Shown here piece by piece: positions 1 to 64,000 of a stretch of DNA of 64,000 nt. Origin of the DNA: Sphingopyxis microcysteis. Lineage in GTDB: Bacteria > Pseudomonadota > Alphaproteobacteria > Sphingomonadales > Sphingomonadaceae. The notes under the pieces were generated by a model. It ran no database searches, had not been told where the DNA came from, and was given only the letters and a program-made list of their open reading frames with translations. Made by a program: the position numbers and the translations under genes. Position 1 is the stretch's first letter. Each line of letters begins with the position of its first letter. The DNA lies in NCBI RefSeq assembly GCF_012274265.1, contig NZ_JAANYY010000002.1, positions 682,001 to 746,000 of the forward strand, read 5' to 3'.

Positions 1-207
1 CATCAGATGGTTGTAGTTGTGCGCCTTCCACTGCACTTCGGCAGGCAAGACATCGTCGAGCCCCCTGCCGGTCGTCCCCACCAGATTCTTCGCGTCGATC
101 TTGGCGCGCTGCATGGCGGGAATGCGTGTCGCATACATCCACACCCACATGGTCATCGACCAAAGCGCGAGCGTGGCGACCGGCCCAAGAATGTCGTTCG
201 TATCCAT
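1..207 (-). CDS. MAPEG-like small membrane protein (3' end off window)
   Basis: Only the first 69 codons are in the window; the frame leaves at the left edge. The protein starts MDTNDILGPV, has one hydrophobic segment at about residues 8-26, then the stretch GRGLDDVLPAEVQWKAHNYN. That stretch matches GRGVDLENVLPPTINWKSHN in the gene directly upstream on the same strand, so the two are tandem paralogues 13 bases apart. MAPEG proteins are small four-helix membrane proteins, some of them glutathione-dependent. No substrate can be assigned. The family call rests mainly on similarity to the complete neighbour. Confidence 0.7.
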   Translation of the reverse strand, partial: MDTNDILGPVATLALWSMTMWVWMYATRIPAMQRAKIDAKNLVGTTGRGLDDVLPAEVQWKAHNYNHLM

Positions 208-220
208 ATATTGTCTCCCC

Positions 221-652
221 TCAACCCAATGTGGCGATCACCGCCAGCAAAGCCAGCGCGATCAGACAGAAGGTCGCCAGCGCAAAGATCGCGAAGCGCA
301 CCGGGATCCGGTTGACCGTCGCCTGCCAGAGGCTGTGGACGATGCGCAGCACGACATAGGCCCATGCAAGCCCGCGCGTCAGATCGGTGCTGCCCCCCGA
401 CAGGTGCAGAAAGATGATCACGGCGTAGAACAGCGTCGGCTGTTCGAGCAGATGCGTATAATTGTGCGATTTCCAGTTGATCGTCGGCGGCAGCACATTT
501 TCCAGGTCGACCCCGCGCCCGCCTGGCGGCGCGGCGCTGAGGTCGACGCCCGCTTTCGACATCGCCGAAAAACGGGTGACGGCGACCCAGCCGAGCATGA
601 TGAGTGTCCACAGCGCGAGGACCGCGCCGGGTGCCAGCAGATTTTCAGGCAT
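221..652 (-). CDS. MAPEG family membrane protein
   Basis: A 143-residue protein with four predicted membrane segments (about residues 8-26, 72-88, 92-110 and 118-140), the size and layout of MAPEG proteins (microsomal glutathione S-transferase/FLAP-like). The loop after helix 1 carries NWKSHNYTHLLEQPTLFYAV, in which the N-x-x-E-x-P-x-x-F/Y pattern is typical of the family. The start ATG follows a GGGGAA-containing leader. It is the first gene of a tandem pair with the partial paralogue downstream. Enzymatic activity cannot be inferred; many bacterial members have no known substrate. Confidence 0.8.
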   Translation of the reverse strand: MPENLLAPGAVLALWTLIMLGWVAVTRFSAMSKAGVDLSAAPPGGRGVDLENVLPPTINWKSHNYTHLLEQPTLFYAVIIFLHLSGGSTDLTRGLAWAYVVLRIVHSLWQATVNRIPVRFAIFALATFCLIALALLAVIATLG

Positions 653-717
653 TTTGTTCCCCCTCCCAGAATGGACGCGATGCTAGGGCGCGCGCGCCGC
701 AATGCAATCGCCGAAAT

Positions 718-1878
718 TCAGCCCTGCCGGGCGGCGAGTTCGGCGCGGATCGCGGCGCCATCGCCATCGACCTTTGGCGCAAGGCCGAGGTCGCGGGCGG
801 GCGCGGCGCCATATTTCACCGGCGGCTGCATTTCGTGGAACGCGCCGACGTCGGGGTGGACGCGCGGCCGGAAAAAGCCGGTCGCGGAGAAATGCGGATC
901 GTCCTTGATGTCCTGCAGGTCGCGCGCCGCCATCGCGGGGATGTCGTTTGCCGCGAACAGCGCCAGCCATTCGGCGGTTGTCTTGGCCGGGGTCTTGCGC
1001 GCGATCTCGCGGTAAACGATCGGCATATGCTGGCCCTTCGCCTTCGCCGCCTCGAACTCGGGCGTTTCGGTCAGCCCCGCGCTGCCGAGGATTGCCATCA
1101 GCCGCGCGGTCGATTCGGGGGTGTAGGGAACGATCGCAAGATAGCCGTCGCTCGTTGGAAAGGGCTGGCGCGTCGGATCGAGCTGGCGCGGATAGCCCGC
1201 GAGACCGAGCGGCGGGTCGAGCGCGGCGTCGCGCAGATGTTCGGTCAGCATGAACGATGCAAAACATTCGAACATCGGCACCTCGACTGCCTGTCCCTCG
1301 CCGGTGCGCAGCTTGTGGATCAGCGCCGCGAGAATGGCCTGCGTGCCGAACTGTCCCGCGATCTTGTCGGCGATCAGCGACGGGAAATAGCGCGGGCGCG
1401 GGTCGCCATCGACGCGCGGCAGCAGGCTGGTGGTGCCGGTCGCGGCCTGGATGACATCGTCATAGGCCTGGAGATCGGCATAGGGGCCGTCCTGCCCGAA
1501 GCCGGTGCCATGGACATAGATGATGTCGTCCTTGATCGCCTTGCAGCCGGCATAGTCGAACCCCAGCTTGGCGATCGCCTTGCCGCGGACATTGTGGAAA
1601 AACACGTCGGCGGTGGCGACGAGGTCGCGGAGCACCGCGGCATCGTCGGGTTTTTTGAGGTCGAGCGCGATCGAGCGCTTGCCGCGATTCACCGTCAGAT
1701 GGATCGATCCCATCGTCGGATCGGGAACCCCGCTGCCCAGATAGCGCGAGATGTCCCCCGTTCCCGGCGTTTCGACCTTGATCACCTCGGCGCCAAGATC
1801 GGCGAGCATTTGCGTCGCATAGGGGCCAAAAATCACGGTGGTGAGGTCGACGATACGGATGCCGGACAGCATGGTCAC
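718..1878 (-). CDS. CaiB/BaiF-type (class III) CoA-transferase
   Basis: A 386-residue protein starting TMLSGIRIVDLTTVIFGPYA, the usual opening of family III CoA-transferases and alpha-methylacyl-CoA racemases. GPYATQMLADLGAEVIKVE and NRGKRSIALDLK are family hallmarks. Asp171 (SLIADKIAG) aligns with the catalytic aspartate that forms the acyl anhydride. These enzymes move CoA between carboxylic acids, or epimerise 2-methylacyl-CoA. The substrate is not evident and the neighbours (MAPEG genes, MFS exporter) do not define a pathway. The frame opens at GTG 1878; an ATG two codons later (1872) is an equally good start. Confidence 0.88.
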   Translation of the reverse strand: MTMLSGIRIVDLTTVIFGPYATQMLADLGAEVIKVETPGTGDISRYLGSGVPDPTMGSIHLTVNRGKRSIALDLKKPDDAAVLRDLVATADVFFHNVRGKAIAKLGFDYAGCKAIKDDIIYVHGTGFGQDGPYADLQAYDDVIQAATGTTSLLPRVDGDPRPRYFPSLIADKIAGQFGTQAILAALIHKLRTGEGQAVEVPMFECFASFMLTEHLRDAALDPPLGLAGYPRQLDPTRQPFPTSDGYLAIVPYTPESTARLMAILGSAGLTETPEFEAAKAKGQHMPIVYREIARKTPAKTTAEWLALFAANDIPAMAARDLQDIKDDPHFSATGFFRPRVHPDVGAFHEMQPPVKYGAAPARDLGLAPKVDGDGAAIRAELAARQG

Positions 1879-1984
1879 GCGGTGGCCCCCAACTGGTTCG
1901 ACTTCGATGCCATCCTATGCCTCTCCATTTCCCAACTCGGCCAGAATGGTTGCAGAAGGAAACCGAAAAGGCAATCGGTCGTCC

Positions 1985-3307
1985 CTATTGCTGGGCGGCA
2001 TTCTCGTCGAGCGGCGCTCCCGCCGCATAGGCTGCGGAAATCTGGCGATAGGCTTGCGACCGGAACGCCGCGAGCGTCGCCAGCACGCCGAACAGGCCGG
2101 TGATCGTGAACACGATCGCAATGCCACGTTCGGCACCGCGCCCGTACCAGTCGCCGATCATCTCGGCCCCCGCGCCGCTGGTCATCAGCGGGACGAAGAG
2201 GAACTGGGTCAGCGGGGCGATGAGGAAAGCGGTCAGCGGCGAGGCCGCCTGTTCGACCGATTGGGCAAAGCCGAAGACGCGGCCCTGCCGCTCGAACGGC
2301 ACCACCTTCTGCAACGTGGTCTGCTCGGCGGCTTCGGCATAGGGGCCGAGGAAAAGCCAGATGAAGCAACCGATCGTCAGCAGGATGATCGACGACTGGA
2401 TCGTGAACACGGCCGCAACCGCCCATACGATCAGGTTGACAAGCAGCAGCGTGCGCACCGGATTGGCGCCAAGGCCGGTGCGCGCGATCACCATCCCCGC
2501 GAGAATGAAGGCGCAGGATACAAAGGCCCAGAGCAGCCCCCATTGCTCGACCTTCATCAACGACAGGCCATAAGCGTCCATCAGCGCCATAAAGACGCCG
2601 CCGAGCAGATTGTTAAACGCCGCGAACAGGATCAGCGCGAACAGCCCCGGAATGGCGCGCACGACGCGAAATGTGCCAGCGAGATCGATCCGGCGCGGCG
2701 CGTCATGTGCATCGGCTTCGCGCGGCTCGTCGACAGATACGAACAGGAGGTGGAGCGCGGCGACGAGCGAGAAGATGATAGCGACGGCGAGGGTCGCGAC
2801 CATCCCGCCCCATGCGACGAGGAAACCGCTGATCGCTGAGGTTGTCAGGAAACCGATGCCGCTGACCATCCCGACCAGCCCGTTCGCCTTGTCGCGCCGA
2901 TCGGCGGGCACGAGCAGGGTGACGAGCGTTGGCAGCGCGATCATGCGAATATTGCCGACGATGACGCCGAGCATCGTCAAGAGGACGAACAGCCATAGCG
3001 CGACGCTGTCGGTCGCGGCGACGCGAATAGCGGGATCGATCGCATAGGCGCCGAGCGCGGCGGCATATATCGCCAGCGACGCGATGCTGGAGACCAGCAT
3101 CATGCTGCGCTTGCGATGATGATCGACCAGGCTGCCGAACCAGATGCCCAGCGCCCCGGTGAGCACCAGATAGATGCCCGCGATCATCCCCGTCGCGAAC
3201 ACCGACCGCGTTTCGAGGAAGATCCAGAACGTGATCGCAAACCACACCGTGAAGTTGGTGATGTTGGCGATCAGATTGTTGATGAGGAGGTGGTGAAAGG
3301 GACGCAT
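1985..3307 (-). CDS. MFS transporter
   Basis: A 440-residue protein with about 12 hydrophobic segments. The first cytoplasmic loop has GSLVDHHRKRS, a degenerate form of MFS motif A (GxLxDRxGRR). The overall layout, with a short N-terminus and a middle loop at about residues 195-215 (DEPREADAHDAPRRIDLAGT), resembles the MFS_3/EntS-like exporter group rather than sugar porters. It is probably a drug or metabolite exporter of the inner membrane. It lies upstream of the CoA-transferase on the same strand with a gap of about 100 bases, so co-transcription is possible but not shown. Substrate unknown. Confidence 0.85.
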   Translation of the reverse strand: MRPFHHLLINNLIANITNFTVWFAITFWIFLETRSVFATGMIAGIYLVLTGALGIWFGSLVDHHRKRSMMLVSSIASLAIYAAALGAYAIDPAIRVAATDSVALWLFVLLTMLGVIVGNIRMIALPTLVTLLVPADRRDKANGLVGMVSGIGFLTTSAISGFLVAWGGMVATLAVAIIFSLVAALHLLFVSVDEPREADAHDAPRRIDLAGTFRVVRAIPGLFALILFAAFNNLLGGVFMALMDAYGLSLMKVEQWGLLWAFVSCAFILAGMVIARTGLGANPVRTLLLVNLIVWAVAAVFTIQSSIILLTIGCFIWLFLGPYAEAAEQTTLQKVVPFERQGRVFGFAQSVEQAASPLTAFLIAPLTQFLFVPLMTSGAGAEMIGDWYGRGAERGIAIVFTITGLFGVLATLAAFRSQAYRQISAAYAAGAPLDENAAQQ

Positions 3308-3513
3308 GGGCCGACTGGCTTAGCGCCCCCGAGTTCCGGCGTCAGCAACATCTATTCGCGATCGACGGCGCCCCCGGCACCCGGGGCCGAAACCGCGGGG
3401 ACAAGGACGCCGCCGACTGACGGAGATGTGGGTCGCAGAAACGCCGCCAGTGGAAGGATAAGACCCGATTCGGCGGCAAGCCGCATCCTCCATATGAAGG
3501 ATGGGCGCGCGGA

Positions 3514-4596
3514 TCAGCCGGGCGCGCTCGCGCCGATCCGCGCCAGCAGCGCCGCGAGATCGGCCTGCCGCGCGCAGCCCGTCTTTTCCAGTACGCGGCG
3601 AAGCTGGGTTCGCACCGTGCTGATTGCCACATCGCCTTCGGTCGCGAGCGCCTCGGGTGTTTCGCCCGCGGCGATGCCGCGCGCGACGCGCGCCTCGGCG
3701 GGCGTCAGGTCGAACAGCGATTTCATCAACGTCGCGCTCGGCGCCCGGTCGGCCGCGACGGGGATAAGCAGCAGGAGCGCAAAACTGTCGCCGAACACAT
3801 CATGCGCGCCGCGCCGAACGGGAATGACGTGCGCGACGAGACGGGGCAGGCCATCGTCGCCGCGCACTGGAAAGGAGCGGACCATGTCGCCGGCATCCCG
3901 ATCGAGCGCAGCGATGGCGTCGGTCAAAATCCGGTCGGCCTGGCCGTCGCGCAGACGCAGGCGTCCGTACGCGCCCTGTACGACATGGTCGCTGAGGTCG
4001 GCGGCTAGCGGGCTGATTTCCGCCACCTCTCCAGTCGCCTTGAGCAAAAAGGCGGGGAGCTGGAGCGCGGTCAGGGCTTCGCTCGCGCCCTGCGCGCGCT
4101 TGTGCTGGAGCCGCGCACTGACCAGCGCGCTGCGCGCCAGGTGGGGCCGGATCATGTTAAGCCGCGCGACGCTGTCCGGGTCGACCGGGTCATCGGTAAA
4201 GGGGCGTTCGACGCTGAACACGATATTGTCGCCCGTCGGCACCTGCAGCCCGGTCCCCGCCGACCAGCCGAGGCCACGCGGGCGAAAGAAATCTCGATAC
4301 ACGGGGTCGGCGTCGATTTCCGCGTCGCTCCAGAAATCATGTTCGACAAAGAAGGACGGCGCGTCCTGGCTCATCAGGCAGACGCGGCGGCTGCATTTTC
4401 CGAACCAGCCGTCGTTGACATATTCGGCAAACACATCGGCGACCCGATCCGACGCGGTCCAATTCAGCGCCTTGCGGGCCGAGAACAAGAGGCCGCCAAC
4501 GGCCCCCGACAGCGCCGCGACATCGTCGAGCACCGCCGGCCACGCCTCGGGCACCACCGAGCATTCATAGATTCGGTCGATCAGATCGTCCTGCAT
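3514..4596 (-). CDS. LuxR-family transcriptional regulator
   Basis: A 360-residue protein. The C-terminal 60 residues form a LuxR/GerE helix-turn-helix, LTPAEARVARGIAAGETPEA followed by ISTVRTQLRRVLEKTG. The first ~290 residues do not show an obvious acyl-homoserine-lactone pocket and may be a PAS/GAF-like sensor domain; sphingomonads carry many such LuxR solos. It is transcribed divergently from the TauD-like oxygenase gene, and a perfect inverted repeat (4694-4717) lies between them. I infer that it controls the oxygenase/monooxygenase pair, and perhaps itself. The ligand is unknown. Confidence 0.8.
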   Translation of the reverse strand: MQDDLIDRIYECSVVPEAWPAVLDDVAALSGAVGGLLFSARKALNWTASDRVADVFAEYVNDGWFGKCSRRVCLMSQDAPSFFVEHDFWSDAEIDADPVYRDFFRPRGLGWSAGTGLQVPTGDNIVFSVERPFTDDPVDPDSVARLNMIRPHLARSALVSARLQHKRAQGASEALTALQLPAFLLKATGEVAEISPLAADLSDHVVQGAYGRLRLRDGQADRILTDAIAALDRDAGDMVRSFPVRGDDGLPRLVAHVIPVRRGAHDVFGDSFALLLLIPVAADRAPSATLMKSLFDLTPAEARVARGIAAGETPEALATEGDVAISTVRTQLRRVLEKTGCARQADLAALLARIGASAPG

Positions 4597-4693
4597 TCCG
4601 CCCCCGTTGCTGCGACGTCGCGGCGACTTTCGAGTGCCGGAGCGTTTTTTGCAAGGGCGCCCCGGTGAAAATGTGCAAGCGCAGAGGCGTGAT

Positions 4694-4717
4694 ATATTTC
4701 GATGGAGATCGAAATAT
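4694..4717. promoter_or_regulatory. perfect inverted repeat, candidate operator
   Basis: Two 10-base arms, ATATTTCGAT and ATCGAAATAT, separated by GGAG, in the 221-base divergent gap between the LuxR-type regulator and the TauD-like gene. The dyad is exact and AT-rich against a GC-rich background. A second small palindrome, TTCCGGAA, follows at 4746-4753. The size and symmetry fit a dimeric helix-turn-helix site. That the neighbouring regulator binds here is inference. Confidence 0.55.
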
Positions 4718-4817
4718 GAATTGACCGTCCTGTTTAATTCGATAATTCCGGAAATATAGAATCAAAGCGAGCGCGAAGGATGCACGTCCTGCGCGCAAAG
4801 GATTGGAAGGACGGAAA

Positions 4818-5807
4818 ATGGTATCAATCGTGACGTCGCCCGCGCCGTGGCGCGGCGAGGCATTGCAAAACCGGCCCGAGCAGTGGCTCTACCTGCTCGA
4901 TGAAGCCGAAATAGGGGCGGTCGTGACGGCGGCGCAATTGGCGGTTGCAGCGGGCGTGCCGCTGCGGGAGCTGGCGCGCCGCGATTACCCGCTGACCGGG
5001 CTTGAGGCGGCGCTGGATGATTGGCGCGCCCGGATCGATGGCGGCCATGGCATGGTGCTGATCCGCGGGCTTCCGGTGCGGCGCATCGGGCGCGAGGTCG
5101 CGGCGGCGGCCTATTGGCTGATCGGGCTGCATCTCGGCCAGCCGGCCGCGCAGAATCCGGCGGGCGAGATGCTGGTCGACATTCGCGACACCGGCGCACC
5201 GGCCAGCGATCACAATGTCCGCCTGTACAAAACGCGCGCCGAGCTGGCCTTTCACACCGATGGTGCCGACATCATCGGGCTGCTCTGCCTGCGCGGTGCG
5301 CGGGCAGGCGGGGTCAGTCGCATCTGCTCGTCGGTCGAGGTGTATAACCAGGTCGTCGCGCGGCGCCCGGAGCTCGCCCCGCTGATGGAGCGCGAATTCC
5401 ACCATCATGCGCACGGACAATTGGGGCCCGATGGTCCCCAGACCTTCCGTTATCCAATCGTCAGCCGCGATGGCGGGATTTTCCGGATGATGCTGCTGAC
5501 CTGGTATATCCGCAATGCCGCCGAGGATTTTCCCGAGATCGCGGCGCTGACCGACGATGAGCAGAGCCTGCTCGACCTGCTCGAATGGCTGCCCTTCGAG
5601 CCCGGCATGGCGCTCGACATGAATTTTCAGGAAGGCGACATGCAGTTCCTCAAAAACTCGGTCGTGCTGCATGCGCGCACCGATTATGAGGATTGGGACG
5701 CGCCCGACGAAAAGCGGCACCTGCTGCGGCTGTGGCTGAATGTGCCCAAATTTGCCGATGGCGACGACCGGTTGCGGCACGGCTTTGCCGCGCGGGCCAC
5801 CGCATGA
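4818..5807 (+). CDS. TauD/TfdA-like Fe(II)/2-oxoglutarate dioxygenase
   Basis: A 329-residue protein with the iron-binding facial triad in TauD spacing: His146-Thr-Asp148 in ELAFHTDGAD and the distal His285 in SVVLHARTDYED. Arg304 (HLLRLW) is placed to hold 2-oxoglutarate. The family hydroxylates small molecules using O2 and 2-oxoglutarate, for example sulfonates, betaines, aryloxyacids or peptidyl amino acids in natural-product routes. ATG 4818 is preferred over TTG 4803 because GGAAGGA sits 6-12 bases before it. Its stop overlaps the start of the next gene (ATGA), so it is coupled to a flavin monooxygenase. The substrate is unknown. Confidence 0.85.
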   Translation: MVSIVTSPAPWRGEALQNRPEQWLYLLDEAEIGAVVTAAQLAVAAGVPLRELARRDYPLTGLEAALDDWRARIDGGHGMVLIRGLPVRRIGREVAAAAYWLIGLHLGQPAAQNPAGEMLVDIRDTGAPASDHNVRLYKTRAELAFHTDGADIIGLLCLRGARAGGVSRICSSVEVYNQVVARRPELAPLMEREFHHHAHGQLGPDGPQTFRYPIVSRDGGIFRMMLLTWYIRNAAEDFPEIAALTDDEQSLLDLLEWLPFEPGMALDMNFQEGDMQFLKNSVVLHARTDYEDWDAPDEKRHLLRLWLNVPKFADGDDRLRHGFAARATA

Positions 5808-6835
5808 GCGACGTCGATTTTCTGGTGATCGGGGCCGGGCAGGCGGGTCTGGCAGCGGCGCGCCGCTTGCAGCGATCGTGCGCCGACTTCCTGCTGGTCG
5901 ACGCCGCGCCTTCGGTCGGTGGATCGTGGCGGCACTATTATGACAGCCTCGAGCTGTTTTCGCCGGTGCGATATTCGTCGCTGCCCGACCTGGCGATGCC
6001 GGGGGAGCCTTATGCCTATCCACGGCGCGACGATGTCGTCGATTATCTGGAGCGCTATGCGGGGCATTTCGCCTTTCCCGTGCGGCTGGCAACGCGCGTC
6101 GCGGCGGTGACGCGCGATGCTGGCGGCTTTTCGGCCGACATCGGCGGCGGGCAGGCCATCCGCGCGCGGAAACTGGTCGTCGCATCGGGCGCGTTCGGGA
6201 CACCGAACATGCCGACGCTGGCGGGGCAGGGCGATTTTCGCGGGCGTGTCCTGCATTCGTCGGATTATCGCAGCCCCGACGCCTTTCGCGGCCAGCGCGT
6301 GATCGTCGTCGGGGCCGGCAATTCGGCGGTACAGATCGCGGTCGAGCTCTCCGGGCATGCCGACGTCACGCTGGCAGTCCGCGACCGCATTCGCTTTCTG
6401 CCGCAACGGGTGCTCGGCCGCGACGTCCATTGGTGGTTCGACAGGCTGCGCCTGAACAGTCTCAACCTGTTTTCCGATCATGGCGTGCCGATCGTCGACG
6501 ACGGGCGATACAAGGCTGCGTTGCGGGCCAATCGCCCCGCGACGCGGCCGATGTTCCGTGCCTTCAGTCCCGACGGCGTTCTGTGGCCCGACGGCACCGA
6601 GGAGCGGATCGACGCGGTCATTTTTGCCACCGGCTTTCGCCACGCGATGGATTTCCTCAGCCCGTCGGGCGCGCTCGACGCGCATGGCCAGCCGCTGCAT
6701 CGCCGCGGCGTATCGACCGCCGTCCGCGGGCTCGGCTTTGTCGGGCTTTCGGGCCAAAACGGCTTTGCATCGGCGACGCTGCGCGGCGTCGGGCGCGACG
6801 CCGATTACGTCATCCCCCGCATCGCCGCGATGTGA
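5804..6835 (+). CDS. flavin-containing monooxygenase / FAD-NAD(P) oxidoreductase
   Basis: A 343-residue flavoprotein. The N-terminal FAD-binding loop is VIGAGQAGLAAARRL and a second Rossmann motif for NADPH is IVVGAGNSAVQIAVEL. GGSWRHYYDSLELFSPVRYS and FATGFRHAM match the trimethylamine-monooxygenase/CzcO-like branch. The start ATG overlaps the stop of the dioxygenase gene, so the two are translationally coupled and probably act on one substrate in sequence. Frames extending further upstream lie inside the dioxygenase gene and were rejected. The natural substrate cannot be told from sequence; flavin N-hydroxylation, Baeyer-Villiger oxidation and S-oxidation are all possible. Confidence 0.85.
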   Translation: MSDVDFLVIGAGQAGLAAARRLQRSCADFLLVDAAPSVGGSWRHYYDSLELFSPVRYSSLPDLAMPGEPYAYPRRDDVVDYLERYAGHFAFPVRLATRVAAVTRDAGGFSADIGGGQAIRARKLVVASGAFGTPNMPTLAGQGDFRGRVLHSSDYRSPDAFRGQRVIVVGAGNSAVQIAVELSGHADVTLAVRDRIRFLPQRVLGRDVHWWFDRLRLNSLNLFSDHGVPIVDDGRYKAALRANRPATRPMFRAFSPDGVLWPDGTEERIDAVIFATGFRHAMDFLSPSGALDAHGQPLHRRGVSTAVRGLGFVGLSGQNGFASATLRGVGRDADYVIPRIAAM

Positions 6836-6857
6836 ACCGACCGCCGCGCGGCGGCGA

Positions 6858-8051
6858 TCAGAACAGCTTGGTCACCGTCGCGCTGCGGCGTTCCTGTTCG
6901 ACTTCGCCGGTGTAGAGGCTGGCCATCGGTTCGTCGCTGACGACATGGGTCTCGTCCGCGCCAAAGCCGTTGAACTTGGTCCGCATCGCGCAGCCATAGG
7001 CGCCGAGCATGCCGATTTCGATGAAATCGCCCGCCTTGATGTCTGCCGGCAAGAAGAACGGCCCCGCCATATGGTCGAGGTCGTCGCAGGTCGGGCCATA
7101 GAAGCTGAACGGCACCATCTCGGCATCGCTGCCGCCGTCGCGCAGCAGCGAGACCGGGAAACGCCAGCCGACATGCGCGGCATCGAACAGCGCGCCATAG
7201 GCACCGTCGTTGATATAGAGCTCGTCGCCGCGGCGCTTTTCGACGCGGACGATCAGCGAGCTGTACTCCGCCGACAGTGCGCGGCCCGGTTCGCACCACA
7301 GTTCGGCCGAATAGCTGATCGGCAGGCTTTCAAAGCTGCGGTGGATGGTATCGAAATAGGCGCCGAGCGGCGGCGGCTCCATGCCCGGATAGGACGACGG
7401 AAAGCCGCCCCCGACATCGATGATGTCGACGGTGACCGACGCTGCGACGATCGCGGCGCGGACGCGCTCCATCGCCTGCGCATAAGCATGCGGCGTCATC
7501 GCCTGGCTGCCGACGTGGAAGCAGATGCCGAGCGCGTCGGCGGCTTGACGGGTCGCCATCAGCAGCTCGACGACTTCATCGGCTTCGGCGCCGAACTTGG
7601 CCGCGAGGCTGAGCTTCGAATGGTCTGACGAGACGCGCAGGCGGACGAGCAGGTTGAGGTCGGTTGCGCCTTCGGTCGCGCGGACGATCTTTTCGAGTTC
7701 GTCCATCGTGTCGAGCGAGAAGGTGCGCACGCCATGCTTCCAATAGGCTTCGGAAATCGCTTCCTCGGCCTTAACCGGATGCATGAAGCAGAGCGTCGCT
7801 TCGGGGAGCGTGCGCGCGGCCAGCCGCACTTCGGCGATCGAGGCGACGTCATAATGGGTGACGCCCGAATCCCACAGGACGCGCAAAAGGTCGGGCGACG
7901 GATTCGCCTTGACCGCATAAAGGGTCGTGCCGGGAAAGCGGTCGATGAAGAAACGCGCTGCGCGCCGCGCGGCGTGCGGGCGGACAAGCGTGACAGGTTC
8001 GACCGGCGAAAGTGCCTGAATCAGCCCGTGGGCGCTATGATGCTGGTGCAA
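6858..8051 (-). CDS. ornithine decarboxylase (type III PLP, eukaryotic-like fold)
   Basis: A 397-residue fold-III decarboxylase. PLP-binding Lys48 lies in TTLYAVKANPSP, the phosphate-binding glycines in DVGGGFPSSYPG, and the catalytic cysteine in GPTCDDLDHM. It makes putrescine from ornithine; some relatives also take lysine. I chose TTG 8051 (protein LHQHHSAHGL) because a conserved-looking N-terminus begins there and GGGGGT lies just upstream; the open frame to 8249 runs through a structured leader. The carboxyspermidine enzymes nearby use its product. The start is less certain than the function. Confidence 0.88.
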   Translation of the reverse strand: MHQHHSAHGLIQALSPVEPVTLVRPHAARRAARFFIDRFPGTTLYAVKANPSPDLLRVLWDSGVTHYDVASIAEVRLAARTLPEATLCFMHPVKAEEAISEAYWKHGVRTFSLDTMDELEKIVRATEGATDLNLLVRLRVSSDHSKLSLAAKFGAEADEVVELLMATRQAADALGICFHVGSQAMTPHAYAQAMERVRAAIVAASVTVDIIDVGGGFPSSYPGMEPPPLGAYFDTIHRSFESLPISYSAELWCEPGRALSAEYSSLIVRVEKRRGDELYINDGAYGALFDAAHVGWRFPVSLLRDGGSDAEMVPFSFYGPTCDDLDHMAGPFFLPADIKAGDFIEIGMLGAYGCAMRTKFNGFGADETHVVSDEPMASLYTGEVEQERRSATVTKLF

Positions 8052-8200
8052 TGCAAGGGACCCCCAAAAGTGTAACGGTAAACGACAAGGCTGCCTTGCG
8101 GTTATTGGAAGTCCCCCTGGGGCAGCGGAGGGCGATATATTGAGGGGGGTCCCCCCTGTAAAGACCCCATCGCGCAATTTTGTAATAGGCACGTAACGGT
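8052..8200 (-). ncRNA. structured 5' leader of ornithine decarboxylase (speF-like candidate)
   Basis: Upstream of the decarboxylase the minus strand holds alternating G and C blocks: a hairpin at 8143-8157 (AGGGGGG, one base, CCCCCCT), a second CCCC/GGGGG pair at 8113-8122, and GGGGGTCC at the position of the ribosome binding site. The C blocks could pair with the G-rich start region. A leader RNA called speF is known upstream of alphaproteobacterial ornithine decarboxylase genes. Position and style agree, but I could not check the covariance model. The limits given are approximate. Confidence 0.4.
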
Positions 8201-8284
8201 CGGGGCGAAACGGGGCAGCGGTGCGCCGAGCGGGGCAAAGACGCGACAAACAATCGCCTGTCAGCTAGGCTGAGTCCCGATTAT

Positions 8285-8366
8285 GTTCGTCATCCCGGTG
8301 AAGTCCGGGATTTCGACGGTGCATAGGGACGCGACGTTGAGATCCCGGCCTTCGCCGGGTTGACGA
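8285..8366. repeat. palindromic intergenic repeat, CATCCCGG family
   Basis: About 80 bases with imperfect inverted ends, CGTCATCCCGGTGAAG at the left and CTTCGCCGGGTTGACG at the right. The same element recurs at 29901-29984. It lies between the two divergent genes here and its right end touches the start region of the cNMP/reductase fusion gene, artificially extending that reading frame. Confidence 0.8.
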
Positions 8367-8386
8367 TGAAGGGATGCTGGCAGCTC

Positions 8387-10039
8387 ATGGTTTCTCCCGC
8401 CGATGTGAATCACACGTTCAGCGACGCCGAGATCGACGAGCTGTGCGCCTTTGGCACCGTCAAGTCGCACAAGGCGGGCGACCTGCTGGTCGCCGAAGGG
8501 ACGATGGCGCCCGATTGCATCATCACCCTGTCGGGCCACACCGACATCTTTGCCGCGACCGATGAGGGGCCAAAGCGCGTCGGCTGGATGGAGCGCGGGC
8601 AGTTCGCGGGCGATCTGTCGGTGCTGACCGGACAGCGCCACCTCTCGCGCGTCGAAATGGGCGCTGATGGCGAGATATTGCGCATCAAGCACGCCGATTT
8701 CCAGCGGTTGATCGCGGGCAATTCGCATTACTCCGACATCTTCGTCCGCGTGCTGTCGGCGCGGCGCGAATTCAGCAACCAGCGTGGTTTTGCCGCGACA
8801 ATCGTGATCGGCGCGGCGCTCGACCGCAGCGTCTATGCGCTGCGCGACCTGCTCGCGAAGCATGGTGTCGCACATCGCTGGTTCGATCCCGCCGATGGAC
8901 CCGTCCCCGCGCACCTGCTCGCCGAGCGCGACCTTGCCGAGGATCAGCTGCCGGTGGTGATCCTCGGCGCGTCGGATATGCTCGTCCAGCCGACACCCGA
9001 ACAGCTCGCGGCGGCGCTGGGGCTCGATTTGCTGCCCGACGGCGCGACCGCCGACGTGCTGGTCGTGGGCAGTGGTCCGGGCGGTCTCGCGGCGGCGGTC
9101 TATGCGGCGTCCGAGGGGCTGACCGTGATCGCGCTCGATTCGCTGGCGCCGGGCGGACAGGCCGGCACATCGTCGAAGATCGAAAATTACCTCGGCTTTC
9201 CGACGGGCATTTCGGGGAACGAACTGGCACGCCGCGCGACGGTGCAGGCGCAGAAATTCGGTGCGCGGATCGCCGCCCCGGTGCGCGCGGCGTCGATCGC
9301 GCGCGACGCGGACGCCTATTGCCTGCACCTGGCCGACGGGCGGAGGCTGCGCAGCCGCGCGGTGGTGGTCGCATCGGGCGCGCAATATCAGCGGCTGCCG
9401 ATCGACGGTATCGAGGCGTATGAAGGCCGCGGCATCTATTATGGCGCGACGCCAATGGAGGCGCAGCTCTGCGGCAATGCCGAGGTGACCGTCGTCGGAT
9501 CGGGCAATTCGGCGGGGCAGGGGGCGATCTATCTCGCGAGCGTCGCAAAGAAGGTCTATGTCATCTTCCGCCGCAAGAGCCTGCGCGAAACGATGTCGGA
9601 ATATCTGGTCAAGCGGCTGGAAGAACATCCGAATATCGAGATCATCGGATCGACCGACGTCGTTGCGCTACATGGCGAGGATCGGCTGGGTGGGCTGACC
9701 TATCGCGACCGCGAGAGTGGCGACGAAGGGCATTGCGACTGCGGCTTCCTGTTCCTGTTTCTCGGCGCGAGCCCAAATACCGGCTGGTTGCCGAAGGAAA
9801 TGGTGTGCGACGAGCGCGGCTTCGTGAAGACGGGTGCCGACATTGCGCCGATGGAGCTGGTCAAGGCCGGCTGGTCGCTCGACCGGATGCCAAGCCGCTA
9901 TGAGACCAGCTGGCCGCGCATCTATGCCATCGGCGACGTGCGCAAGGGATCGGTGAAACGCGTGGCGTCGTCGGTCGGCGAGGGTTCGGTGGTCGTGAGC
10001 GACATTCACGCGGCGCTGGCGGAGATTGCGGCAAGCTGA
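8387..10039 (+). CDS. cyclic-nucleotide-binding domain / thioredoxin-reductase-like flavoprotein
   Basis: A 550-residue fusion. Residues ~5-125 form a Crp-type cNMP-binding fold (AGDLLVAEGTMAPDCII, MERGQFAGDLSVLTGQR). Residues ~125-210 are a linker resembling a degenerate thioredoxin-like region. Residues ~215-545 are a thioredoxin-reductase-type FAD/NADPH module (VVGSGPGGLAAAVYAASEG, GGQAGTSSKIENYLGF, VVGSGNSAGQGA). The redox CxxC expected after the NADPH motif is absent; only a lone Cys is seen in ATPMEAQLCGNAEV. It is therefore unlikely to reduce thioredoxin by the usual route. ATG 8387 was chosen because earlier ATGs lie in or at the edge of a repeat. Confidence 0.85.
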   Translation: MVSPADVNHTFSDAEIDELCAFGTVKSHKAGDLLVAEGTMAPDCIITLSGHTDIFAATDEGPKRVGWMERGQFAGDLSVLTGQRHLSRVEMGADGEILRIKHADFQRLIAGNSHYSDIFVRVLSARREFSNQRGFAATIVIGAALDRSVYALRDLLAKHGVAHRWFDPADGPVPAHLLAERDLAEDQLPVVILGASDMLVQPTPEQLAAALGLDLLPDGATADVLVVGSGPGGLAAAVYAASEGLTVIALDSLAPGGQAGTSSKIENYLGFPTGISGNELARRATVQAQKFGARIAAPVRAASIARDADAYCLHLADGRRLRSRAVVVASGAQYQRLPIDGIEAYEGRGIYYGATPMEAQLCGNAEVTVVGSGNSAGQGAIYLASVAKKVYVIFRRKSLRETMSEYLVKRLEEHPNIEIIGSTDVVALHGEDRLGGLTYRDRESGDEGHCDCGFLFLFLGASPNTGWLPKEMVCDERGFVKTGADIAPMELVKAGWSLDRMPSRYETSWPRIYAIGDVRKGSVKRVASSVGEGSVVVSDIHAALAEIAAS

Positions 10040-10174
10040 TCCTCCCTGTCGCGCCGCGATGGGGAGGTGGCAGCGCGGAGCGCTGACGGAGGGGCTTTGG
10101 CGCCGAAGTCGCCGCCCCTCCACCACTCGCTGCGCGGGCGGTCCCCCTCCCCATCGCGGCGCGACAGGGAGGAT
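10040..10174. repeat. long inverted repeat element, CCTCCC family
   Basis: Ends are perfect 26-27 base inverted repeats (beginning ATCCTCCCTGTCGCGCCGCG, with the complement at 10148-10174). The inside carries GGAGGTGGCAGCGCGGAGCG and CCACTCGCTGCGCGGGCGG segments. The element fills the gap between two convergent genes and starts at the stop codon of the left one. Related copies lie at 40531-40666 and 49257-49395. It may serve as a bidirectional terminator. Confidence 0.85.
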
Positions 10175-10178
10175 CGAC

Positions 10179-11351
10179 TCAACTCAACCGCGTTTTGAAG
10201 TCTTCATACCCAAATTCGCGGATCAGCCGGAGCTCGTCGGTTTCGCTGTCCCACAGCCAGATCGACGGCAGCGGGACGCCGTTGAAGGTGTTGGTCTTGA
10301 CCATCGAATAATGCGCCTGGTCGAAGAAAGCGAAGCGCTGGCCGATGCGCGCGCCGCCGGGGAGGCGGTAATCGCCGATGACATCGCCCGCGAGGCAAGA
10401 GGGACCACCGAGCCGCGTCGGCATGCCCTCGCTGCCTTCGCCCAGCAGCGCGGGGCGATAGGGGGCTTCGATCACGTCGGGCATATGGCAGGTCGCCGAA
10501 ATGTCGGTGATCCCGATCGGCATGCCATTGTCGAAGAGGTCGAGGATCTCGCCAACGAGGATTCCGGCGTCGAGCGCGATCGCTTCGCCGGGTTCGATCA
10601 TCACGTCGCAGTCGGTCGCGGCGCGCACCTGTTTGAGAAAGGCGATCAGGTCGTCGACCTGATAATCGGCGCGCGTGACATGATGACCACCGCCGAAATT
10701 GATCCATTTGAGCTGGCCGAAAAAGGGCCGCAGCATCGGCTGGACGGCGTCCCAGGTGCGTTGCAGCGGCGGGAAATCCTGTTCGCACAGGCTGTGCATA
10801 TGGACGCCATCGACGCCCTCCATATGTTCGGGGAGCAGCTGAGTGATCGGAAAGCCGAGGCGGCTGCACGGTGCCGCGGGGTCGTATTTCGCGACTTCAC
10901 CCTCGCTGTGCATCGGATTGATGCGCAGGCCGATGTCGAAGGCCACGCCCTGCGCGCGAAGGTCGTCGAGCAAGGGGCGAAAGCGCGCGATCTGCCCCGG
11001 CGAGTTGAAGATCAGATGGTCCGAGAGCGCGGCGATTTCGGGCAGGTCGGCTTCCTTGTAGCCCGCGCAATAGGTTGCGACTTCGCCGCCATATTCGGCG
11101 CGGCCCAGCCTGGCTTCGTACAGGCCGGACGCGCAGACGCCATCGAGATATTCGGCAATCGTCGGCCCCAGCGACCACATCGAGAACGCCTTGAGCGCCG
11201 CAAGCACGCGCGCGCCCGATGCGTCGCCGATATGGCGCAGCACCGACAGGTTCGCGCGAACCTTTGCGGCATCGACGACAAATGCGGGCGAGGGGACACG
11301 GCTGAGGTCGAAGCTTGCGAAAGCTCCGGGATCGCCGGCACGGGTTTCCAT
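10179..11351 (-). CDS. nspC: carboxynorspermidine/carboxyspermidine decarboxylase
   Basis: A 390-residue fold-III PLP decarboxylase starting VPSPAFVVDAAKVRANL, with the PLP lysine at Lys54 (VLAALKAFSMWSL) and CASGLYEARLG, all characteristic of NspC/CASDC. It decarboxylates carboxyspermidine (or carboxynorspermidine) to spermidine (norspermidine). With the synthase gene at 11872-13080 and the ornithine decarboxylase at 6858-8051 it forms the aspartate-semialdehyde route, which replaces S-adenosylmethionine decarboxylase and spermidine synthase. It is co-directional with the DUF486 gene and the synthase, 13 bases downstream of the former, so probably one transcript. Confidence 0.93.
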   Translation of the reverse strand: METRAGDPGAFASFDLSRVPSPAFVVDAAKVRANLSVLRHIGDASGARVLAALKAFSMWSLGPTIAEYLDGVCASGLYEARLGRAEYGGEVATYCAGYKEADLPEIAALSDHLIFNSPGQIARFRPLLDDLRAQGVAFDIGLRINPMHSEGEVAKYDPAAPCSRLGFPITQLLPEHMEGVDGVHMHSLCEQDFPPLQRTWDAVQPMLRPFFGQLKWINFGGGHHVTRADYQVDDLIAFLKQVRAATDCDVMIEPGEAIALDAGILVGEILDLFDNGMPIGITDISATCHMPDVIEAPYRPALLGEGSEGMPTRLGGPSCLAGDVIGDYRLPGGARIGQRFAFFDQAHYSMVKTNTFNGVPLPSIWLWDSETDELRLIREFGYEDFKTRLS

Positions 11352-11364
11352 GGCTTATCGGTTC

Positions 11365-11718
11365 CTATGCGACCGCAATCGGGCCTTTAAAGATGAAGAA
11401 TGCCCCCGCCGCAATCAGGCCAAAGCCGACGAGATGGTTCACCGTCAGCTTCTCACCGAGCCAGAAGACCGCGAACCCGGCGAATATGACGAGGGTGATG
11501 ACTTCCTGCAAGGTCTTGAGTTCGGCAGCGGTATAAACGGCATAACCGATGCGGTTGGCGGGGACCGCGAGGCAATATTCGAAGAAGGCTATCCCCCACG
11601 CGATCAGCACCGCCAGCCACAGCGGCCGCGACATATCGCCGAGGTGCCCATACCAGGCAAAGGTCATGAAGATATTCGAGATGATGAGCAGGCCGATGGG
11701 GGCGAGATAGGCGGTCAT
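11365..11718 (-). CDS. DUF486 / DMT-like small membrane protein
   Basis: A 117-residue hydrophobic protein with four membrane segments. FMTFAWYGHL, WLAVLIAWGIAFFEYCLAVP, and AELKTLQEVITLVIFAGFAV are the signature stretches of DUF486, a family related in size and layout to half-size EamA/DMT transporters. It sits between the two carboxyspermidine genes, which suggests, but does not show, a role in polyamine or precursor movement. No substrate is known for the family. Confidence 0.87.
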   Translation of the reverse strand: MTAYLAPIGLLIISNIFMTFAWYGHLGDMSRPLWLAVLIAWGIAFFEYCLAVPANRIGYAVYTAAELKTLQEVITLVIFAGFAVFWLGEKLTVNHLVGFGLIAAGAFFIFKGPIAVA

Positions 11719-11763
11719 GGCTTATCCTTCGTCCGGCGGGAATCGCGGACGGAAGACCCATAG

Positions 11764-11850
11764 CCCGTTCGCCCTGAGCTTGTCGAAGGGCCGCTCTTTC
11801 TTGTGACGCTCAAAGAAAGAACGGTGCTTCGACAGGCTCAGCACGAACGG
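11764..11850. repeat. palindromic repeat, GAGCTTGTCGAAGG family
   Basis: Begins CCGTTCGCCCTGAGCTTGTC and ends GACAGGCTCAGCACGAACGG, an imperfect inverted repeat of about 87 bases. Other copies: 38425-38512 and 47158-47247. It lies in the 153-base gap between the carboxynorspermidine synthase gene and the DUF486 gene, so it is transcribed within the presumed operon. Confidence 0.85.
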
Positions 11851-11871
11851 AATTGAGGGTTGCGGTCGGAC

Positions 11872-13080
11872 TTAAAAGTTCAGCGGCCCGTCCAGTTCCT
11901 TCACCTGCCACGGCAGACCGTGTTCCATCAGCATGTCCATGAAGGGATCGGGGTCCATCTGTTCCATGTTGAACACGCCGTTGCCGCTCCACGCGCCGGT
12001 GACCATCATCGCAGCGCCGATCATCGCCGGGACACCGGTGGTGTAGCTCACCGCCTGATTGCCCGTTTCGGCATAGGCATCCTCATGGTCGCAGATATTG
12101 TAGAGATAGAGCGTCTTTTCCTTGCCGTCCTTGCCGAGACCGGTCGCGATGACGCCGATGTTGGTCTTACCCTTGGTCGTCTCGCCGAGGCTCGACGGTT
12201 CGGGGAGCACGGCTTTGAGGAATTGGAGCGGGATGATCTCGCGGCCCTCGTAGATCACCGGGTCGATCCGCGTCATGCCGACATTCTGCAGCACGGTGAG
12301 GTGCTGGATATAGGCGTCGCCAAAGGTCATCCAGAACCGGATACGCTGGATTTCGGGCAGGTGCGTCTTCAGGCTTTCGATCTCCTCATGATACATGAGG
12401 TACATATTTTTGGGGCCCACGGCCTCGAAATCGAACTGCTGCTTCACCGACATCGGCGGGGTTTCGACCCAGTCGCCATTTTCCCAGTGGCGCGCGACCG
12501 CGGTCACTTCGCGGATGTTGATCTCGGGATTGAAATTGGTCGCGAAATGCTGGCCATGGTCGCCGCCATTGCAGTCGAGAATGTCGAGCGTATCGATGCG
12601 GTCGAAATGATGTTTCTTGAGCCAGGTCGTGAACACGCTCGTCACGCCGGGGTCGAAGCCCGAGCCGAGCAGCGCCATCAGCCCCGCGTCCTTGAAGCGG
12701 TCGTGGTACGCCCATTGCCAATGATATTCGAACTTCGCCTCGTCGCGCGGCTCGTAATTGGCGGTGTCGAGATAATGCGCGCCGGTCGACAGGCACGCCT
12801 CCATGATGGTGAGGTCCTGATAGGGCAGCGCGAGGTTCACGACATGCGTCGCGCCGATGTCGCGGATCAGCGCCGCGGTCGCGTCGATATGGTCGGCGTC
12901 GACCTCGGCGGTCTTGATCGTGACGCCGGTGCGCGCCTTCACCGACTCGGCGATGGCATCGCATTTGAACTTGCGGCGGCTGGCCAGCGTGATGTCGGGA
13001 AAGATGTCGGGGTTCATCGCCATCTTGTGCACCGCGACTGAACCGACGCCGCCTGCGCCGATCACCAGAACCTTGCTCAT
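11872..13080 (-). CDS. carboxynorspermidine/carboxyspermidine synthase (saccharopine dehydrogenase family)
   Basis: A 402-residue NADPH-binding protein opening SKVLVIGAGGVGSVAVHKMA (Rossmann GxGxxG). HVVNLALPYQDLTIMEACL, HYLDTANYEP and GSGFDPGVTSVFTTW are typical of the Lys1/carboxynorspermidine dehydrogenase branch rather than lysine-metabolism saccharopine dehydrogenases. It reductively couples putrescine (or diaminopropane) with aspartate semialdehyde. It is first in the minus-strand group with DUF486 and nspC, and the pairing with nspC strongly supports the assignment. Whether the in vivo product is spermidine or norspermidine depends on the diamine; the adjacent ornithine decarboxylase favours spermidine. 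Confidence 0.92.
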   Translation of the reverse strand: MSKVLVIGAGGVGSVAVHKMAMNPDIFPDITLASRRKFKCDAIAESVKARTGVTIKTAEVDADHIDATAALIRDIGATHVVNLALPYQDLTIMEACLSTGAHYLDTANYEPRDEAKFEYHWQWAYHDRFKDAGLMALLGSGFDPGVTSVFTTWLKKHHFDRIDTLDILDCNGGDHGQHFATNFNPEINIREVTAVARHWENGDWVETPPMSVKQQFDFEAVGPKNMYLMYHEEIESLKTHLPEIQRIRFWMTFGDAYIQHLTVLQNVGMTRIDPVIYEGREIIPLQFLKAVLPEPSSLGETTKGKTNIGVIATGLGKDGKEKTLYLYNICDHEDAYAETGNQAVSYTTGVPAMIGAAMMVTGAWSGNGVFNMEQMDPDPFMDMLMEHGLPWQVKELDGPLNF

Positions 13081-13144
13081 CGAAAAATCTCCTGCGCCTA
13101 CCTATGCGGCTTGTCTTGTATGCCCGGCCCTATAGGACGAAGCC

Positions 13145-14134
13145 ATGACACAGCAAAGCCCCGATGCCCTTCTCCGTCCCGACCGTGCACCGACCCTTGC
13201 CGGGGTTGAACGCGCCGCTGCGAAAGTCGCTGCGTTGCTGCCGCAAACGCCGCTGCTGCCGATAGAAATCGATGGGCGGACGATCTGGTGCAAAGCCGAA
13301 AACCTGCAACCGGTCGGTGCGTTCAAGATTCGCGGCGCCTGGCACCGGCTGACCGACCTGACGCCCGAGCAGGCGGCGGCGGGCGTGGTCGGGGTGTCGA
13401 GCGGCAATCATGCGCAGGGCGTCGCCTGGGCGGCGAAACGGCTGGGCATCCAGGCGACGATCGTGATGCCGAGTAATGCGCCCAAGATGAAGCTGGCGGC
13501 GACGCGCGCGCTGGGTGCCGAGGTGGTGCTGTACGACCGCGTGACCGAATCGCGTGATGCCGTCGCGGCGAAACTGCTCGAAGCGAGCGGCGGGACATTG
13601 GTCCACGCCTATGGCGATCCGTGGATCATCGAGGGGCAGGGGAGCGCCGGAATCGAAGCGCAGGCGCAGCTGGCGGCGCGCGGGATCGCGGGACCCGACA
13701 AGGTGGTGGCGTGCTGCGGCGGCGGCGGACTGTCCGCCGGGCTGGCGTTGGCGTGTCCCGATGCCGAGATCATCGCGGTCGAGCCGGAGGGCTGGGACGA
13801 TGTGACGCGCTCGCTGGCAGCAGGCGAAATCCTGTCGGTCGAGGACCTGGCCTATCCGACCGAATGCGACGCGCTACAAACGCCGCAGACCTGGCCGATC
13901 AATTTTGCGGTGCTGCAGGCGCGCGGCGTGCGCGGGGTCGCGGTGACCCGCGACGAGGTGCGGCACGCGATGCGGGTGGCGTTCGAGCGGCTGCACCTCG
14001 TCGTCGAACCGGGCGGCGCGGCGGCGCTGGCCGCGGTGCTGGCGGGCAAGGTGGAATTGGGTGAGGCAACGCTCGTCACCCTGTCGGGGGGCAATGTCGA
14101 TCCCGGCCATTATGCGGAAATTCTTGCCGAATGA
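13145..14134 (+). CDS. threonine/serine dehydratase, PLP-dependent
   Basis: A 329-residue fold-II PLP enzyme. The Schiff-base lysine is Lys61 in VGAFKIRGAW, the substrate loop is SSGNHAQGVAWAA, and the phosphate-binding loop is CCGGGGLSAGLAL. It lacks the C-terminal ACT-like regulatory domain of biosynthetic IlvA, so it resembles the short catabolic or serine-racemase-like members. It deaminates threonine to 2-oxobutyrate (and serine to pyruvate). 2-Oxobutyrate can yield propionyl-CoA, which links loosely to the propionate module at 37-47 kb. It is divergent from the carboxynorspermidine synthase with a 64-base gap. Confidence 0.87.
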   Translation: MTQQSPDALLRPDRAPTLAGVERAAAKVAALLPQTPLLPIEIDGRTIWCKAENLQPVGAFKIRGAWHRLTDLTPEQAAAGVVGVSSGNHAQGVAWAAKRLGIQATIVMPSNAPKMKLAATRALGAEVVLYDRVTESRDAVAAKLLEASGGTLVHAYGDPWIIEGQGSAGIEAQAQLAARGIAGPDKVVACCGGGGLSAGLALACPDAEIIAVEPEGWDDVTRSLAAGEILSVEDLAYPTECDALQTPQTWPINFAVLQARGVRGVAVTRDEVRHAMRVAFERLHLVVEPGGAAALAAVLAGKVELGEATLVTLSGGNVDPGHYAEILAE

Positions 14135-14184
14135 CGGGATATTTGTTTCCTTTGCCGCGTTCGGACTGGGGAAGGAGACGCAAG

Positions 14185-14619
14185 ATGCGAAAGCAAGGCC
14201 TGATTTTCGCCGGCGCAGCAGCGCTGGTTGTTCTGAGCGGATGCGAGAAGGCGGAAGCGCCCGCGCCGACCGATACGACGACGACCGAGGTTCCGGTCGA
14301 AACGGCCCCGCCCGATGGCGCGGAAGCGGCCGCTACACACCGCTATGCGGCGTGGGCGGGCAAATGGACCGGGGTCGAGGGCATGTATGTGACGATCACC
14401 CCCGGCGAACCCGGCAAGTACAAGCTGGAGATGCAGTCGGATCTCGACACCAAGGGTGCTTATGACGGCAGCGACAGCGACGGCGGAATTGCCTTCACGC
14501 GCGGTGCTGAAACGCTGACGCTCGCCGCATCGACCGGCGATGCGACCGGCCTCAAATATCTGGCGGGCAAGAAGGATTGCCTGAAGGTAAAGGACGGCGA
14601 AGGCTATTGCCGCGATTGA
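14185..14619 (+). CDS. small lipoprotein of unknown function
   Basis: A 144-residue protein with a lipoprotein signal peptide: MRKQGLIFAGAAALVVLSGC, with lipobox LSGC and the lipidated Cys at residue 20. A low-complexity Thr/Pro/Glu linker follows, then a small domain containing YAAWAGKWTGVEGMYVTITP and a C-terminal pair of cysteines (KKDCLKV, GEGYC). ATG 14185, with GGAAGGAG 12-19 bases upstream, is preferred over ATG 14131, which overlaps the preceding stop but would put 18 residues before the signal peptide. I do not recognise the globular domain. Confidence 0.75.
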   Translation: MRKQGLIFAGAAALVVLSGCEKAEAPAPTDTTTTEVPVETAPPDGAEAAATHRYAAWAGKWTGVEGMYVTITPGEPGKYKLEMQSDLDTKGAYDGSDSDGGIAFTRGAETLTLAASTGDATGLKYLAGKKDCLKVKDGEGYCRD

Positions 14620-14630
14620 TCACCTGACTT

Positions 14631-14712
14631 CCTCGTCATTGCGAGCGCAGCGAAGCAATCCAGAGCTTGCGTAAACCGCTCTGGATTGCTTCGCTACGCT
14701 CGCAATGACGAT
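14631..14712. repeat. palindromic repeat, CGTCATTGCGAGCG family
   Basis: CTCGTCATTGCGAGCGCAGC at the left and GCTACGCTCGCAATGACG at the right form long inverted arms. A second copy lies at 31150-31230. It ends 10 bases before the acetyltransferase start, and an in-frame ATG inside it would wrongly extend that gene. Confidence 0.85.
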
Positions 14713-14721
14713 GGGGGGCGA

Positions 14722-15315
14722 ATGGATCAGATCGACAAAGCAACGGTAGCAGACCAGCCCGCGCTCATCGAAACGCTGGCGCAGGCTTTCCAAACCGATC
14801 CGGCGCTGTCGTGGATTTTGCCCGATCCCAGCCAACGCGCTCGCGCGCTGCGTAGCCTTTTCCATACCCTGGTTCCCGCCGACATGCGCGCCGGGGTGGC
14901 GCTGCGGTCGGCGGGCGACGAAGCGGCGGCGCTGTGGCGCGCGCCGGGGCAGGCGCATGGCGGAACGCTGGAATTTCTGCGTACCGTCCTTCCGCTGATC
15001 GCGACCTTCGGCACCGCCTTGCCGCGCGGGTTGAAGGTGCAGGGCAGCATCGACGCGCATCGACCACAGGGCCGCTTCTGGTACCTTCATTATGTCGGCG
15101 TGCGCACTGAACATCAGGGCAAAGGACAGGGCGGGCGGATCATCCGCGCGCAAACTGCGGTTGCCGACGCTGACGGGCTGCCCTGCTGGCTGGAAACCGC
15201 GACGCCCGAAAATGTGCCGCTTTACGAGCGGCTGGGCTTTGTCACGCAGGTGGAATGGGATGTGCCGGGCGGCGGGCCGCATTTCTGGGGGATGATGCGG
15301 GCGCCTGGCGCTTGA
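14722..15315 (+). CDS. GNAT family N-acetyltransferase
   Basis: A 197-residue protein. The acetyl-CoA loop is VRTEHQGKGQGGRIIRA (R/Q-x-x-G-x-G/A motif), preceded by the strand WYLHYVGV and followed by the conserved ETATPENVPLYERLGFVT region near the C-terminus. It transfers acetyl from acetyl-CoA to an amine of unknown identity. GGGGGGCGA lies directly before ATG 14722. The residues encoded further upstream come from a palindromic repeat and were excluded. Confidence 0.85.
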   Translation: MDQIDKATVADQPALIETLAQAFQTDPALSWILPDPSQRARALRSLFHTLVPADMRAGVALRSAGDEAAALWRAPGQAHGGTLEFLRTVLPLIATFGTALPRGLKVQGSIDAHRPQGRFWYLHYVGVRTEHQGKGQGGRIIRAQTAVADADGLPCWLETATPENVPLYERLGFVTQVEWDVPGGGPHFWGMMRAPGA

Positions 15316-15356
15316 ATAATCCCGTGATCGCTCTACGACTTGGCGCGGTGAGCGAC

Positions 15357-15935
15357 ATGCAATGGCCATCGAGCGCGGACGAGGCGCGAATGCGACTGGC
15401 GGCGGCGCTTGCTGCGGTCGGGCGCGGCGATCAGGCGGCGCTGCGCCAAGTGTACGACCTGACCGCCGCGAAACTATTTGGAATATGCCTCCGTATCTGT
15501 GGCGAGAGGGCCAGTGCGGAGGATGTTTTGCAGACCGTCTATATCAAGGTGTGGGAACGCGCGGGGCAGTTCGATGCCACGCGCGCCAGCCCGATCACCT
15601 GGCTGGCGACGATCGCGCGCAACGGCGCGATCGACTGGCGGCGGTCGGTGGCTGGGCGGGCCGCCCGCGATAGCTTGCCCGAACAGGCGGCCTTTGCGGT
15701 GGCCGACGAGGCACCGCGCGCCGACCAGTCGCTGGTTGCGGCGGAAGAAGGGGAGCAGTTGCACCGCTGCCTGGACGAGCTGGAGGCGCGAACGCGCGCG
15801 TGCATCCGGTCGGCGTTTTTCGATGGTTCGACTTATGCCGAACTGGCGGAGCGTGAGAAGGTGCCGCTGGGAACGATGAAAAGCTGGATACGGCGCGGGC
15901 TCATGCGCCTGAAGGATTGTCTTGGCGATGGATGA
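15357..15935 (+). CDS. ECF-type RNA polymerase sigma factor
   Basis: A 192-residue sigma-70 family protein. Region 2 is QVYDLTAAKLFGICLRICGE, then AEDVLQTVYIKVWERAGQFD; region 4 contains CIRSAFFDGSTYAELAEREK followed by VPLGTMKSWIRRGLMRLKDC. The end overlaps the anti-sigma gene by eight bases. A sigma/anti-sigma/fasciclin order matches the SigK-RskA-MPT70-like arrangement found in many bacteria. The start is uncertain: ATG 15357 is used, but GTG 15348 is in frame and as plausible. Confidence 0.88.
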   Translation: MQWPSSADEARMRLAAALAAVGRGDQAALRQVYDLTAAKLFGICLRICGERASAEDVLQTVYIKVWERAGQFDATRASPITWLATIARNGAIDWRRSVAGRAARDSLPEQAAFAVADEAPRADQSLVAAEEGEQLHRCLDELEARTRACIRSAFFDGSTYAELAEREKVPLGTMKSWIRRGLMRLKDCLGDG

Positions 15936-16635
15936 CCATCTGACGCCCGATCAGGAGCGCGACGCGCTCGCCGCCGAACTGGCGCTCGGCCTGCTTGAGG
16001 GACAAGCGCGCGCCGACGCGCTACGGCAGTCGCTCAGCGATCCCGCCTTTGCGGCACTGGTCGCGGCGTGGGAGGCGAAGCTGGCGCCGTTGCATGGCGA
16101 GTGGGCCGACGCCGAACCGGGCGCTGCGGTGTGGAACGCGATCGAACGGCGGCTAGCCGATGCGCCCGCCGACAAGGTTACGGCGATCGAGACGCGCTTG
16201 CGCCGCTGGCGCGCCGGGGCGCTGCTGTCGGGCGCCGTAGCGGCGGCGCTCGCCTTTGTGCTGATCACCCGGCCCGTGCCGTCACCCGTGCCGACCAGCC
16301 CCCAGCTGGCGGTCGCGCGGATCGAAAGCGACGCTGCGGGGCCGTTGGTGCTGGCGCGTTACAACCAGACCAGCGGGTTGATGCAGTTGCGCATCCACGG
16401 CTTCGAACCCGGCGCGCTGGCGCCCGAACTGTGGGTCATTCCCGAGGGTGGCGCGCCCGTCTCGCTCGGGCAGATCGGCCATGCGGGCGAGGCCGAAATG
16501 ACGATGCCGCCACCGCACCGTCTGCTGATGACCGAAGGCGCGACGCTGGCGATCACGATGGAGCCGGTGTCGAAGACGCCGCACCCGGCGCCCAGCAGCG
16601 CCGCGGTCGCGTCCGGAAAAATTATCACGATCTGA
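15928..16635 (+). CDS. anti-sigma factor, RskA-like
   Basis: A 235-residue protein. The N-terminal ~90 residues form a cytoplasmic anti-sigma region (HLTPDQERDALAAELALGLL, WEAKLAPLHGEW). One membrane helix follows at about residues 94-113 (GALLSGAVAAALAFVLITRP), then a periplasmic RskA-type domain (LWVIPEGGAPVSLGQIGHAG and LAITMEP). It should hold the preceding sigma factor at the membrane until its periplasmic part is cut or senses stress. ATG 15928 overlaps the sigma-factor stop, supporting coupled translation. Confidence 0.87.
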   Translation: MDDHLTPDQERDALAAELALGLLEGQARADALRQSLSDPAFAALVAAWEAKLAPLHGEWADAEPGAAVWNAIERRLADAPADKVTAIETRLRRWRAGALLSGAVAAALAFVLITRPVPSPVPTSPQLAVARIESDAAGPLVLARYNQTSGLMQLRIHGFEPGALAPELWVIPEGGAPVSLGQIGHAGEAEMTMPPPHRLLMTEGATLAITMEPVSKTPHPAPSSAAVASGKIITI

Positions 16636-16718
16636 CTTTTCTGTGCATCCGGTGACGGGGTGCCGCCGTAGCTGCGCCGCATCCTGCATTTCCGGGGTGC
16701 CAGAAACCAGAGGATCGT

Positions 16719-17273
16719 ATGATGAAACTTTCCAAACTCTCCGCGTCGCTTGCTGCTTTGGTCATGGTTGCCGGTGGCGGCATCGCGCTTGCCAACCCGA
16801 TGGTCGGCGGCGCCGCGATGTACGAAAGCAAGAACATCGTCGAGAATGCCATTAATTCAAAGGATCACACCACGTTGGTCGCTGCGGTCAAGGCCGCCGG
16901 ACTGGTCGATACGCTGGCCAGCCCCGGCCCGTTCACCGTCTTTGCGCCGACCAATGCCGCGTTCGGCAAGCTGCCCGCCGGGACCGTCGACACGCTGCTG
17001 AAGCCCGAAAGCAAGGGCACGCTGACCGCAGTGCTGACCTATCATGTCGTGCCCGGCACGCTGACCGCCGCCGATCTGGCCGCCAATGCGCAGGCGAACG
17101 GCGGCAAGGCGACGCTGACGACCGTTCAGGGCGCCAAGCTGACCGTCTGGGGCAAGGACGGCAAATGGTATGTCACCGACGCCAAGGGCGGCAAGGCCCA
17201 GATCACCATTGCCGACGTCAAGCAGTCGAACGGCGTGATCCACGTCGTCGATGGCGTGTTGCTGCCGGGCTGA
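16719..17273 (+). CDS. secreted fasciclin (FAS1) domain protein
   Basis: A 184-residue protein with a signal peptide (cleavage likely after GGGIALA, residue ~25) and one FAS1 domain at about 40-184. The H1 motif GPFTVFAPTNAAFGKLPAGT and the H2-like end NGVIHVVDGVLLPG are intact, and TYHVVPGTLTAADL is typical. FAS1 proteins are extracellular or periplasmic adhesion or redox-related proteins. It lies 83 bases after the anti-sigma gene and is a likely target of that sigma factor. Double ATG at 16719 and 16722; either may be used. Confidence 0.9.
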   Translation: MMKLSKLSASLAALVMVAGGGIALANPMVGGAAMYESKNIVENAINSKDHTTLVAAVKAAGLVDTLASPGPFTVFAPTNAAFGKLPAGTVDTLLKPESKGTLTAVLTYHVVPGTLTAADLAANAQANGGKATLTTVQGAKLTVWGKDGKWYVTDAKGGKAQITIADVKQSNGVIHVVDGVLLPG

Positions 17274-17293
17274 CCCCTTCGTCCGGCGCAGGT

Positions 17294-17325
17294 GCGGTCC
17301 GTCCATCCCTCCCGGGACGGGCCGC
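17294..17325 (+). terminator. hairpin after the fasciclin gene
   Basis: Arms GCGGTCCGTCC (17294-17304) and GGACGGGCCGC (17315-17325) pair over 11 positions with one G-U, loop of ten bases. No clear T-run follows, so it may be a weak or factor-assisted terminator. Confidence 0.4.
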
Positions 17326-17353
17326 ATTGCCGGCGGGTCGCTCATGCCAAGTA

Positions 17354-17524
17354 TCAAATGAACTCGCGGGCGGCGTAGCCTACGGCCAAGCCGAAAATAA
17401 TCGCGAAAACCGCAAGGCATCCGAACTGTAACCAGCGGTGTTGCTGCAAGCCTTGGTCGAGACGTTTTCCGAACAAAACCTCGATGACAGCTTGGACAGC
17501 GGCCGAGAGAATTTCCGAGATCAG
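17354..17524 (-). CDS. possible small membrane protein after nitroreductase
   Basis: An open frame on the minus strand ends with a hydrophobic helix, WLQFGCLAVFAIIFGLAVGY, then AAREFI and a TGA. It begins at the nitroreductase stop; counted from CTG 17524 it is 56 residues, or about 40 from an in-frame TTG further in. The A+T-richer codons differ from those of the neighbouring genes, and the charged-then-hydrophobic layout looks like a real single-span protein. No good ribosome binding site or ATG is visible, so the start and even its expression are doubtful. Confidence 0.3.
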   Translation of the reverse strand: MISEILSAAVQAVIEVLFGKRLDQGLQQHRWLQFGCLAVFAIIFGLAVGYAAREFI

Positions 17525-18210
17525 TCGTCGAACCCCACGAACCGCGCCGCCGCTTCGACGCTCTTGCGGTTCGACACCACGGCGTTGGCGGGAAAGTCGT
17601 CGTCGGGCCAGCCCATCGCGACGCAGATCATGATGACTTGATCGTCGGGGATATGCGCATGCTCGCGCACCACCGGCGACTGCATGATGCCCTGACTGTT
17701 GATCACGCAGCCGAGCCCGCGCGACCAGGCGGCGTTGACCAGCGCGTTGGTCACTGCGCCGCAGTCGAAGGGCGCGATATCGCTGCCGAGCAGGACGCGG
17801 TCATAGGTCACGACGATGCTGACTGGCGCGTCGAACTGGCGAAAACCCCGCAGCACCCAATCCTGGCGCCCCGCCTTGTCGTCGCGGTCGATGCCCATCG
17901 CACCGAACAATTGTTTGGCGACCTCGACCTGGCGGCCGCGATGTTCGTCGGGGACGACATTGAAGGTCCGAAATTCGCGGCTGTCGGGCTTGCCCGCCAA
18001 GATGCCGTCGGTATTGCCGCGGCGGATCGCGTCGAGCGGCGCGCCGGTGACGACCGAGAAATTCCAGCACTGGTTGTTGTAGGACGAAGGCGCGCGCATG
18101 GCGACCTCGATGATCTCGGCGATCAGCGCCTTCGGGACGGGCTTGTCGAGGAAGCCGCGGATCGAGCGGCGTCCGACGACGATCTCGTCATAGGTCAGCG
18201 CGCCCGTCAC
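17521..18210 (-). CDS. nitroreductase family protein
   Basis: A 229-residue FMN-dependent oxidoreductase. RRSIRGFLDKPVPKALIAEI is the family's N-terminal FMN phosphate-binding region, APSSYNNQCW follows, and GLGCVINSQGIMQSPVV lies near the C-terminal FMN contact. Such enzymes reduce nitro groups, quinones or flavins with NAD(P)H; the physiological substrate is unknown. The start is GTG 18210, which overlaps the stop of the SF0329-like gene as GTGA, so the two are coupled. Confidence 0.88.
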   Translation of the reverse strand: MTGALTYDEIVVGRRSIRGFLDKPVPKALIAEIIEVAMRAPSSYNNQCWNFSVVTGAPLDAIRRGNTDGILAGKPDSREFRTFNVVPDEHRGRQVEVAKQLFGAMGIDRDDKAGRQDWVLRGFRQFDAPVSIVVTYDRVLLGSDIAPFDCGAVTNALVNAAWSRGLGCVINSQGIMQSPVVREHAHIPDDQVIMICVAMGWPDDDFPANAVVSNRKSVEAAARFVGFDD

Positions 18211-18677
18211 GCGGCGTCGCGCCGATCGAGGCCCAGGATGGTTCGGCGAAGTTCCAGTATATGAGCAGGCAGCCGGTGCAGCATGGTGGCATCGAGTTGC
18301 ACGAGGCGCCGCTTGCCGATGCGGGCGTCGGCGATGGCGAGCGACTGGATCAACGGATCTTCGTCGTTCAGCGCCTGTTCGATCGAGAGCTCATGCACGA
18401 ATGCCCAGCAGGCCTGATAGGCATCCTGACGGCTCAGCTCGCCGAAATCGGCGAACTGGTGCCGGTACATGGCGTTTTGCTTAGCCGCTGAGGTGTCCAT
18501 GCCGCTCGCGATGAAATGCGCGCGTGTACAAAAATTCGCGATAACGTCGCCGTCGAACGTCAGCCATGCGCGGCCGCAACTACAATTGCCATAAGCGGCG
18601 CTATGGATGTCGAGCCGTTTCCGCAGTTCGGGCGCGAACCGTTCGATCACTACTGCACGGAGACCGCTCCACCGCAA
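18207..18677 (-). CDS. SF0329-like conserved protein, function unknown
   Basis: A 156-residue soluble protein opening MRWSGLRAVVIERFAPELRK, then VDIHSAAYG-type sequence with NCSCGRAWLTFDGDVIANFC. This resembles the uncharacterised SF0329 family as I remember it: W-S-x-L start, AYGxCSCGRxWIT and a conserved C-T-R. Three cysteines in the first half could bind a metal. It is translationally coupled to the nitroreductase and starts just before the hemA stop, on the same strand. No biochemical role is known to me. Confidence 0.6.
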   Translation of the reverse strand: MRWSGLRAVVIERFAPELRKRLDIHSAAYGNCSCGRAWLTFDGDVIANFCTRAHFIASGMDTSAAKQNAMYRHQFADFGELSRQDAYQACWAFVHELSIEQALNDEDPLIQSLAIADARIGKRRLVQLDATMLHRLPAHILELRRTILGLDRRDAA

Positions 18678-18678
18678 A

Positions 18679-19893
18679 TTACGCGGCCTTGCGCAGTTCG
18701 AGCCGGTCCCAGATTTCGACGAGCGCCTGCGTCAGCTCGCGCATCATCGCTTCGTCGTGCGCCGGACCCGGGGTGAAGCGCAGGCGTTCGGTGCCGCGCG
18801 GCACGGTCGGGAAATTGATCGGCTGCACATAGACGCCATATTCGGCGAGCAAGATGTCGCTGATCTTCTTCGCGCGCACCGGGTCGCCGACCATCAGCGG
18901 CACGATGTGCGTCGTCGAATCCATCACCGGCAGGCCCGCGTCGCGGAAGCTCTGCTTCAGAAACGCTGCCGCGGCCTGCTGGGCGTCGCGTTCGACACTC
19001 GATTCTTTCAGGTGGCGGACGCTGGCGAGCACCCCGGCGACGAGCACCGGCGACAGGCTGGTCGTGAAGATGAAGCCCGGCGCATAGCTGCGGATCACGT
19101 CGATGATATTCTTGTCGGCGGCGATATAGCCGCCCATCACGCCGAACGCCTTGCCGAGCGTGCCCTCGATGATCGTCACGCGGCTCGCCGCTTCGTCGCG
19201 GTCGGTGATACCGCCGCCGCGCGGGCCGTACATGCCGACCGCATGGACTTCGTCGCAATAGGTCAGCGCATTATATTTGTCGGCAAGGTCGCAGATCGCG
19301 TGGATCGGGGCGACGTCGCCATCCATCGAATAGACGCTTTCGAACGCGATCAGCTTGGCCGCGTCGGGATCGTCCTGCGCCAGCAGTTCTTCGAGATGCG
19401 CGAGGTCGTTGTGGCGCCACACGCGCTTTTCGCAGCCCGAATTGCGGATGCCCGCGATCATCGAGGCGTGGTTCAATTCGTCCGAATAGATGATGCAATT
19501 GGGCAAGAGTTTGCCCAGCGTGCCAAGCGTCGCTTCGTTCGAGATATAGCCCGAGGTGAAGAGCAGCGCGCCTTCCTTGCCGTGGAGGTCGGCAAGCTCG
19601 GCTTCGAGGTCGATGTGATAATGGGTGTTGCCGCCGATGTTGCGCGTACCGCCCGACCCGGCGCCGACATCGTGCAACGCTTCTTCCATCGCGGCGACGA
19701 CCTTGGGGTGCTGGCCCATGGCGAGATAGTCGTTCGAGCACCAGACGGTGATCGGCTTCGGACCATTATGGCCGGCAAAGCAGCGCGCATTGGGAAAGGC
19801 GCCCTTGTTGCGGAGGATGTCGATGAAGACGCGATAGCGTCCCTCTTCGTGCAGCCGGTCGATCGCGCGAGCGAAGATGTCGTTATAGTTCAA
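18679..19893 (-). CDS. hemA: 5-aminolevulinate synthase
   Basis: A 404-residue alpha-oxoamine synthase that condenses glycine with succinyl-CoA in the first step of haem synthesis by the C4 route used by alphaproteobacteria. The PLP lysine is Lys248 in [17 protein letters not shown], with the glycine-rich [15 protein letters not shown] and the PLP-ring aspartate in [12 protein letters not shown]. Length matches the family. The start is TTG 19893, giving the usual N-terminus [21 protein letters not shown] Fur-like dyad lies about 90 bases upstream. Succinyl-CoA is also the end product of the propionate module in this window. Confidence 0.96.
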
Positions 19894-19983
19894 GGTCCGG
19901 CCCCGCAGTCAGGTTCCCGCGCCGCTCGTTCTGGGCGGCTATTAACAGGCGGGCCAATAACGGCGAATTGGGCCAAAATCCAG

Positions 19984-19998
19984 TGAGAACGATTCGCA
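19984..19998. promoter_or_regulatory. Fur-like dyad in the hemA upstream region
   Basis: TGAGAACGATTCGCA has the TGxGAA...TTCxCA half-sites of a Fur-family box. It lies in the 198-base divergent gap, 91 bases from the hemA start and 94 from the start of the secreted Cys-rich gene. Iron control of hemA is known in alphaproteobacteria. That this site is functional is inference from one imperfect match. Confidence 0.35.
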
Positions 19999-20091
19999 AG
20001 TCATTGCGTCGATCACTGTGATCTATCGCACCGGTACATTGACGCCCGGCGGCTAAGGCGCGAACCGTAAGTGGCGCGAAGGAGCAAGATC

Positions 20092-20619
20092 ATGATCCGT
20101 TTTCCGGTTGTTGTCATGGGGGCGGTTGCCGCCGTGATAGGGGTGTCCGCTCCCGCCCCGGCGTCGACGCCTGCGCCGTTCGACGGCGCATGGATGTCCT
20201 GCGAGACTTATCGGGGGGCGGAAATCTGCTCGTACAAATTGCTCGCGCAGCGCGGGAACCGCTTGTGCGGCGTCCAGCGCTATTTTGCGACGAACGCCTA
20301 TTATGAACAGCGGCTGGTTGGCACGGTGACGGGCGGCGTGGCGCAGATCGACAAGATCTGCGGCGACCCGGGATCGGAGACGGACAGCTATTGTCCCGGT
20401 CGAGCGCCGCCAGATGCCGCCAAGGTGGGATGGGCTCCGTCGAAAGAACGACTGTTCCAGTGCCGCGGTCGATTGTTCAGCACGTCGAGCGATGCGCCGC
20501 CCAGTTGTCGGGGCGTGACGCCCAACATGGGCATCCCGCGCGTCCGCAGCCTGGGCGGACAAGGGCCGCAGCCGGAGGATCGCACCTGGCTCGCGGCGTG
20601 TGCGGCGGGGCGCGAGTGA
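20092..20619 (+). CDS. secreted cysteine-rich protein, unknown
   Basis: A 175-residue protein with a signal peptide (MIRFPVVVMGAVAAVIGVSA, cleavage near APAPAS). The mature part has eight cysteines (MSCET, EICSY, RLCGV, KICGD, SYCPG, FQCRG, PSCRG, AACAA), consistent with several disulfides in the periplasm. No known domain is recognised. GAAGGAG eight bases before ATG 20092 sets the start; an in-frame GTG at 20071 would precede the signal peptide. It is divergent from hemA and convergent with murI. Confidence 0.7.
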   Translation: MIRFPVVVMGAVAAVIGVSAPAPASTPAPFDGAWMSCETYRGAEICSYKLLAQRGNRLCGVQRYFATNAYYEQRLVGTVTGGVAQIDKICGDPGSETDSYCPGRAPPDAAKVGWAPSKERLFQCRGRLFSTSSDAPPSCRGVTPNMGIPRVRSLGGQGPQPEDRTWLAACAAGRE

Positions 20620-20623
20620 CGCG

Positions 20624-21427
20624 TCAGATCGTTTCGATCCGGTCGATGCCATAGGGCGCGAGCGTGGCGAGCGGCGGCGGTGGCCGGTCGATGCTGCGCG
20701 TGAAAACCGCGACCCCGGGCGTTGGGAAGGCGGGCCAGGGCTGGCCCTCCGTCAAAGCGGCGATCCGCCGCGCGATGCCATCGGCGCCGTCGATCAGGGT
20801 CACGGCGGGACCGGCCGCCGCCTGAAGCTCATCCGCGAGCAGCGGAAAATGGGTGCAGGCGAGCACGATCACGTCGATCGCATCGCCGCGCTCTTGATCG
20901 CGGAGCCCCGCAATGGCGCGCGCGATGACGGTCGGATCGACCGGTTCGCCGCGCAGCTTGGCCTCCGCGCCGGTGACCAGCCCGGGACTGCCGTGGCGCA
21001 GCACCGTTTTGCCGCCCGCAAAGCGCGCGCTGAGGTCATCGACATAGGGCTGGCGGACCGTCGCTTCGGTGCCGAGAACCCCGATGACCCCGGTCTTCGA
21101 CAGGGCAGCCGCGGGCTTGATCGCCGGTACCGTTCCGACGATCGGCAGGTCGAGCGCGGCGCGGACATGGGCGAGCGCGATCGTCGATGCAGTGTTGCAC
21201 GCGATCACCGCCAGCCGGGGCTGATAGCGTTCGACAAGCCGCCCGAGCAGCGCCGGGACGCGCGCCGCAAGTTCGGTCTCGCTTTTCTGGCCATAGGGCA
21301 GCCCGGCATAGTCGGCGGCATAGACGATCGGCGCGGTCGGCAGCAGCGCCCGCGTCGGGCCGAGGACGGTGAGGCCGCCAAGGCCGGAGTCGAAGAACAG
21401 GATCGGGGCGTCGGGGGCGGGGTTCAT
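20624..21427 (-). CDS. murI: glutamate racemase
   Basis: A 267-residue cofactor-independent racemase that supplies D-glutamate for peptidoglycan. The two catalytic cysteines are Cys77 in AVIACNTAST and Cys191 in VLACTHFPLL. The N-terminal FFDSGLGGLTVL carries the catalytic aspartate, and PYGQKSE is conserved. Length is normal. It ends four bases from the stop of the convergent Cys-rich gene and is divergent from plsY, with a palindrome between them. Confidence 0.95.
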   Translation of the reverse strand: MNPAPDAPILFFDSGLGGLTVLGPTRALLPTAPIVYAADYAGLPYGQKSETELAARVPALLGRLVERYQPRLAVIACNTASTIALAHVRAALDLPIVGTVPAIKPAAALSKTGVIGVLGTEATVRQPYVDDLSARFAGGKTVLRHGSPGLVTGAEAKLRGEPVDPTVIARAIAGLRDQERGDAIDVIVLACTHFPLLADELQAAAGPAVTLIDGADGIARRIAALTEGQPWPAFPTPGVAVFTRSIDRPPPPLATLAPYGIDRIETI

Positions 21428-21469
21428 GCGCGGCGATTAGCAGGGGGGCGGTTGGGGCTCAATTGCCTA

Positions 21470-21551
21470 ACCGTCGCCCCCGCGCAGGCGGGGGCCACCA
21501 TCGGCCTTGCGGAAGGTCGCCAGCGGCCCCCGCCTGCGCGGGGGCGACGGT
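21470..21551. repeat. near-perfect palindrome, CCGTCGCCCCCGCGCAGG family
   Basis: ACCGTCGCCCCCGCGCAGGC at the left is the exact complement of the right end (GCCTGCGCGGGGGCGACGGT). The arms enclose about 30 bases that include a further GGCC/GGCC pairing. It lies between murI and plsY (divergent) and can form a strong cruciform. No second copy is in the window. Confidence 0.85.
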
Positions 21552-21641
21552 AATCGTCCATTCTGGCCGCATCGGTGTGCGAATCCGTTGCTTGCGTGCG
21601 CCAACTTCGCCACAACCCTCGCGAACGGAGCAAGGAACGCC

Positions 21642-22247
21642 ATGACCAATTTGCTGCTGATCGTGATGGGCTATCTGCTCGGGTCGATCCCTTTCGGAGT
21701 CATCCTGACCCGTCTGTTCGGGGCAGGCGACCTGCGTCAGATCGGGTCGGGTAATATCGGGGCGACCAATGTGCTGCGCACCGGGCGCAAGGGGCTGGCG
21801 GCGGCGACTCTGATCCTCGATGGCACGAAGGGCGCGGTCGCGGTGCTGCTGGCACGGCATTTCGTGCCGGAGCTTGGCGATCAGGCCGCGATGATTGCGG
21901 GCGCGGCGGCGATGATCGGCCATTGCTATCCGGTGTGGCTGAAATTCCGCGGCGGCAAGGGGGTGGCGACATTGCTGGGCCTCGCGCTCGCGCTGGCTTG
22001 GCCGATCGGGCTTGTCTTTGCTGTGGTATGGATTGGCGCGGTCCTGTTGCTGCGCATCTCCTCGCTCGGCGGGATGCTCGGGGCGGTGGCTGCGCCGATT
22101 GCTGCGATCGCGCTGGGGTATCCGGTTTACGCGATCGGTCTGGCGGGACTCGCGGTCATCGTGTTGTGGCGGCACCGCGAGAATATTGCGCGGCTGCGCG
22201 CCGGGACCGAGCCCAGGATCGGCGCGAAGAAAGACGCTGCCGCGTGA
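21642..22247 (+). CDS. plsY: glycerol-3-phosphate acyltransferase
   Basis: A 201-residue membrane enzyme with about five helices that acylates glycerol-3-phosphate from acyl-phosphate. The three PlsY motifs are visible: GSIPFGVIL with a following GSGNIGATNVLRT, HCYPVWLKFRGGKGVAT, and the C-terminal WRHRENIARLRAGTE. GGAGCAAGGA precedes ATG 21642; upstream in-frame codons lie in the palindrome. The stop overlaps the GTG of dprA (GTGA). Confidence 0.95.
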   Translation: MTNLLLIVMGYLLGSIPFGVILTRLFGAGDLRQIGSGNIGATNVLRTGRKGLAAATLILDGTKGAVAVLLARHFVPELGDQAAMIAGAAAMIGHCYPVWLKFRGGKGVATLLGLALALAWPIGLVFAVVWIGAVLLLRISSLGGMLGAVAAPIAAIALGYPVYAIGLAGLAVIVLWRHRENIARLRAGTEPRIGAKKDAAA

Positions 22248-23341
22248 CCCCTGCGGAGCGGCTGGCGCGGTTGCGGCTGATCCGCACGCCGCATGTCGGC
22301 CCGGTCAGCTGGCACCAGTTGATGCAGCGGTTCGGATCGGGCGAGGCGGCGCTCGATGCGCTGCCCGAACTGGTCCTGCGCGGCGGGGCAGGAAAGGCGC
22401 GGATCGCGCCGATCGAGGTTGCCGAGCGTGAATTTGCGCGCGTCGCCGACCTCGGCGCGCGGCATATTTTCAGCGACGAGCCCGAATATTCATCGCTGCT
22501 GCGCGAAGTTGAGGGCGCGCCGCCGGTGATCGTCGTGCGCGGCGACACCGCGATGTTGCGGCGCCCATGCGTCGCGATCGTCGGCGCGCGCAACGCTTCG
22601 GCGATCGCGTGCCGCTTTGCCCGCCAGCTCGCCGCCGACCTGGTGGCGCGCGACGTGACGGTGGTCAGCGGGCTGGCGCGCGGGGTCGATACGGCGGCGC
22701 ATGTCGGTGCGCTCGGTGGATCGACAGTCGGCGTGATCGCGAGCGGGATCGACATCGCCTTTCCGCCCGAAAATACCGCGCTGCAGGAAAAGATTGCGAC
22801 CGATCAGTTGCTGATCGCGGAACAGCCGCCGGGCAGCGAGCCGTTGGCGCGCCATTTCCCATCGCGCAACCGCATCATCGCGGGGCTGGCGCATGGCACG
22901 GTGGTGATCGAGGCGGCGCCGCGCTCGGGATCGCTGATCACGGCGCGGCGGGCGGGGGATTATGGGCGCGAGGTGATGGCGGTGCCGGGGTCGCCGCTCG
23001 ACCCGCGCGCGCAGGGCTGCAACCTGCTGATCCGCGAAGGTGCCACGCTGATCCAGACGGTCGAGGACGTGCTCGAGGCGATCGGGCCGATCGACAGGCG
23101 GATGGTGCGCGAACCGGCACCAGCGCCGGTCACGCCGCCGATGCACGTCGACGCCGCGGGATCGCTCCGCGACAACGACCGGTATAGCGTCGTCGACCTG
23201 CTCGGCCCGACGCCGGTCGCGGTGGACGAAATCATCCGCCTGTCGGGACGCCCCGCTCCGGCGGTGCAACTGGTCCTGCTCGAACTCGAACTGGCGGGAC
23301 GGATCGAGCGCCATGCCGGCGCGCGGATCAGTACCGTCTGA
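22244..23341 (+). CDS. dprA: DNA-processing protein A
   Basis: A 365-residue protein. The N-terminal SAM-like region (RLARLRLIRTPHVGPVSWHQ) is followed by a Rossmann-like core (CVAIVGARNASAIACRFARQ, SGLARGVDTAAHVGAL, VIASGIDIAFPPEN, HFPSRNRIIAGLA, APRSGSLITA), then a C-terminal winged helix at about 300-360 (LLGPTPVAVDEIIRLSGRPA). DprA loads RecA on incoming single strands in natural transformation. The GTG start overlaps the plsY stop, an arrangement common in alphaproteobacteria. Confidence 0.94.
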   Translation: MTPAERLARLRLIRTPHVGPVSWHQLMQRFGSGEAALDALPELVLRGGAGKARIAPIEVAEREFARVADLGARHIFSDEPEYSSLLREVEGAPPVIVVRGDTAMLRRPCVAIVGARNASAIACRFARQLAADLVARDVTVVSGLARGVDTAAHVGALGGSTVGVIASGIDIAFPPENTALQEKIATDQLLIAEQPPGSEPLARHFPSRNRIIAGLAHGTVVIEAAPRSGSLITARRAGDYGREVMAVPGSPLDPRAQGCNLLIREGATLIQTVEDVLEAIGPIDRRMVREPAPAPVTPPMHVDAAGSLRDNDRYSVVDLLGPTPVAVDEIIRLSGRPAPAVQLVLLELELAGRIERHAGARISTV

Positions 23342-23350
23342 TCGACCTCT

Positions 23351-24331
23351 TCAGGGGACGAAGCGGCGTTCGCGGATCCAGCGCGATGCGACATATTTTG
23401 TCCCGCTGATGACGGGCATGCCGCAATGTTCCGATGCCGGGTCGACGGCACCGTCGGGCAGGGTGTTGCGGAACAACAGCAGGTCGCCTTTGCGCGCTTT
23501 GAACTTCAGCGTCGTCTTCACGAAATTGGTCTCGCCGCCCTTATAATCGTGATTGAGATAGATAAGCGCGGTCAGCACCCGCTGATTGTCGAGCTGCGGA
23601 TTGAAATCGAAATGCGACCGATATTGCTGGCCCGGGCGATAACGCAGCAATTGCAGCGCCTCGCCGCAGTCCGCGTCGCTTTGGGCAACCGCCGCGATAC
23701 GGCGGTTGATCGCATGGACCACCGGGTCTTCCAGCAACCATTGGATCGTGAATTCGTCGCTGTTGCGGATCGGGTCGAGTCGCGTGCCGCCGCGGCCGTC
23801 GTTGATCTGGGCCGGTCGATAGTTTTTGCCGCCGACGTCGAGCAGATAGGCGCATTCGGCCGCCGTGGCAAAACCGGGGTACCGCACGGCGTCAGGCGCT
23901 TCCGCCAACCGTTCGGGCTTACGGCAGACTTCGGGATCGCCCGACGCGGTCAGCGCCATTTTTTTCAGCAATTCGATCTGCAGCTTGCGGCGCGGATCGA
24001 TCGCGACTTCGCCGGCCATGCGGGCAATCGCGGCGGGCCAGTCGCGCGGCCCCGCGATGCCGCTCGCCAGCAAATTTGTGCTGAGGATCCGCGCCGGGCC
24101 ATGCCCGGCCTTCGCGGCTAGATCGAACTGAACGCGCGCCGCGACCGGGTCCGATGCTATGGCGCCGCCGCTCCACAGGTTGCGGGCAAGGACGAACAAG
24201 GCGTCGGGCTGGCCTTGCGCGGCCAGCTGGCGGATCAGCAGCATCGCCTCTTCCGCGCGCCCGGCATTGGCCAGCGCTTCGGCGCGCGCCATCATCGGAT
24301 GTGGTTGGTGTGGATTGAACTGCGACGCCAT
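23351..24331 (-). CDS. prolyl-4-hydroxylase-like Fe(II)/2OG oxygenase with Sel1/TPR-like N-terminus
   Basis: A 326-residue protein. The first ~120 residues are helical repeats (GRAEEAMLLIRQLAAQGQPD, ARVQFDLAAKAGHGPARIL) of Sel1 type. The C-terminal ~190 residues are a P4H-like double-stranded beta-helix with iron ligands in RSHFDFNP and EHCG and the 2-oxoglutarate-binding lysine in SGTKYVASRWIR; LIYLNHDYKGGETNF is typical. It probably hydroxylates a protein side chain. A paralogue with the same architecture is at 53141-54130, next to a TonB-dependent receptor. Here it is convergent with dprA and has no partner gene. Confidence 0.85.
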   Translation of the reverse strand: MASQFNPHQPHPMMARAEALANAGRAEEAMLLIRQLAAQGQPDALFVLARNLWSGGAIASDPVAARVQFDLAAKAGHGPARILSTNLLASGIAGPRDWPAAIARMAGEVAIDPRRKLQIELLKKMALTASGDPEVCRKPERLAEAPDAVRYPGFATAAECAYLLDVGGKNYRPAQINDGRGGTRLDPIRNSDEFTIQWLLEDPVVHAINRRIAAVAQSDADCGEALQLLRYRPGQQYRSHFDFNPQLDNQRVLTALIYLNHDYKGGETNFVKTTLKFKARKGDLLLFRNTLPDGAVDPASEHCGMPVISGTKYVASRWIRERRFVP

Positions 24332-24479
24332 GCGCCGCTCCTTAGCGCAGGGCGATGCGCGATGACAATGTGATCGCGGGCATAGTCGGTTCGGCGCAAT
24401 TCACCCATGGTTCACCGCAGCGGTCGCAATCAAAGGGCGGGTTCGCATCAACCGTAGTGGCGAGGGCCGGGGAGCGTTC

Positions 24480-26114
24480 ATGAAAAGCAAGTTTCTGACA
24501 TCGGCGACATTGTTCGCGGTGCTGACGACGGGTGCAGGTCCGGTGCCGATAGCGGCGACCCAGGCGCGGGAAGCGCCGGGGCAGGGTTTCTGCCGCACCG
24601 CCGATCTGTTGCCGCGTCTCGATCCCGAGGTCCAGCCGCAGCAGCAGTCCAGCAACAGCGTCAAGACGAAGGGCGGGAGCAAGCGCGATCGTGCGGTCGT
24701 CACGGCGTCCGAACCGATGCCGCCGCCACCCCCGCCACCACCCCCTCCTCCGCCGCCGCCACTTATGGCACCGCCCGCGCCCTCCTATGTCGATGCCGGA
24801 GAGGTTTCGGAGGTCGTCGTCACCGGTTCGCGCGTAGCGTCGCCCGCGCTCGATTCGCCGAGCCCGGTGACGAGCATCGGCGCCGAAGAAATGAGCGCCG
24901 AACGATCGGCCGCTCCGCCGGTGGCGGGTTCGGTGGGCGACGCACGGATCGCCCTGCCGCATCCGCCGCGCCCCTATCCACGGCCGCAGCCGCAGGCGGG
25001 CATATTGACCGCGGGCGAGCATGACGATCTGCTCAACCCCGAACTCTACGCCGCCTATGTCGGCCGCAGCGGCGATCTGGGGCAAGAGGTGCAGAGCCTG
25101 CCGCGCGTCGACACGACGCGCGTGGTGACGGTGAAGGTCAACGACCGGAGCGGCCAGCCCATCCCCTTTGCCGATGTCATCGTGACGTGCAGCGACGGCA
25201 ACAGCATCACCATGGCGACACAGGCCGACGGCAGCGCGGTGTTCTTTCCGGGCCTCGACCGGCTGAGCGAGCGGATCACCGTGACCGCGCGCAAGGCGGG
25301 GCGCACCATCGCCGACGCGCGGCCAGTGCTCGTCGCCAACGCGGCGGGCGGCCAGCTCGTCGGACTGACCGCCAACCAGGCGGCGGCCAAGGTGACCAAG
25401 CTCGACCTGATGCTGGTCGTCGACACGACGGGCAGCATGGGCGACGAGATCAATTATCTGCAGTCCGAACTGCGATCGATCATCAGTGCGATCACGGCCA
25501 AGCATCGCGATCTGGATATTCGCATCGGTTTTGTCTTCTACCGCGACCTGGGCGACGAATATGTCACGCGCACGGTCGTTTTCGACCGCGACGTCGGGCG
25601 GGTACAGGGCACCCTTGCGCGGCAGAATGCGAACGGTGGCGGCGATTATCCCGAAGCGATGGATCAGGCGCTGATCCGCGCGGTCGGACAGGAGTGGCGC
25701 GCCGACGCGGTCAAATCGCTGCTGCTCGTCGCCGATGCGCCGCCGCACGACCAGTTGTTCGGGCGGACGTGGCAGGCGGCGGAAGCCGCGCGCGCCAAGC
25801 GCATCCACATCACGCCGGTTGCCGCATCGGGCGTCGCCGACAAGGCCGAATATGCGATGCGCGCGATGGCCGCGGCGACCCAGTCGCGGTACCTGTTCCT
25901 CACCGACGATAGCGGCGTCGGCAATCCGCACGCGCCGCCGGCGATCGACTGCTATCTGGTGACCAGGCTCGACGCATTGGTGCGCCGCGTGATCGACAGC
26001 CAGATCAGCGGCCGCCGGGTCGAGCCCGAGGATCAAGAGATCATCCGCAGTGTCGGCAAATATGACGCGGGCAAATGTATCCTGCCCGCCGATTTCAAAT
26101 GGCAGAACGGGTGA
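24480..26114 (+). CDS. secreted vWA-domain protein with TonB-receptor-like N-terminal signature
   Basis: A 544-residue exported protein. Signal-like N-terminus (residues 1-27); a 13-proline run at 81-93; the segment 110-132 with VVVTGSRVASPALDSP and PVTSI, which is how many TonB-dependent receptors of sphingomonads begin; a carboxypeptidase-regulatory-like beta-sandwich at about 214-280 (VKVNDRSGQPIPFADVIVTC); and a von Willebrand A domain from ~305 whose MIDAS is Asp314-Thr-Thr-Gly-Ser318. It probably mediates protein contacts in the envelope. The function is unknown. The unknown secreted protein downstream is co-directional 130 bases away. Confidence 0.8.
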   Translation: MKSKFLTSATLFAVLTTGAGPVPIAATQAREAPGQGFCRTADLLPRLDPEVQPQQQSSNSVKTKGGSKRDRAVVTASEPMPPPPPPPPPPPPPPLMAPPAPSYVDAGEVSEVVVTGSRVASPALDSPSPVTSIGAEEMSAERSAAPPVAGSVGDARIALPHPPRPYPRPQPQAGILTAGEHDDLLNPELYAAYVGRSGDLGQEVQSLPRVDTTRVVTVKVNDRSGQPIPFADVIVTCSDGNSITMATQADGSAVFFPGLDRLSERITVTARKAGRTIADARPVLVANAAGGQLVGLTANQAAAKVTKLDLMLVVDTTGSMGDEINYLQSELRSIISAITAKHRDLDIRIGFVFYRDLGDEYVTRTVVFDRDVGRVQGTLARQNANGGGDYPEAMDQALIRAVGQEWRADAVKSLLLVADAPPHDQLFGRTWQAAEAARAKRIHITPVAASGVADKAEYAMRAMAAATQSRYLFLTDDSGVGNPHAPPAIDCYLVTRLDALVRRVIDSQISGRRVEPEDQEIIRSVGKYDAGKCILPADFKWQNG

Positions 26115-26244
26115 CGGCGTGACGTCACAAGCTTGACATGCCCCCCGCATCTGGCCGATGCGGGGGCCGTGGGTTGCTTCGATAACTCCTTTTTCCGGTC
26201 GGGTGGGTCGACCGGCGGGGAGGGGAGTCGGAGGGGGAATACCC

Positions 26245-27237
26245 ATGAGGAAGTTATTGGCGGGCATCGCCATGGCCGTACTGCTCGCGCAGCCCATCAC
26301 CATTGCCGCAAAAGAAAAGGAACCGGTCAAGATTTCCGGCCCGTCGAACGCCAAGGGCGTGACGACGGTCGCGATCGGTGCGTTCAACGTCGGCTTCATC
26401 TTTGAATCGATCGACCGCACCGCGGCTTCGGGTGGATTGATGGGGGCGTTCGGGGGGACGACCAAGGCGAAGAGCGAGTTGGTCGGGGTTACGCCGGAAA
26501 TGATGCAGGCGATCACCGACGCTGCCTATGCCGATTTCGTATCGCAGCTGACCGCGGGTGGCTATTCGGTTCAGGCGGCTGGCGATCTGTTTGCTCATCC
26601 GGCGCTCGCAAAGACCAAGTCGCAGGCGGCGCCGCTCGACATCAACCTGGCGCTGGAAAAGGGAAGCAAGGGCAAGGCGACCTATTTCAAACCGTCGGCG
26701 TTGCCGTCGCTGCTGATGATCCCCGGTGATTTCATGGGCAGCGGCATGAGCAGCATGGGGATCAACATGGCGGCGGGGCAGGCCGGTATGGCGCTGAACA
26801 ATTATGCGCGCGAAAGCGGCGTCGGCGTGATCGACGTCGTCTATCTGATCGATTTTTCGCAGCAGAAGCGACCGGGCGCCTTCAGCTTCGGCGGGCTGCA
26901 GGTGAACAGCGCCTTGTCGGTCAGCGCCGATTATTCGCGCATGACGCTGATCACCCCTGCGGGCAAGCAGGCGGTCCTCACGGTGAAGGCGCCGGTCGCC
27001 GTCGAGGGCGAGTTCGTCGAAAAGAATGACGCGACGAGCGGCACCGACAAGGCGCTGCAGTCGGGGGCGAATGTCGCTGGCGGCCTTGCCGCCGTCGCGG
27101 GCTTTGGCGGGCTGCGCTTCGGCAAGACACGCAAATTCGAATTCACCGCCAAGCCGGGGAATTACGAGGAGGGGGCAGCGAAGGCGGCAAGCCTTGCCAG
27201 TCAAATGCTGATCGGTCGGCTCAGCGCGCTGCGTTGA
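26245..27237 (+). CDS. secreted protein of unknown family
   Basis: A 330-residue protein with a signal peptide (MRKLLAGIAMAVLLAQPITI, cleavage near IAA). The mature part begins KEPVKISGPSNAKGVTTVAI, then AIGAFNVGFIFESIDRTAAS, and has Gly/Ser/Met-rich (MGSGMSSMGINMAAGQAG) and alpha/beta stretches but no motif I recognise. The C-terminal third ends in a helix-rich tail (AKAASLASQMLIGRLSALR). GGAGGGGGAAT lies before ATG 26245; upstream in-frame codons precede the signal peptide. It is co-directional with the vWA gene and may be expressed with it. Confidence 0.72.
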   Translation: MRKLLAGIAMAVLLAQPITIAAKEKEPVKISGPSNAKGVTTVAIGAFNVGFIFESIDRTAASGGLMGAFGGTTKAKSELVGVTPEMMQAITDAAYADFVSQLTAGGYSVQAAGDLFAHPALAKTKSQAAPLDINLALEKGSKGKATYFKPSALPSLLMIPGDFMGSGMSSMGINMAAGQAGMALNNYARESGVGVIDVVYLIDFSQQKRPGAFSFGGLQVNSALSVSADYSRMTLITPAGKQAVLTVKAPVAVEGEFVEKNDATSGTDKALQSGANVAGGLAAVAGFGGLRFGKTRKFEFTAKPGNYEEGAAKAASLASQMLIGRLSALR

Positions 27238-27335
27238 CCCCGCGGCGGGCGCTTCTTAAATCCGCTTGACGGAGGGCCGGAGCGCCCGCCACCCTCGCGC
27301 GTGTACGTGAGAGTAATCGGGGAACGAATTTTTCC

Positions 27336-29891
27336 ATGCAATTGGTAATTGTGGAATCGCCCGCCAAGGCGAAGACGATCGAGAAATATCTGGGGCGCGA
27401 TTTCAAGGTGCTGGCCAGCTATGGCCATGTGCGCGACCTGCCGCCCAAGGACGGATCGGTCGATCCCGACGACGGTTTTGCCATGCAGTGGCAACTTTAT
27501 CCCGACAAGACGAAGCGGATGAAGGAAATTCAGGACGCGGCGAAGAGCGCCGACCGCCTGATCCTCGCGACCGACCCTGACCGCGAGGGCGAAGCGATCA
27601 GCTGGCATGTACAGGAATTGCTGCGCAGCAAAAAGGCGCTGCCGCAGGCGGTCGATCGCGTGACCTTCAACGCGATCACCAAGCAGGCCGTGACCGACGC
27701 GATGGCGCATCCGCGCGAGCTCGATACCGATCTGATCGACGCCTATCGCGCGCGCCGCGCGCTCGACTATCTTGTCGGCTTCACCCTGTCGCCAGTGCTG
27801 TGGCGCAAGCTGCCCGGCGCCAAGTCGGCGGGGCGCGTGCAGTCCGTCGCGCTGCGGCTGGTGGTCGAGCGCGAGCGCGAGATCGAGGCCTTTGTTGCGC
27901 AGCAATATTGGTCGGTCACCGGCCTGTTCGAAATGGGCGGCACGCCGTTCAAGGCGCGGCTGTCGCGGTGGAAGGGCGACAAGATCGAGCGACTGTCGAT
28001 CACCAGCGAAGCCGATGCCCGCGCCGCCGAAGCCGATGTGAAGGCGGGGCATTTCACCGTCGATGCGGTCGAGACGAAACCGCTCACCCGCAACCCGCCG
28101 CCGCCTTTCACGACATCGACCCTGCAACAGGAAGCGGCGCGCAAGCTCGGTTTTTCGGCCAGCCATACGATGCGGATCGCGCAGGCGCTCTACGAGGATG
28201 GCGCGATCACCTATATGCGTACGGACGGCGTCCAGATGGACGGCAGCGCGATCAGCGCCGCGCGCAAGGCCATCGCGACGCGCTACGACGGCGGCTATGT
28301 CCCCGACCAGCCGCGGCAATATCAGACCAAGGCGAAGAATGCGCAGGAAGCGCATGAGGCGATCCGGCCGACCGACTTTTCGAAGGACAAGGCGGGCAGC
28401 GGCGACCATGCGCGGCTCTATGAACTGATCTGGAAACGCGCGATGGCGAGCCAGATGGCGTCGGCGCGGCTCGAACGCACGAGCGTCGACCTTTCCGACG
28501 GGACGGGCAAGACGGTGATGCGCGCGACCGGCCAGGTCGTGAAATTCCCTGGTTTCCTCGCGCTCTATGACGAAAGCCGCGACGATGCGGGTGACGATGA
28601 CGACGCGCGCCTGCTGCCCGCGATGGCGAAGGGCGATGCGCCTGCGAAAACCGGGGTCGAGGTCGAGAGCCACGAGACGCAGCCGCCGCCGCGCTATTCC
28701 GAGGCGAGCCTCGTCAAGAAGATGGAGGAACTCGGCATCGGGCGCCCGTCGACCTATGCGTCGATCCTGCAGGTGCTGAAGGACCGCTCCTATGTGACGG
28801 TCGAGAAGAACCGCTTCATCCCCGAGGAAAGCGGACGGCTGCTGACGGCATTCCTCGAGCGCTTCTTCGAACGCTATGTCGGCTATGATTTCACCGCGGG
28901 GCTTGAGGAAGAGCTCGACGATGTCTCGGGTGGCCGCGCGCAGTGGCAGGCAGTGCTCGAACGCTTCTGGCGCGATTTCAAGCCGCGCACCGGCGAGGTG
29001 ATGGAGCAGAAGCCGTCGGAGATCACCGCGGCGCTCGACGAATTCCTCGGCCCTTATCTCTTCCCCGACAAGGGCGATGGCAGCGACCCGCGGCTCTGCC
29101 CCAATTGCGGCACCGGCAAGCTTGCGCTGCGCGGCGGCCGTTTCGGCCCGTTCATTGCGTGCAGCAACTATCCCGACTGCAAATTCACGCGGAAGTTCGC
29201 GCAGCCTGGCGGCAGCGACGGCGCCGATACGGGGCCGGAGACGCTGGGCAATGATCCCGACAGCGGGCTGGAAGTGACGAAGCGCAGCGGGCGGTTCGGT
29301 CCCTATATCCAGCTCGGCGACGGCAAGGAGGCGAAGCGTTCGTCGATTCCAAAGGACATCCCGGGCGAGGATTTCGATCTCGATTATGCGCTGCGGCTTT
29401 TGAGCCTGCCGCGCGAGGTCGGGGTGCATCCCGAAAGCGGCAAGCCGATCATGGCGGGGTTGGGACGCTATGGCCCCTATCTGCTCCACGACGGCAAATA
29501 TGCCAAGCTGACCGGCACCGCCGAAATCTTTGACATCGGGATGAACGCCGCGGTCGTCCGTATCGCCGAAGCCGCCGCGGGCGGCGGGCGCGGGCGAACG
29601 AAGGCCGAACCGCTCAACACCTTCGGCCCGCACCCGACGAGTGGCGGCGAGATGAAGCTGATGGAAGGGCGCTTCGGTCCTTATGTCACCGACGGCACGA
29701 CCAATGCGACGCTACCCAAGACCGCCGACCCGGCGACGCTGACGCTCGAAGAGGCGATCGCGCTCATTGATGCACGCGCCGCGAAGGGACCGGCGAAGGG
29801 CAAGAAAAAGGCGGCGCCGAAGAAGAAGGCTGCCGCGAAGAAGCCCGCAGCGAAGAAGGCGCCGGCCAAGAAGAAGTCGGCTAAGGAATAG
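27336..29891 (+). CDS. topA: DNA topoisomerase I
   Basis: An 851-residue type IA topoisomerase that relaxes negative supercoils. The TOPRIM domain starts at residue 1 (QLVIVESPAKAKTIEKYLG) with the acidic DPDREGEAISWH at 80-91. The catalytic tyrosine is Tyr293 in AITYMRTDGVQ. A single clear zinc ribbon lies near residue 588 (CPNCGTGKL...CSNYPDC), followed by glycine-rich repeats (GRFGPYIQLGDG, GRYGPYLLHDGK, GRFGPYVTDGT) and a Lys/Ala-rich tail of about 30 residues that should bind DNA non-specifically. Length is normal for the alphaproteobacterial form. Confidence 0.97.
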   Translation: MQLVIVESPAKAKTIEKYLGRDFKVLASYGHVRDLPPKDGSVDPDDGFAMQWQLYPDKTKRMKEIQDAAKSADRLILATDPDREGEAISWHVQELLRSKKALPQAVDRVTFNAITKQAVTDAMAHPRELDTDLIDAYRARRALDYLVGFTLSPVLWRKLPGAKSAGRVQSVALRLVVEREREIEAFVAQQYWSVTGLFEMGGTPFKARLSRWKGDKIERLSITSEADARAAEADVKAGHFTVDAVETKPLTRNPPPPFTTSTLQQEAARKLGFSASHTMRIAQALYEDGAITYMRTDGVQMDGSAISAARKAIATRYDGGYVPDQPRQYQTKAKNAQEAHEAIRPTDFSKDKAGSGDHARLYELIWKRAMASQMASARLERTSVDLSDGTGKTVMRATGQVVKFPGFLALYDESRDDAGDDDDARLLPAMAKGDAPAKTGVEVESHETQPPPRYSEASLVKKMEELGIGRPSTYASILQVLKDRSYVTVEKNRFIPEESGRLLTAFLERFFERYVGYDFTAGLEEELDDVSGGRAQWQAVLERFWRDFKPRTGEVMEQKPSEITAALDEFLGPYLFPDKGDGSDPRLCPNCGTGKLALRGGRFGPFIACSNYPDCKFTRKFAQPGGSDGADTGPETLGNDPDSGLEVTKRSGRFGPYIQLGDGKEAKRSSIPKDIPGEDFDLDYALRLLSLPREVGVHPESGKPIMAGLGRYGPYLLHDGKYAKLTGTAEIFDIGMNAAVVRIAEAAAGGGRGRTKAEPLNTFGPHPTSGGEMKLMEGRFGPYVTDGTTNATLPKTADPATLTLEEAIALIDARAAKGPAKGKKKAAPKKKAAAKKPAAKKAPAKKKSAKE

Positions 29892-29900
29892 CCTTTATAC

Positions 29901-29984
29901 GAACGTCATCCCGGCGAAGGTCGGGATCTCACCCTATCGCCAAGACGCATCGGTGAGATCCCGGCCTTCGCCGGGATGACGTTC
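29901..29984. repeat. palindromic repeat, CATCCCGG family
   Basis: GAACGTCATCCCGGCGAAGG at the left mirrors CCTTCGCCGGGATGACGTTC at the right, enclosing a second inverted pair (GGGATCTCACC / GGTGAGATCCC). Same family as 8285-8366. It lies ten bases after the topA stop and could act as its terminator. Confidence 0.88.
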
Positions 29985-30025
29985 ATATTGAGCTATGTTA
30001 GGCTGGCGCATCGGGAGGTCTTTCG

Positions 30026-31147
30026 ATGCGCCATTTGCTTGCCGCCTTATCCGCCCTTTTCGCTTTGCTCGCCGTGCCTGCCATCGCGCAGCAGCCCGGC
30101 ACGCTCATCGCTGCCGAGCCGATGCCCGACACACCGCCCGGCACCCAAGCCTGGCGCGTGCAATATTGGACGACGAACGGTAGCGGCCAGCGTCTGGCGG
30201 TCACCGGCGTCGTCGCGGCGCCGATGGAGGCGATCCCACCGCGCCCGCGCCGCGTCATCGCGTGGACCCACGGTGCATGGGGCGTCGCCGAAAGATGCGC
30301 GCCGTCGCTCAGCCCGAATTTCTTCGCCGCGACCGCCGGGATCGACGCCGTCCGCAGCGGTTATGTCGTCGTTGCGCCCGACTATATCGGGCTCGCCAGC
30401 CCGACGATGCACCCGTTCCTCGTCGGCCCCGATACGGCCCAGGCGGTGCTCGACGGGGTGCGGGCGGCGCGCGCAATTCCGGGTGCCGCGGCGGGCAGCG
30501 ATTTTGCCGTGTGGGGAGAATCGCAAGGTGGTCATGCTGCGCTGTGGACGGCAACCGCGGCGCGCGCCTATGCGCCCGACCTGAACCTCATCGCGACCGC
30601 CGCCGCCGCGCCGCCCACCGACCTCGCCGCGAATCTGCGCGAGGCCAGCGACAAGAATGCGCGCGCGCTGCTGCTGTCGTTCGCGCTGCATAGCTGGTCG
30701 ACGCTATATGGCTTCTCGATGGATGGCATCGCCAACCGGGCGAACCAGGGGATCATTAACCGTCTGGCGCAGAATAATTGCGTCAGCCTCAACGCGAAGC
30801 CGAAGCTCGGCACAATCCTTGGCCTCCTCACCGTCGCCCGCGCGACAAGGAACAAGGACATCGCGCGGATCGAACCCTTCGGCAGCTTCGCCCGCGCCAA
30901 CAGCGTCGACGCCGCGCGCGTCCCCGGACCGCTACTGATCGCGCAGAGCAGCAAGGACACGATCGTCGCGCCGTCGGTGACGCGCAAATTCGCCAAGGCG
31001 GTTTGTCGGCGCGGGACCGGTATCCGCTGGATCGAGATGACGGGCGATCATGGCAGCAGCGCCAAAGACAGCGCGCAGGAAACGATCGGCTGGATCACCT
31101 CGCGCTTCGACGGCAATCCGGCGCCGAACGATTGTCGGCGGGTTTAG
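30026..31147 (+). CDS. secreted alpha/beta hydrolase (LIP-type lipase/esterase)
   Basis: A 373-residue exported hydrolase with a signal peptide (MRHLLAALSALFALLAVPAI, cleavage after AIAQ). The nucleophile elbow is WGESQGGHAA, the acid is in SSKDTIVAPSV, and the histidine is in MTGDHGSSAK. PDYIGLASPTMHPFLVG and the short C-terminal cysteines (VCRRG, NDCRRV) fit the secretory-lipase (LIP) family. It probably hydrolyses esters outside the cytoplasm; the substrate is unknown. Palindromic repeats bound it on both sides. Confidence 0.85.
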   Translation: MRHLLAALSALFALLAVPAIAQQPGTLIAAEPMPDTPPGTQAWRVQYWTTNGSGQRLAVTGVVAAPMEAIPPRPRRVIAWTHGAWGVAERCAPSLSPNFFAATAGIDAVRSGYVVVAPDYIGLASPTMHPFLVGPDTAQAVLDGVRAARAIPGAAAGSDFAVWGESQGGHAALWTATAARAYAPDLNLIATAAAAPPTDLAANLREASDKNARALLLSFALHSWSTLYGFSMDGIANRANQGIINRLAQNNCVSLNAKPKLGTILGLLTVARATRNKDIARIEPFGSFARANSVDAARVPGPLLIAQSSKDTIVAPSVTRKFAKAVCRRGTGIRWIEMTGDHGSSAKDSAQETIGWITSRFDGNPAPNDCRRV

Positions 31148-31149
31148 CT

Positions 31150-31230
31150 CCTCGTCATTGCGAGCGAAGCGAAGCAATCAAGAGCGGCTTGTCACGCCCT
31201 GGATTGCTGCGCTTCGCTCGCAATGACGGA
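31150..31230. repeat. palindromic repeat, CGTCATTGCGAGCG family
   Basis: CTCGTCATTGCGAGCGAAGC at the left and GCGCTTCGCTCGCAATGACG at the right form inverted arms. Same family as 14631-14712. It lies between the convergent lipase and era genes. Confidence 0.88.
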
Positions 31231-31250
31231 CGTGAAGGTTAAAGCTGCTC

Positions 31251-32144
31251 TTAATCCACCCAATCAAGCCCCATGTCGCGGTACACGCCGCGATCCTCGT
31301 CCCAGTTCGCCTTGACCTTCACATGCAGGAAAAGGTGGATCTTGCGACCCAGCAACTCGCTGAGCTCGGCGCGCGCCTTGCTGCCGATTTCCTTGATCCG
31401 TTCGCCCTTGTGGCCAAGGATGATCGCGCGCTGATTGTCGCGCGCGACGAGGATTTGCTGATGGATTTCCGCGCTGCCGTCGGCGCGCGTCGTGAATTTC
31501 TCGGTCTCGACCGTCGACTGGTACGGCAGTTCTTCGTGGAGCTGGCGATAGAGTTGTTCGCGGGTGATTTCGGCCGCCAGCATGCGTTCGGGGGCGTCGC
31601 TGACCTCGTCTTCGGGAAAGTGCCACGGTCCCTCCGGCATCAGCGCCGCAAGATGCGCCTTCAGTTCGGGAACCCCGTCGCCGCTGCTGGCCGAGATGAA
31701 GAAGGTTTCGTCGAAGGCGACGCGGCTGTTGAGATCGGTCGCGATCGTCAGCAATTTGTCCTTCCGCGTCAGATCGACCTTGTTCAGCACCAGATATTTC
31801 TTCTCGGGCCGGTTCGCGACGCCCTCAAGCACGCGCTCGACGCGGCCCGTCAGCTTGGCAGCGGCATCGACCATCACAAGGATCGCTTCGGCCTGCTCGA
31901 GGCTGCCCCACGCCGCGGCGACCATCGCGCGGTCGAGCCGCCGCGTCGGGGCAAAGATGCCCGGGGTGTCGATCAGCACGATCTGCGTGTCGCCGTCCAT
32001 CGCGACGCCCATCAACCGCGTGCGCGTCGTCTGCGCCTTGGGGCTGACGATCGCCACCTTCTGGCCGACGAGCGCGTTGACGATCGTCGATTTGCCCGCG
32101 TTCGGCGCGCCGACGACGGCGACAAATCCGCAGCGGTGGGTCAT
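31251..32144 (-). CDS. era: GTPase Era
   Basis: A 297-residue GTPase that binds the 3' end of 16S rRNA during 30S assembly. The G motifs are GAPNAGKST (G1), DTPG (G3) and NKVD (G4). The C-terminal KH domain holds [20 protein letters not shown]. It is the last gene of lepB-rnc-era; its ATG overlaps the rnc stop as ATGA. Confidence 0.97.
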
Positions 32145-32821
32145 TTTTCCTGTCCTTCGAGTTCGGCAAGCAAGATTGCCGCGGCGGCCTTTTCCGCCGC
32201 CTGTTTGCTGGCGCCTTCGGCCTCGGCGCGCGCGAGCTTGCCGATGCTGACGGCGACACGAAAGCGGGGGGCGTGGTCCGGGCCTTCGCGCGCGACGATT
32301 TCATATTCGGGCGGACGCCGTCGCCGGGCAAGCGCCCATTCCTGCAGCGCCGCCTTGGGATGCTTTGGCGCCGCCGCCTGCCCGTCGATCATCTCACCCC
32401 AATGGGCGATGACAAAGGCCCGCGCGGTATCGATGCCCTTGTCGAGATAAAGCGCGCCGATCAGCGCCTCGATCGCATCGGCGGCGATATTGTCGCTGTA
32501 GCGGCCGCCGTCGTTACGGGCCTGCGCGCCGAAACGGATCAGCGCGGTGAGGTTCAGCCGCTGCGCGATCGCGGCGCAGGTTGCACCCGACGCCAGCACA
32601 TGCAGCCGCGACGACATTTCGCCCTCGCTAGCGTTCGGAATGCGACTGTAAAGTTCGGACGCGATGACCAGTCCGAGCACGCGGTCGCCCAGAAATTCGA
32701 GCCTTTGGTAATCGGCGCGCCCGGTGCTGCCATGGGTCAGCGCCAGTTCGTAGAGCGCCAGATCGTCCGGGGTGCTACCGAGGATTTCGGCCAGCGCCCC
32801 GCCATTCAGCGGGTCGTTCAA
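32141..32821 (-). CDS. rnc: ribonuclease III
   Basis: A 226-residue double-strand-specific RNase. The catalytic signature is [15 protein letters not shown], the second acidic motif [17 protein letters not shown], and the C-terminal dsRNA-binding domain begins [15 protein letters not shown]. It matures rRNA and other structured RNAs. The start is TTG 32821, which overlaps the lepB stop (TTGA); the longer open frame upstream is inside lepB. Length fits the family. Confidence 0.95.
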
Positions 32822-33714
32822 AAACCGTCCCCGATGCGGTCCCAGCGCGCGGCGGTGAACCAGCTGATCGGGTTGATCCAGCTCGCCGATCCGTCGGTCG
32901 AGAACATGCCGACCAGCGCCTTGCCGACCAGATTCTCCTCTGGCACCAGCCCGATGCCCTGGTTTTCCATCGCCGGAAAACGGCTGTCGGCGCTGCGGTC
33001 GCGGTTGTCGCCCATCATGAACAAATGACCTTCGGGGACAATGACCAGCGGCGTATTGTCTTCGGCGATCGGCGCGATGTCGAGGATCGCATAGCTTTTG
33101 CCGCTCGGCAGCGTTTCGCGAAACTGCTTGTACCGGCATTGGCGCTGACCGTCGGCCCCGACTTCCTCGAATTCCATCGAATAACAGGGCAGCGTGCCCA
33201 TCGCGCGCGACGCCTCGATCATGTTAGCCGTCACCGGAATCACAAAATCGGGCATGGCTTCGCGCTTCAGCGGCTTGCCGTTGAGCCAGACAATGCTACC
33301 CTTTACCTGCACGCTGTCGCCGGGCAGGCCGATAACGCGCTTGATATAGTCATTCTGGGCGGTCGGCGGCGCCTTGAACACCGCCACGTCGCCGCGTTCG
33401 GGGGTGCGGGCGAAAACGCGGCCGGGGATCAGCGGCACGCTGAACGGCAGGCTGTATTTCGAATAGCCATAGGCCATTTTGTTGACGAGCAGATAATCGC
33501 CGATCAGCAGCCGCGGCTGCATCGATTCCGACGGAATATTGAACGGCGACAGGAAAAAGCTGCGGAAAATCAGCACCGCGATCGCGAGCAGGGCCAGGAA
33601 GCGAACGGTGTCGACCGCTTCCTCCTTGGCCGACACCGGTGCGGGAGGGGGCGAAGGGGTGGGCGCGGGCTCGGTCGGGGGCGTTACATCGGCGGTAAAG
33701 CTGGCATTGGTCAT
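32818..33714 (-). CDS. lepB: signal peptidase I
   Basis: A 298-residue inner-membrane serine protease that removes signal peptides. A Pro-rich cytoplasmic N-terminus (residues 11-27) is followed by one membrane helix at about 37-56. The catalytic dyad is Ser64 ([11 protein letters not shown]) and Lys125 ([13 protein letters not shown]). The box E motif is [15 protein letters not shown]. An inserted loop with two cysteines (LPCYSME, RQCRYKQ) is common in this family. It is first in lepB-rnc-era. ATG 33714 was chosen; a longer frame overlaps a repeat and the divergent pgi. Confidence 0.96.
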
Positions 33715-33815
33715 GTCGCGGCATTTGGCGGTGAATAGGTCTGCGTGCAAGCAAATATCGGCGGATCGTACTGGCGCGCGCGCGGCGGCGGACCTATGGA
33801 ACGAGCCATTATTTT

Positions 33816-33897
33816 CCCGTTCGCATCGAGCGAAGTCGAGATGCCTATCGGCCTTGGGCGCCCTCGGTGTGTCTCGACTTCGCTTGACACGAACGGA
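33816..33897. repeat. palindromic repeat, GAGCGAAGTCGAG family
   Basis: Left end CCGTTCGCATCGAGCGAAGT, right end CTTCGCTTGACACGAACGG, about 80 bases. Copies at 36899-36978, 41129-41202, 43380-43464 and 50300-50378. This one sits between the divergent lepB and pgi genes. Confidence 0.88.
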
Positions 33898-33915
33898 TGA
33901 GGGAGGATGTGGACG

Positions 33916-35421
33916 ATGACAACCGCCGATCAAGCCTGGCAGGCACTCGCCGAATGGCAGCCGCAGAAACTGACCAGCCTGGTCGCGGCCGATCCCGATA
34001 GCCGGCTCCACGCGATGGTCCGCAGCGTCGCCAACATCCGGTTCGATTTCGCCAAGACGCATCTCGACGATGCTGCGGTCGCGATCCTGTCTGACCTTGC
34101 CGCGGCGCAGGATTTCGACGGCCGCCGCAAGACGCTGTTTTCCGGCGGCATCGCGAACCCGACCGAACGGCGCGCCGCCGAACATAGCGCCGAACGCGGC
34201 GACGGGGCGCCCGAATCCGTCCACCGCGCCCAGGCGCTGCACCAGCGGATGCGGATGATGATCGACGCGATCGAGGCGGGCGCGTTCGGCGAGATCCGTC
34301 ATCTGCTCCACATCGGCATCGGCGGGTCGGCGCTTGGCCCCGATCTGCTGGTCGATGCGCTGGGGCGCCACAGCGACCGTTATGATGTCGCGGTGGTGTC
34401 GAACGTCGACGGGGCGGCGCTCGACGAAGCCTTCGCCAAATTCAGCCCCGAACATACGCTGGTCGCGGTCGCGTCGAAAACCTTCACGACGACCGAAACC
34501 TTGCTCAACGCCAATTCGGCGTTGCAATGGCTGGACGAGGCCGGGGTTGCCGACCCGCTCGGGCGCTTTATTGCGCTGACCGCGATGCCCGATCGCGCGA
34601 TCGAATGGGGGATCGATGAAACGCGCATCCTGCCGTTCAGCGAGATGGTCGGCGGGCGCTATTCCTTATGGTCGTCGATCGGCTTCCCGGCGGCGCTCGC
34701 GCTCGGCTGGGATGCGTTCGAGGATCTGCTTGAGGGCTCGGCAGAGATGGACCGCCATTTCCGGCTTGCCGATGGCGCCGACAATGTCTGCCTGCTCGCC
34801 GCCTTCGTCGATCAGCTTTACGCCAATCGGCTGGGGTGCCAGACGCGCGCCGTGTTCGCCTATGACGAACGGTTGCGCCTGCTGCCCAGCTATCTGCAAC
34901 AGCTGGAGATGGAATCGAACGGTAAGTCGGTGACGCTGGCGGGCGAGGCGCTGGGTCGGCACAGTGCACCGATCACCTGGGGCGGGGTCGGCACCGACGC
35001 GCAGCATGCGGTGTTCCAGCTCCTCCATCAGGGAACGAACCTCGTCCCGGTCGAATTCGTCGTCGCGCGCGAGCCTGACCATCTGCTCGACGAGGCGCAT
35101 CACGAAACACTGGTCGCCAATTGCATCGCGCAGGGCGCCGCGCTGATGACGGGGCGGGCCAGCGCCGATGGCGCGCGCCACTATCCCGGCGACCGGCCCT
35201 CGACGACGATCCTGCTCGATCAGGTGACCCCGCGCGCGCTCGGCGCGCTGATCGCCTTTTACGAGCATCGTGTGTTCGCCAATGCGGTGTTGCTGGGGAT
35301 CAACCCGTTCGACCAGTTCGGGGTCGAACTCGGCAAGGAAATGGCGAAGGGATTGGCCGAGGGGACCGTCGAATTCGACCCCGCGACCCAGGCGCTGATG
35401 GCCGCCGCGCTGGGCGAATGA
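33916..35421 (+). CDS. pgi: glucose-6-phosphate isomerase
   Basis: A 501-residue isomerase interconverting glucose-6-phosphate and fructose-6-phosphate. LLHIGIGGSALGPDLLVDAL and VASKTFTTTETLLNA bind the phosphate, SLWSSIGFPAALALG is the first PROSITE region, and the C-terminal GINPFDQFGVELGKEMAK carries the conserved catalytic lysine region. ATG 33916 is preferred over ATG 33907 because GGGAGG sits nine bases before it, whereas it directly abuts the earlier ATG. Confidence 0.95.
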   Translation: MTTADQAWQALAEWQPQKLTSLVAADPDSRLHAMVRSVANIRFDFAKTHLDDAAVAILSDLAAAQDFDGRRKTLFSGGIANPTERRAAEHSAERGDGAPESVHRAQALHQRMRMMIDAIEAGAFGEIRHLLHIGIGGSALGPDLLVDALGRHSDRYDVAVVSNVDGAALDEAFAKFSPEHTLVAVASKTFTTTETLLNANSALQWLDEAGVADPLGRFIALTAMPDRAIEWGIDETRILPFSEMVGGRYSLWSSIGFPAALALGWDAFEDLLEGSAEMDRHFRLADGADNVCLLAAFVDQLYANRLGCQTRAVFAYDERLRLLPSYLQQLEMESNGKSVTLAGEALGRHSAPITWGGVGTDAQHAVFQLLHQGTNLVPVEFVVAREPDHLLDEAHHETLVANCIAQGAALMTGRASADGARHYPGDRPSTTILLDQVTPRALGALIAFYEHRVFANAVLLGINPFDQFGVELGKEMAKGLAEGTVEFDPATQALMAAALGE

Positions 35422-35531
35422 GGTCGCGCCACTATCTGTGATGGCAAAAATCGATTGGCAATGGCGGCCCGCGTAACCACATAGGCGCGCGCTGCGAACG
35501 TCAGCCAAGCCAATTTTCGGGGATCTCCTTC

Positions 35532-36878
35532 ATGAGCAATTTCGACTTCGACCTGTTTGTCATCGGCGCCGGGTCGGGCGGGGTTCGCGCCTCGCGCGTC
35601 GCCGCTTCGCATGGCGCGCGCGTTGCGGTGGCCGAAGAACATCGGGTCGGGGGCACTTGTGTGATCCGTGGCTGCGTGCCGAAAAAACTGCTCGTCTACG
35701 GCGCCCATTTTGCCGAGGATTTGAAGGACGCGCGCCACTTCGGCTGGGACGTTCCCGACTGCAAGTTCGATTGGGACCGGCTGCGCGACAATGTGTTGAA
35801 CGAGGTGACGCGGCTTGAGGGGCTGTACGGCCAGACGCTCGACAATCACAAGGTCACCCTGTTCAAATCGCGGGCAACGATCGTCGGGCCGCAGAAAGTC
35901 TGCCTGAGCGACGGGCAGGAAATCAGCGCCGAACGCATATTGATCGCGACCGGCGGCTGGCCGTTCGTTCCCGAATTTCCGGGCAGCGAACATGCGATCA
36001 CCTCGAACGAGGTCTTTCATCTGGAGAGCCTGCCCAAGCGCGTCGTGATCGCGGGCGGCGGCTATATCGCCAACGAGTTCGCTGGCATCTTCAACGAATT
36101 CGGCAGCAAGGTGACGATCGTCAACCGCGGCGACACGATCCTGCGCGGCTATGACGAGCAGATCCGCGACCGCCTGCTGCAAATTTCGATGACCAAGGGC
36201 ATCGAATTCAAGTTCAACGCCCCGTTCGAGTCGATCGAGAAGAAGGCCGACGGCTCGCTGACGGTCCACCTGGGCAACAGCGACCCGATCGACGCCGACA
36301 TCGTCCTGTTCGCGGCGGGGCGGGTGCCGAACACCAAGGGGCTGGGGCTAGAGGAGGCCGGCGTCGAACTCGACCAGGACGGCGCGATCAAGGTCGACGA
36401 AACGAACCAGTCGTCGGTACCCAGCATCTATGCGGTCGGCGACGTCACCAACCGCATCCAGCTGACCCCCGTGGCGATCCGCGAAGGGCAGGCCTTTGCC
36501 GACAGCGTGTTCGGCGGCAAGCCGACGACGGTCGACTATGCCAATGTGCCGAGCGCGGTGTTCAGCCACCCGCCGATCGGCGCGGTCGGGATGACCGAGG
36601 CCGAGGCGCGCAACAAGCTGGGTACGGTGCGCGTGTACACCAGCGATTTCCGTGCGATGAAGAATGTGCTGGCGGGGCGCAACGAACGCGCGCTGTACAA
36701 GATGGTGGTGAACGAGGCGACCGATCAGGTCGTCGGGCTGCACATGATCGGGCCGGATGCGCCGGAGATTTTGCAGGCGGCGGCGATCGCGGTCAAGGCG
36801 GGGCTGACCAAGGCCGATTTCGACGCGACGGTGGCACTGCACCCGAGCATGGCGGAAGAGTTGGTTTTGCTGAAGTAG
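35532..36878 (+). CDS. gor: glutathione-disulfide reductase
   Basis: A 448-residue flavoprotein disulfide reductase. The FAD loop is VIGAGSGGVRASRVAASHGA, the redox disulfide GGTCVIRGCVPKKLLVY, the NADPH loop IAGGGYIANEFAGI, and the interface histidine-glutamate pair is in VALHPSMAEELV. It keeps glutathione reduced in the cytoplasm. It is co-directional with pgi but separated by 110 bases, and followed by a palindromic repeat. Confidence 0.94.
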   Translation: MSNFDFDLFVIGAGSGGVRASRVAASHGARVAVAEEHRVGGTCVIRGCVPKKLLVYGAHFAEDLKDARHFGWDVPDCKFDWDRLRDNVLNEVTRLEGLYGQTLDNHKVTLFKSRATIVGPQKVCLSDGQEISAERILIATGGWPFVPEFPGSEHAITSNEVFHLESLPKRVVIAGGGYIANEFAGIFNEFGSKVTIVNRGDTILRGYDEQIRDRLLQISMTKGIEFKFNAPFESIEKKADGSLTVHLGNSDPIDADIVLFAAGRVPNTKGLGLEEAGVELDQDGAIKVDETNQSSVPSIYAVGDVTNRIQLTPVAIREGQAFADSVFGGKPTTVDYANVPSAVFSHPPIGAVGMTEAEARNKLGTVRVYTSDFRAMKNVLAGRNERALYKMVVNEATDQVVGLHMIGPDAPEILQAAAIAVKAGLTKADFDATVALHPSMAEELVLLK

Positions 36879-36898
36879 GTTAGGGTAAGTCCTGAATT

Positions 36899-36978
36899 CC
36901 GTTCGTGTCGAGCGAAGTCGAGACACGTGAAGTCTGGCGCTAACTCCGCGTGCCTCGACTTCGCTCGACACGAACGGA
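36899..36978. repeat. palindromic repeat, GAGCGAAGTCGAG family
   Basis: Left end CCGTTCGTGTCGAGCGAAGT, right end ACTTCGCTCGACACGAACGG; the outer 20+ bases are perfectly complementary. It lies between the convergent gor and ScfR-type regulator genes and may terminate both. Confidence 0.9.
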
Positions 36979-37000
36979 CTTTGGGTTGGTATTCCCGAAA

Positions 37001-38407
37001 TCACCCAATCCGATACGGCACCACATCGCGCCGGTCCGGATCGACCAAGATCGGGCGATCGCTCGGCGGAAAGGCGCGCTGGTCGCAGTCGTCGCGCGGG
37101 CAGATGCGGCACGACGATCCGATGCGCGTCGCGGCCTGCGGCGCTGCGACATCGACCCCGTCGGCATAGATGAAGTCACCGGCATATTGCGCCTCGCACC
37201 CCAGCGCGACGGCGTAGCGGCGCGGGCTTCGCGCATAGCTGCCTGAGGGCTTCACCAGCCCCTTCGCCATCGAGACATAGCGGACGCCATCGGGGGTCTC
37301 GGCCAGCTGGAACAGGATGCGGTCGGGGATTGCTGCGGCCTCGTGAACGATCCACAGCGGGCAGGCGCCACCGAAGCGCGCGAATTGCAGCCGCGTGGCC
37401 GAGTGCCGCTTGGTGATGTTGCCCGCCATATCGACGCGGCAGAAGAACATCGGAATGCCGCGCGCGCTGGGGCGCTGGAGGGTCGAGAGGCGGTGGCATG
37501 CCTGTTCGAAGCTCACCCCATATTCCAGCCGCAGCCGGTCAATGTCGTGGCGCACCGCACGCGCGCTGGCGCGAAAGGGGGCGTAGGGCATGAGCACCGC
37601 GCCCGCGGCATAGTTGGCAAGGCCGACGTGGAGGAGCTGGCGCGCGGCGGCGGTGCGCAGCGGGCTGGCCTCGACCACCGCCGCGATCTCGCGTGCCAGC
37701 GCCAGCGCTGCAAGCTGGTGCGCGAGTTGAAAGCGTCGCGTTTCGGCGGGCTGCGACGGGTCGATCACCAGGTGCCGCATCGTCGCGTCGAAATCGCGCA
37801 GGCTTTGCGTCTGCGTATAGACGATCGAGATGCCGAGCGCGTCACGCAGTCGCCGCTCGATCGTCTCGATCGCGGGCGACGGGTCGCGGCCGCGCAATTG
37901 CCCCGCGAGCGCCTCGGCGGCGCGATCGATGCTGTCGACGTAATTGCCCGCGTCGTGGAACCAGTCGCGCACCTCTTCCCACGGCAGGCGGCTGCCCTCG
38001 GCGGTGCCGCCGGTCAGCGCCTCGTCGATGATCTGGAGCCGCTGCCCGGCGCGGCGATAGGCGGCGTGGAGCGCGACGAACTGGTCGGCGAATTGAGGTT
38101 GCTGGAGTGCGGCGCGTTCGAGCTGTTCGGGGGGGAGCGGCGACGCGGCGAACAGCGGATCGGCGGCGGCTTCGCGCAGCGCCCCGGCGCGGCGGTCGCC
38201 CGCGTCGGCGGCGACTTCTTCCCATTCGAGCGGGAAGAGTTTTTGCAGGCGGTCGAGGAGGGCGGGGGTCAGCGGGCGGTCGTCATGCTCGATCTGGCTG
38301 AGGTAGGAGGGGGAAATGGCGAGTGTTTCGGCGAACTCGGCTTGCTTGATTCCTCGTTCGACCCGCAGCGCCTTGAGACGATTTCCGGCAAAGATTCGTT
38401 GGCGCAT
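37001..38407 (-). CDS. short-chain fatty acyl-CoA regulator (ScfR/PccR-like)
   Basis: A 468-residue regulator. The N-terminal XRE helix-turn-helix spans ~5-62 ([36 protein letters not shown]). The middle resembles the IrrE-like region, and the last ~170 residues fit the C-terminal ScfR domain ([20 protein letters not shown], then cysteines in [18 protein letters not shown]). Relatives include PccR of Rhodobacter sphaeroides, which controls propionyl-CoA carboxylase. It is divergent from pccB, with TTTGCAA-type repeats between, so I infer control of the propionate module by an acyl-CoA. ATG 38407 has GGGG nine bases upstream; two further in-frame ATGs lie just before it. Confidence 0.88.
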
Positions 38408-38424
38408 CGACATCATCCCCAAAT

Positions 38425-38512
38425 CCGTTCGCCCTGAGCTTGTCGAAGGGCCGCACTTTCTTGGCACGACGTCAAAGCAAAAACGGTGCTTCGAGAAGCT
38501 GAGCACGAACGG
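38425..38512. repeat. palindromic repeat, GAGCTTGTCGAAGG family
   Basis: Left end CCGTTCGCCCTGAGCTTGTC, right end GAGAAGCTGAGCACGAACGG. It is inserted in the 217-base divergent promoter region between the ScfR-type regulator and pccB, on the regulator side of the candidate operators. Confidence 0.85.
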
Positions 38513-38530
38513 AACAAGGCGTAGCAATAG

Positions 38531-38575
38531 TTTGCAAAACTGGACTTTGCAACTTCGCAAATTCGCATTTGCATC
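38531..38575. promoter_or_regulatory. tandem TTTGCAA-type repeats, candidate PccR operators
   Basis: Four or five octamers in one orientation: TTTGCAAA (38531), TTTGCAAC (38546), TTCGCAAA (38554), TTCGCATT (38562) and TTTGCATC (38568, overlapping the last). The second to fourth are back to back. Direct repeats of TTTGCAAA are the recognition sequence I recall for PccR. They end 49 bases before the pccB start. Binding by the adjacent regulator is inferred. Confidence 0.6.
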
Positions 38576-38624
38576 GGAGCGCCGACGGAGGCAGACGACG
38601 CATTCGACACTATCGGAGAGCTGC

Positions 38625-40157
38625 ATGTCCGCCAATATCGCCGAAATGGAACGCCGCCGCGCCGCCGCCCGACTGGGCGGGGGGCAGAAGCGCATCGATG
38701 CGCAGCATGCCAAGGGCAAGCTCACCGCGCGCGAACGGCTCGACGTGCTGCTCGACGAAGGATCGTTCGAGGAACTCGACGCCTATGTCGAACATGACTG
38801 CGTCGATTTCGGGATGCAGGACCAGAAGATTCCCGGTGACGGCGTTGTCACGGGATCGGGAACGATCAACGGCCGCCTCGTCTATGTGTTCAGCCAGGAT
38901 TTCACCGTGTTTGGAGGATCGCTGTCGAAGCGTCATGCGGAAAAAATCTGCAAGGTGATGGACAAGGCGATGCTCGCGGGCGCGCCGGTCATCGGGCTGA
39001 ACGACAGCGGCGGCGCGCGCATCCAGGAAGGCGTCGCGTCGCTTGGCGGCTATGCCGATGTGTTCCAGAAGAATGTGCTGGCGTCGGGCGTCGTGCCGCA
39101 GATCAGCCTGATCATGGGGCCGTGCGCGGGCGGCGCGGTTTACAGCCCGGCGATGACCGACTTCATCTTCATGGTGAAGGACAGCAGCTATATGTTCGTT
39201 ACGGGTCCCGATGTTGTCAAAACGGTCACGAACGAGGTGGTGACGCAGGAGGAACTGGGCGGCGCGATCACGCACACGACCAAGAGCTCGGTCGCCGATC
39301 TGGCGTTCGAGAATGACATCGAGGCGCTGCTCGCGGCGCGTGATTTCTTCGATTACCTGCCCGAAAACAACCGCAGCGGCGTCCCGGCGCGCCCGACGAG
39401 CGACCCCTATGACCGCGAGGACAAGAGCCTCGACACGCTGATCCCGCCCAATGCGAACCAGCCGTACGACATGCACGAGCTGATCCGCAAAACGGTCGAT
39501 GAGGGCGATTTCTTTGAGGTGCAGTCGGCGCATGCCGGGAACATCATCTGCGGTTTCGGGCGTATCGAGGGGCGCACGATCGGCATCGTCGCGAACCAGC
39601 CGTTGGTGCTCGCGGGCGTGCTCGACATCAATTCATCGAAGAAGGCGGCGCGCTTCGTGCGTTTCTGCGATGCGTTCGAAATTCCGATCGTCACCTTCGT
39701 CGACGTCCCCGGCTTCCTGCCCGGCACGGCGCAGGAATATAACGGCATCATCAAACATGGTGCGAAGCTGCTCTTTGCCTATGCCGAGGCGACGGTGCCG
39801 AAGATCACGGTGATCACGCGCAAGGCCTATGGCGGCGCGTATGACGTGATGGCGTCGAAGCATCTGCGCGGCGATTTAAACTATGCCTGGCCGACCGCTG
39901 AGATCGCGGTGATGGGCGCGAAAGGCGCGGTCGAGATCATCTTCCGCAGCGACATCGGCGACCCTGAAAAGATCGCCGAGCGCACAAAGGAATATGAGGA
40001 CCGCTTCGCCAATCCGTTCGTCGCGGCGCAGCGCGGCTATATCGACGAGGTGATCTATCCGCACTCCACGCGGCGGCGGATTGCGCTGGGGTTAAGGAAG
40101 CTTCGGAACAAGAGCCTCGAGAACCCGTGGAAGAAGCACGATAATATTCCGCTATGA
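38625..40157 (+). CDS. pccB: propionyl-CoA carboxylase beta subunit
   Basis: A 510-residue carboxyltransferase that moves the carboxyl from biotin to propionyl-CoA, giving (S)-methylmalonyl-CoA. The acyl-CoA-binding region is [20 protein letters not shown], the first oxyanion pair [15 protein letters not shown], and the second domain has [19 protein letters not shown] and [24 protein letters not shown] precedes ATG 38625; the upstream open frame runs through the repeat and operator region. It is first in the plus-strand propionate group. Its stop overlaps the next ATG. Confidence 0.95.
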
Positions 40158-40510
40158 GCAGGGAAACGCGAGAGCGCCGGTTGAAGGCAGAGGAGAACTG
40201 GCCCGACCTTCGGCAGTTCCTTGAAAGCTATGTGCACGAAGATTGGGACCGTTTCGATGCGAGCCCGGAGGCGGCGATTGATCGGGCGATCGGCGATCAC
40301 CCCGTCGAAATGCGGCAGACAATCGTGCGACAATGGTGGGACTGGAACAACGTCGAGTCTTCGCAATATGATCCTCGACCGGCGATAAACGATGGGCTGG
40401 GTGTCAACATTCATTTCGAGAGTCCCGAGGCCGGGCGTCACTTTATGAATATGGTCTACGACAAGCTCATCGTGTCGATCCGTAAGGAAGTGGAGCATTG
40501 GAAGCCATGA
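40154..40510 (+). CDS. CdiI-like immunity protein (contact-dependent inhibition)
   Basis: A 118-residue acidic soluble protein. [20 protein letters not shown] followed by [14 protein letters not shown] matches the layout of one class of contact-dependent growth inhibition immunity proteins (LxxFxxxYxHxDWD...SPExAI). No toxin or CdiA gene is nearby, so it would be an orphan. Its ATG overlaps the pccB stop, so it is co-translated with the carboxylase subunit. The match is by motif memory, and an unrelated small regulatory role is possible. Confidence 0.55.
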
Positions 40511-40530
40511 AACCAGGCCGTCCCAACCGA

Positions 40531-40666
40531 ATCCTCCCAGGAACGGGGAGGGGGACCATGCGAAGCATGGTGGAGGGGGCTGTCGATTTTGAGCTGCGTC
40601 GCGTCAGGATGCCACCCCCCTCCGTCAGCGCTGCGCGCTGCCACCTCCCCGCGAGCGGGGAGGATT
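40531..40666. repeat. long inverted repeat element, CCTCCC family
   Basis: Begins ATCCTCCCAGGAACGGGGAG and ends CCTCCCCGCGAGCGGGGAGG, with inner GGTGGAGGGGG and CCCCCCTCCGTCAGCG segments and a short AUG-like hairpin CCATGCGAAGCATGG. It lies inside the propionate operon, between the CdiI-like gene and mce. Family members: 10040-10174 and 49257-49395. Confidence 0.82.
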
Positions 40667-40678
40667 GAAGGACGTATT

Positions 40679-41119
40679 ATGAAACTTGGAAGATTGAACC
40701 ATATCGGCGTTGCGACGCCGTCGATTGCCGACAGCATCGTCTTTTACCGCGACGTCATGGGTGCCACGACGATCCACGACCCATTCGACCTGCCCGAGCA
40801 GGGGGTGAAGGTGTGCTTCGTCGATACGCCGGGCGCCGATGGCGCGCTGAACGGCACGCAGATCGAGTTGATCGAGCCGCTGCCGGGCAACACCTCGATT
40901 GCTGGGTTTCTGGAGAAGAATCCGGCGGGGGGGCAGCATCATGTCTGTTACGAGATGCCCGACATTCATGTCGCCAAGGCAGAGTTCGAGGCGCTGGGCA
41001 AGCGGGTGCTGGGGAAGCCGCGCATCGGGGCGCATGGGACGCTGATCTTCTTCCTCCATCCCAAGGATATGGGCGGGGTGCTGACCGAGATTATGGAGAC
41101 GCCGAAAGCGGCGCATTGA
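40679..41119 (+). CDS. mce: methylmalonyl-CoA epimerase
   Basis: A 146-residue glyoxalase-fold metal enzyme that converts (S)- to (R)-methylmalonyl-CoA. The metal ligands are expected in LNHIGVATPS (His), GGQHHVCYEM (His) and the C-terminal GGVLTEIMET (Glu). VFYRDVMGATTI is the usual first strand-helix unit. It sits between pccB and the mutase, the natural pathway position. GGACG lies seven bases before ATG 40679; the upstream open frame is repeat sequence. Confidence 0.93.
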   Translation: MKLGRLNHIGVATPSIADSIVFYRDVMGATTIHDPFDLPEQGVKVCFVDTPGADGALNGTQIELIEPLPGNTSIAGFLEKNPAGGQHHVCYEMPDIHVAKAEFEALGKRVLGKPRIGAHGTLIFFLHPKDMGGVLTEIMETPKAAH

Positions 41120-41128
41120 CCCTGTTTG

Positions 41129-41202
41129 CCGTTCGTGTCGAGCGAAGTCGAGACACGTGCAGAGCGACCACAACGTCTCTCGACTTCGCTCGAGACGAAC
41201 GG
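41129..41202. repeat. palindromic repeat, GAGCGAAGTCGAG family
   Basis: Left end CCGTTCGTGTCGAGCGAAGT, right end ACTTCGCTCGAGACGAACGG. It fills the gap between mce and the mutase gene and is open in the mutase frame, which makes that gene look 29 codons longer. Confidence 0.88.
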
Positions 41203-41212
41203 AGAGTTTGAA

Positions 41213-43360
41213 GTGACCGACAAACCGACCCTCGACCAATGGGCTGAAGCCGCCGACAAGGAAGTGAAGGGCAAGGACCTGACCTGGCACACGCCCGAGG
41301 GGATTGACGTCAAGCCGCTCTACACGGCCGAGGACGTCACCACCGACCCCGGCCTGCCCGGTTTCGCGCCCTTCACGCGCGGGGTGCGGGCGTCGATGTA
41401 TGCCGGGCGGCCGTGGACGATCCGGCAATATGCGGGCTTTTCGACCGCCGAGGAATCGAACGCTTTCTATCGCCGCAACCTTGCCGCGGGGCAGAAGGGG
41501 CTGTCGGTTGCCTTCGACCTTGCGACGCACCGCGGTTATGACAGCGACCATCCGCGCGTCGTCGGCGACGTCGGCAAGGCGGGGGTCGCGATCGACAGCG
41601 TCGAGGACATGAAGATTCTGTTCGACGGCATTCCGCTCGACCAGATGTCGGTCAGCATGACGATGAACGGTGCGGTGATCCCCATCCTCGCCTTTTTCAT
41701 CGTCGCGGGCGAGGAGCAGGGGGTCGAGCGCAAATTGCTCGACGGGACCATCCAGAACGACATCCTGAAGGAGTTCATGGTCCGCAACACCTACATCTAT
41801 CCGCCCGAGCCAAGCATGCGGATCATCTCGGACATTTTCGGCTATACCAGCCGCGAGATGCCCAAGTTCAACAGCATCTCGATCTCCGGCTATCATATGC
41901 AGGAAGCCGGCGCGACGCAGGTGCATGAGCTGGCCTTCACCATCGCCGATGGCGCCGAATATGTTCGCTACGGCGTCGCATCGGGGCTCGACATCGACAA
42001 GTTTGCGGGGCGCCTGTCCTTCTTCTTCGCGATCGGCATGAACTTCTTCATGGAGATTGCGAAGCTGCGCGCCGCGCGCGTTCTGTGGCACCGCGTGATG
42101 ACCAACCTCGGCGCCAAGGACGAGCGCAGCAAGATGTTGCGGACGCATTGCCAGACGTCGGGGGTCTCACTGACCGAACAAGACCCCTACAACAATGTCA
42201 TGCGCACGACGATCGAGGCGATGGCGGCGATGCTGGGCGGCACCCAGTCGCTGCACACCAACGCGCTCGACGAGGCGATCGCGCTGCCGACCGATTTCTC
42301 GGCGCGCATCGCGCGCAACACCCAGATCGTCATCCAGGAAGAGACCGGGATGACCAAGGTCGTCGATCCGCTCGGCGGCTCCTATTATGTTGAGGCGCTG
42401 ACGCAGGAGCTGGTCGACAAGGCGTGGGAGATCATCGAGCGCGTCGAGAAGGAGGGCGGCATGGCGAAAGCCGTCGCCGCGGGTTGGCCCAAGGCGATGA
42501 TCGAGGAAGCCGCCGCGGCGCGGCAGGCACGCGTCGATCGCGGCGAGGATGTCATCGTCGGGGTGAACAAATATCGTCTGAAGGACGAGGATCTGCTCGA
42601 AACGCTCGAGGTCGACAATACGAAGGTCCGCGAGGCGCAGGTCGCGCGGATCAATCGCGTGAAGGCGAGCCGCGACGAGGCGGCGTGCCAGGCGGCGCTG
42701 ACCGCGCTGCGCCGGGGGGCTGCGGCACCGCAATCGATCGACAACAACCTGCTTGCGCTCGCCGTCGAGGCGGCGCGCGCGCGTGCGACGCTCGGCGAAA
42801 TCTCGTCGGCGATGGAAACCAGCTTTCAACGCTATGCGACGCAGCCAACCCCGGTAAAGGGCGTCTATGCCGCGCCTTATGCGGGCGACGACCGCTGGCA
42901 ACAGGTGCTCGACGGGGTGAAGGCGGTCGAACGCCGCATGGGGCGCAAGCCGAAGCTGCTCGTCGCCAAGATGGGGCAGGACGGGCACGACCGCGGCGCC
43001 AATGTGATCGCTTCGGCGTTCGGCGACATGGGCTTTGATGTCGTGTCGGGACCGCTGTTCCAGACCCCCGAGGAGACGGTGGTGCTGGCGCTCGACAGCG
43101 GGGTCGACGTCGTCGGCGCGTCGAGCCTTGCGGCGGGGCACAAGACACTTATCCCCGAACTTATCCACAAGCTGAAGGAAGCGGGGCGCGGCGACATCAA
43201 GGTGATCGCGGGCGGGGTGATTCCGCCGCAGGATTATCAGTTTTTGCGCGATGCCGGGGTGCAGGGAATTTATGGGCCGGGATCGAATGTTGTCGAATGC
43301 GCCGCCGATGTGTTGCGCTTGCTGGGGCATAATATGCCGCCGATTGGAGAAGCTGCGTGA
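41213..43360 (+). CDS. methylmalonyl-CoA mutase
   Basis: A 715-residue single-chain adenosylcobalamin mutase that makes succinyl-CoA. The N-terminal barrel includes [20 protein letters not shown] and [19 protein letters not shown], and the active-site [20 protein letters not shown]. The C-terminal B12 domain (~580-715) has [20 protein letters not shown] with the base-off cobalt-ligand motif DxHxxG, then [10 protein letters not shown] and [12 protein letters not shown] 41213 has GGAG 10 bases upstream and is preferred because everything before it is a palindromic repeat. Single-subunit form (ScpA type). Confidence 0.94.
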
Positions 43361-43379
43361 GTAATACCAACCTTTCTAT

Positions 43380-43464
43380 CCCGTTCGTGTCGAGCGAAGT
43401 CGAGACACCCTTCGACCGCACGCCGCGCCCGACGGGCATCTCGACTTCGCTCGATGCGAACGGG
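43380..43464. repeat. palindromic repeat, GAGCGAAGTCGAG family
   Basis: Left end CCGTTCGTGTCGAGCGAAGT, right end ACTTCGCTCGATGCGAACGG. It lies between the mutase and bioB and is open in the bioB frame back to a GTG that overlaps the mutase stop. Confidence 0.88.
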
Positions 43465-43473
43465 GAGGGGGAT

Positions 43474-44475
43474 GTGCGCCGTGACTGGACCCGCGAGGAA
43501 ATCGCCCAACTCTTCGACCTGCCGTTCGACGAACTGATGTGGGAGGCGCAGGGCGTCCATCGCCGCCATCATGCGCGTGGGCAAGTGCAGCTGTGCACGC
43601 TGCTCAGCATCAAGACCGGCGGCTGTGTCGAGGATTGCGGATATTGCTCGCAGTCGAAAAGCGCCGACAGCGGATTGAAGGCGACCAAGCTGATGGACGT
43701 GCGCGCGGTGCTGCAGGCTGCGGCGCAGGCGAAGGATTCGGGGTCAAAGCGTTTCTGCATGGGCGCCGCGTGGCGCAACCCCAAGGACCGCGACATGCCC
43801 GCGATCGTCGAGATGGTCGAGGGCGTGCGCGCGATGGGCATGGAAACCTGCATGACGCTGGGGATGCTCAGCAAGGAGCAGGCGCAGACGCTGGCGGTCG
43901 CGGGGCTCGACTATTACAACCACAACATCGACACGAGCCCCGAGAATTACGCGAATATCATCTCGACCCGCACTTTTCAGGACCGGCTCGACACGCTGGA
44001 GGAAGTGCGCAACGCGGGGATCAACGTCTGCTCGGGCGGGATCGTCGGGCTGGGCGAGACCCGGCAGGATCGCGTCGGCTTCATCCACGCGCTCGCGACG
44101 CTCGAACGCCATCCCGAAAGCGTGCCGGTCAACGCGCTGGTGCCGGTAAAGGGCACGGTGCTCGGCGACATGCTGGCGGACTCGCCGCTCGCAAAGATCG
44201 ACGACATCGAATTCGTCCGCACGATCGCGGTGGCGCGCATCACCATGCCGAAATCGATGGTCCGCCTGTCGGCGGGGCGCGAGAGCATGTCGGAAGCGAC
44301 GCAGGCGCTCTGCTTCATGGCGGGCGCGAACAGCATCTTTACCGGCGACAAGCTGCTGACGACGGCAAATGCGGGCGACAATGCCGACGCGGCGCTGTTC
44401 GCGAAGCTGGGGCTGCGGCCGATGGAGAGCGCGGAGCCGATGCGGGCAAACAATATTATGGAGGCGGCACAGTGA
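43474..44475 (+). CDS. bioB: biotin synthase
   Basis: A 333-residue radical-SAM enzyme that inserts sulfur into dethiobiotin. The SAM-binding cluster cysteines are Cys51, Cys55 and Cys58 in [15 protein letters not shown], and the [2Fe-2S]-ligand region includes [14 protein letters not shown] and [26 protein letters not shown] is conserved. GTG 43474 follows GGGGAGGGGGAT, an excellent ribosome binding site. The longer frame from GTG 43357 reads through a palindromic repeat. It is placed to supply biotin for PccA encoded downstream; no other bio genes are here. Confidence 0.92.
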
Positions 44476-44618
44476 ACAACGGTAAAGTACAGCGGGTTCA
44501 CAATATCTATCACGACAGGTGCTCTCAGCACGCTTACGGGACCCTGAGTAACGTGATGAAATGGTCCGCAGGTCCGCAAATTCTGGCGTGGACCAACGGA
44601 CTGTCGGCTGGGGAGTGA
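44472..44618 (+). CDS. possible 48-residue protein in an AT-rich islet
   Basis: A short frame starting at GTG that overlaps the bioB stop (GTGA), encoding [20 protein letters not shown] and ending NGLSAGE. Codon use is clearly less GC-biased than in bioB. No signal peptide, membrane helix or known motif. It could be a real coupled small protein or a decayed remnant of a transferred segment together with the next gene. Expression is unproven. Confidence 0.3.
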
Positions 44619-44625
44619 CCAGTCT

Positions 44626-45129
44626 GTGCCTTCAGAGAACATCCAACAAGAAATTTCAAAATGGCTAGTGGCTTCCGCAAAGCGCGTCGAAATTCCATTC
44701 AAGCGCCAAAAATTCCGAAAATCTCTTGGAGAAGTTGCGATTGGCGTCGAAATTTACGTAATGCGATACAATCGTCAGCTGGCGTGTGTTGAATATACTT
44801 TCTACTGGCCAAAACTTGCTGAAAAATTCTTCGAATGGAAAAATGCCCCTGCAATGACGTGGCGCATGATGGACAAGTCATTAGAAAAGGAAAAGTCTAG
44901 GGGTGACGTTTATCTCTCGAAATATGCTGAAGATCGTATTGCAATGGAAAATGAAGTTGTTCTGCAAGGTGAGAATCTGTTTCACAACGTGAATTCGGTA
45001 CGTTCTTTTCTTCAGTTGTTATCCGGGCAAATCAGGCAAGTTCCGGCAACCTCCCAGGAGTTAAAACATGATTGGCCGAATCTTTTAGATCAGATCAATG
45101 CCACTGGGCTGGCTGGAGTTTATTCGTAA
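44626..45129 (+). CDS. AT-rich accessory gene, unknown function
   Basis: A 167-residue basic protein, start GTG 44626, with a soluble alpha-rich look (ISKWLVASAKRVEIPFKRQK, WPKLAEKFFEWKNAPAMTW, ENLFHNVNSVRSFLQLLSGQ). No domain recognised. Base composition is out of place: three 60-base rows I counted gave 37-45% G+C, against 72% for a row at the start of pccA. Its TAA overlaps the pccA start (TAATG), so it sits exactly between bioB and pccA. It looks horizontally acquired. The weak ribosome binding site leaves the start open. Confidence 0.6.
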   Translation: MPSENIQQEISKWLVASAKRVEIPFKRQKFRKSLGEVAIGVEIYVMRYNRQLACVEYTFYWPKLAEKFFEWKNAPAMTWRMMDKSLEKEKSRGDVYLSKYAEDRIAMENEVVLQGENLFHNVNSVRSFLQLLSGQIRQVPATSQELKHDWPNLLDQINATGLAGVYS

Positions 45130-47150
45130 TGTTCAAGAAAATCCTGATCGCCAATCGCGGTGAAATCGCCTGCCGCGTCATCAAGACCGCGCGGCGCATG
45201 GGCATCGCGACCGTCGCGGTGTATTCGGACGCCGACGCGCGTGCGCCTTTCGTGCAGATGGCGGATGAAGCCGTGCATATCGGGCCGTCGCCCGCGTCCG
45301 AATCCTATCTGATTGCCGACAAGATCATCGCCGCGTGCAAGGCGACGGGCGCCGAGGCGGTGCATCCGGGCTATGGTTTCCTGTCGGAACGCACCAGCTT
45401 TGCCGAGGCGCTGGCCAAGGAAAATATCGCCTTCATCGGCCCGCCGGTGAACGCGATCGCCGCGATGGGCGACAAGATCGAGTCGAAGAAGCTCGCGAAG
45501 GAAGCGGGCGTCAACGTCGTCCCCGGCTTCGTCGGTGAGATCCGCGACACCGAGCATGCGGTCGAGATCAGCAACGAGATCGGCTATCCGGTGATGATGA
45601 AGGCGTCGGCGGGGGGCGGCGGCAAGGGCATGCGCCTCGCCTATGACGAAAAGGACGTCCGCGAAGGCTTCGAGAGCGTGAAGCGCGAGGGGTTGAACAG
45701 CTTTGGCGACGACCGCGTGTTTATCGAGAAGTTCATCCTCAACCCGCGGCATATCGAGATCCAGATCCTCGGCGACCAGCATGGCAACACACTGTACCTC
45801 AACGAGCGCGAGTGCAGCATCCAGCGCCGTCACCAGAAGGTCGTCGAGGAAGCGCCGTCGCCGTTCGTGACCGAAAAGATGCGCAAGGCGATGGGCGAGC
45901 AGTGCGTCGCGCTGGCGAAGGCGGTCGGTTACTATAGCGCGGGGACGGTCGAACTGATCGTGTCGGGCGCCGATCCGACGGGCGAGAGCTTCTACTTCCT
46001 CGAAATGAACACGCGGCTTCAGGTCGAGCATCCGGTGACCGAGGCGATCACCGGCATCGACCTGGTCGAGCAGATGATCCGCGTCGCGGCGGGCGAGAAG
46101 CTCGAAATGACTCAGGACGACGTGAAGATCGACGGCTGGTCGATCGAGAACCGCGTCTATGCCGAGGATCCGTATCGCGGCTTCCTGCCCTCGACGGGGC
46201 GCCTCACCCGCTACCAGCCACCGGTGGCGGGCTGGACCGACGATGGCGCGGCAAACGGCCGCCGCGGCGTCGATGGCGTGCGCGTCGACGACGGGGTCTA
46301 TGACGGCGGCGAGGTGTCGATCTTTTACGACCCGATGATCGCGAAGCTGATCACCTGGGGCAAGACGCGCGACGAGGCGGCGGATTTGCAGGTCGCGGCG
46401 CTCGACCGCTTCGAACTCGAAGGGCTCGGCCACAATATCGACTTCCTGTCGGCGATCATGCAGCACCCGCGCTTCCGCTCGGGCGAGCTGACGACGGGCT
46501 TCATCGCCGAAGAATATCCGGAAGGCTTCCACGGCGCGCCGACCGACGAGAATGTGACGCGCGCGCTTGCCGCGATCGCGGGCTTCATGGCGTCCGCCGA
46601 AGCCGACCGCGCGCGGCGCACCGACGGCCAGCTCGGCGACCGGCTTGACCCGCCCGCGAAGTGGCAGGTGACGATCGGCGGCACGAGCCACAAGGTGAAG
46701 CTCGGCCATAAGCATATCAAGGTCGATGGCGACAAGGTCGACATCGCGCTTGAATATACGCCGGGCGACCGGCTGGTGGTGGCGGAGATCGACGACAGCG
46801 AGCTGGCGGTGAAAGTCGCCAAGACGCGCACCGGTTGGCGCATGACGACGCGCGGGGCGATCCACGATGTGCGCGTGCTGCCCTGGCATGTCGCGCCGCT
46901 CGCGAGCCACATGATCGAGAAGATCCCGCCCGACCTTTCGAAGTTCCTGATCTGCCCCATGCCGGGCCTGCTCGTCGCGCTGCATGTCGGCGAAGGCGAC
47001 GCCGTCGAGGCGGGCCAGCCGCTAGCGACGGTCGAGGCGATGAAGATGGAAAATATCCTGCGCGCCGAAAAATCGGGGGTCGTGAAGAGCGTCAACGCGG
47101 CGCAGGGCGACAGCCTGGCGGTCGATGCGGTGATTTTGGAGATGGAATAA
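45129..47150 (+). CDS. pccA: propionyl-CoA carboxylase alpha (biotin) subunit
   Basis: A 673-residue biotin carboxylase/carrier protein. The biotin-carboxylase domain starts FKKILIANRGEIACRVIKTA, with the ATP-binding GGGGKGMRLAYDE, the catalytic ERECSIQRRHQKVVEEAPSP and EMNTRLQVEHPVTE. A BT-like region at ~500-600 mediates subunit contact. The C-terminal carrier domain has the biotinyl lysine Lys639 in VEAMKMENI, 34 residues from the end as usual. It pairs with PccB. ATG 45129 overlaps the stop of the AT-rich gene. Confidence 0.95.
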   Translation: MFKKILIANRGEIACRVIKTARRMGIATVAVYSDADARAPFVQMADEAVHIGPSPASESYLIADKIIAACKATGAEAVHPGYGFLSERTSFAEALAKENIAFIGPPVNAIAAMGDKIESKKLAKEAGVNVVPGFVGEIRDTEHAVEISNEIGYPVMMKASAGGGGKGMRLAYDEKDVREGFESVKREGLNSFGDDRVFIEKFILNPRHIEIQILGDQHGNTLYLNERECSIQRRHQKVVEEAPSPFVTEKMRKAMGEQCVALAKAVGYYSAGTVELIVSGADPTGESFYFLEMNTRLQVEHPVTEAITGIDLVEQMIRVAAGEKLEMTQDDVKIDGWSIENRVYAEDPYRGFLPSTGRLTRYQPPVAGWTDDGAANGRRGVDGVRVDDGVYDGGEVSIFYDPMIAKLITWGKTRDEAADLQVAALDRFELEGLGHNIDFLSAIMQHPRFRSGELTTGFIAEEYPEGFHGAPTDENVTRALAAIAGFMASAEADRARRTDGQLGDRLDPPAKWQVTIGGTSHKVKLGHKHIKVDGDKVDIALEYTPGDRLVVAEIDDSELAVKVAKTRTGWRMTTRGAIHDVRVLPWHVAPLASHMIEKIPPDLSKFLICPMPGLLVALHVGEGDAVEAGQPLATVEAMKMENILRAEKSGVVKSVNAAQGDSLAVDAVILEME

Positions 47151-47157
47151 GCTCACA

Positions 47158-47247
47158 CCCGTTCGTGCTGAGCTTGTCGAAGCACCGTCCTTCCTTCTAC
47201 GGCGGTTGAAGAGAAGAATGGCCCTTCGACAAGCTCAGGGCGAACGG
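47158..47247. repeat. palindromic repeat, GAGCTTGTCGAAGG family
   Basis: Left end CCCGTTCGTGCTGAGCTTGT, right end GACAAGCTCAGGGCGAACGG, separated by about 45 bases. It follows pccA, probably marking the end of the propionate operon. Confidence 0.88.
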
Positions 47248-47258
47248 AGTTTGTTCCA

Positions 47259-47630
47259 ATGCACGTCAATCACGACACCGACGCCGGTGCGGCGTCCGAA
47301 ATCACCTTCGACGACTTCCTCCGCGTCGACATCCGCATCGGCACGATCGTCGCGGCCGAGCCCTTTCCCGAAGCGCGCAAACCGGCGTTCAAGCTGAAGA
47401 TCGATTTCGGTGCGGCGATCGGGGTGAAGAAAAGCAGCGCGCAGATCGTCGATCGCTATGCGCTGGACGACCTGGTCGGTCGGCAGGTCGCCGCGGTGGT
47501 CAACTTCCCGCCGCGCCAGATCGGCAAATTCATGTCCGAAGTGCTGACCTTGGGGTTCGCCGATGAAAATGGCGCGGTGATCCTGTTCGCGCCCGATGTG
47601 CCGGTCCCCAACGGCTCGCGGCTATTCTGA
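47259..47630 (+). CDS. CsaA-like tRNA-binding protein
   Basis: A 123-residue OB-fold protein. FDDFLRVDIRIGTIVAAEPF is the usual start of the CsaA/tRNA-binding domain, followed by KPAFKLKIDFG, ALDDLVGRQVAAVVNFPPRQ and a C-terminal VPVPNGSRLF. The family binds tRNA-like ligands and has been linked to chaperone or export activity in Bacillus. Length is normal. Stand-alone gene, 12 bases after a repeat. Confidence 0.88.
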   Translation: MHVNHDTDAGAASEITFDDFLRVDIRIGTIVAAEPFPEARKPAFKLKIDFGAAIGVKKSSAQIVDRYALDDLVGRQVAAVVNFPPRQIGKFMSEVLTLGFADENGAVILFAPDVPVPNGSRLF

Positions 47631-47725
47631 TCCCCGCGGCGCACTAGCTCATTTCGATCGCAGCGTTCCGTCGGCGGCGCGATTAGGTGGCGTCGGCAAA
47701 GCAACAATCAATGGGAGAGGGGCCG

Positions 47726-48730
47726 ATGGTCCGGCGTGCAGCTATGGTCGTGGCGGCGATGGGTTTGGCGTTGGCGACGGGGGCAACCAGTAGCGCGAAT
47801 GAAGCCGGGAAGCGCAGCTATGGCGTGATCGAGACGCGCGACGTCGTTTATGGCCGCGCGCCGGTCGGCGTATCGGTCGACGGCGCCAAGGCGCGCGATC
47901 TGCTGCTCGACGTCTATCGCCCGGTCGCCGCCGACGGCAAACCGCTGACGGGCCGCCCCGCGGTCGTCATGGCGTTCGGCGGCGCCTTTCATCGCGGCGA
48001 CAAGGGCGATTTCAACTTCACCGTCGAGGGCGCGCAGGACAGCTCAATGGCGGATTATTGCCGCAGCTTTGCGCGCGCGGGCTACGCCTGTTTCTCGATC
48101 GAATATCGCTTCGTGCAGGAGCAGCCGGGGCTCGTCCGCCCGCTCGACGAAAAGCGCATCGTGCCGCGCACGGTCAACCTGTCGCCCGAAAAGCTCGAGC
48201 GGATCGCCGAAGTGCGCCACCAGATGAAGCTGCCGCCGTTCGACGAGACGACGCTGACGCATTATTGGCATGCGACCTTTGGCGCCGCCGACGACATGGC
48301 GATGGCGGTCGATTTTGTCCGCACGCGGGCAGGGGAATTCGGGGTCGACGGCGATCGGCTCGCAATCGGCGGCTTTTCGGCGGGGGCGATCACCGCGCTC
48401 AACACGGCTTATGGTCTGGGAGTTCCGGCAAAGGCCGTGGTGTCGCTGTCGGGCGGGATCAGCGGCTATAACCTCTATGAAACGGCGACGAACGGCATGC
48501 CGCCCGCGCTCTTGATCCTTGGTCAGAATGATTATGTGGGGGTGCTCAATGGCACGCGCCATACCGCCGCGGCGCTCGGCAACAAGGGCATCGCGAGCGA
48601 AACCGTGTGGGTGCCGGGTTTCGGGCACTTCTACCCGATGGGGGCAGTCGGGCTGGGCGACAAGGTCAGCCGCGCGCCCGTCGCGGCGCGGATCGTCGCC
48701 TTTCTCGACGCCAATTTGCAGAAGGAATAG
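47726..48730 (+). CDS. secreted alpha/beta hydrolase / carboxylesterase
   Basis: A 334-residue exported protein with a signal peptide (MVRRAAMVVAAMGLALATGA). The oxyanion region is VVMAFGGAFHRGDKGDF, the nucleophile elbow IGGFSAGAITALN, the likely acid lies in LGQNDYVGVLNG, and the histidine in PGFGHFYPMGA. The arrangement matches BD-FAE/carboxylesterase-type hydrolases. The substrate is unknown. GGGAGAGGGG precedes ATG 47726; the in-frame GTG 47687 would precede the signal peptide. Confidence 0.85.
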   Translation: MVRRAAMVVAAMGLALATGATSSANEAGKRSYGVIETRDVVYGRAPVGVSVDGAKARDLLLDVYRPVAADGKPLTGRPAVVMAFGGAFHRGDKGDFNFTVEGAQDSSMADYCRSFARAGYACFSIEYRFVQEQPGLVRPLDEKRIVPRTVNLSPEKLERIAEVRHQMKLPPFDETTLTHYWHATFGAADDMAMAVDFVRTRAGEFGVDGDRLAIGGFSAGAITALNTAYGLGVPAKAVVSLSGGISGYNLYETATNGMPPALLILGQNDYVGVLNGTRHTAAALGNKGIASETVWVPGFGHFYPMGAVGLGDKVSRAPVAARIVAFLDANLQKE

Positions 48731-48806
48731 CGCGCGCCGCGCGATTGGTCGTGCCAAGTCGCCGGTGACCGGCTAGGTTGCACCGGCATTCGGGGGAGAT
48801 ACGATC

Positions 48807-49214
48807 ATGACATTACCGGTTACCGCTTTCGTCGGCGCCGTCTGCGCGCTGCTGCTGCTGTTCACCGCGATGCTGACGGTGCGCCGGCGGCTGCGCCTGA
48901 AAGCCGCGTTCGGCGATCAGGGCGACGCGAAACTGATCGCGGCGAGCCGCAGCCACGGCAATCTTGCCGAACATGCGCCGATCGTCGTCATCCTGCTGGG
49001 CCTGCTAGAGACCGCGCGCGCCAATCATATGGCGCTGATGATCATCGGCGCGCTGTTCCTGATTGGCCGCGTCGCACATATCGCCGGGCTGCATGCGCCG
49101 GTCGAACCCGGCAAGCCGCCGGTTACGCGCCAGATCGGGGTTGCCGCGACGTGGATCACCTTGCTGGCGCTCGGTGGGTGGACGTTGTGGATGCTCGTGA
49201 CGGTGAATTTGTAG
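48807..49214 (+). CDS. MAPEG family membrane protein
   Basis: A 135-residue protein with four membrane segments. The family core is visible: KLIAASRSHGNLAEHAPIVV contains the R-x-H-x-N-x-x-E-x-x-P glutathione-binding pattern of MAPEG proteins, with GRVAHIAGL in helix 3. This is the DUF-type bacterial branch close to YecN. It is more complete in its motif than the two at the left edge. No pathway is suggested by its neighbours. Confidence 0.87.
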   Translation: MTLPVTAFVGAVCALLLLFTAMLTVRRRLRLKAAFGDQGDAKLIAASRSHGNLAEHAPIVVILLGLLETARANHMALMIIGALFLIGRVAHIAGLHAPVEPGKPPVTRQIGVAATWITLLALGGWTLWMLVTVNL

Positions 49215-49256
49215 CTGAGCGTAACGGCGGTTTTGGGATGGGGAGCTGACATATCC

Positions 49257-49395
49257 GATCCTCCCCACTTGTGGGGAGGTGGCAGCCCGTAGGGCTGACG
49301 GAGGGGGTTCGCGTCCTTTCGCGGCGCGTCAGGCCGATAGCCCCCTCCACCACCGCCTGCGGCGGCGGTCCCCCTCCCCGTCCCGGGGAGGATCC
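49257..49395. repeat. long inverted repeat element, CCTCCC family
   Basis: Begins GATCCTCCCCACTTGTGGGG and ends CCCCGTCCCGGGGAGGATCC, with GGTGGCAGCCCGTAGGGCTG and CCACCACCGCCTGCGGCGGC inside. Located between the convergent MAPEG and cyclase genes, where it occupies most of the 240-base gap. Confidence 0.85.
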
Positions 49396-49454
49396 TAACG
49401 TCCGCAATCGGTCGTTAGCCGCAGCTCCGAGATGCGGCGCACCATGTCCAAACC

Positions 49455-50222
49455 TCAATCCTCGACCAGCGCCACCGCGCGGATCCACCCCGCGCTCGCG
49501 CGCTCGATCTTCACCGGGAAGCAGCTGAAAGTGAACCCGGTTGCGGGGATCGTCGACAGGTTCGTCAGCTTTTCGATCTGGTAATAGGGCCGGATACGCC
49601 CCGCCTTATGCCCTTCCCAGATGATCGACGGGTCGCGCGTTTCGGCCCAGCGCTTAGCGGTATGGCTGAACGGCGCGTCCCAGCTCCATGCGTCGGTGCC
49701 GACGACCTGCACGCCGCGCTCCGTCAGGTACAGCGTCGCCTCGGCACCCATGCCGCAGCCCTGATCGGTGAAATTGTCGGTGCCATAGATGGCACCCGAC
49801 TGGACAAGCACGATGTCGAGCGGCTGGAGGTCGTGGCCGATCCGCGCCAGTTCGGTCTCTACCTCGGCGGCGCTCACGACATGGCCGTGCGGGCGGTCGG
49901 AAAAGTCGAGTTTGACCCCGGGACGAAAGAACAGGTCGAGCGGGGCTTCGTCGATCGACGGCGCGGGCGTCGCGCCGCTGTCGGTGGTCGAGTGATAATG
50001 CCAGGGCGCGTCCATATGCGTGCCGTTGTGCGTGCTAAGCGACAGCATTTCGACCGCCCAGCCTTCGCCGTCAGGCAGGTCTTCGCGGGTCAGTCCCGGA
50101 AAGAACATCGCGATCTGCTCCCATGTATTTTCATGGGTCATATAGGTGATGTTGGGGCGCATCACCGGCGGGTCCGAAACGACGTCGTTGGTGATCGGGA
50201 TGGACAGGTCGATGAACTGCAT
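49455..50222 (-). CDS. cyclase family protein (kynurenine-formamidase-like)
   Basis: A 255-residue metal-dependent hydrolase of the cyclase family. The family motif HxGTHxDxPxH is present as STHNGTHMDAPWHYH, and FIDLSIPITNDVVSDPP is the usual opening. Members include bacterial kynurenine formamidase KynB and polyketide or isatin hydrolases. KynB is shorter (about 210 residues), and no tryptophan-degradation genes are adjacent, so the substrate is left open. ATG 50222 is used; the longer frame continues into a repeat. Confidence 0.86.
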   Translation of the reverse strand: MQFIDLSIPITNDVVSDPPVMRPNITYMTHENTWEQIAMFFPGLTREDLPDGEGWAVEMLSLSTHNGTHMDAPWHYHSTTDSGATPAPSIDEAPLDLFFRPGVKLDFSDRPHGHVVSAAEVETELARIGHDLQPLDIVLVQSGAIYGTDNFTDQGCGMGAEATLYLTERGVQVVGTDAWSWDAPFSHTAKRWAETRDPSIIWEGHKAGRIRPYYQIEKLTNLSTIPATGFTFSCFPVKIERASAGWIRAVALVED

Positions 50223-50299
50223 GATCGCAGTCTGACACGAACAATGGCCCACGCCAAGAAGGCTTGCGCCACGCGGCGGTGCAATTAGACGTAGCGTAA

Positions 50300-50378
50300 C
50301 CGTTCGTGTCGAGCGAAGTCGAGACACGCCGCTTCGGCGATGCGCGCGAGGCATCTCGACTTCGCTCGATGCGAACGG
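50300..50378. repeat. palindromic repeat, GAGCGAAGTCGAG family
   Basis: Left end CCGTTCGTGTCGAGCGAAGT, right end ACTTCGCTCGATGCGAACGG. It lies in the divergent gap between the cyclase and the MHS transporter. Confidence 0.88.
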
Positions 50379-50418
50379 AAAAGTGACAAGCCCGACGGGG
50401 TGGGGGAGCCAGAGATAT

Positions 50419-52050
50419 ATGACCGAAGCCAGTGCCGCGGGCGCCGTTTACGAACCGACGCAGAAAGAAATCCGCATGGTCATCGCCGCCTCGTCGGCAG
50501 GCACCGTGTTCGAATGGTATGATTTCTTCATCTACGGCACGCTCGCCGCGATCATCGGCAAGGCATTTTTCCCGAGCGACAATGCGACGCTGGAAACGCT
50601 GCTCGTTTGGGCGGGCTTTGCGGTCGGCTTCGGCTTTCGTCCGCTCGGCGCGGTGCTGTTCGGTTTCCTCGGCGATCGGCTGGGGCGTAAATATACATTC
50701 CTGGTCACCGTGACGCTGATGGGCGTGGCGACCGCGGGTGTCGGCATGATCCCGTCGGCGGCGACGATCGGGATCGCCGCGCCGATCATCGTCATCCTGC
50801 TCCGCGTGTTGCAAGGGCTGGCGCTCGGCGGCGAATATGGCGGTGCGGCGGTCTATGTCGCCGAACATTCGCCGCCCGGAAAGCGCGGCTTCTACACCAG
50901 TTTCATCCAGGCCAGCGTCGTCGGCGGATTTGTGCTCAGCCTGGTCGTGGTGCTGGGATGCAAGGCGTTGATGCCCGATGCGGTCTGGGAAAGCTGGGGC
51001 TGGCGGGTGCCGTTCCTGCTGTCGCTGATCCTGCTCGCGATCTCGCTGTGGATGCGCCTGAAACTGTCCGAAAGCCCGGTGTTCAAGGCGATGAAGGCGC
51101 AGGGCGAGCTGGCGAAGAATCCGCTGAAGGAAAGCTTCACCTATCCCGGCAACCCGCGCCGCATCTTCATCGCCCTGTTCGGGATCGCGGCGGGTCTGAC
51201 GGTGATCTGGTACACCGCGATGTTTTCGGGCCTGTCGTTCCTGAAAGGACCGATGAAGGTCGAAGATACCGCCGCCGAGATCATCGTCGGCGTCGCGGCG
51301 GCGGTCGGCATGGGCTTTTTCATCTGGGCGGGGCATTTGTCGGACCGCATCGGGCGCAAAAAGCCGATCGTGTGGGGTTATGGCGTGACGCTGGTCCTGT
51401 TGTTCCCGCTGTTCTGGTGGATGGGCAGCGTTGGCAACCCCGCTTTATCGGCGGCGGCCGAGCGGGCGCCGGTCACCGTGACGGGATCGCAGTGCAGCTT
51501 TGATCCGTTTGCGCAGGTACAGGAAACCGCGTGCGGCAAGACGCTGGGTGAACTCACCAAGCTTGGCGTACCCTACAGCGTCGTGGCGACCGACAGCAAG
51601 TTCGACAGCGTCACCATCCGTATCGGTGAGCGCGAGGTGGCGAGCGAGGATCCCGCGCTGCTGAAACCCGCGCTGGAAGCGAGCGGCTATGATTTCGCCA
51701 AGCAGGTGCCGGGCTGGGGCGGCATCGCGATCATCTTTCTCGCGCTGCTCGGGCTCAGTGCCTTGTCGGGCTTTACCTATGGCCCGGTCGCGGCGCTGCT
51801 ATCGGAGATGTTCCCGCCGCACGTCCGCTATTCGTCGCTGTCGATTCCCTATCATATCGGGACCGGCTATTTCGGAGGCTTCCTGCCGCTGATCGCCAGT
51901 TTCATCATCGCCAAGACCGGCAATGCCTATTCGGGGCTGTGGTACACCTGGGTCGTCGTGCTGGTGGCGTTTCTGGTCACCGCTTTCATGCTGAAGGACC
52001 CGGTGGAGGGCCAGTGGGACAAACAGCCATCCGGGGCGGCGGAGGCCTGA
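50419..52050 (+). CDS. MHS-type MFS transporter with soluble insertion
   Basis: A 543-residue member of the metabolite:H+ symporter family. VFEWYDFFIYG in helix 1, GFLGDRLGRKYTF (motif A) and RVLQGLALGGEYGGAAVYVA are typical of ShiA/ProP-like carriers of carboxylates or osmolytes. It is about 100 residues longer than usual because residues ~340-433, between two late helices, form a soluble insertion with Cys359 and Cys372. ATG 50419 has GGGGGAG upstream; codons before it lie in or near a repeat. The substrate is unknown. Confidence 0.87.
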   Translation: MTEASAAGAVYEPTQKEIRMVIAASSAGTVFEWYDFFIYGTLAAIIGKAFFPSDNATLETLLVWAGFAVGFGFRPLGAVLFGFLGDRLGRKYTFLVTVTLMGVATAGVGMIPSAATIGIAAPIIVILLRVLQGLALGGEYGGAAVYVAEHSPPGKRGFYTSFIQASVVGGFVLSLVVVLGCKALMPDAVWESWGWRVPFLLSLILLAISLWMRLKLSESPVFKAMKAQGELAKNPLKESFTYPGNPRRIFIALFGIAAGLTVIWYTAMFSGLSFLKGPMKVEDTAAEIIVGVAAAVGMGFFIWAGHLSDRIGRKKPIVWGYGVTLVLLFPLFWWMGSVGNPALSAAAERAPVTVTGSQCSFDPFAQVQETACGKTLGELTKLGVPYSVVATDSKFDSVTIRIGEREVASEDPALLKPALEASGYDFAKQVPGWGGIAIIFLALLGLSALSGFTYGPVAALLSEMFPPHVRYSSLSIPYHIGTGYFGGFLPLIASFIIAKTGNAYSGLWYTWVVVLVAFLVTAFMLKDPVEGQWDKQPSGAAEA

Positions 52051-52094
52051 TCGAACCCATTGGCGCAGCCCGCCAACCCGTATAGGGCACGCCG

Positions 52095-53144
52095 ATGATC
52101 GCCGTGCCTTCGCCCCTCCGCCTGTGTCTCGACCGCGACGCGCTGGTTGCCAACTGGCGCTGGCTGGCGGCGCAAAGCGGCGGCGCCGCCGCGTGCGGTG
52201 CGGCGCTCAAGGCTGATGGCTACGGCCTTGGTGCGCGCGCCGTGATGCAGCATCTTGCCGCCGTGGGGTGCCGCGATTTTTTCGTTGCCACTTGGTCCGA
52301 AGCGGCGGCGCTGATGCCGCTGTCCGCGGGCGTGTCGCTGTCGGTCCTGCATGGGGTTGGAGCGAGCGACATGGTCGCCGCGCGTTTGCTCCCGGCGCGT
52401 CCGGTGCTGAACAGCGTCGAACAGGTGCGACGCTGGCGCGATGCCGGTGAAGCGCGACCGTGCGACGTCATGGTCGACACCGGCATGAACCGGCTCGGCC
52501 TGCGCGTCGAGGAAGCGCTGGGCGGTGCGCTCGATGGACTGGCGATCGACACGCTGATGAGTCATCTGGCGTCGGCGGACGAGGACAGCGCGCAGAATGC
52601 GCGGCAGCTCGCCGCGTTTCGGGCGCTGCGCGAGCGGATCGCGGCGCGGCGATACAGCCTCGCGAACAGCGCCGGGATTTGCCTGGGCGCCGAATATGCG
52701 TTCGACCTGACGCGTCCGGGGATCGCGCTTTATGGGGGCATCCCGCGCGGCGAGGCGGCGGGCCATATCGGTCAGGTGGCGTTTCCAGAAGCGCGCGTGC
52801 TGCAAGTGCGTCCGGTCCCCGCGGGCGAGACGGTCGGCTATGGCGCTTCGTGGACGGCGGCGCGCGACAGCCGCATCGCGGTGGTCAACCTCGGCTATGC
52901 CGACGGCTATCTTCGCTGTCATGCGGGCAGCGGGCGCGCGACGTGGCAGGGGCGGGCACTGCCGCTGGTCGGCCGTGTGTCGATGGACCTCACCGCGTTC
53001 GATGCCAGCGATACGGCGGGACTGGGTGAGGGCGAATGGCTGAGCCTCGCCTACGACCTGCCCGCCGTGTCGGCGCAGATCGGGCTGTCGCAATATGAGT
53101 TGCTCACCGGGCTCGGCCGCCGGTTCGAGCGCGTCTGGGGCTAA
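52095..53144 (+). CDS. alr: alanine racemase
   Basis: A 349-residue PLP enzyme making D-alanine for peptidoglycan. PLP lysine Lys39 lies in GAALKADGYGLGA, and the second catalytic base Tyr249 in ETVGYGASW. MVDTGMNRLGL and TRPGIALYGG are conserved, and the C-terminal VGRVSMDLTAFD domain is complete. It is convergent with the P4H-like gene, the two stops overlapping by four bases. Confidence 0.95.
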   Translation: MIAVPSPLRLCLDRDALVANWRWLAAQSGGAAACGAALKADGYGLGARAVMQHLAAVGCRDFFVATWSEAAALMPLSAGVSLSVLHGVGASDMVAARLLPARPVLNSVEQVRRWRDAGEARPCDVMVDTGMNRLGLRVEEALGGALDGLAIDTLMSHLASADEDSAQNARQLAAFRALRERIAARRYSLANSAGICLGAEYAFDLTRPGIALYGGIPRGEAAGHIGQVAFPEARVLQVRPVPAGETVGYGASWTAARDSRIAVVNLGYADGYLRCHAGSGRATWQGRALPLVGRVSMDLTAFDASDTAGLGEGEWLSLAYDLPAVSAQIGLSQYELLTGLGRRFERVWG

Positions 53145-54130
53145 ACCGGACGCATCCCCCAAGGGTCGAAGTCGTGGATGCGGATCCAGCGGGTACTGAT
53201 CCATTTTTCGCCGCGAGTAACGGGTAGCCCGGCATGGCGGCTGCGCTCGTCGACTTGGCCGTCGGCGAGCGTGTTGGCGAACAGGATCATGTCGCCGGTT
53301 TGTCCGCGAAACTCGACGCCGACCGACGGAAACTGCGTCTCACCGCCGTCATAATCGTCGTTGAGATAGGCGATTGCCGTCATCATGCGCTGATTGCTTT
53401 CGCCGGGCAGGCAATCATGATGCAGCCGATATTGCTGACCGGGCGCATAGCGCAGCACGGTGAGCGGTTCGCCCTGCTCGGTGCGCGTGCGTGTCGCCGC
53501 TGCAATCCGCCGGTCGATCGCGTGGATGACCAGATCCTGCTGGATGGGGCCCAGCACCGTGCCCTCGGAGGTCCGGATCGGGTGCGGAATTTCACGGCCC
53601 GTGGTCGAATCAACGACGATCGACGGCACCAGCCTGGGCCCGGATAGCGCCATGATGTGCGCGCATTCGTCGGGCGTGAGCAGGCCGCGCACGACACCGA
53701 GCGTCGGCGACGTCGCCAGCGTTTCGATCGGCGATGCCGAGGCCGGATCGCCCGTCGGGGTCAGCGCCATCGCCGCGAGCAGCTCGCGCTGGCGCGCCGC
53801 GTCGGCATCATGCTTGGCCGCCTTGTCGAGCAGGTTCAGCGCCGCGCCCCAGTCCGCTGGGCCGCCCGCGCCGATGGCGACAAACACCGCATGGGTCAGC
53901 GCCCCGCCGCGATGCCCCGCCGCGCCGGCCTTTTCGAACAGCGCCCGCGCTGCGGCAAAGCTGCGCGGCACCGGGGTGCCATAGACGTGCCACAGCGCGA
54001 GCTCGTAAAGCGCGTCGCCATGCCCGCGTTTCGCCGCGTCGATGAGGAGGTCGACCGCTGCCTGCGCGCGCCCGGCATCCAGCAACGCATTGGCGCGTTC
54101 GACGATGTTCGACGGCTGCACGCGCTTCAA
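53141..54130 (-). CDS. prolyl-4-hydroxylase-like Fe(II)/2OG oxygenase with Sel1/TPR-like N-terminus
   Basis: A 329-residue protein with the same plan as the gene at 23351-24331. Helical Sel1-like repeats cover the first ~120 residues (ALYELALWHVYGTPVPRSFA). A P4H-type oxygenase domain follows, with iron ligands in RLHHDCLPG and RSRHAGLP, the 2-oxoglutarate lysine in RGEKWISTRWIR, and AIAYLNDDYDGGETQFP. The TTG start overlaps the stop of the AspH-like gene (TTGA), so the two oxygenases are translated together, downstream of a TonB-dependent receptor. A protein substrate, possibly the receptor or its ligand, is inference. Confidence 0.85.
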   Translation of the reverse strand: MKRVQPSNIVERANALLDAGRAQAAVDLLIDAAKRGHGDALYELALWHVYGTPVPRSFAAARALFEKAGAAGHRGGALTHAVFVAIGAGGPADWGAALNLLDKAAKHDADAARQRELLAAMALTPTGDPASASPIETLATSPTLGVVRGLLTPDECAHIMALSGPRLVPSIVVDSTTGREIPHPIRTSEGTVLGPIQQDLVIHAIDRRIAAATRTRTEQGEPLTVLRYAPGQQYRLHHDCLPGESNQRMMTAIAYLNDDYDGGETQFPSVGVEFRGQTGDMILFANTLADGQVDERSRHAGLPVTRGEKWISTRWIRIHDFDPWGMRPV

Positions 54131-55278
54131 TCCAGCGCTGGATTGGCAAAGAAGGTCGCAATTTCCTGACGCTCTCGGTCGCTAAGTTCGGGGCGCCAGA
54201 TGTCGAAGATCAGCACGACGCGATCCTCGTGGCTGTTGTTCCACGCTTCATGCTCGATCGTGTCGTCAAAGATCAGCAGCTTGCCTTCTTCCCACTGCCG
54301 CACGTCATTACCGACGCGGAAGCCGCAATTCGGGGGCACGATAAGCGGCAGGTGGCAGATCAGCCGGGCGTTGTGCATCCCGTTGTGCGGGGCAATCCGC
54401 GCGCCGGGGCGGAGCAAGGAAAACATCACCGTCGGCGAGCTGGCGATCCAGGGCAGCGGAACGGCATTCACTGCCTCCCAGGTCTTGGGGCAGCGGGCGA
54501 TGACATCGTCCGACAGCGCACCATTTTCGGCAAAGAACAAGGTGCTCCAGTCGCTATTGTCGAGCAATGGATTGGCGTCGGCGCGCGCCCGATCGACGTG
54601 CGACGTCATATAGGGCCGGAATCCGTCGCCCCCCGCCGCGAGCAGCGCCACAAGCTCGTCGCGGATGGCGCCGTTCGCAGCCTCTAGCGCCGGAGCCCAG
54701 GCGAACGCGGCAGGGTCGTAAAACTGGATCTGCGGCAGCTCGGGGACGTAATAGCCCGTGGGTTCCTGCACAAAGATGCGCTTGCGGCCCGCGAGAATGT
54801 CGAGCGACCGCTGGAAGCGGGGGCTGCGCGCATCGGGGGGCAGGCCGGCATCGATGAGTTTGTTTTCGCGCTGCTCGACAATGCGCGCTTTGAACGTCGC
54901 GACCCATGTTTCCGCGCGCTGCACTTCGCTGTGCAGGTCGGGCGGCAGGTCCTGACGCTGGGCCACAAGAAGGGCGATTTCATAGCGTTGCAACGCATTG
55001 CGATCATCGCCCGCATGGGAGCGGCAGTCACCCTTCATGATGTGCCCACGGACCGCTTGCGGTTCGAGGGCGAGCAATTGGTCGAGCGCGGCTTCTTCGG
55101 CAACGCGATCGCCATCCGACCGGCAGGCGACCGCGAGGAGCAGCCAAATCTGCGCATTGGCGCGGCCGCTCTGCGTGATTGTTTCGAAACGCGCGCGGGC
55201 GATGGCCGACTGCCCACGCTGGAGTGCATCGACGCCTTCTTTCGCGAGGCGTTCGGCATCGTGATTGCTCAACTGCAA
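54127..55278 (-). CDS. aspartyl/asparaginyl beta-hydroxylase domain protein with TPRs
   Basis: A 383-residue protein. TPR-like helices cover residues ~1-120 (NAQIWLLLAVACRSDGDRVA, RNALQRYEIALLVAQRQ). The C-terminal Asp/Asn hydroxylase domain has the two iron histidines expected in IAPHNGMHNARLICHLPL and FDDTIEHEAWNNS, and the 2-oxoglutarate contacts near GFRVGNDVRQW. The start is TTG 55278 with AAAGGA six bases upstream. Such domains hydroxylate Asp/Asn in proteins or fatty acyl chains of lipid A (LpxO); the TPR part argues for a protein substrate. It is coupled to the P4H-like gene and follows the receptor. Confidence 0.85.
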   Translation of the reverse strand: MQLSNHDAERLAKEGVDALQRGQSAIARARFETITQSGRANAQIWLLLAVACRSDGDRVAEEAALDQLLALEPQAVRGHIMKGDCRSHAGDDRNALQRYEIALLVAQRQDLPPDLHSEVQRAETWVATFKARIVEQRENKLIDAGLPPDARSPRFQRSLDILAGRKRIFVQEPTGYYVPELPQIQFYDPAAFAWAPALEAANGAIRDELVALLAAGGDGFRPYMTSHVDRARADANPLLDNSDWSTLFFAENGALSDDVIARCPKTWEAVNAVPLPWIASSPTVMFSLLRPGARIAPHNGMHNARLICHLPLIVPPNCGFRVGNDVRQWEEGKLLIFDDTIEHEAWNNSHEDRVVLIFDIWRPELSDRERQEIATFFANPALD

Positions 55279-55295
55279 AATCAGTCCTTTGGGCC

Positions 55296-55328
55296 AAAGA
55301 AAAGGGGCCGGAACAATGTCCCGACCCC
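55296..55328 (-). terminator. Rho-independent terminator after the TonB receptor gene
   Basis: On the minus strand, GGGGTCGGGA pairs with TTCCGGCCCC (two G-U pairs) around a five-base loop, followed by TTTTCTTT. It lies 25 bases after the receptor stop and before the AspH-like gene, so the hydroxylases would be made by partial read-through or from their own promoter. Confidence 0.75.
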
Positions 55329-55352
55329 CAATCTATTCCGATCGCGTTGCGA

Positions 55353-58300
55353 TTAGAAGCGGGCGCGTGCGCCAGCGTAGAAGCTGCGACCGCGAATGTC
55401 ATAGATCGCGCTGCCGGCACCCGTTGCGGTGCTGCCCAACGGCGGCTTCTTGTTGAACAGGTTATCGACACCAGCATAGAACTGGAAGCTCTTGCCGAAG
55501 CTACCCGAGCTGTCGATGTCGAACGTGAAACGCAGGTCGTGATAGAAGACGCTCGAGAATTTCTCGACGTCCGCATAGTCGAGGTTCACGGGCGGGCAAC
55601 CGGCTGCGGTGCAGGCCGAGGGCAGCTCGTTGAAGTCCTCATAAGCGTTCACGTACATCGGACCGATGTAACGCAGGCGGTAGCCGAGCGTGAAGTTCTT
55701 GTACGACACGTCGGCATCGAGACGCAGTTCGTCCTTCGGATCGCCGAGCTCGCTGAGCAGGCGGTTTTCGAAGTCCGGCAACGACGGGTTCTCGAAGTTG
55801 CTTGACTGGAGGCCATGAACATAGATCAGGCTCGTGGCGAGCTTTACATCGCTGCCCAGCGTCGTGTTGTACGACGCGTTGAAGTCGATGCCGCGGCGAA
55901 TACGCTTCGCGAAGTTCAGCGGCGACGACAGCAGCGAGTTTTCCAGGATCTGGCCAGGGACGAAGCCACCCGGGCTGTTGCCCGGACCGCGCCAGCGGGT
56001 GAACGCCTGGCACAGGATATTATCCAGCGAGGCCTGGTCGTAACAGCCGTTGGCGATCGCCTGACCGGTCAGCGACACGATCACGTTGCTCACCTTGATG
56101 TCGTAGTAATCGACGCTCAGCGAGAAGCCGGGCATGAAGCTCGGCTGCAACACGCCGCCGATGGTCAGCGACTTCGAGACTTCGGGGACCAACTGATCGT
56201 TGCTGCCGCTGACGATCGGCAGCGAGTAAGCGACGTTCGGCAGACCCGAGAGCAACGGACCCAGGTCGGCGGTGCAGTTCGCAAGCCGGTTGGGGTTGTT
56301 CGCGATGTTACCCGACGAACACGGGTCGGCGAAACCCGGCGCGAAGTTCGGAACGGGCGGGAAGCCGGTTTCCGAGACGTTCGGCGCACGAACTGCCTTA
56401 CCATAGCCAATGCGGAAGCGGATGTCGTCGATCGGCGCATAGTCCGCACCGACATTATACGTCCACACGGTGCCCGCCGCACCCTTATAGTCAGAAACGC
56501 GCCCGGCGCCCGACACGCTGAGTTCATGCGCGAACGGCATGTCCTTGAGCAGCGGGATACGAAGTTCGGCAAAGGCTTCCTTCACTTCGAACGTCGGCGG
56601 GTCGAATTCGCCGATCACAACCGCGTTGGTGGCCCCGGTTTCGACATAGTCGTCGTCCTGGTAACGCGCACGCTCACGGCGGTATTCAGCGCCCAAGGCG
56701 AAGCTGACCGGGCCACCCGGCAGTTCGAACAGGCCGCTGAGGTCGCCGCTGACGAAGCCCGAGAAATTCAGCTGCTCAAGGCTCGCCTTGGTGCGTGCAT
56801 TGTAGCTGAAGTAGTTGACCGACGCCGTGTTGTCGGTGCCGCCAAACGGATTGTAGGGGACGCACGCCGCGATGTCGTTCGCAAGCCGCGCCGCGCCGCC
56901 AGCGAAGGCGACCCGAGCTGCGGGGTCAAACTGCGAACGGCACTGGATCTGGCCGGTCAGCGGATTGACGCCAGCGTCAAGCGCGAGCACGAACTTCTGA
57001 CGGTCGATGTAGCCGAACGTCGTCACATCCTGTTCGAACTTGCCGTAGTTGGCGGCAATTTCGTAGTTCCAGTCTTCGTTGAACGAGCCACGGGCACCGA
57101 CCACGACGCGATAGGTGTCACGCTGGAACTTTTCATCGCGGATACCGACATCAAGCAGGCTGCGCGAGGTCACGAAGCGATAGGTTCCCGCGTTGATTGC
57201 CGCAATATCTGCTGCGTTCAGCGGGCCGCCGATGCCCTGTGAACCGTTGCCGTCCGTGCGCGTCGAGCGGGTAAACGACGATGCGACGCCGGTCACGTTA
57301 CAGGCCGCGGTCAGGCTGGTGTTACAACCCGAAGCGATGATCGCATTGGCAAGCCGGGTGCGCGCCGTCGGGTCGTTCAGAACCAGGAACGGGTTGTCCA
57401 AACGGGTGCGTTCGCGCAAGTCGAACTGGCCGAACGTGCCTTGGATGAACGACGGGCCCGCGTTGTTGCCGAGCGCGTTGACGCGGTTCCACTTCGCTTC
57501 GATGAACGGTTCGAAACCTTCGCTGACTTCAAAATGCGCCAGCATGTTGAAGTTGTAGCGTTCGGTGAACGGGAATACCGAGAGCAGTCTGCCTTCGCGG
57601 CCAGTCTGGCCGTTGCCGCCAACGATACCGCCGATGATCCCCTGACCCAGGCGCGTGCCGGTCTGAGCCGTCAGGGCGCCAGCGTCGGTGAAGATGAAGG
57701 TACAGTTGTACGGGGTGCCGACGGTCGAACCCGAACCGGCACCAGGCGCGCCGTTGGTCGAACCGATGCCCGTGCCGCACAGCGGATTGCTGCCCGACTG
57801 TGTGATCGGCACCAGGCCGTTGCGATGAATGCTGGCCGAGCGGATGTCGCGGAAGAAAGCGCGGTCAGGGAAGCCGTCGCTGCCGTTGGGCAAGCCAGCG
57901 GTATCGACGTCGACGACGAGCAGGCCGTCCTGACGACGCAGGTGGCCGATGTCCGAAGCGAAGACGCGCGATTGGCGCGCATATTCGCCATGCAGCGTGA
58001 TGTTGCCGCGATCATTGGCGAAATTCTTGCCGACCATGCCCGACACGAACTGGTTACCGCCGTAACCGCCGTCGGCCACACCGGCCTGGGCACGCAGCTG
58101 AATGCCCTCATAATTGCGGCGCAGCACGAAGTTGACGACGCCTGCGATGGCGTCGGAGCCATAGGTCGCCGACTGGCTGCCCGTGACGATGTCGACGCGT
58201 TCGATCAGGTCGTTCGGGATGGTGTTGATGTCGGGCGACACGGCATTGGCCAGGATGTCGGCAGGGACGTGGCGACGGCCGTTGACCAGCACCAGCGTAC

Positions 58301-58649
58301 GCGAGGTACCCAGGCCGCGAAGATCGAGCAGGTTCAGACCCGCGATACCAATGCCAAGACCCGGGTTCTGCTGCGCGAAGGTGCTGCGCAGTTGGGGCAG
58401 GTCGTTAAGCGAGTCGCCGATATTGGTGTCGGACTGCTGGAAAAAGCTCTCGCCGGTGATCGACGTGATCGGCACGGTCGATTCGAGGTTCGGACGGCGG
58501 ATGCGCGACCCGGTGACGACGATGGTGCCTTCATCGGCGCTGGCGGCGTCATCGGCAGGCGCGATCGGATCCTGCGCCATTGCGGGCATGGCGCTGAACA
58601 AAGCGAGAGTGAGGGCCGAGCCCCGCACTAGCAGGCTAGTCTTCTTCAT
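55353..58649 (-). CDS. TonB-dependent outer-membrane receptor
   Basis: A 1098-residue receptor. Signal peptide 1-25 (cleavage after AMAQ); a TonB-box-like region and plug from ~43 (IVVTGSRIRRPNLEST, then ITSITGESFF), with GLGTSRTLVLVNGRRHVPA and RVDIVTGSQSATYGSDAIAG; then a long beta-barrel ending in the aromatic FYAGARARF typical of Bam substrates. This is the large RHS/oligosaccharide-peptide type found in many copies in sphingomonads, rather than a short siderophore receptor. The ligand is unknown. It is followed by a terminator and two protein-hydroxylase-like oxygenases. Confidence 0.93.
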   Translation of the reverse strand: MKKTSLLVRGSALTLALFSAMPAMAQDPIAPADDAASADEGTIVVTGSRIRRPNLESTVPITSITGESFFQQSDTNIGDSLNDLPQLRSTFAQQNPGLGIGIAGLNLLDLRGLGTSRTLVLVNGRRHVPADILANAVSPDINTIPNDLIERVDIVTGSQSATYGSDAIAGVVNFVLRRNYEGIQLRAQAGVADGGYGGNQFVSGMVGKNFANDRGNITLHGEYARQSRVFASDIGHLRRQDGLLVVDVDTAGLPNGSDGFPDRAFFRDIRSASIHRNGLVPITQSGSNPLCGTGIGSTNGAPGAGSGSTVGTPYNCTFIFTDAGALTAQTGTRLGQGIIGGIVGGNGQTGREGRLLSVFPFTERYNFNMLAHFEVSEGFEPFIEAKWNRVNALGNNAGPSFIQGTFGQFDLRERTRLDNPFLVLNDPTARTRLANAIIASGCNTSLTAACNVTGVASSFTRSTRTDGNGSQGIGGPLNAADIAAINAGTYRFVTSRSLLDVGIRDEKFQRDTYRVVVGARGSFNEDWNYEIAANYGKFEQDVTTFGYIDRQKFVLALDAGVNPLTGQIQCRSQFDPAARVAFAGGAARLANDIAACVPYNPFGGTDNTASVNYFSYNARTKASLEQLNFSGFVSGDLSGLFELPGGPVSFALGAEYRRERARYQDDDYVETGATNAVVIGEFDPPTFEVKEAFAELRIPLLKDMPFAHELSVSGAGRVSDYKGAAGTVWTYNVGADYAPIDDIRFRIGYGKAVRAPNVSETGFPPVPNFAPGFADPCSSGNIANNPNRLANCTADLGPLLSGLPNVAYSLPIVSGSNDQLVPEVSKSLTIGGVLQPSFMPGFSLSVDYYDIKVSNVIVSLTGQAIANGCYDQASLDNILCQAFTRWRGPGNSPGGFVPGQILENSLLSSPLNFAKRIRRGIDFNASYNTTLGSDVKLATSLIYVHGLQSSNFENPSLPDFENRLLSELGDPKDELRLDADVSYKNFTLGYRLRYIGPMYVNAYEDFNELPSACTAAGCPPVNLDYADVEKFSSVFYHDLRFTFDIDSSGSFGKSFQFYAGVDNLFNKKPPLGSTATGAGSAIYDIRGRSFYAGARARF

Positions 58650-59183
58650 AATGTTATTCCCCGGTTGCCGTTCAAAAGATGAGAGTGAACGGGTTGCGCC
58701 CTAGAAAGACAAAAAAGCCGAGCGGCACAAGCCTTTGATGAAATTTTGATGTGATTTTTGTGGCACCGGTTCAACTCGGTCGAGGGCTGTGCCATTTTCG
58801 CAACAGGTAGCCGGGTGGGCCTTGCGGAAGCGAATGGATGCGCCCGGTTGAAGGGGTCGTAATGAAGTTTTGCGCGGCAAGACTTTTCGCGCCGTTTATA
58901 CCAGCATTTTGATTTCATGAGAAACTAAATTGCGTTCGATGCGCGATCCGTCTTCATTGCGGCGGCAAGCGGCTCCGGGGCGCTTGATGGTTTTCCGAAG
59001 CTGCAATTCACCATCACGAAGCCTCCGCAAGTCGCGGGAGGCGAATCGACTGCTGCGCGGTTGGCTGGCCTATAGGTCGCGCATGTTGCGATGCATCATA
59101 ATTTGGTGCTATTGCGCCGATCGATCAAATATCCCGCGCGGCGTGGTCGCCAGAATGCGGAGCAACAAGGAGCGCGGGTCAAG
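58650..59183. other. 534-base divergent non-coding gap between TonB receptor and phaR
   Basis: No convincing gene. It holds the leaders and promoters of both genes. The receptor side (58650-58780) contains T/A-rich stretches and GGGGAAT before the receptor ATG; 58885-58930 is AT-rich (GTTTATACCAGCATTTTGAT). The phaR side has AAGGAG 11 bases before its ATG. I could not assign a specific operator. A long open frame from 58930 is out of frame with phaR and has an implausible composition (Arg/Ser-rich). Confidence 0.6.
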
Positions 59184-59720
59184 ATGGCGAAGTCCAAGAC
59201 GGCGGCGGACGATGGCGTCGTCACGATCAAGAAATATGCCAACCGGCGGCTCTATGACACGGAACGCAGCTGTTACATCACGCTCGAAGATTTGGGGGCG
59301 ATGGTCCGCGACGGGCGCGAATTCCGCGTCGTCGATGCCAAGAGCGGCGAGGACATCACGCATAATGTGCTGACCCAGATCATCATGGACGAGGAAACGC
59401 GCGGCGAAACGCTGTTGCCGGTCAATTTCCTGCGCCACCTGATCGGCATGTATGGCGACAAGATGCAGTCGATGGTGCCGCAATATCTGGAAGCATCGAT
59501 GACGGCCTTCCGGAAGAACCAGCAGGATGTCCGTGCGGCGTTCGAAGGCGCGCTGGGTTCGAACCCGCTGGCCGAGCTGACGCGGCGCAACATGGAAATG
59601 TTCCAGCAGGCCGCCGGGGCATTTATCCCGGGCGCAGGCGGCGCGAAGGCCAAGGACGCCGAAATCGCGGCGCTGAAGGCCGAAGTGGCGGCGCTGAAGG
59701 CCGAACTCGCGAAGAAGTGA
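59184..59720 (+). CDS. phaR: polyhydroxyalkanoate synthesis repressor PhaR
   Basis: A 178-residue regulator. The N-terminal DNA/PHB-binding domain is VTIKKYANRRLYDTERSCYI then TLEDLGAMVRDGREFRVVDA, highly conserved in PhaR; a second conserved block is DITHNVLTQIIMDEE. The tail is an Ala/Lys/Glu coiled coil (AEIAALKAEVAALKAELAKK). It represses phasin and its own gene until PHB granules titrate it. No PHB synthase or phasin gene is in the window. ATG 59184 was chosen for the AAGGAG before it. Confidence 0.94.
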   Translation: MAKSKTAADDGVVTIKKYANRRLYDTERSCYITLEDLGAMVRDGREFRVVDAKSGEDITHNVLTQIIMDEETRGETLLPVNFLRHLIGMYGDKMQSMVPQYLEASMTAFRKNQQDVRAAFEGALGSNPLAELTRRNMEMFQQAAGAFIPGAGGAKAKDAEIAALKAEVAALKAELAKK

Positions 59721-59767
59721 CAGATGGGTGCCGCGGCGCCCTCAACGACAGAAAAATCGGATATTTC

Positions 59768-61294
59768 ATGGTCAAACATGCGCTCAGCGTAACCCGGCAG
59801 GCCGACTTTGCGGCCTGGTATCAGGACGTCATTGCCGAAGCCGATCTTGCCGAGGAATCGGGCGTGCGCGGCTGCATGGTGATCAAGCCGTGGGGTTATG
59901 GCATCTGGGAACGCATCCAGACGGTGATGGACGCGGCGATCAAGGATGCCGGGGTGCAGAACTGCTATTTCCCCTTGTTCATTCCCTTGAGCTTCTTTGA
60001 GAAGGAAGCCGATCATGTCGATGGTTTCGCAAAGGAAATGGCGGTCGTCACCCATCACCGCCTGATCGGTGACGGCAAGGGCAAGCTGGTCCCCGACCCC
60101 GAGGCCAAGCTCGAAGAACCGCTGATCGTCCGCCCGACGTCGGAGACGGTGATCGGCGCCGCGATGAGCCGCTGGGTGCAGAGCTGGCGCGACCTGCCGC
60201 TGAAGGTCAATCAATGGGCCAATGTCGTGCGCTGGGAAATGCGTACCCGCATGTTCCTGCGCACCAGCGAATTCCTGTGGCAGGAAGGGCATACCGCGCA
60301 CGCCGACCGCAACGACGCGATGGCCGAAACCTTGCGCGCGCTCGAAATGTACCGCGCCTTTGCCGAGGATGTGCTGGCGATGCCGGTCGTCGCGGGCGAA
60401 AAGCCCGAAAACGAGCGCTTCCCGGGCGCGGTCGCGACCTATTCGATCGAGGCGATGATGCAGGACGGCAAGGCCTTGCAGGCTGGCACCTCGCATTATC
60501 TCGGCACCGGCTTCGCCGAGGCCGCGGGCATTCGGTATCAGGACAAGGACGGCGGCCATTCGCTGTGCCACACGACGAGCTGGGGCGTGTCGACGCGCAT
60601 GATCGGCGGCGTCATCATGACGCACGGCGACGATGATGGCCTCCGCTGTCCGCCGCGCATCGCGCCGCACCAGATCGTGATCGTGCCGATGCTGCGCGAC
60701 AACGATGAGGATGCCGCGATCCTCGATTATTGCCGTGACCTCGAGGCGCAGCTGAAAGCGCTCGACGCATTCCGCGAACCGGTGCGGGTGCTGCTCGATA
60801 CCGGCGCGAACAAGGCGCAGACCAAGCGCTGGGGCTGGGTCAAGAAGGGCGCGCCGATCATCGTCGAGGTCGGCCCGCGCGACGTTGCGGGCGGCAATGT
60901 CGCGGTCATCCGCCGCGACCGGCTGTACAAGGATGACGGGAAGCTCAATTCGGCCTTCATCGCGAAGGGCGATTTCGTCGCCGACGCGGTCGCAACGCTC
61001 GCCGACATCCAGACGAGCCTCCACGCCGAGGCGAAACAGCGCCTCGACGCTAATATCCGCCGCGACGTCACCGACCTCGCCGCGCATTTCAAGGGCGAGG
61101 ACAAGTTCGTCGGCTGGGCCGAAGTCCAATGGTCGCGCCCGACTGGCGCGGCGCTCGACAAGATCGTCGAGCAGCTCAAGTCGCTGAAGCTGACGATGCG
61201 CAACACGCCGATGGACGCCGCGCCCGCCGACGGTGCCTGCTTCTTCACCGGCGAACCGGCGGTCGAGCGGGTGCTGATCGGGCGCACCTACTAA
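59768..61294 (+). CDS. proS: proline--tRNA ligase (ProS type 3-like)
   Basis: A 508-residue class II aminoacyl-tRNA synthetase. Motif 2 is VVRWEMRTRMFLRTSEFLWQ, then EGHTAHADRNDAM; motif 3 includes HTTSWGVSTRMIGGVIMTHG, then DDDGLRCPPRIAP; the anticodon-binding domain follows. It lacks the ~180-residue editing insertion of the E. coli form and is longer than the 430-440-residue form of many other alphaproteobacteria; the C-terminal extension ending in GRTY fits the archaeal/eukaryotic-like type 3. ATG 59768 is used; an in-frame GTG at 59717 touches the phaR stop. Confidence 0.93.
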   Translation: MVKHALSVTRQADFAAWYQDVIAEADLAEESGVRGCMVIKPWGYGIWERIQTVMDAAIKDAGVQNCYFPLFIPLSFFEKEADHVDGFAKEMAVVTHHRLIGDGKGKLVPDPEAKLEEPLIVRPTSETVIGAAMSRWVQSWRDLPLKVNQWANVVRWEMRTRMFLRTSEFLWQEGHTAHADRNDAMAETLRALEMYRAFAEDVLAMPVVAGEKPENERFPGAVATYSIEAMMQDGKALQAGTSHYLGTGFAEAAGIRYQDKDGGHSLCHTTSWGVSTRMIGGVIMTHGDDDGLRCPPRIAPHQIVIVPMLRDNDEDAAILDYCRDLEAQLKALDAFREPVRVLLDTGANKAQTKRWGWVKKGAPIIVEVGPRDVAGGNVAVIRRDRLYKDDGKLNSAFIAKGDFVADAVATLADIQTSLHAEAKQRLDANIRRDVTDLAAHFKGEDKFVGWAEVQWSRPTGAALDKIVEQLKSLKLTMRNTPMDAAPADGACFFTGEPAVERVLIGRTY

Positions 61295-61314
61295 TTTAGG
61301 CGTTGCGAGATTTG

Positions 61315-61760
61315 GTTCGCACAAAGACACAAAGACACGAAGGGGGCAGGGCATGGATATCGAACAGCTCTGCACTATCGTCGTCGATTGCGGCTTCAAA
61401 CTTCATCAGGATATTGGCCCCGGCTTACTGGAGTCGGCCTACGAAGCGATGTTGGCGGCCAAACTGTGTGCTTTGGGATTAAAAGTCGATCGGCAGGTGC
61501 CGATCGACTTGACCTACGACGGCATTGCCATTCCCAACGCCTTTCGGATCGATTTGCTGGTCGATGATAGGGTCTTGATAGAGCTCAAGTCGAGCGAGAC
61601 AACCGCCCCGGTTCATGCGAAGCAAGTTATTACTTATTTGAGATTAATGGGTTTGACCCACGGATTTGTCATGAACTTCGGTACCCTGACATTTAAAGAA
61701 GGCGTCCGGCGCCTGCTGAATGACCCGACGCTCTTCGTGTCTTCGTGTCTTCGTGCGAAC
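61315..61760. mobile_element. GxxExxY gene bounded by 28-bp inverted repeats (candidate mobile cassette)
   Basis: Left arm 61315-61342 (GTTCGCAC...GACACGAAG) and right arm 61733-61760 are complementary at 26 of 28 positions, and both are built of the unit GACAC(A/G)AA. The pair encloses the GxxExxY gene almost exactly; the right arm encodes part of its C-terminus. No transposase is present. Movement is inferred from the arrangement only. Confidence 0.5.
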
Positions 61761-61781
61761 AAACTGCGCGACGTCGGATGA
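61353..61781 (+). CDS. GxxExxY protein (PD-(D/E)XK-like)
   Basis: A 142-residue protein with the naming motif in DIGPGLLESAYEAMLAAKLC and a nuclease-like core: ENxx-type helix, then FRIDLLVDDRVLIELKSSET, which carries the D...E-x-K pattern of PD-(D/E)XK enzymes, and HAKQVITYLRLMGLTHGFVM. The C-terminal VSSCLRANK is encoded by the right inverted repeat. The function of the family is unknown to me; a DNA-cleaving or restriction-like role is inference from the fold. The ATG of rnr overlaps its stop. Confidence 0.88.
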   Translation: MDIEQLCTIVVDCGFKLHQDIGPGLLESAYEAMLAAKLCALGLKVDRQVPIDLTYDGIAIPNAFRIDLLVDDRVLIELKSSETTAPVHAKQVITYLRLMGLTHGFVMNFGTLTFKEGVRRLLNDPTLFVSSCLRANKLRDVG

Positions 61782-64000
61782 AAAAGCCCAAGCCACAGCC
61801 CGGACTCCCGACGCGCGAGCAGATCCTTCGCTTTATCGAAGCGAGTAAGGATGCGGTCGGCAAGCGTGAGATCGCGAAGCATTTTGCGCTGCACGGCAAC
61901 GACAAGATCGCATTGAAGGCGCTGCTCAAGGACATGACCGACGAGGGGCTGGTCGACATGGCGCCGGGCCGGGCGTTCCATAAGCATGGCGGCCTACCGC
62001 GGGTGACGGTGCTGCGCGTCGTCGCGATCGAGGGCAGCAACCTCTGGGCGGTTCCCGACCGCTGGGAAGGAACCGCGCCGCCGCCGCGGCTACGCGTGAT
62101 GGAGCAGGGGCGAAAAGGCGCGCTCGGCGTCGGCGACCGCATCCTTGCGCGCACCGAGGAGCGCGGCAACGGCCACGTCGCCCATCCGATGAAGCGGCTC
62201 GCGGCGAGCGCCGAGACGGTGATCGGCGTGCTGGTCGAGGACGTTGGTCCGGGCGGCAAGCCGATGATCTGGCTGCGTCCCGCCGACAAGCGCGCGCGGT
62301 TCGACTTCGCGGTTGCGGACAAGGGCGATGCCGACATCGGCGACCTCGTGCGCGCCGAACTGACCGGACGCGGCGCGGCGATCAAGGCGAAGGTCATCGA
62401 CCGGATCGGCGACCCCTTTGCGCCGAAGTCGCTGAGCATGATCGCGATCGCGCGGCACGAGATCCCGCATGTTTTTGACGGCGAAACGATTGCTGAGGCC
62501 GAACGCGCGGCCAGGCTGCCGCTTACCCCCGACGGGCGCGAGGATTTGCGCGACCTGCCGATCGTCGCGATCGACCCCATCGACGCGCGCGACCATGACG
62601 ACGCCGTCTGGGCGATCGCCGACGAGGATCCGGGCAACAAGGGCGGCTATAGGGCGATCGTCGCGATCGCCGACGTCAGTTTTTATGTCCGCCCCGACGG
62701 CGACCTCGACCGCGAGGCACGGCGGCGCGGCAACAGCGTCTATTTCCCCGACCGCGTCGTGCCGATGCTCCCCGAAACGCTGTCGGCGGGGGTTTGTTCG
62801 CTGAAAGCGCGCGAAGACCGCGCCGCGATGGCGTGCCACCTGGTTATCGACAAGCATGGCAAGGTGACGTCATGGCGCTTTAACCGCGCGCTCGTGCGGC
62901 TGCGCGCAAACATCGCCTATGAACACGCACAAGCGGCCTATGATGCCGATACGCCGCGGGACGATTGGGACGCCGATGTGCTCCCGACGCTGCGGAACCT
63001 GTGGGCTTGCTGGGCTTTGCTCGCGAAAGCGCGCGCGGCCCGCGCGCCGCTCGACCTCGATCTGCCCGAACGTCAGGTGATCCTCGACGAGGCGGGCGGC
63101 ATCGCCGAAATCCGCGTGCGCGACCGGCTCGATTCGATGCGGCTGATCGAGGATTATATGATCGCGGCGAATGTCGCGGCGGCAAAAGCGCTCGAGGCGA
63201 AGAAATCGCCGGTCATGTACCGCATCCACGAGCCGCCGAGCCGCGAGAAGCTGGTCAGCCTCAAGGATTATCTCGAAACCTTTGAACAAAGCTTCGCGCT
63301 GGGGCAGGTGATCACGCCTGCGGTGTTCAACCGGCTGATCGACGGCTTTTCGGAGGACGACCGGCTGCCCGAGATCATGCAGGCGATCCTGCGCAGCCAG
63401 ACGCAGGCCTATTACGGCCCCGCCAATGCGGGCCATTTCGGCCTCGCGCTCGGCTCTTACGCCCATTTCACCTCGCCGATCCGCCGTTACGCCGACCTGA
63501 TCGTCCACCGCGCGCTGGTCGATAGTTACAAGCTCGAAGTCCCGGGCAAACCCAGGAACCTGCCCGCGCGCACCGGGCTGGGGGAGGCCGATGCCAAGGG
63601 GCTGTCGCGCATCGGCGAGGCGATCAGCGCATTGGAACGCCGCGCGATGGAGGCCGAGCGCGAGACGGTCGATCGCTATGTCGCGGCCTATCTGGCGGGC
63701 AAGACCGGTGAAATCGTCGCGGCGCGGATCACCGGGGTGCAGCCCTTCGGCTTTTTCGCGACGGTCGACGGGCTCGGCGGCGATGGGCTGGTGCCGGTAT
63801 CGACGCTGGGCAGCGAACGCTTCTTTTACGACGAAGCGGCGCGGAGCCTAGACAGCGAGCATGGCCGCGTCAGCTATACCGTCGGTCAGCGGCTGGACCT
63901 GCGGCTGATGGACGCGAACCCGGTGAGTGGCGCACTGCGTTTCGAGCTGCCCGATGCACCCGAAGGCGGCTTCCGCAATCGCCCGCCGCGCCGCGACGGG
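61778..64000 (+). CDS. rnr: ribonuclease R (3' end off window)
   Basis: The first 741 codons of an RNB-family 3'-5' exoribonuclease; the frame is open to the window edge. A winged-helix start (PTREQILRFIEASKDAVGKR) precedes the cold-shock domains. The RNB catalytic motif is VAIDPIDARDHDDAVW with the metal-binding aspartates, followed by AIADVSFYVRPDGDLDREAR and HFGLALGSYAHFTSPIRRYA. An S1 domain begins near residue 640 (GEIVAARITGVQPFGFFATV). It degrades structured RNA. ATG 61778 overlaps the GxxExxY stop (ATGA), an overlap probably created by insertion upstream. Confidence 0.94.
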   Translation, partial: MKKPKPQPGLPTREQILRFIEASKDAVGKREIAKHFALHGNDKIALKALLKDMTDEGLVDMAPGRAFHKHGGLPRVTVLRVVAIEGSNLWAVPDRWEGTAPPPRLRVMEQGRKGALGVGDRILARTEERGNGHVAHPMKRLAASAETVIGVLVEDVGPGGKPMIWLRPADKRARFDFAVADKGDADIGDLVRAELTGRGAAIKAKVIDRIGDPFAPKSLSMIAIARHEIPHVFDGETIAEAERAARLPLTPDGREDLRDLPIVAIDPIDARDHDDAVWAIADEDPGNKGGYRAIVAIADVSFYVRPDGDLDREARRRGNSVYFPDRVVPMLPETLSAGVCSLKAREDRAAMACHLVIDKHGKVTSWRFNRALVRLRANIAYEHAQAAYDADTPRDDWDADVLPTLRNLWACWALLAKARAARAPLDLDLPERQVILDEAGGIAEIRVRDRLDSMRLIEDYMIAANVAAAKALEAKKSPVMYRIHEPPSREKLVSLKDYLETFEQSFALGQVITPAVFNRLIDGFSEDDRLPEIMQAILRSQTQAYYGPANAGHFGLALGSYAHFTSPIRRYADLIVHRALVDSYKLEVPGKPRNLPARTGLGEADAKGLSRIGEAISALERRAMEAERETVDRYVAAYLAGKTGEIVAARITGVQPFGFFATVDGLGGDGLVPVSTLGSERFFYDEAARSLDSEHGRVSYTVGQRLDLRLMDANPVSGALRFELPDAPEGGFRNRPPRRDG

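Follow-up and report, generated by a model that had tools for sequence, protein, structure and literature searches.

Pro771 of an outer-membrane TonB-dependent uptake receptor of environmental bacteria and the gene for a Sel1-repeat prolyl 4-hydroxylase (P4H) in the same cluster have been gained and lost together, as comparison of related loci shows. The proline is kept only with the P4H gene; this makes the receptor itself the likely target of the enzyme. The Sel1-P4H is probably a dedicated receptor prolyl hydroxylase acting on Pro771, and the AspH-like oxygenase encoded beside it an addition of one branch. Repeated gene loss has in effect run the experiment, singling out one enzyme, one protein and one residue.

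The cluster and its chromosomal slot

Table 1. Features of the receptor-oxygenase cluster and its flanks; coordinates are positions within the window, the whole 64,000-nt stretch of DNA that was analysed.
Feature	Position	Strand	Remarks
TonB-dependent receptor, 1098 aa, ATG start	55353..58649	-	plug ~residues 40-230, barrel 231-1098
AspH-like 2OG oxygenase, 383 aa, TTG start	54127..55278	-	weakly TPR-like N-terminus; PF05118 domain, residues 203-363; HxG...H site
Sel1-repeat + prolyl 4-hydroxylase (P4H), 329 aa, TTG start	53141..54130	-	H237xD239...H299...K309
Intrinsic-terminator-like hairpin 3' of receptor	55303..55329	-	12 pairs + T-run, in 75-base spacer
Receptor loop motif N768-F-A-P771-G-F-A-D-P-C777	56319..56348	-	co-occurs with P4H
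Pro771 codon, candidate hydroxylation site	56337..56339	-	from whole-receptor column scan
Alanine racemase (alr)	52095..53144	+	slot flank; convergent, 4-base overlap with P4H end
MFS transporter	50383..52050	+	slot flank
PhaR-type PHB accumulation regulator	59091..59720	+	slot flank; divergent from receptor
proS-like gene	59717..61294	+	slot flank; presumably prolyl-tRNA synthetase

The sequence-only reading had placed a receptor and two oxygenases on one strand, and open reading frames and domain matches bear out all three genes. The TTG starts of both oxygenases are likewise confirmed (AAAGGA precedes that of AspH), as is the TTGA overlap, in which the AspH stop meets the P4H start (54127-54130). 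The plug (PF07715, 67.6 bits) and barrel (PF00593, 100.6 bits) of the receptor both score above cut-off. The P4H matches PF13640 with 54.9 bits (cut-off 27) and, in the PDB, 5iax, named procollagen-proline dioxygenase (E 3.4e-26); its Sel1 part is a weak match (24.5 bits, cut-off 30.7). The HxD...H iron ligands H237, D239 and H299 are invariant across 47 aligned P4Hs, as is K309, presumably the 2OG-binding residue. Inspection by eye finds no signal peptide at the start of either oxygenase.

The strong terminator that had been read between the receptor and the enzyme genes exists as a hairpin, but it is not special to the cluster: such hairpins lie behind the receptor in 34 of the 42 relatives whose P4H is adjacent and in 19 of the 26 where it is not. 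Being similarly frequent in both, the hairpin is probably the terminator of the receptor itself, and its frequency in P4H-less relatives led us to reject a special attenuator. The enzyme genes probably rely on read-through past it.

How general is the trio? A neighbourhood search gives a divided answer: the pairing of receptor and P4H recurs, but the literal trio is rare: at the thresholds used, 5 of 80 genomes from the genus have it. A sixth genome, G239, has receptor and AspH and lacks P4H. The cluster occupies a fixed slot, proS-phaR, then receptor-(AspH)-(P4H), then alr-MFS, within which both enzymes are gained and lost: P4H occurs there without AspH in G255, G266, G216, G204, G228, G243 and G249, as against the reverse in G239. 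A draw of 199 genomes from the family yielded 38 P4H matches, 37 of which were examined with their surroundings (the partial G159 was left out, and some loci are broken by contig ends). In 16 of these 37 loci a TonB receptor precedes the P4H on its strand, within 104 bp in 14 and with AspH intervening in 2, as compared with any receptor at all in 5 of 20 random 20-kb control regions; the pairing is thus not chance. The distance from receptor to P4H start is 14-104 bp in 31 of 42 cases. The underlying unit is receptor plus P4H rather than the trio; this pair looks older, AspH having apparently joined it in one branch of the genus. The window receptor's barrel is only 62% identical to that of the sister species, as against 97-99% for neighbouring proteins: the barrel has been exchanged and both enzymes retained.

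Pro771 and the P4H gene across the clade

The clade set consists of 68 receptors with a BLAST score >480 bits, nearer the window receptor than the L004 receptor. With this limit, which was chosen after the loops had been inspected, and with the majority of discovery rows located via P4H, the motif N[FY][AST]P-x3-DPC is found in 45/45 receptors with a P4H in their cluster and in 0/23 without (Fisher 1.2e-18). Rows found later by receptor search divide in the same way (16/16 with P4H, 0/15 without; 3e-9). Counting only a strictly adjacent P4H gives 42/42 and 3/26. When every column of the receptor is scanned, proline at 771 stands out, being present in 45/45 receptors with P4H and 1/23 without (delta 0.957); the next best column reaches 0.60.

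Might Pro771 and P4H be passengers of a receptor subtype, kept together by descent rather than function? Both traits are indeed clustered on the receptor tree, but each changes 9 times on it, and the independent contrasts all agree (8/8 on a quick tree, 9/9 on a careful one; p=0.004); under strict adjacency none goes against the association and 2-3 of 10-11 are undecided. When 1000 sets of labels were simulated on the tree the maximum delta was 0.90, and none reached the observed value. The contrast also appears within single genomes: in G044 the P4H-adjacent receptor (L037) has Pro and the other (L245) Asn; in G168 the P4H-adjacent receptor (L007) has Pro and the other (L260) none. Sister loci L008 (P4H, Pro) and L249 (no P4H, Thr) differ likewise. 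Shared descent as the whole explanation is accordingly highly improbable. Where Pro771 is replaced, the position is variously N, T, S or deleted, as expected once a constraint is lifted.

The composition of these rows needs spelling out. 1) A first scan dropped distant receptors, namely all those of L010, L011, L042, L089, L092, L093, L099 and L104 and one of two in L013, L024, L083 and L123; the later 68-receptor set takes in L042. 2) L110, with a decayed P4H, counted as P4H-less in the first scan and as P4H-bearing in the later set, and on one tree its P4H is wrongly labelled as accompanied by an AspH; G220 is among the 45 despite stop codons in its P4H, and this decayed gene is the only loss of one trait alone within the clade. 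3) L130 duplicates L028, and L210-L239 duplicate other loci except L234 and L236. Of rows added outside the main count, L234 and L236 have both P4H and Pro, and L260 has neither. 4) L108 (first receptor) and L252 (second receptor) were scored P4H-bearing for a P4H in the same cluster, and L250 for one on another contig of its genome, beside a receptor fragment. 5) In L240 (G625, 86% complete) the contig stops 298 bases past the receptor, and absence of P4H was scored from the whole-genome search alone. 6) In the P4H-less L242 (G554) a Pro stands four positions ahead of DPC, and the full motif is lacking. Outside the clade such a Pro also occurs with no directly adjacent P4H (e.g., L151, L165, L189, L083_2782) and in L255_3059 and L257_12116, where P4H lies beside another receptor of the locus; conversely, such a loop is missing from L011_6136, a receptor next to a P4H, and from a second receptor that follows the P4H in L123.

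In a predicted model of the receptor (mean pLDDT 67.6, pTM 0.65; many barrel-like strands) the motif lies within loop 755-822, between strands 743-754 and 823-834. The loop block is of modest confidence (pLDDT 58-73). As modelled, it is opposite the short-turn side of the barrel and most likely at the cell surface.

Direct hydroxylation, its compartment, the exposure of its product and its purpose we infer as follows. The Sel1-P4H probably acts in the cytoplasm on nascent or unfolded receptor, and would hydroxylate Pro771 in the context N-[FY]-[AST]-Pro-x3-Asp-Pro-Cys ahead of export and folding. The modified residue would end up in the long, most likely surface-exposed loop, where it may tune recognition of a ligand or of phage or bacteriocin, or affect the loop's shape.

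A different possibility is that P4H (and AspH) modify the imported ligand, a partner or the expression of the receptor, Pro771 being part of a loop that recognizes a class of ligand. The barrel swap between sister species with the enzymes unchanged suits this reading, and a Pro here could mark a ligand type whose processing needs P4H. We nevertheless think it improbable: although much of the barrel varies, the sole residue that tracks P4H is a proline, which is P4H's own kind of substrate; barrels diverged down to 46-50% identity keep Pro771 wherever P4H is present; and the window cluster, with its short spacer and overlapping oxygenase genes, has no space for another gene.

The AspH-like enzyme

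Had the second oxygenase the same target? The AspH-like protein matches PF05118 with 152.2 bits (cut-off 22.6), and its best PDB match is to an AspH chain (E 3.8e-27); its TPR_16 match is weak (30.0 bits, cut-off 32.7). H298, G300 and H343 are invariant in 46 AspH-like sequences, forming a two-His site with no carboxylate. An LpxO-type lipid hydroxylase, an identity that would have told against the original proposal, it does not appear to be: it scores 52.4 bits with NF033391 (cut-off 500), and its iron-site triplet is HNG as against HRD in LpxO loci L126 and L128, the LpxO relatives having HxD. A lipid hydroxylase of the OlsC kind, merely a neighbour in the operon, is a less simple matter. 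The protein scores higher with the OlsC model NF052565 (120.6 bits) than with the best PDB AspH chain (99 bits), and an OlsC-family protein above cut-off carries the same HxG...EHEAWN site, for which reason HxG was dropped as an argument for a protein over a lipid substrate. The OlsC score is nevertheless far under the cut-off of 450, a putative TPR part stands where OlsC has flanking segments, and 16 of 59 AspH genes on the AspH tree lie with receptor and sulfotransferase-like genes. We consider the OlsC assignment unlikely; judging by its residues the active site (HxG...H) is intact, and the putative TPR part makes a protein the more likely substrate.

The proposal that the oxygenases modify the receptor fares differently for its two halves: for P4H comparative support is strong, down to one proline; for AspH the column scans single out no Asp or Asn. 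In the window-like clade the top columns listed include neither; in the sulfotransferase clade (13 receptors against 5) N377, N275 and D351 score 0.80-0.85, on a par with other residues. (Of the AspH matches, 45 loci were taken up, mostly the best-scoring.) The window receptor also has no site of the form C.[DN]x4[YF].C, the EGF-type substrate motif of AspH. Coordinated hydroxylation by both enzymes, as had been suggested, finds no support: AspH looks like a later addition, each enzyme occurs in the slot alone, and AspH has no Asp or Asn column of its own.

One might suppose instead that the two enzymes serve the same loop position in different receptors, Asn771 being the AspH site. G239 and G210, which lack P4H and have AspH next to the receptor, do have Asn at 771, but of 9 genomes with Asn771 4 carry an AspH, against 8 of the 13 in which another residue takes its place, and 771 in sulfotransferase-clade receptors near AspH is N in 9/13 and S in 4/13. 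This very unlikely alternative is left unsupported.

The ~340-aa "SULF2" gene of the sister clusters encodes the stretch HSGFCCSTLL, which we take to be P-loop-like; as it has no Pfam family above cut-off and no convincing PDB match, its label is limited to sulfotransferase-like.

Wider meaning and known systems

Oxygenases resembling P4H and AspH are, to our knowledge, common in bacteria, and few of them have a known substrate. If the proposed action of P4H on Pro771 is real, outer-membrane receptors would be added to the proteins that oxygen- and 2OG-dependent enzymes hydroxylate, and what a receptor recognizes could vary with iron, oxygen and carbon status. A larger generalization can be offered tentatively, as possible though doubtful: sphingomonad TonB receptors may, family-wide, have co-encoded loop-editing enzymes, P4H on Pro771 in one clade and AspH with the sulfotransferase-like protein in its sister, swapped within fixed slots while barrels are exchanged, perhaps altering recognition of ligand, phage or bacteriocin. 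A literature search (titles and abstract openings) found no such receptor modification described.

The window's AspH-like protein shares the PF05118 domain with OlsC and LpxO, and HxG with OlsC; it differs in falling far from their NCBIfam cut-offs and, from LpxO, in that enzyme's HxD. Human AspH has TPR ahead of its oxygenase domain, and the matched PDB chains are presumably animal AspH. The likeness here extends to PF05118, two histidines, no acidic iron ligand and, as a weak match, a TPR part in front; the differences are the neighbouring receptor's want of an EGF-type site and the loss of one of the two arginines in the RLRMH stretch.

In Pseudomonas aeruginosa, the gene for the TonB-dependent receptor PiuA likewise adjoins that for PiuC, a hydroxylase-kind Fe/2OG oxygenase (PMC11878004). 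The window P4H is not of the PiuC/PKHD type, with 18.9 bits against the NF003974 cut-off of 143. We know of no residue-level link between PiuA and PiuC.

Also close is the bacterial P4H PPHD, whose structure (4IW3) is absent from the 19 PDB matches listed for the window P4H, the best being other P4Hs. PPHD, an Fe(II)/2OG enzyme, hydroxylates a single proline of a single cell protein, Pro54 in the switch loop of EF-Tu (PMC6235002). The P4H described here differs in carrying a Sel1 part and in its candidate target, an outer-membrane receptor encoded beside it.

The receptor, its neighbours and their slot

The three genes of the sequence-only reading (receptor, AspH-like, P4H-like, in that order) are indeed there (see the table). 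The receptor and AspH-like genes are separated by a 75-base spacer that holds a terminator-like hairpin, and the P4H 3' end overlaps a convergent alanine racemase gene (alr) by 4 bases. The P4H-like protein exceeds the PF13640 cut-off, carries a weak Sel1 repeat match and is homologous to solved P4Hs (E 3.4e-26); its H237, D239, H299 and K309 are unchanged across 47 aligned P4H sequences. The AspH-like protein matches PF05118 (152 bits), TPR weakly, and the best AspH chain at E 3.8e-27, with H298xG300 and H343 unchanged across 46 AspH-like sequences; it falls far short of both curated models, LpxO and OlsC. LpxO relatives (L126, L128) have HRD where it has HxG, but HxG is common to it and OlsC: the OlsC-family protein L129 (over its cut-off) has HRG, and the site consequently cannot tell a protein hydroxylase from a lipid hydroxylase.

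Coordinates of genes, loci and the apparent exchange
Feature	Sequence	Coordinates	Strand	Remark
TonB-dependent receptor, 1098 aa	window	55353-58649	minus	
AspH-like protein, 383 aa	window	54127-55278	minus	TTG start preceded by AAAGGA
P4H-like protein, 329 aa	window	53141-54130	minus	TTG overlapping AspH stop
Second Sel1-P4H	window	23351-24331	minus	41% identical to cluster P4H; no receptor adjoining
VWA-domain protein	window	24480-26114	plus	plug-like EVVVTGSRVASP stretch; divergent from second Sel1-P4H
Apparent barrel exchange	window against L006 (G181)	55500-58000		clear borders
Sister receptor-clade locus	L004	226-7325		
Tandem second receptor gene in slot	L108	8908-16223		N-terminal part of copy different
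Tandem second receptor gene in slot	L123	6114-13715		
Flavin-dependent tryptophan-halogenase-like gene	L008	12316-13884		near receptor+P4H locus; Pfam match
Putative halogenase-like gene	L249	12328-13881		P4H-less sister locus; judged from similar start only

Among 199 drawn family genomes, P4H is present in 34 and AspH in 75 (E <=1e-30). Of 38 P4H matches, 37 were viewed with their surroundings (two of the 37 are in the window, and some loci are cut by contig ends). A same-strand TonB receptor lies upstream in 16 of these: within 104 bp in 14, and with AspH between in the window and its sister genome G181. Random 20-kb control regions hold any receptor in 5 of 20. Receptor-linked P4Hs (29 so labelled in a 49-gene tree) group in few clades; the window's second Sel1-P4H falls in a group of six, none receptor-linked. 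In the receptor tree, P4H-linked receptors are largely apart from a sister clade found near AspH and a ~340-aa protein, loosely "sulfotransferase-like", without any Pfam family (L004, L050, L052, L053, L063, L074, L076, L080, L082, L083, L085, L116); some of these loci add a TPR-sulfotransferase. In an AspH tree of 59 genes (45 loci from the family AspH search, plus own-genome and genus loci), 16 accompany that sister clade and its sulfotransferase-like genes, 34 have neither (among them that of G239, where the locus spans separate contigs), and a single group of 5 represents the window type, in which P4H and receptor are both present.

In 17 of 18 fetched genus genomes the receptor is flanked by proS-phaR on one side and alr-MFS on the other (across two contigs in G239); the lone exception, G210, has it elsewhere. 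This slot holds the receptor alone (G238, G225, G253, G218, G224), receptor and P4H (G255, G266, G216, G204, G228, and G243 and G249, which entered the set via their P4H), a P4H with stop codons (G220), the trio (window, G181, G245, G252, G217), or receptor and AspH without P4H (G239); in G168, of another genus, receptor and P4H stand ahead of alr-MFS. Given this range of states, the trio seems to have arisen late, by extension of an older receptor-P4H pair.

A loop proline that tracks the P4H

Scanning the receptor alignment for P4H-associated residues yielded one outlier, Pro771 in the loop motif NFAPGFADPC. Further receptors were gathered by searching with the receptor itself, giving 68 non-duplicate clade receptors under a score limit chosen after the loops had been seen: the motif N[FY][AST]P-x3-D[PA]C occurs in 45/45 with P4H in the cluster (counting G220) and 0/23 without, or, by strict adjacency, in 42/42 and 3/26. 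Discovery rows, many found via their P4H, give 29/29 against 0/8, and the new rows 16/16 against 0/15; outside the 68, L234 and L236 have both P4H and proline, L260 neither. P4H-less receptors have N, T, S or deletions at this place; L242 alone among them has a proline four residues ahead of DPC, in a broken motif.

Whole-genome searches covered 22 of the 23 genomes lacking an adjacent P4H (including G625, 86% complete, where the contig of locus L240 stops 298 bases past the receptor and the P4H state comes from this search). A full-length Sel1-P4H appeared only in G044, beside another receptor that itself has the proline; in four genomes the catalytic part alone was matched, weakly and incompletely. 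G186, the remaining genome, does have a P4H, but one unlinked to its clade receptor.

With the loop left out of tree building, 8/8 independent contrasts agree for P4H and Pro771, and on the full-bootstrap tree 9/9 (p=0.0039), each trait changing 9 times; strict adjacency leaves 2-3 contrasts undecided and 0 against. The delta of Pro771 is 0.957, that of the next best residue 0.60; 1000 labels simulated along the tree, each with 9 changes and 18-50 positives, reached at most 0.90 for any residue and 0.83 for prolines. Within both G044 and G168, one receptor has P4H and proline and another neither. There are counter-examples: outside the clade, L151, L165 and L189, among others, have a proline at a 771-like place without a directly adjoining P4H, and L011_6136 adjoins a P4H yet lacks such a loop. 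Within the clade these comparisons of sequences show P4H and Pro771 gained and lost together, at the level of the single residue. The several stop codons of the G220 P4H (L110), beside a receptor still with Pro771, look like recent loss.

Window and G181 DNA are 92-98% identical over window positions 49500-55250 and 95-98% beyond 59250; identity drops to 62-77% in the receptor (58000 to 55500) and dips to 73-86% in the region before it. At the protein level, alr is 97, MFS 98, proS-like 99, AspH 98, P4H 97, plug 91 and barrel 62% identical. G181 and G245 share 92% identity in the barrel; between the G245 AspH and the window's the figure is only 80%; the nearest barrel to the window's among those compared is that of G255 (74%), whose slot has no AspH. 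From this pattern, barrels appear to have been exchanged while the enzymes stayed. Pro771 is kept in both barrel types.

A candidate substrate

The predicted receptor model (17 sequences, mean pLDDT 67.6, pTM 0.65) places Pro771 in a loop, 755-822, flanked by strands 743-754 and 823-834; the first blocks of the loop have pLDDT 58-73, and the opposite-side turns (741-742, 835-841) are short. Long loops of TonB receptor barrels are usually extracellular, and by its length this one should be too, so that Pro771 would probably be exposed at the surface.

On the simplest account, Pro771 of the receptor is the residue that the P4H hydroxylates, presumably directly and while the receptor is still in the cytoplasm, and recognition would be affected. 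It is conceivable that the link runs instead via the receptor's ligand, but why should the tracked residue then be a proline, and why should no other receptor residue follow the P4H as closely? A ligand leaves both unexplained. The mainly open-access literature searched yielded no receptor that has both a co-encoded P4H of its own and a named site. Two related arrangements are known: a receptor with an adjoining oxygenase in PiuA/PiuC (PMC11878004), and a bacterial P4H whose substrate is a loop of a cell protein in EF-Tu (PMC6235002).
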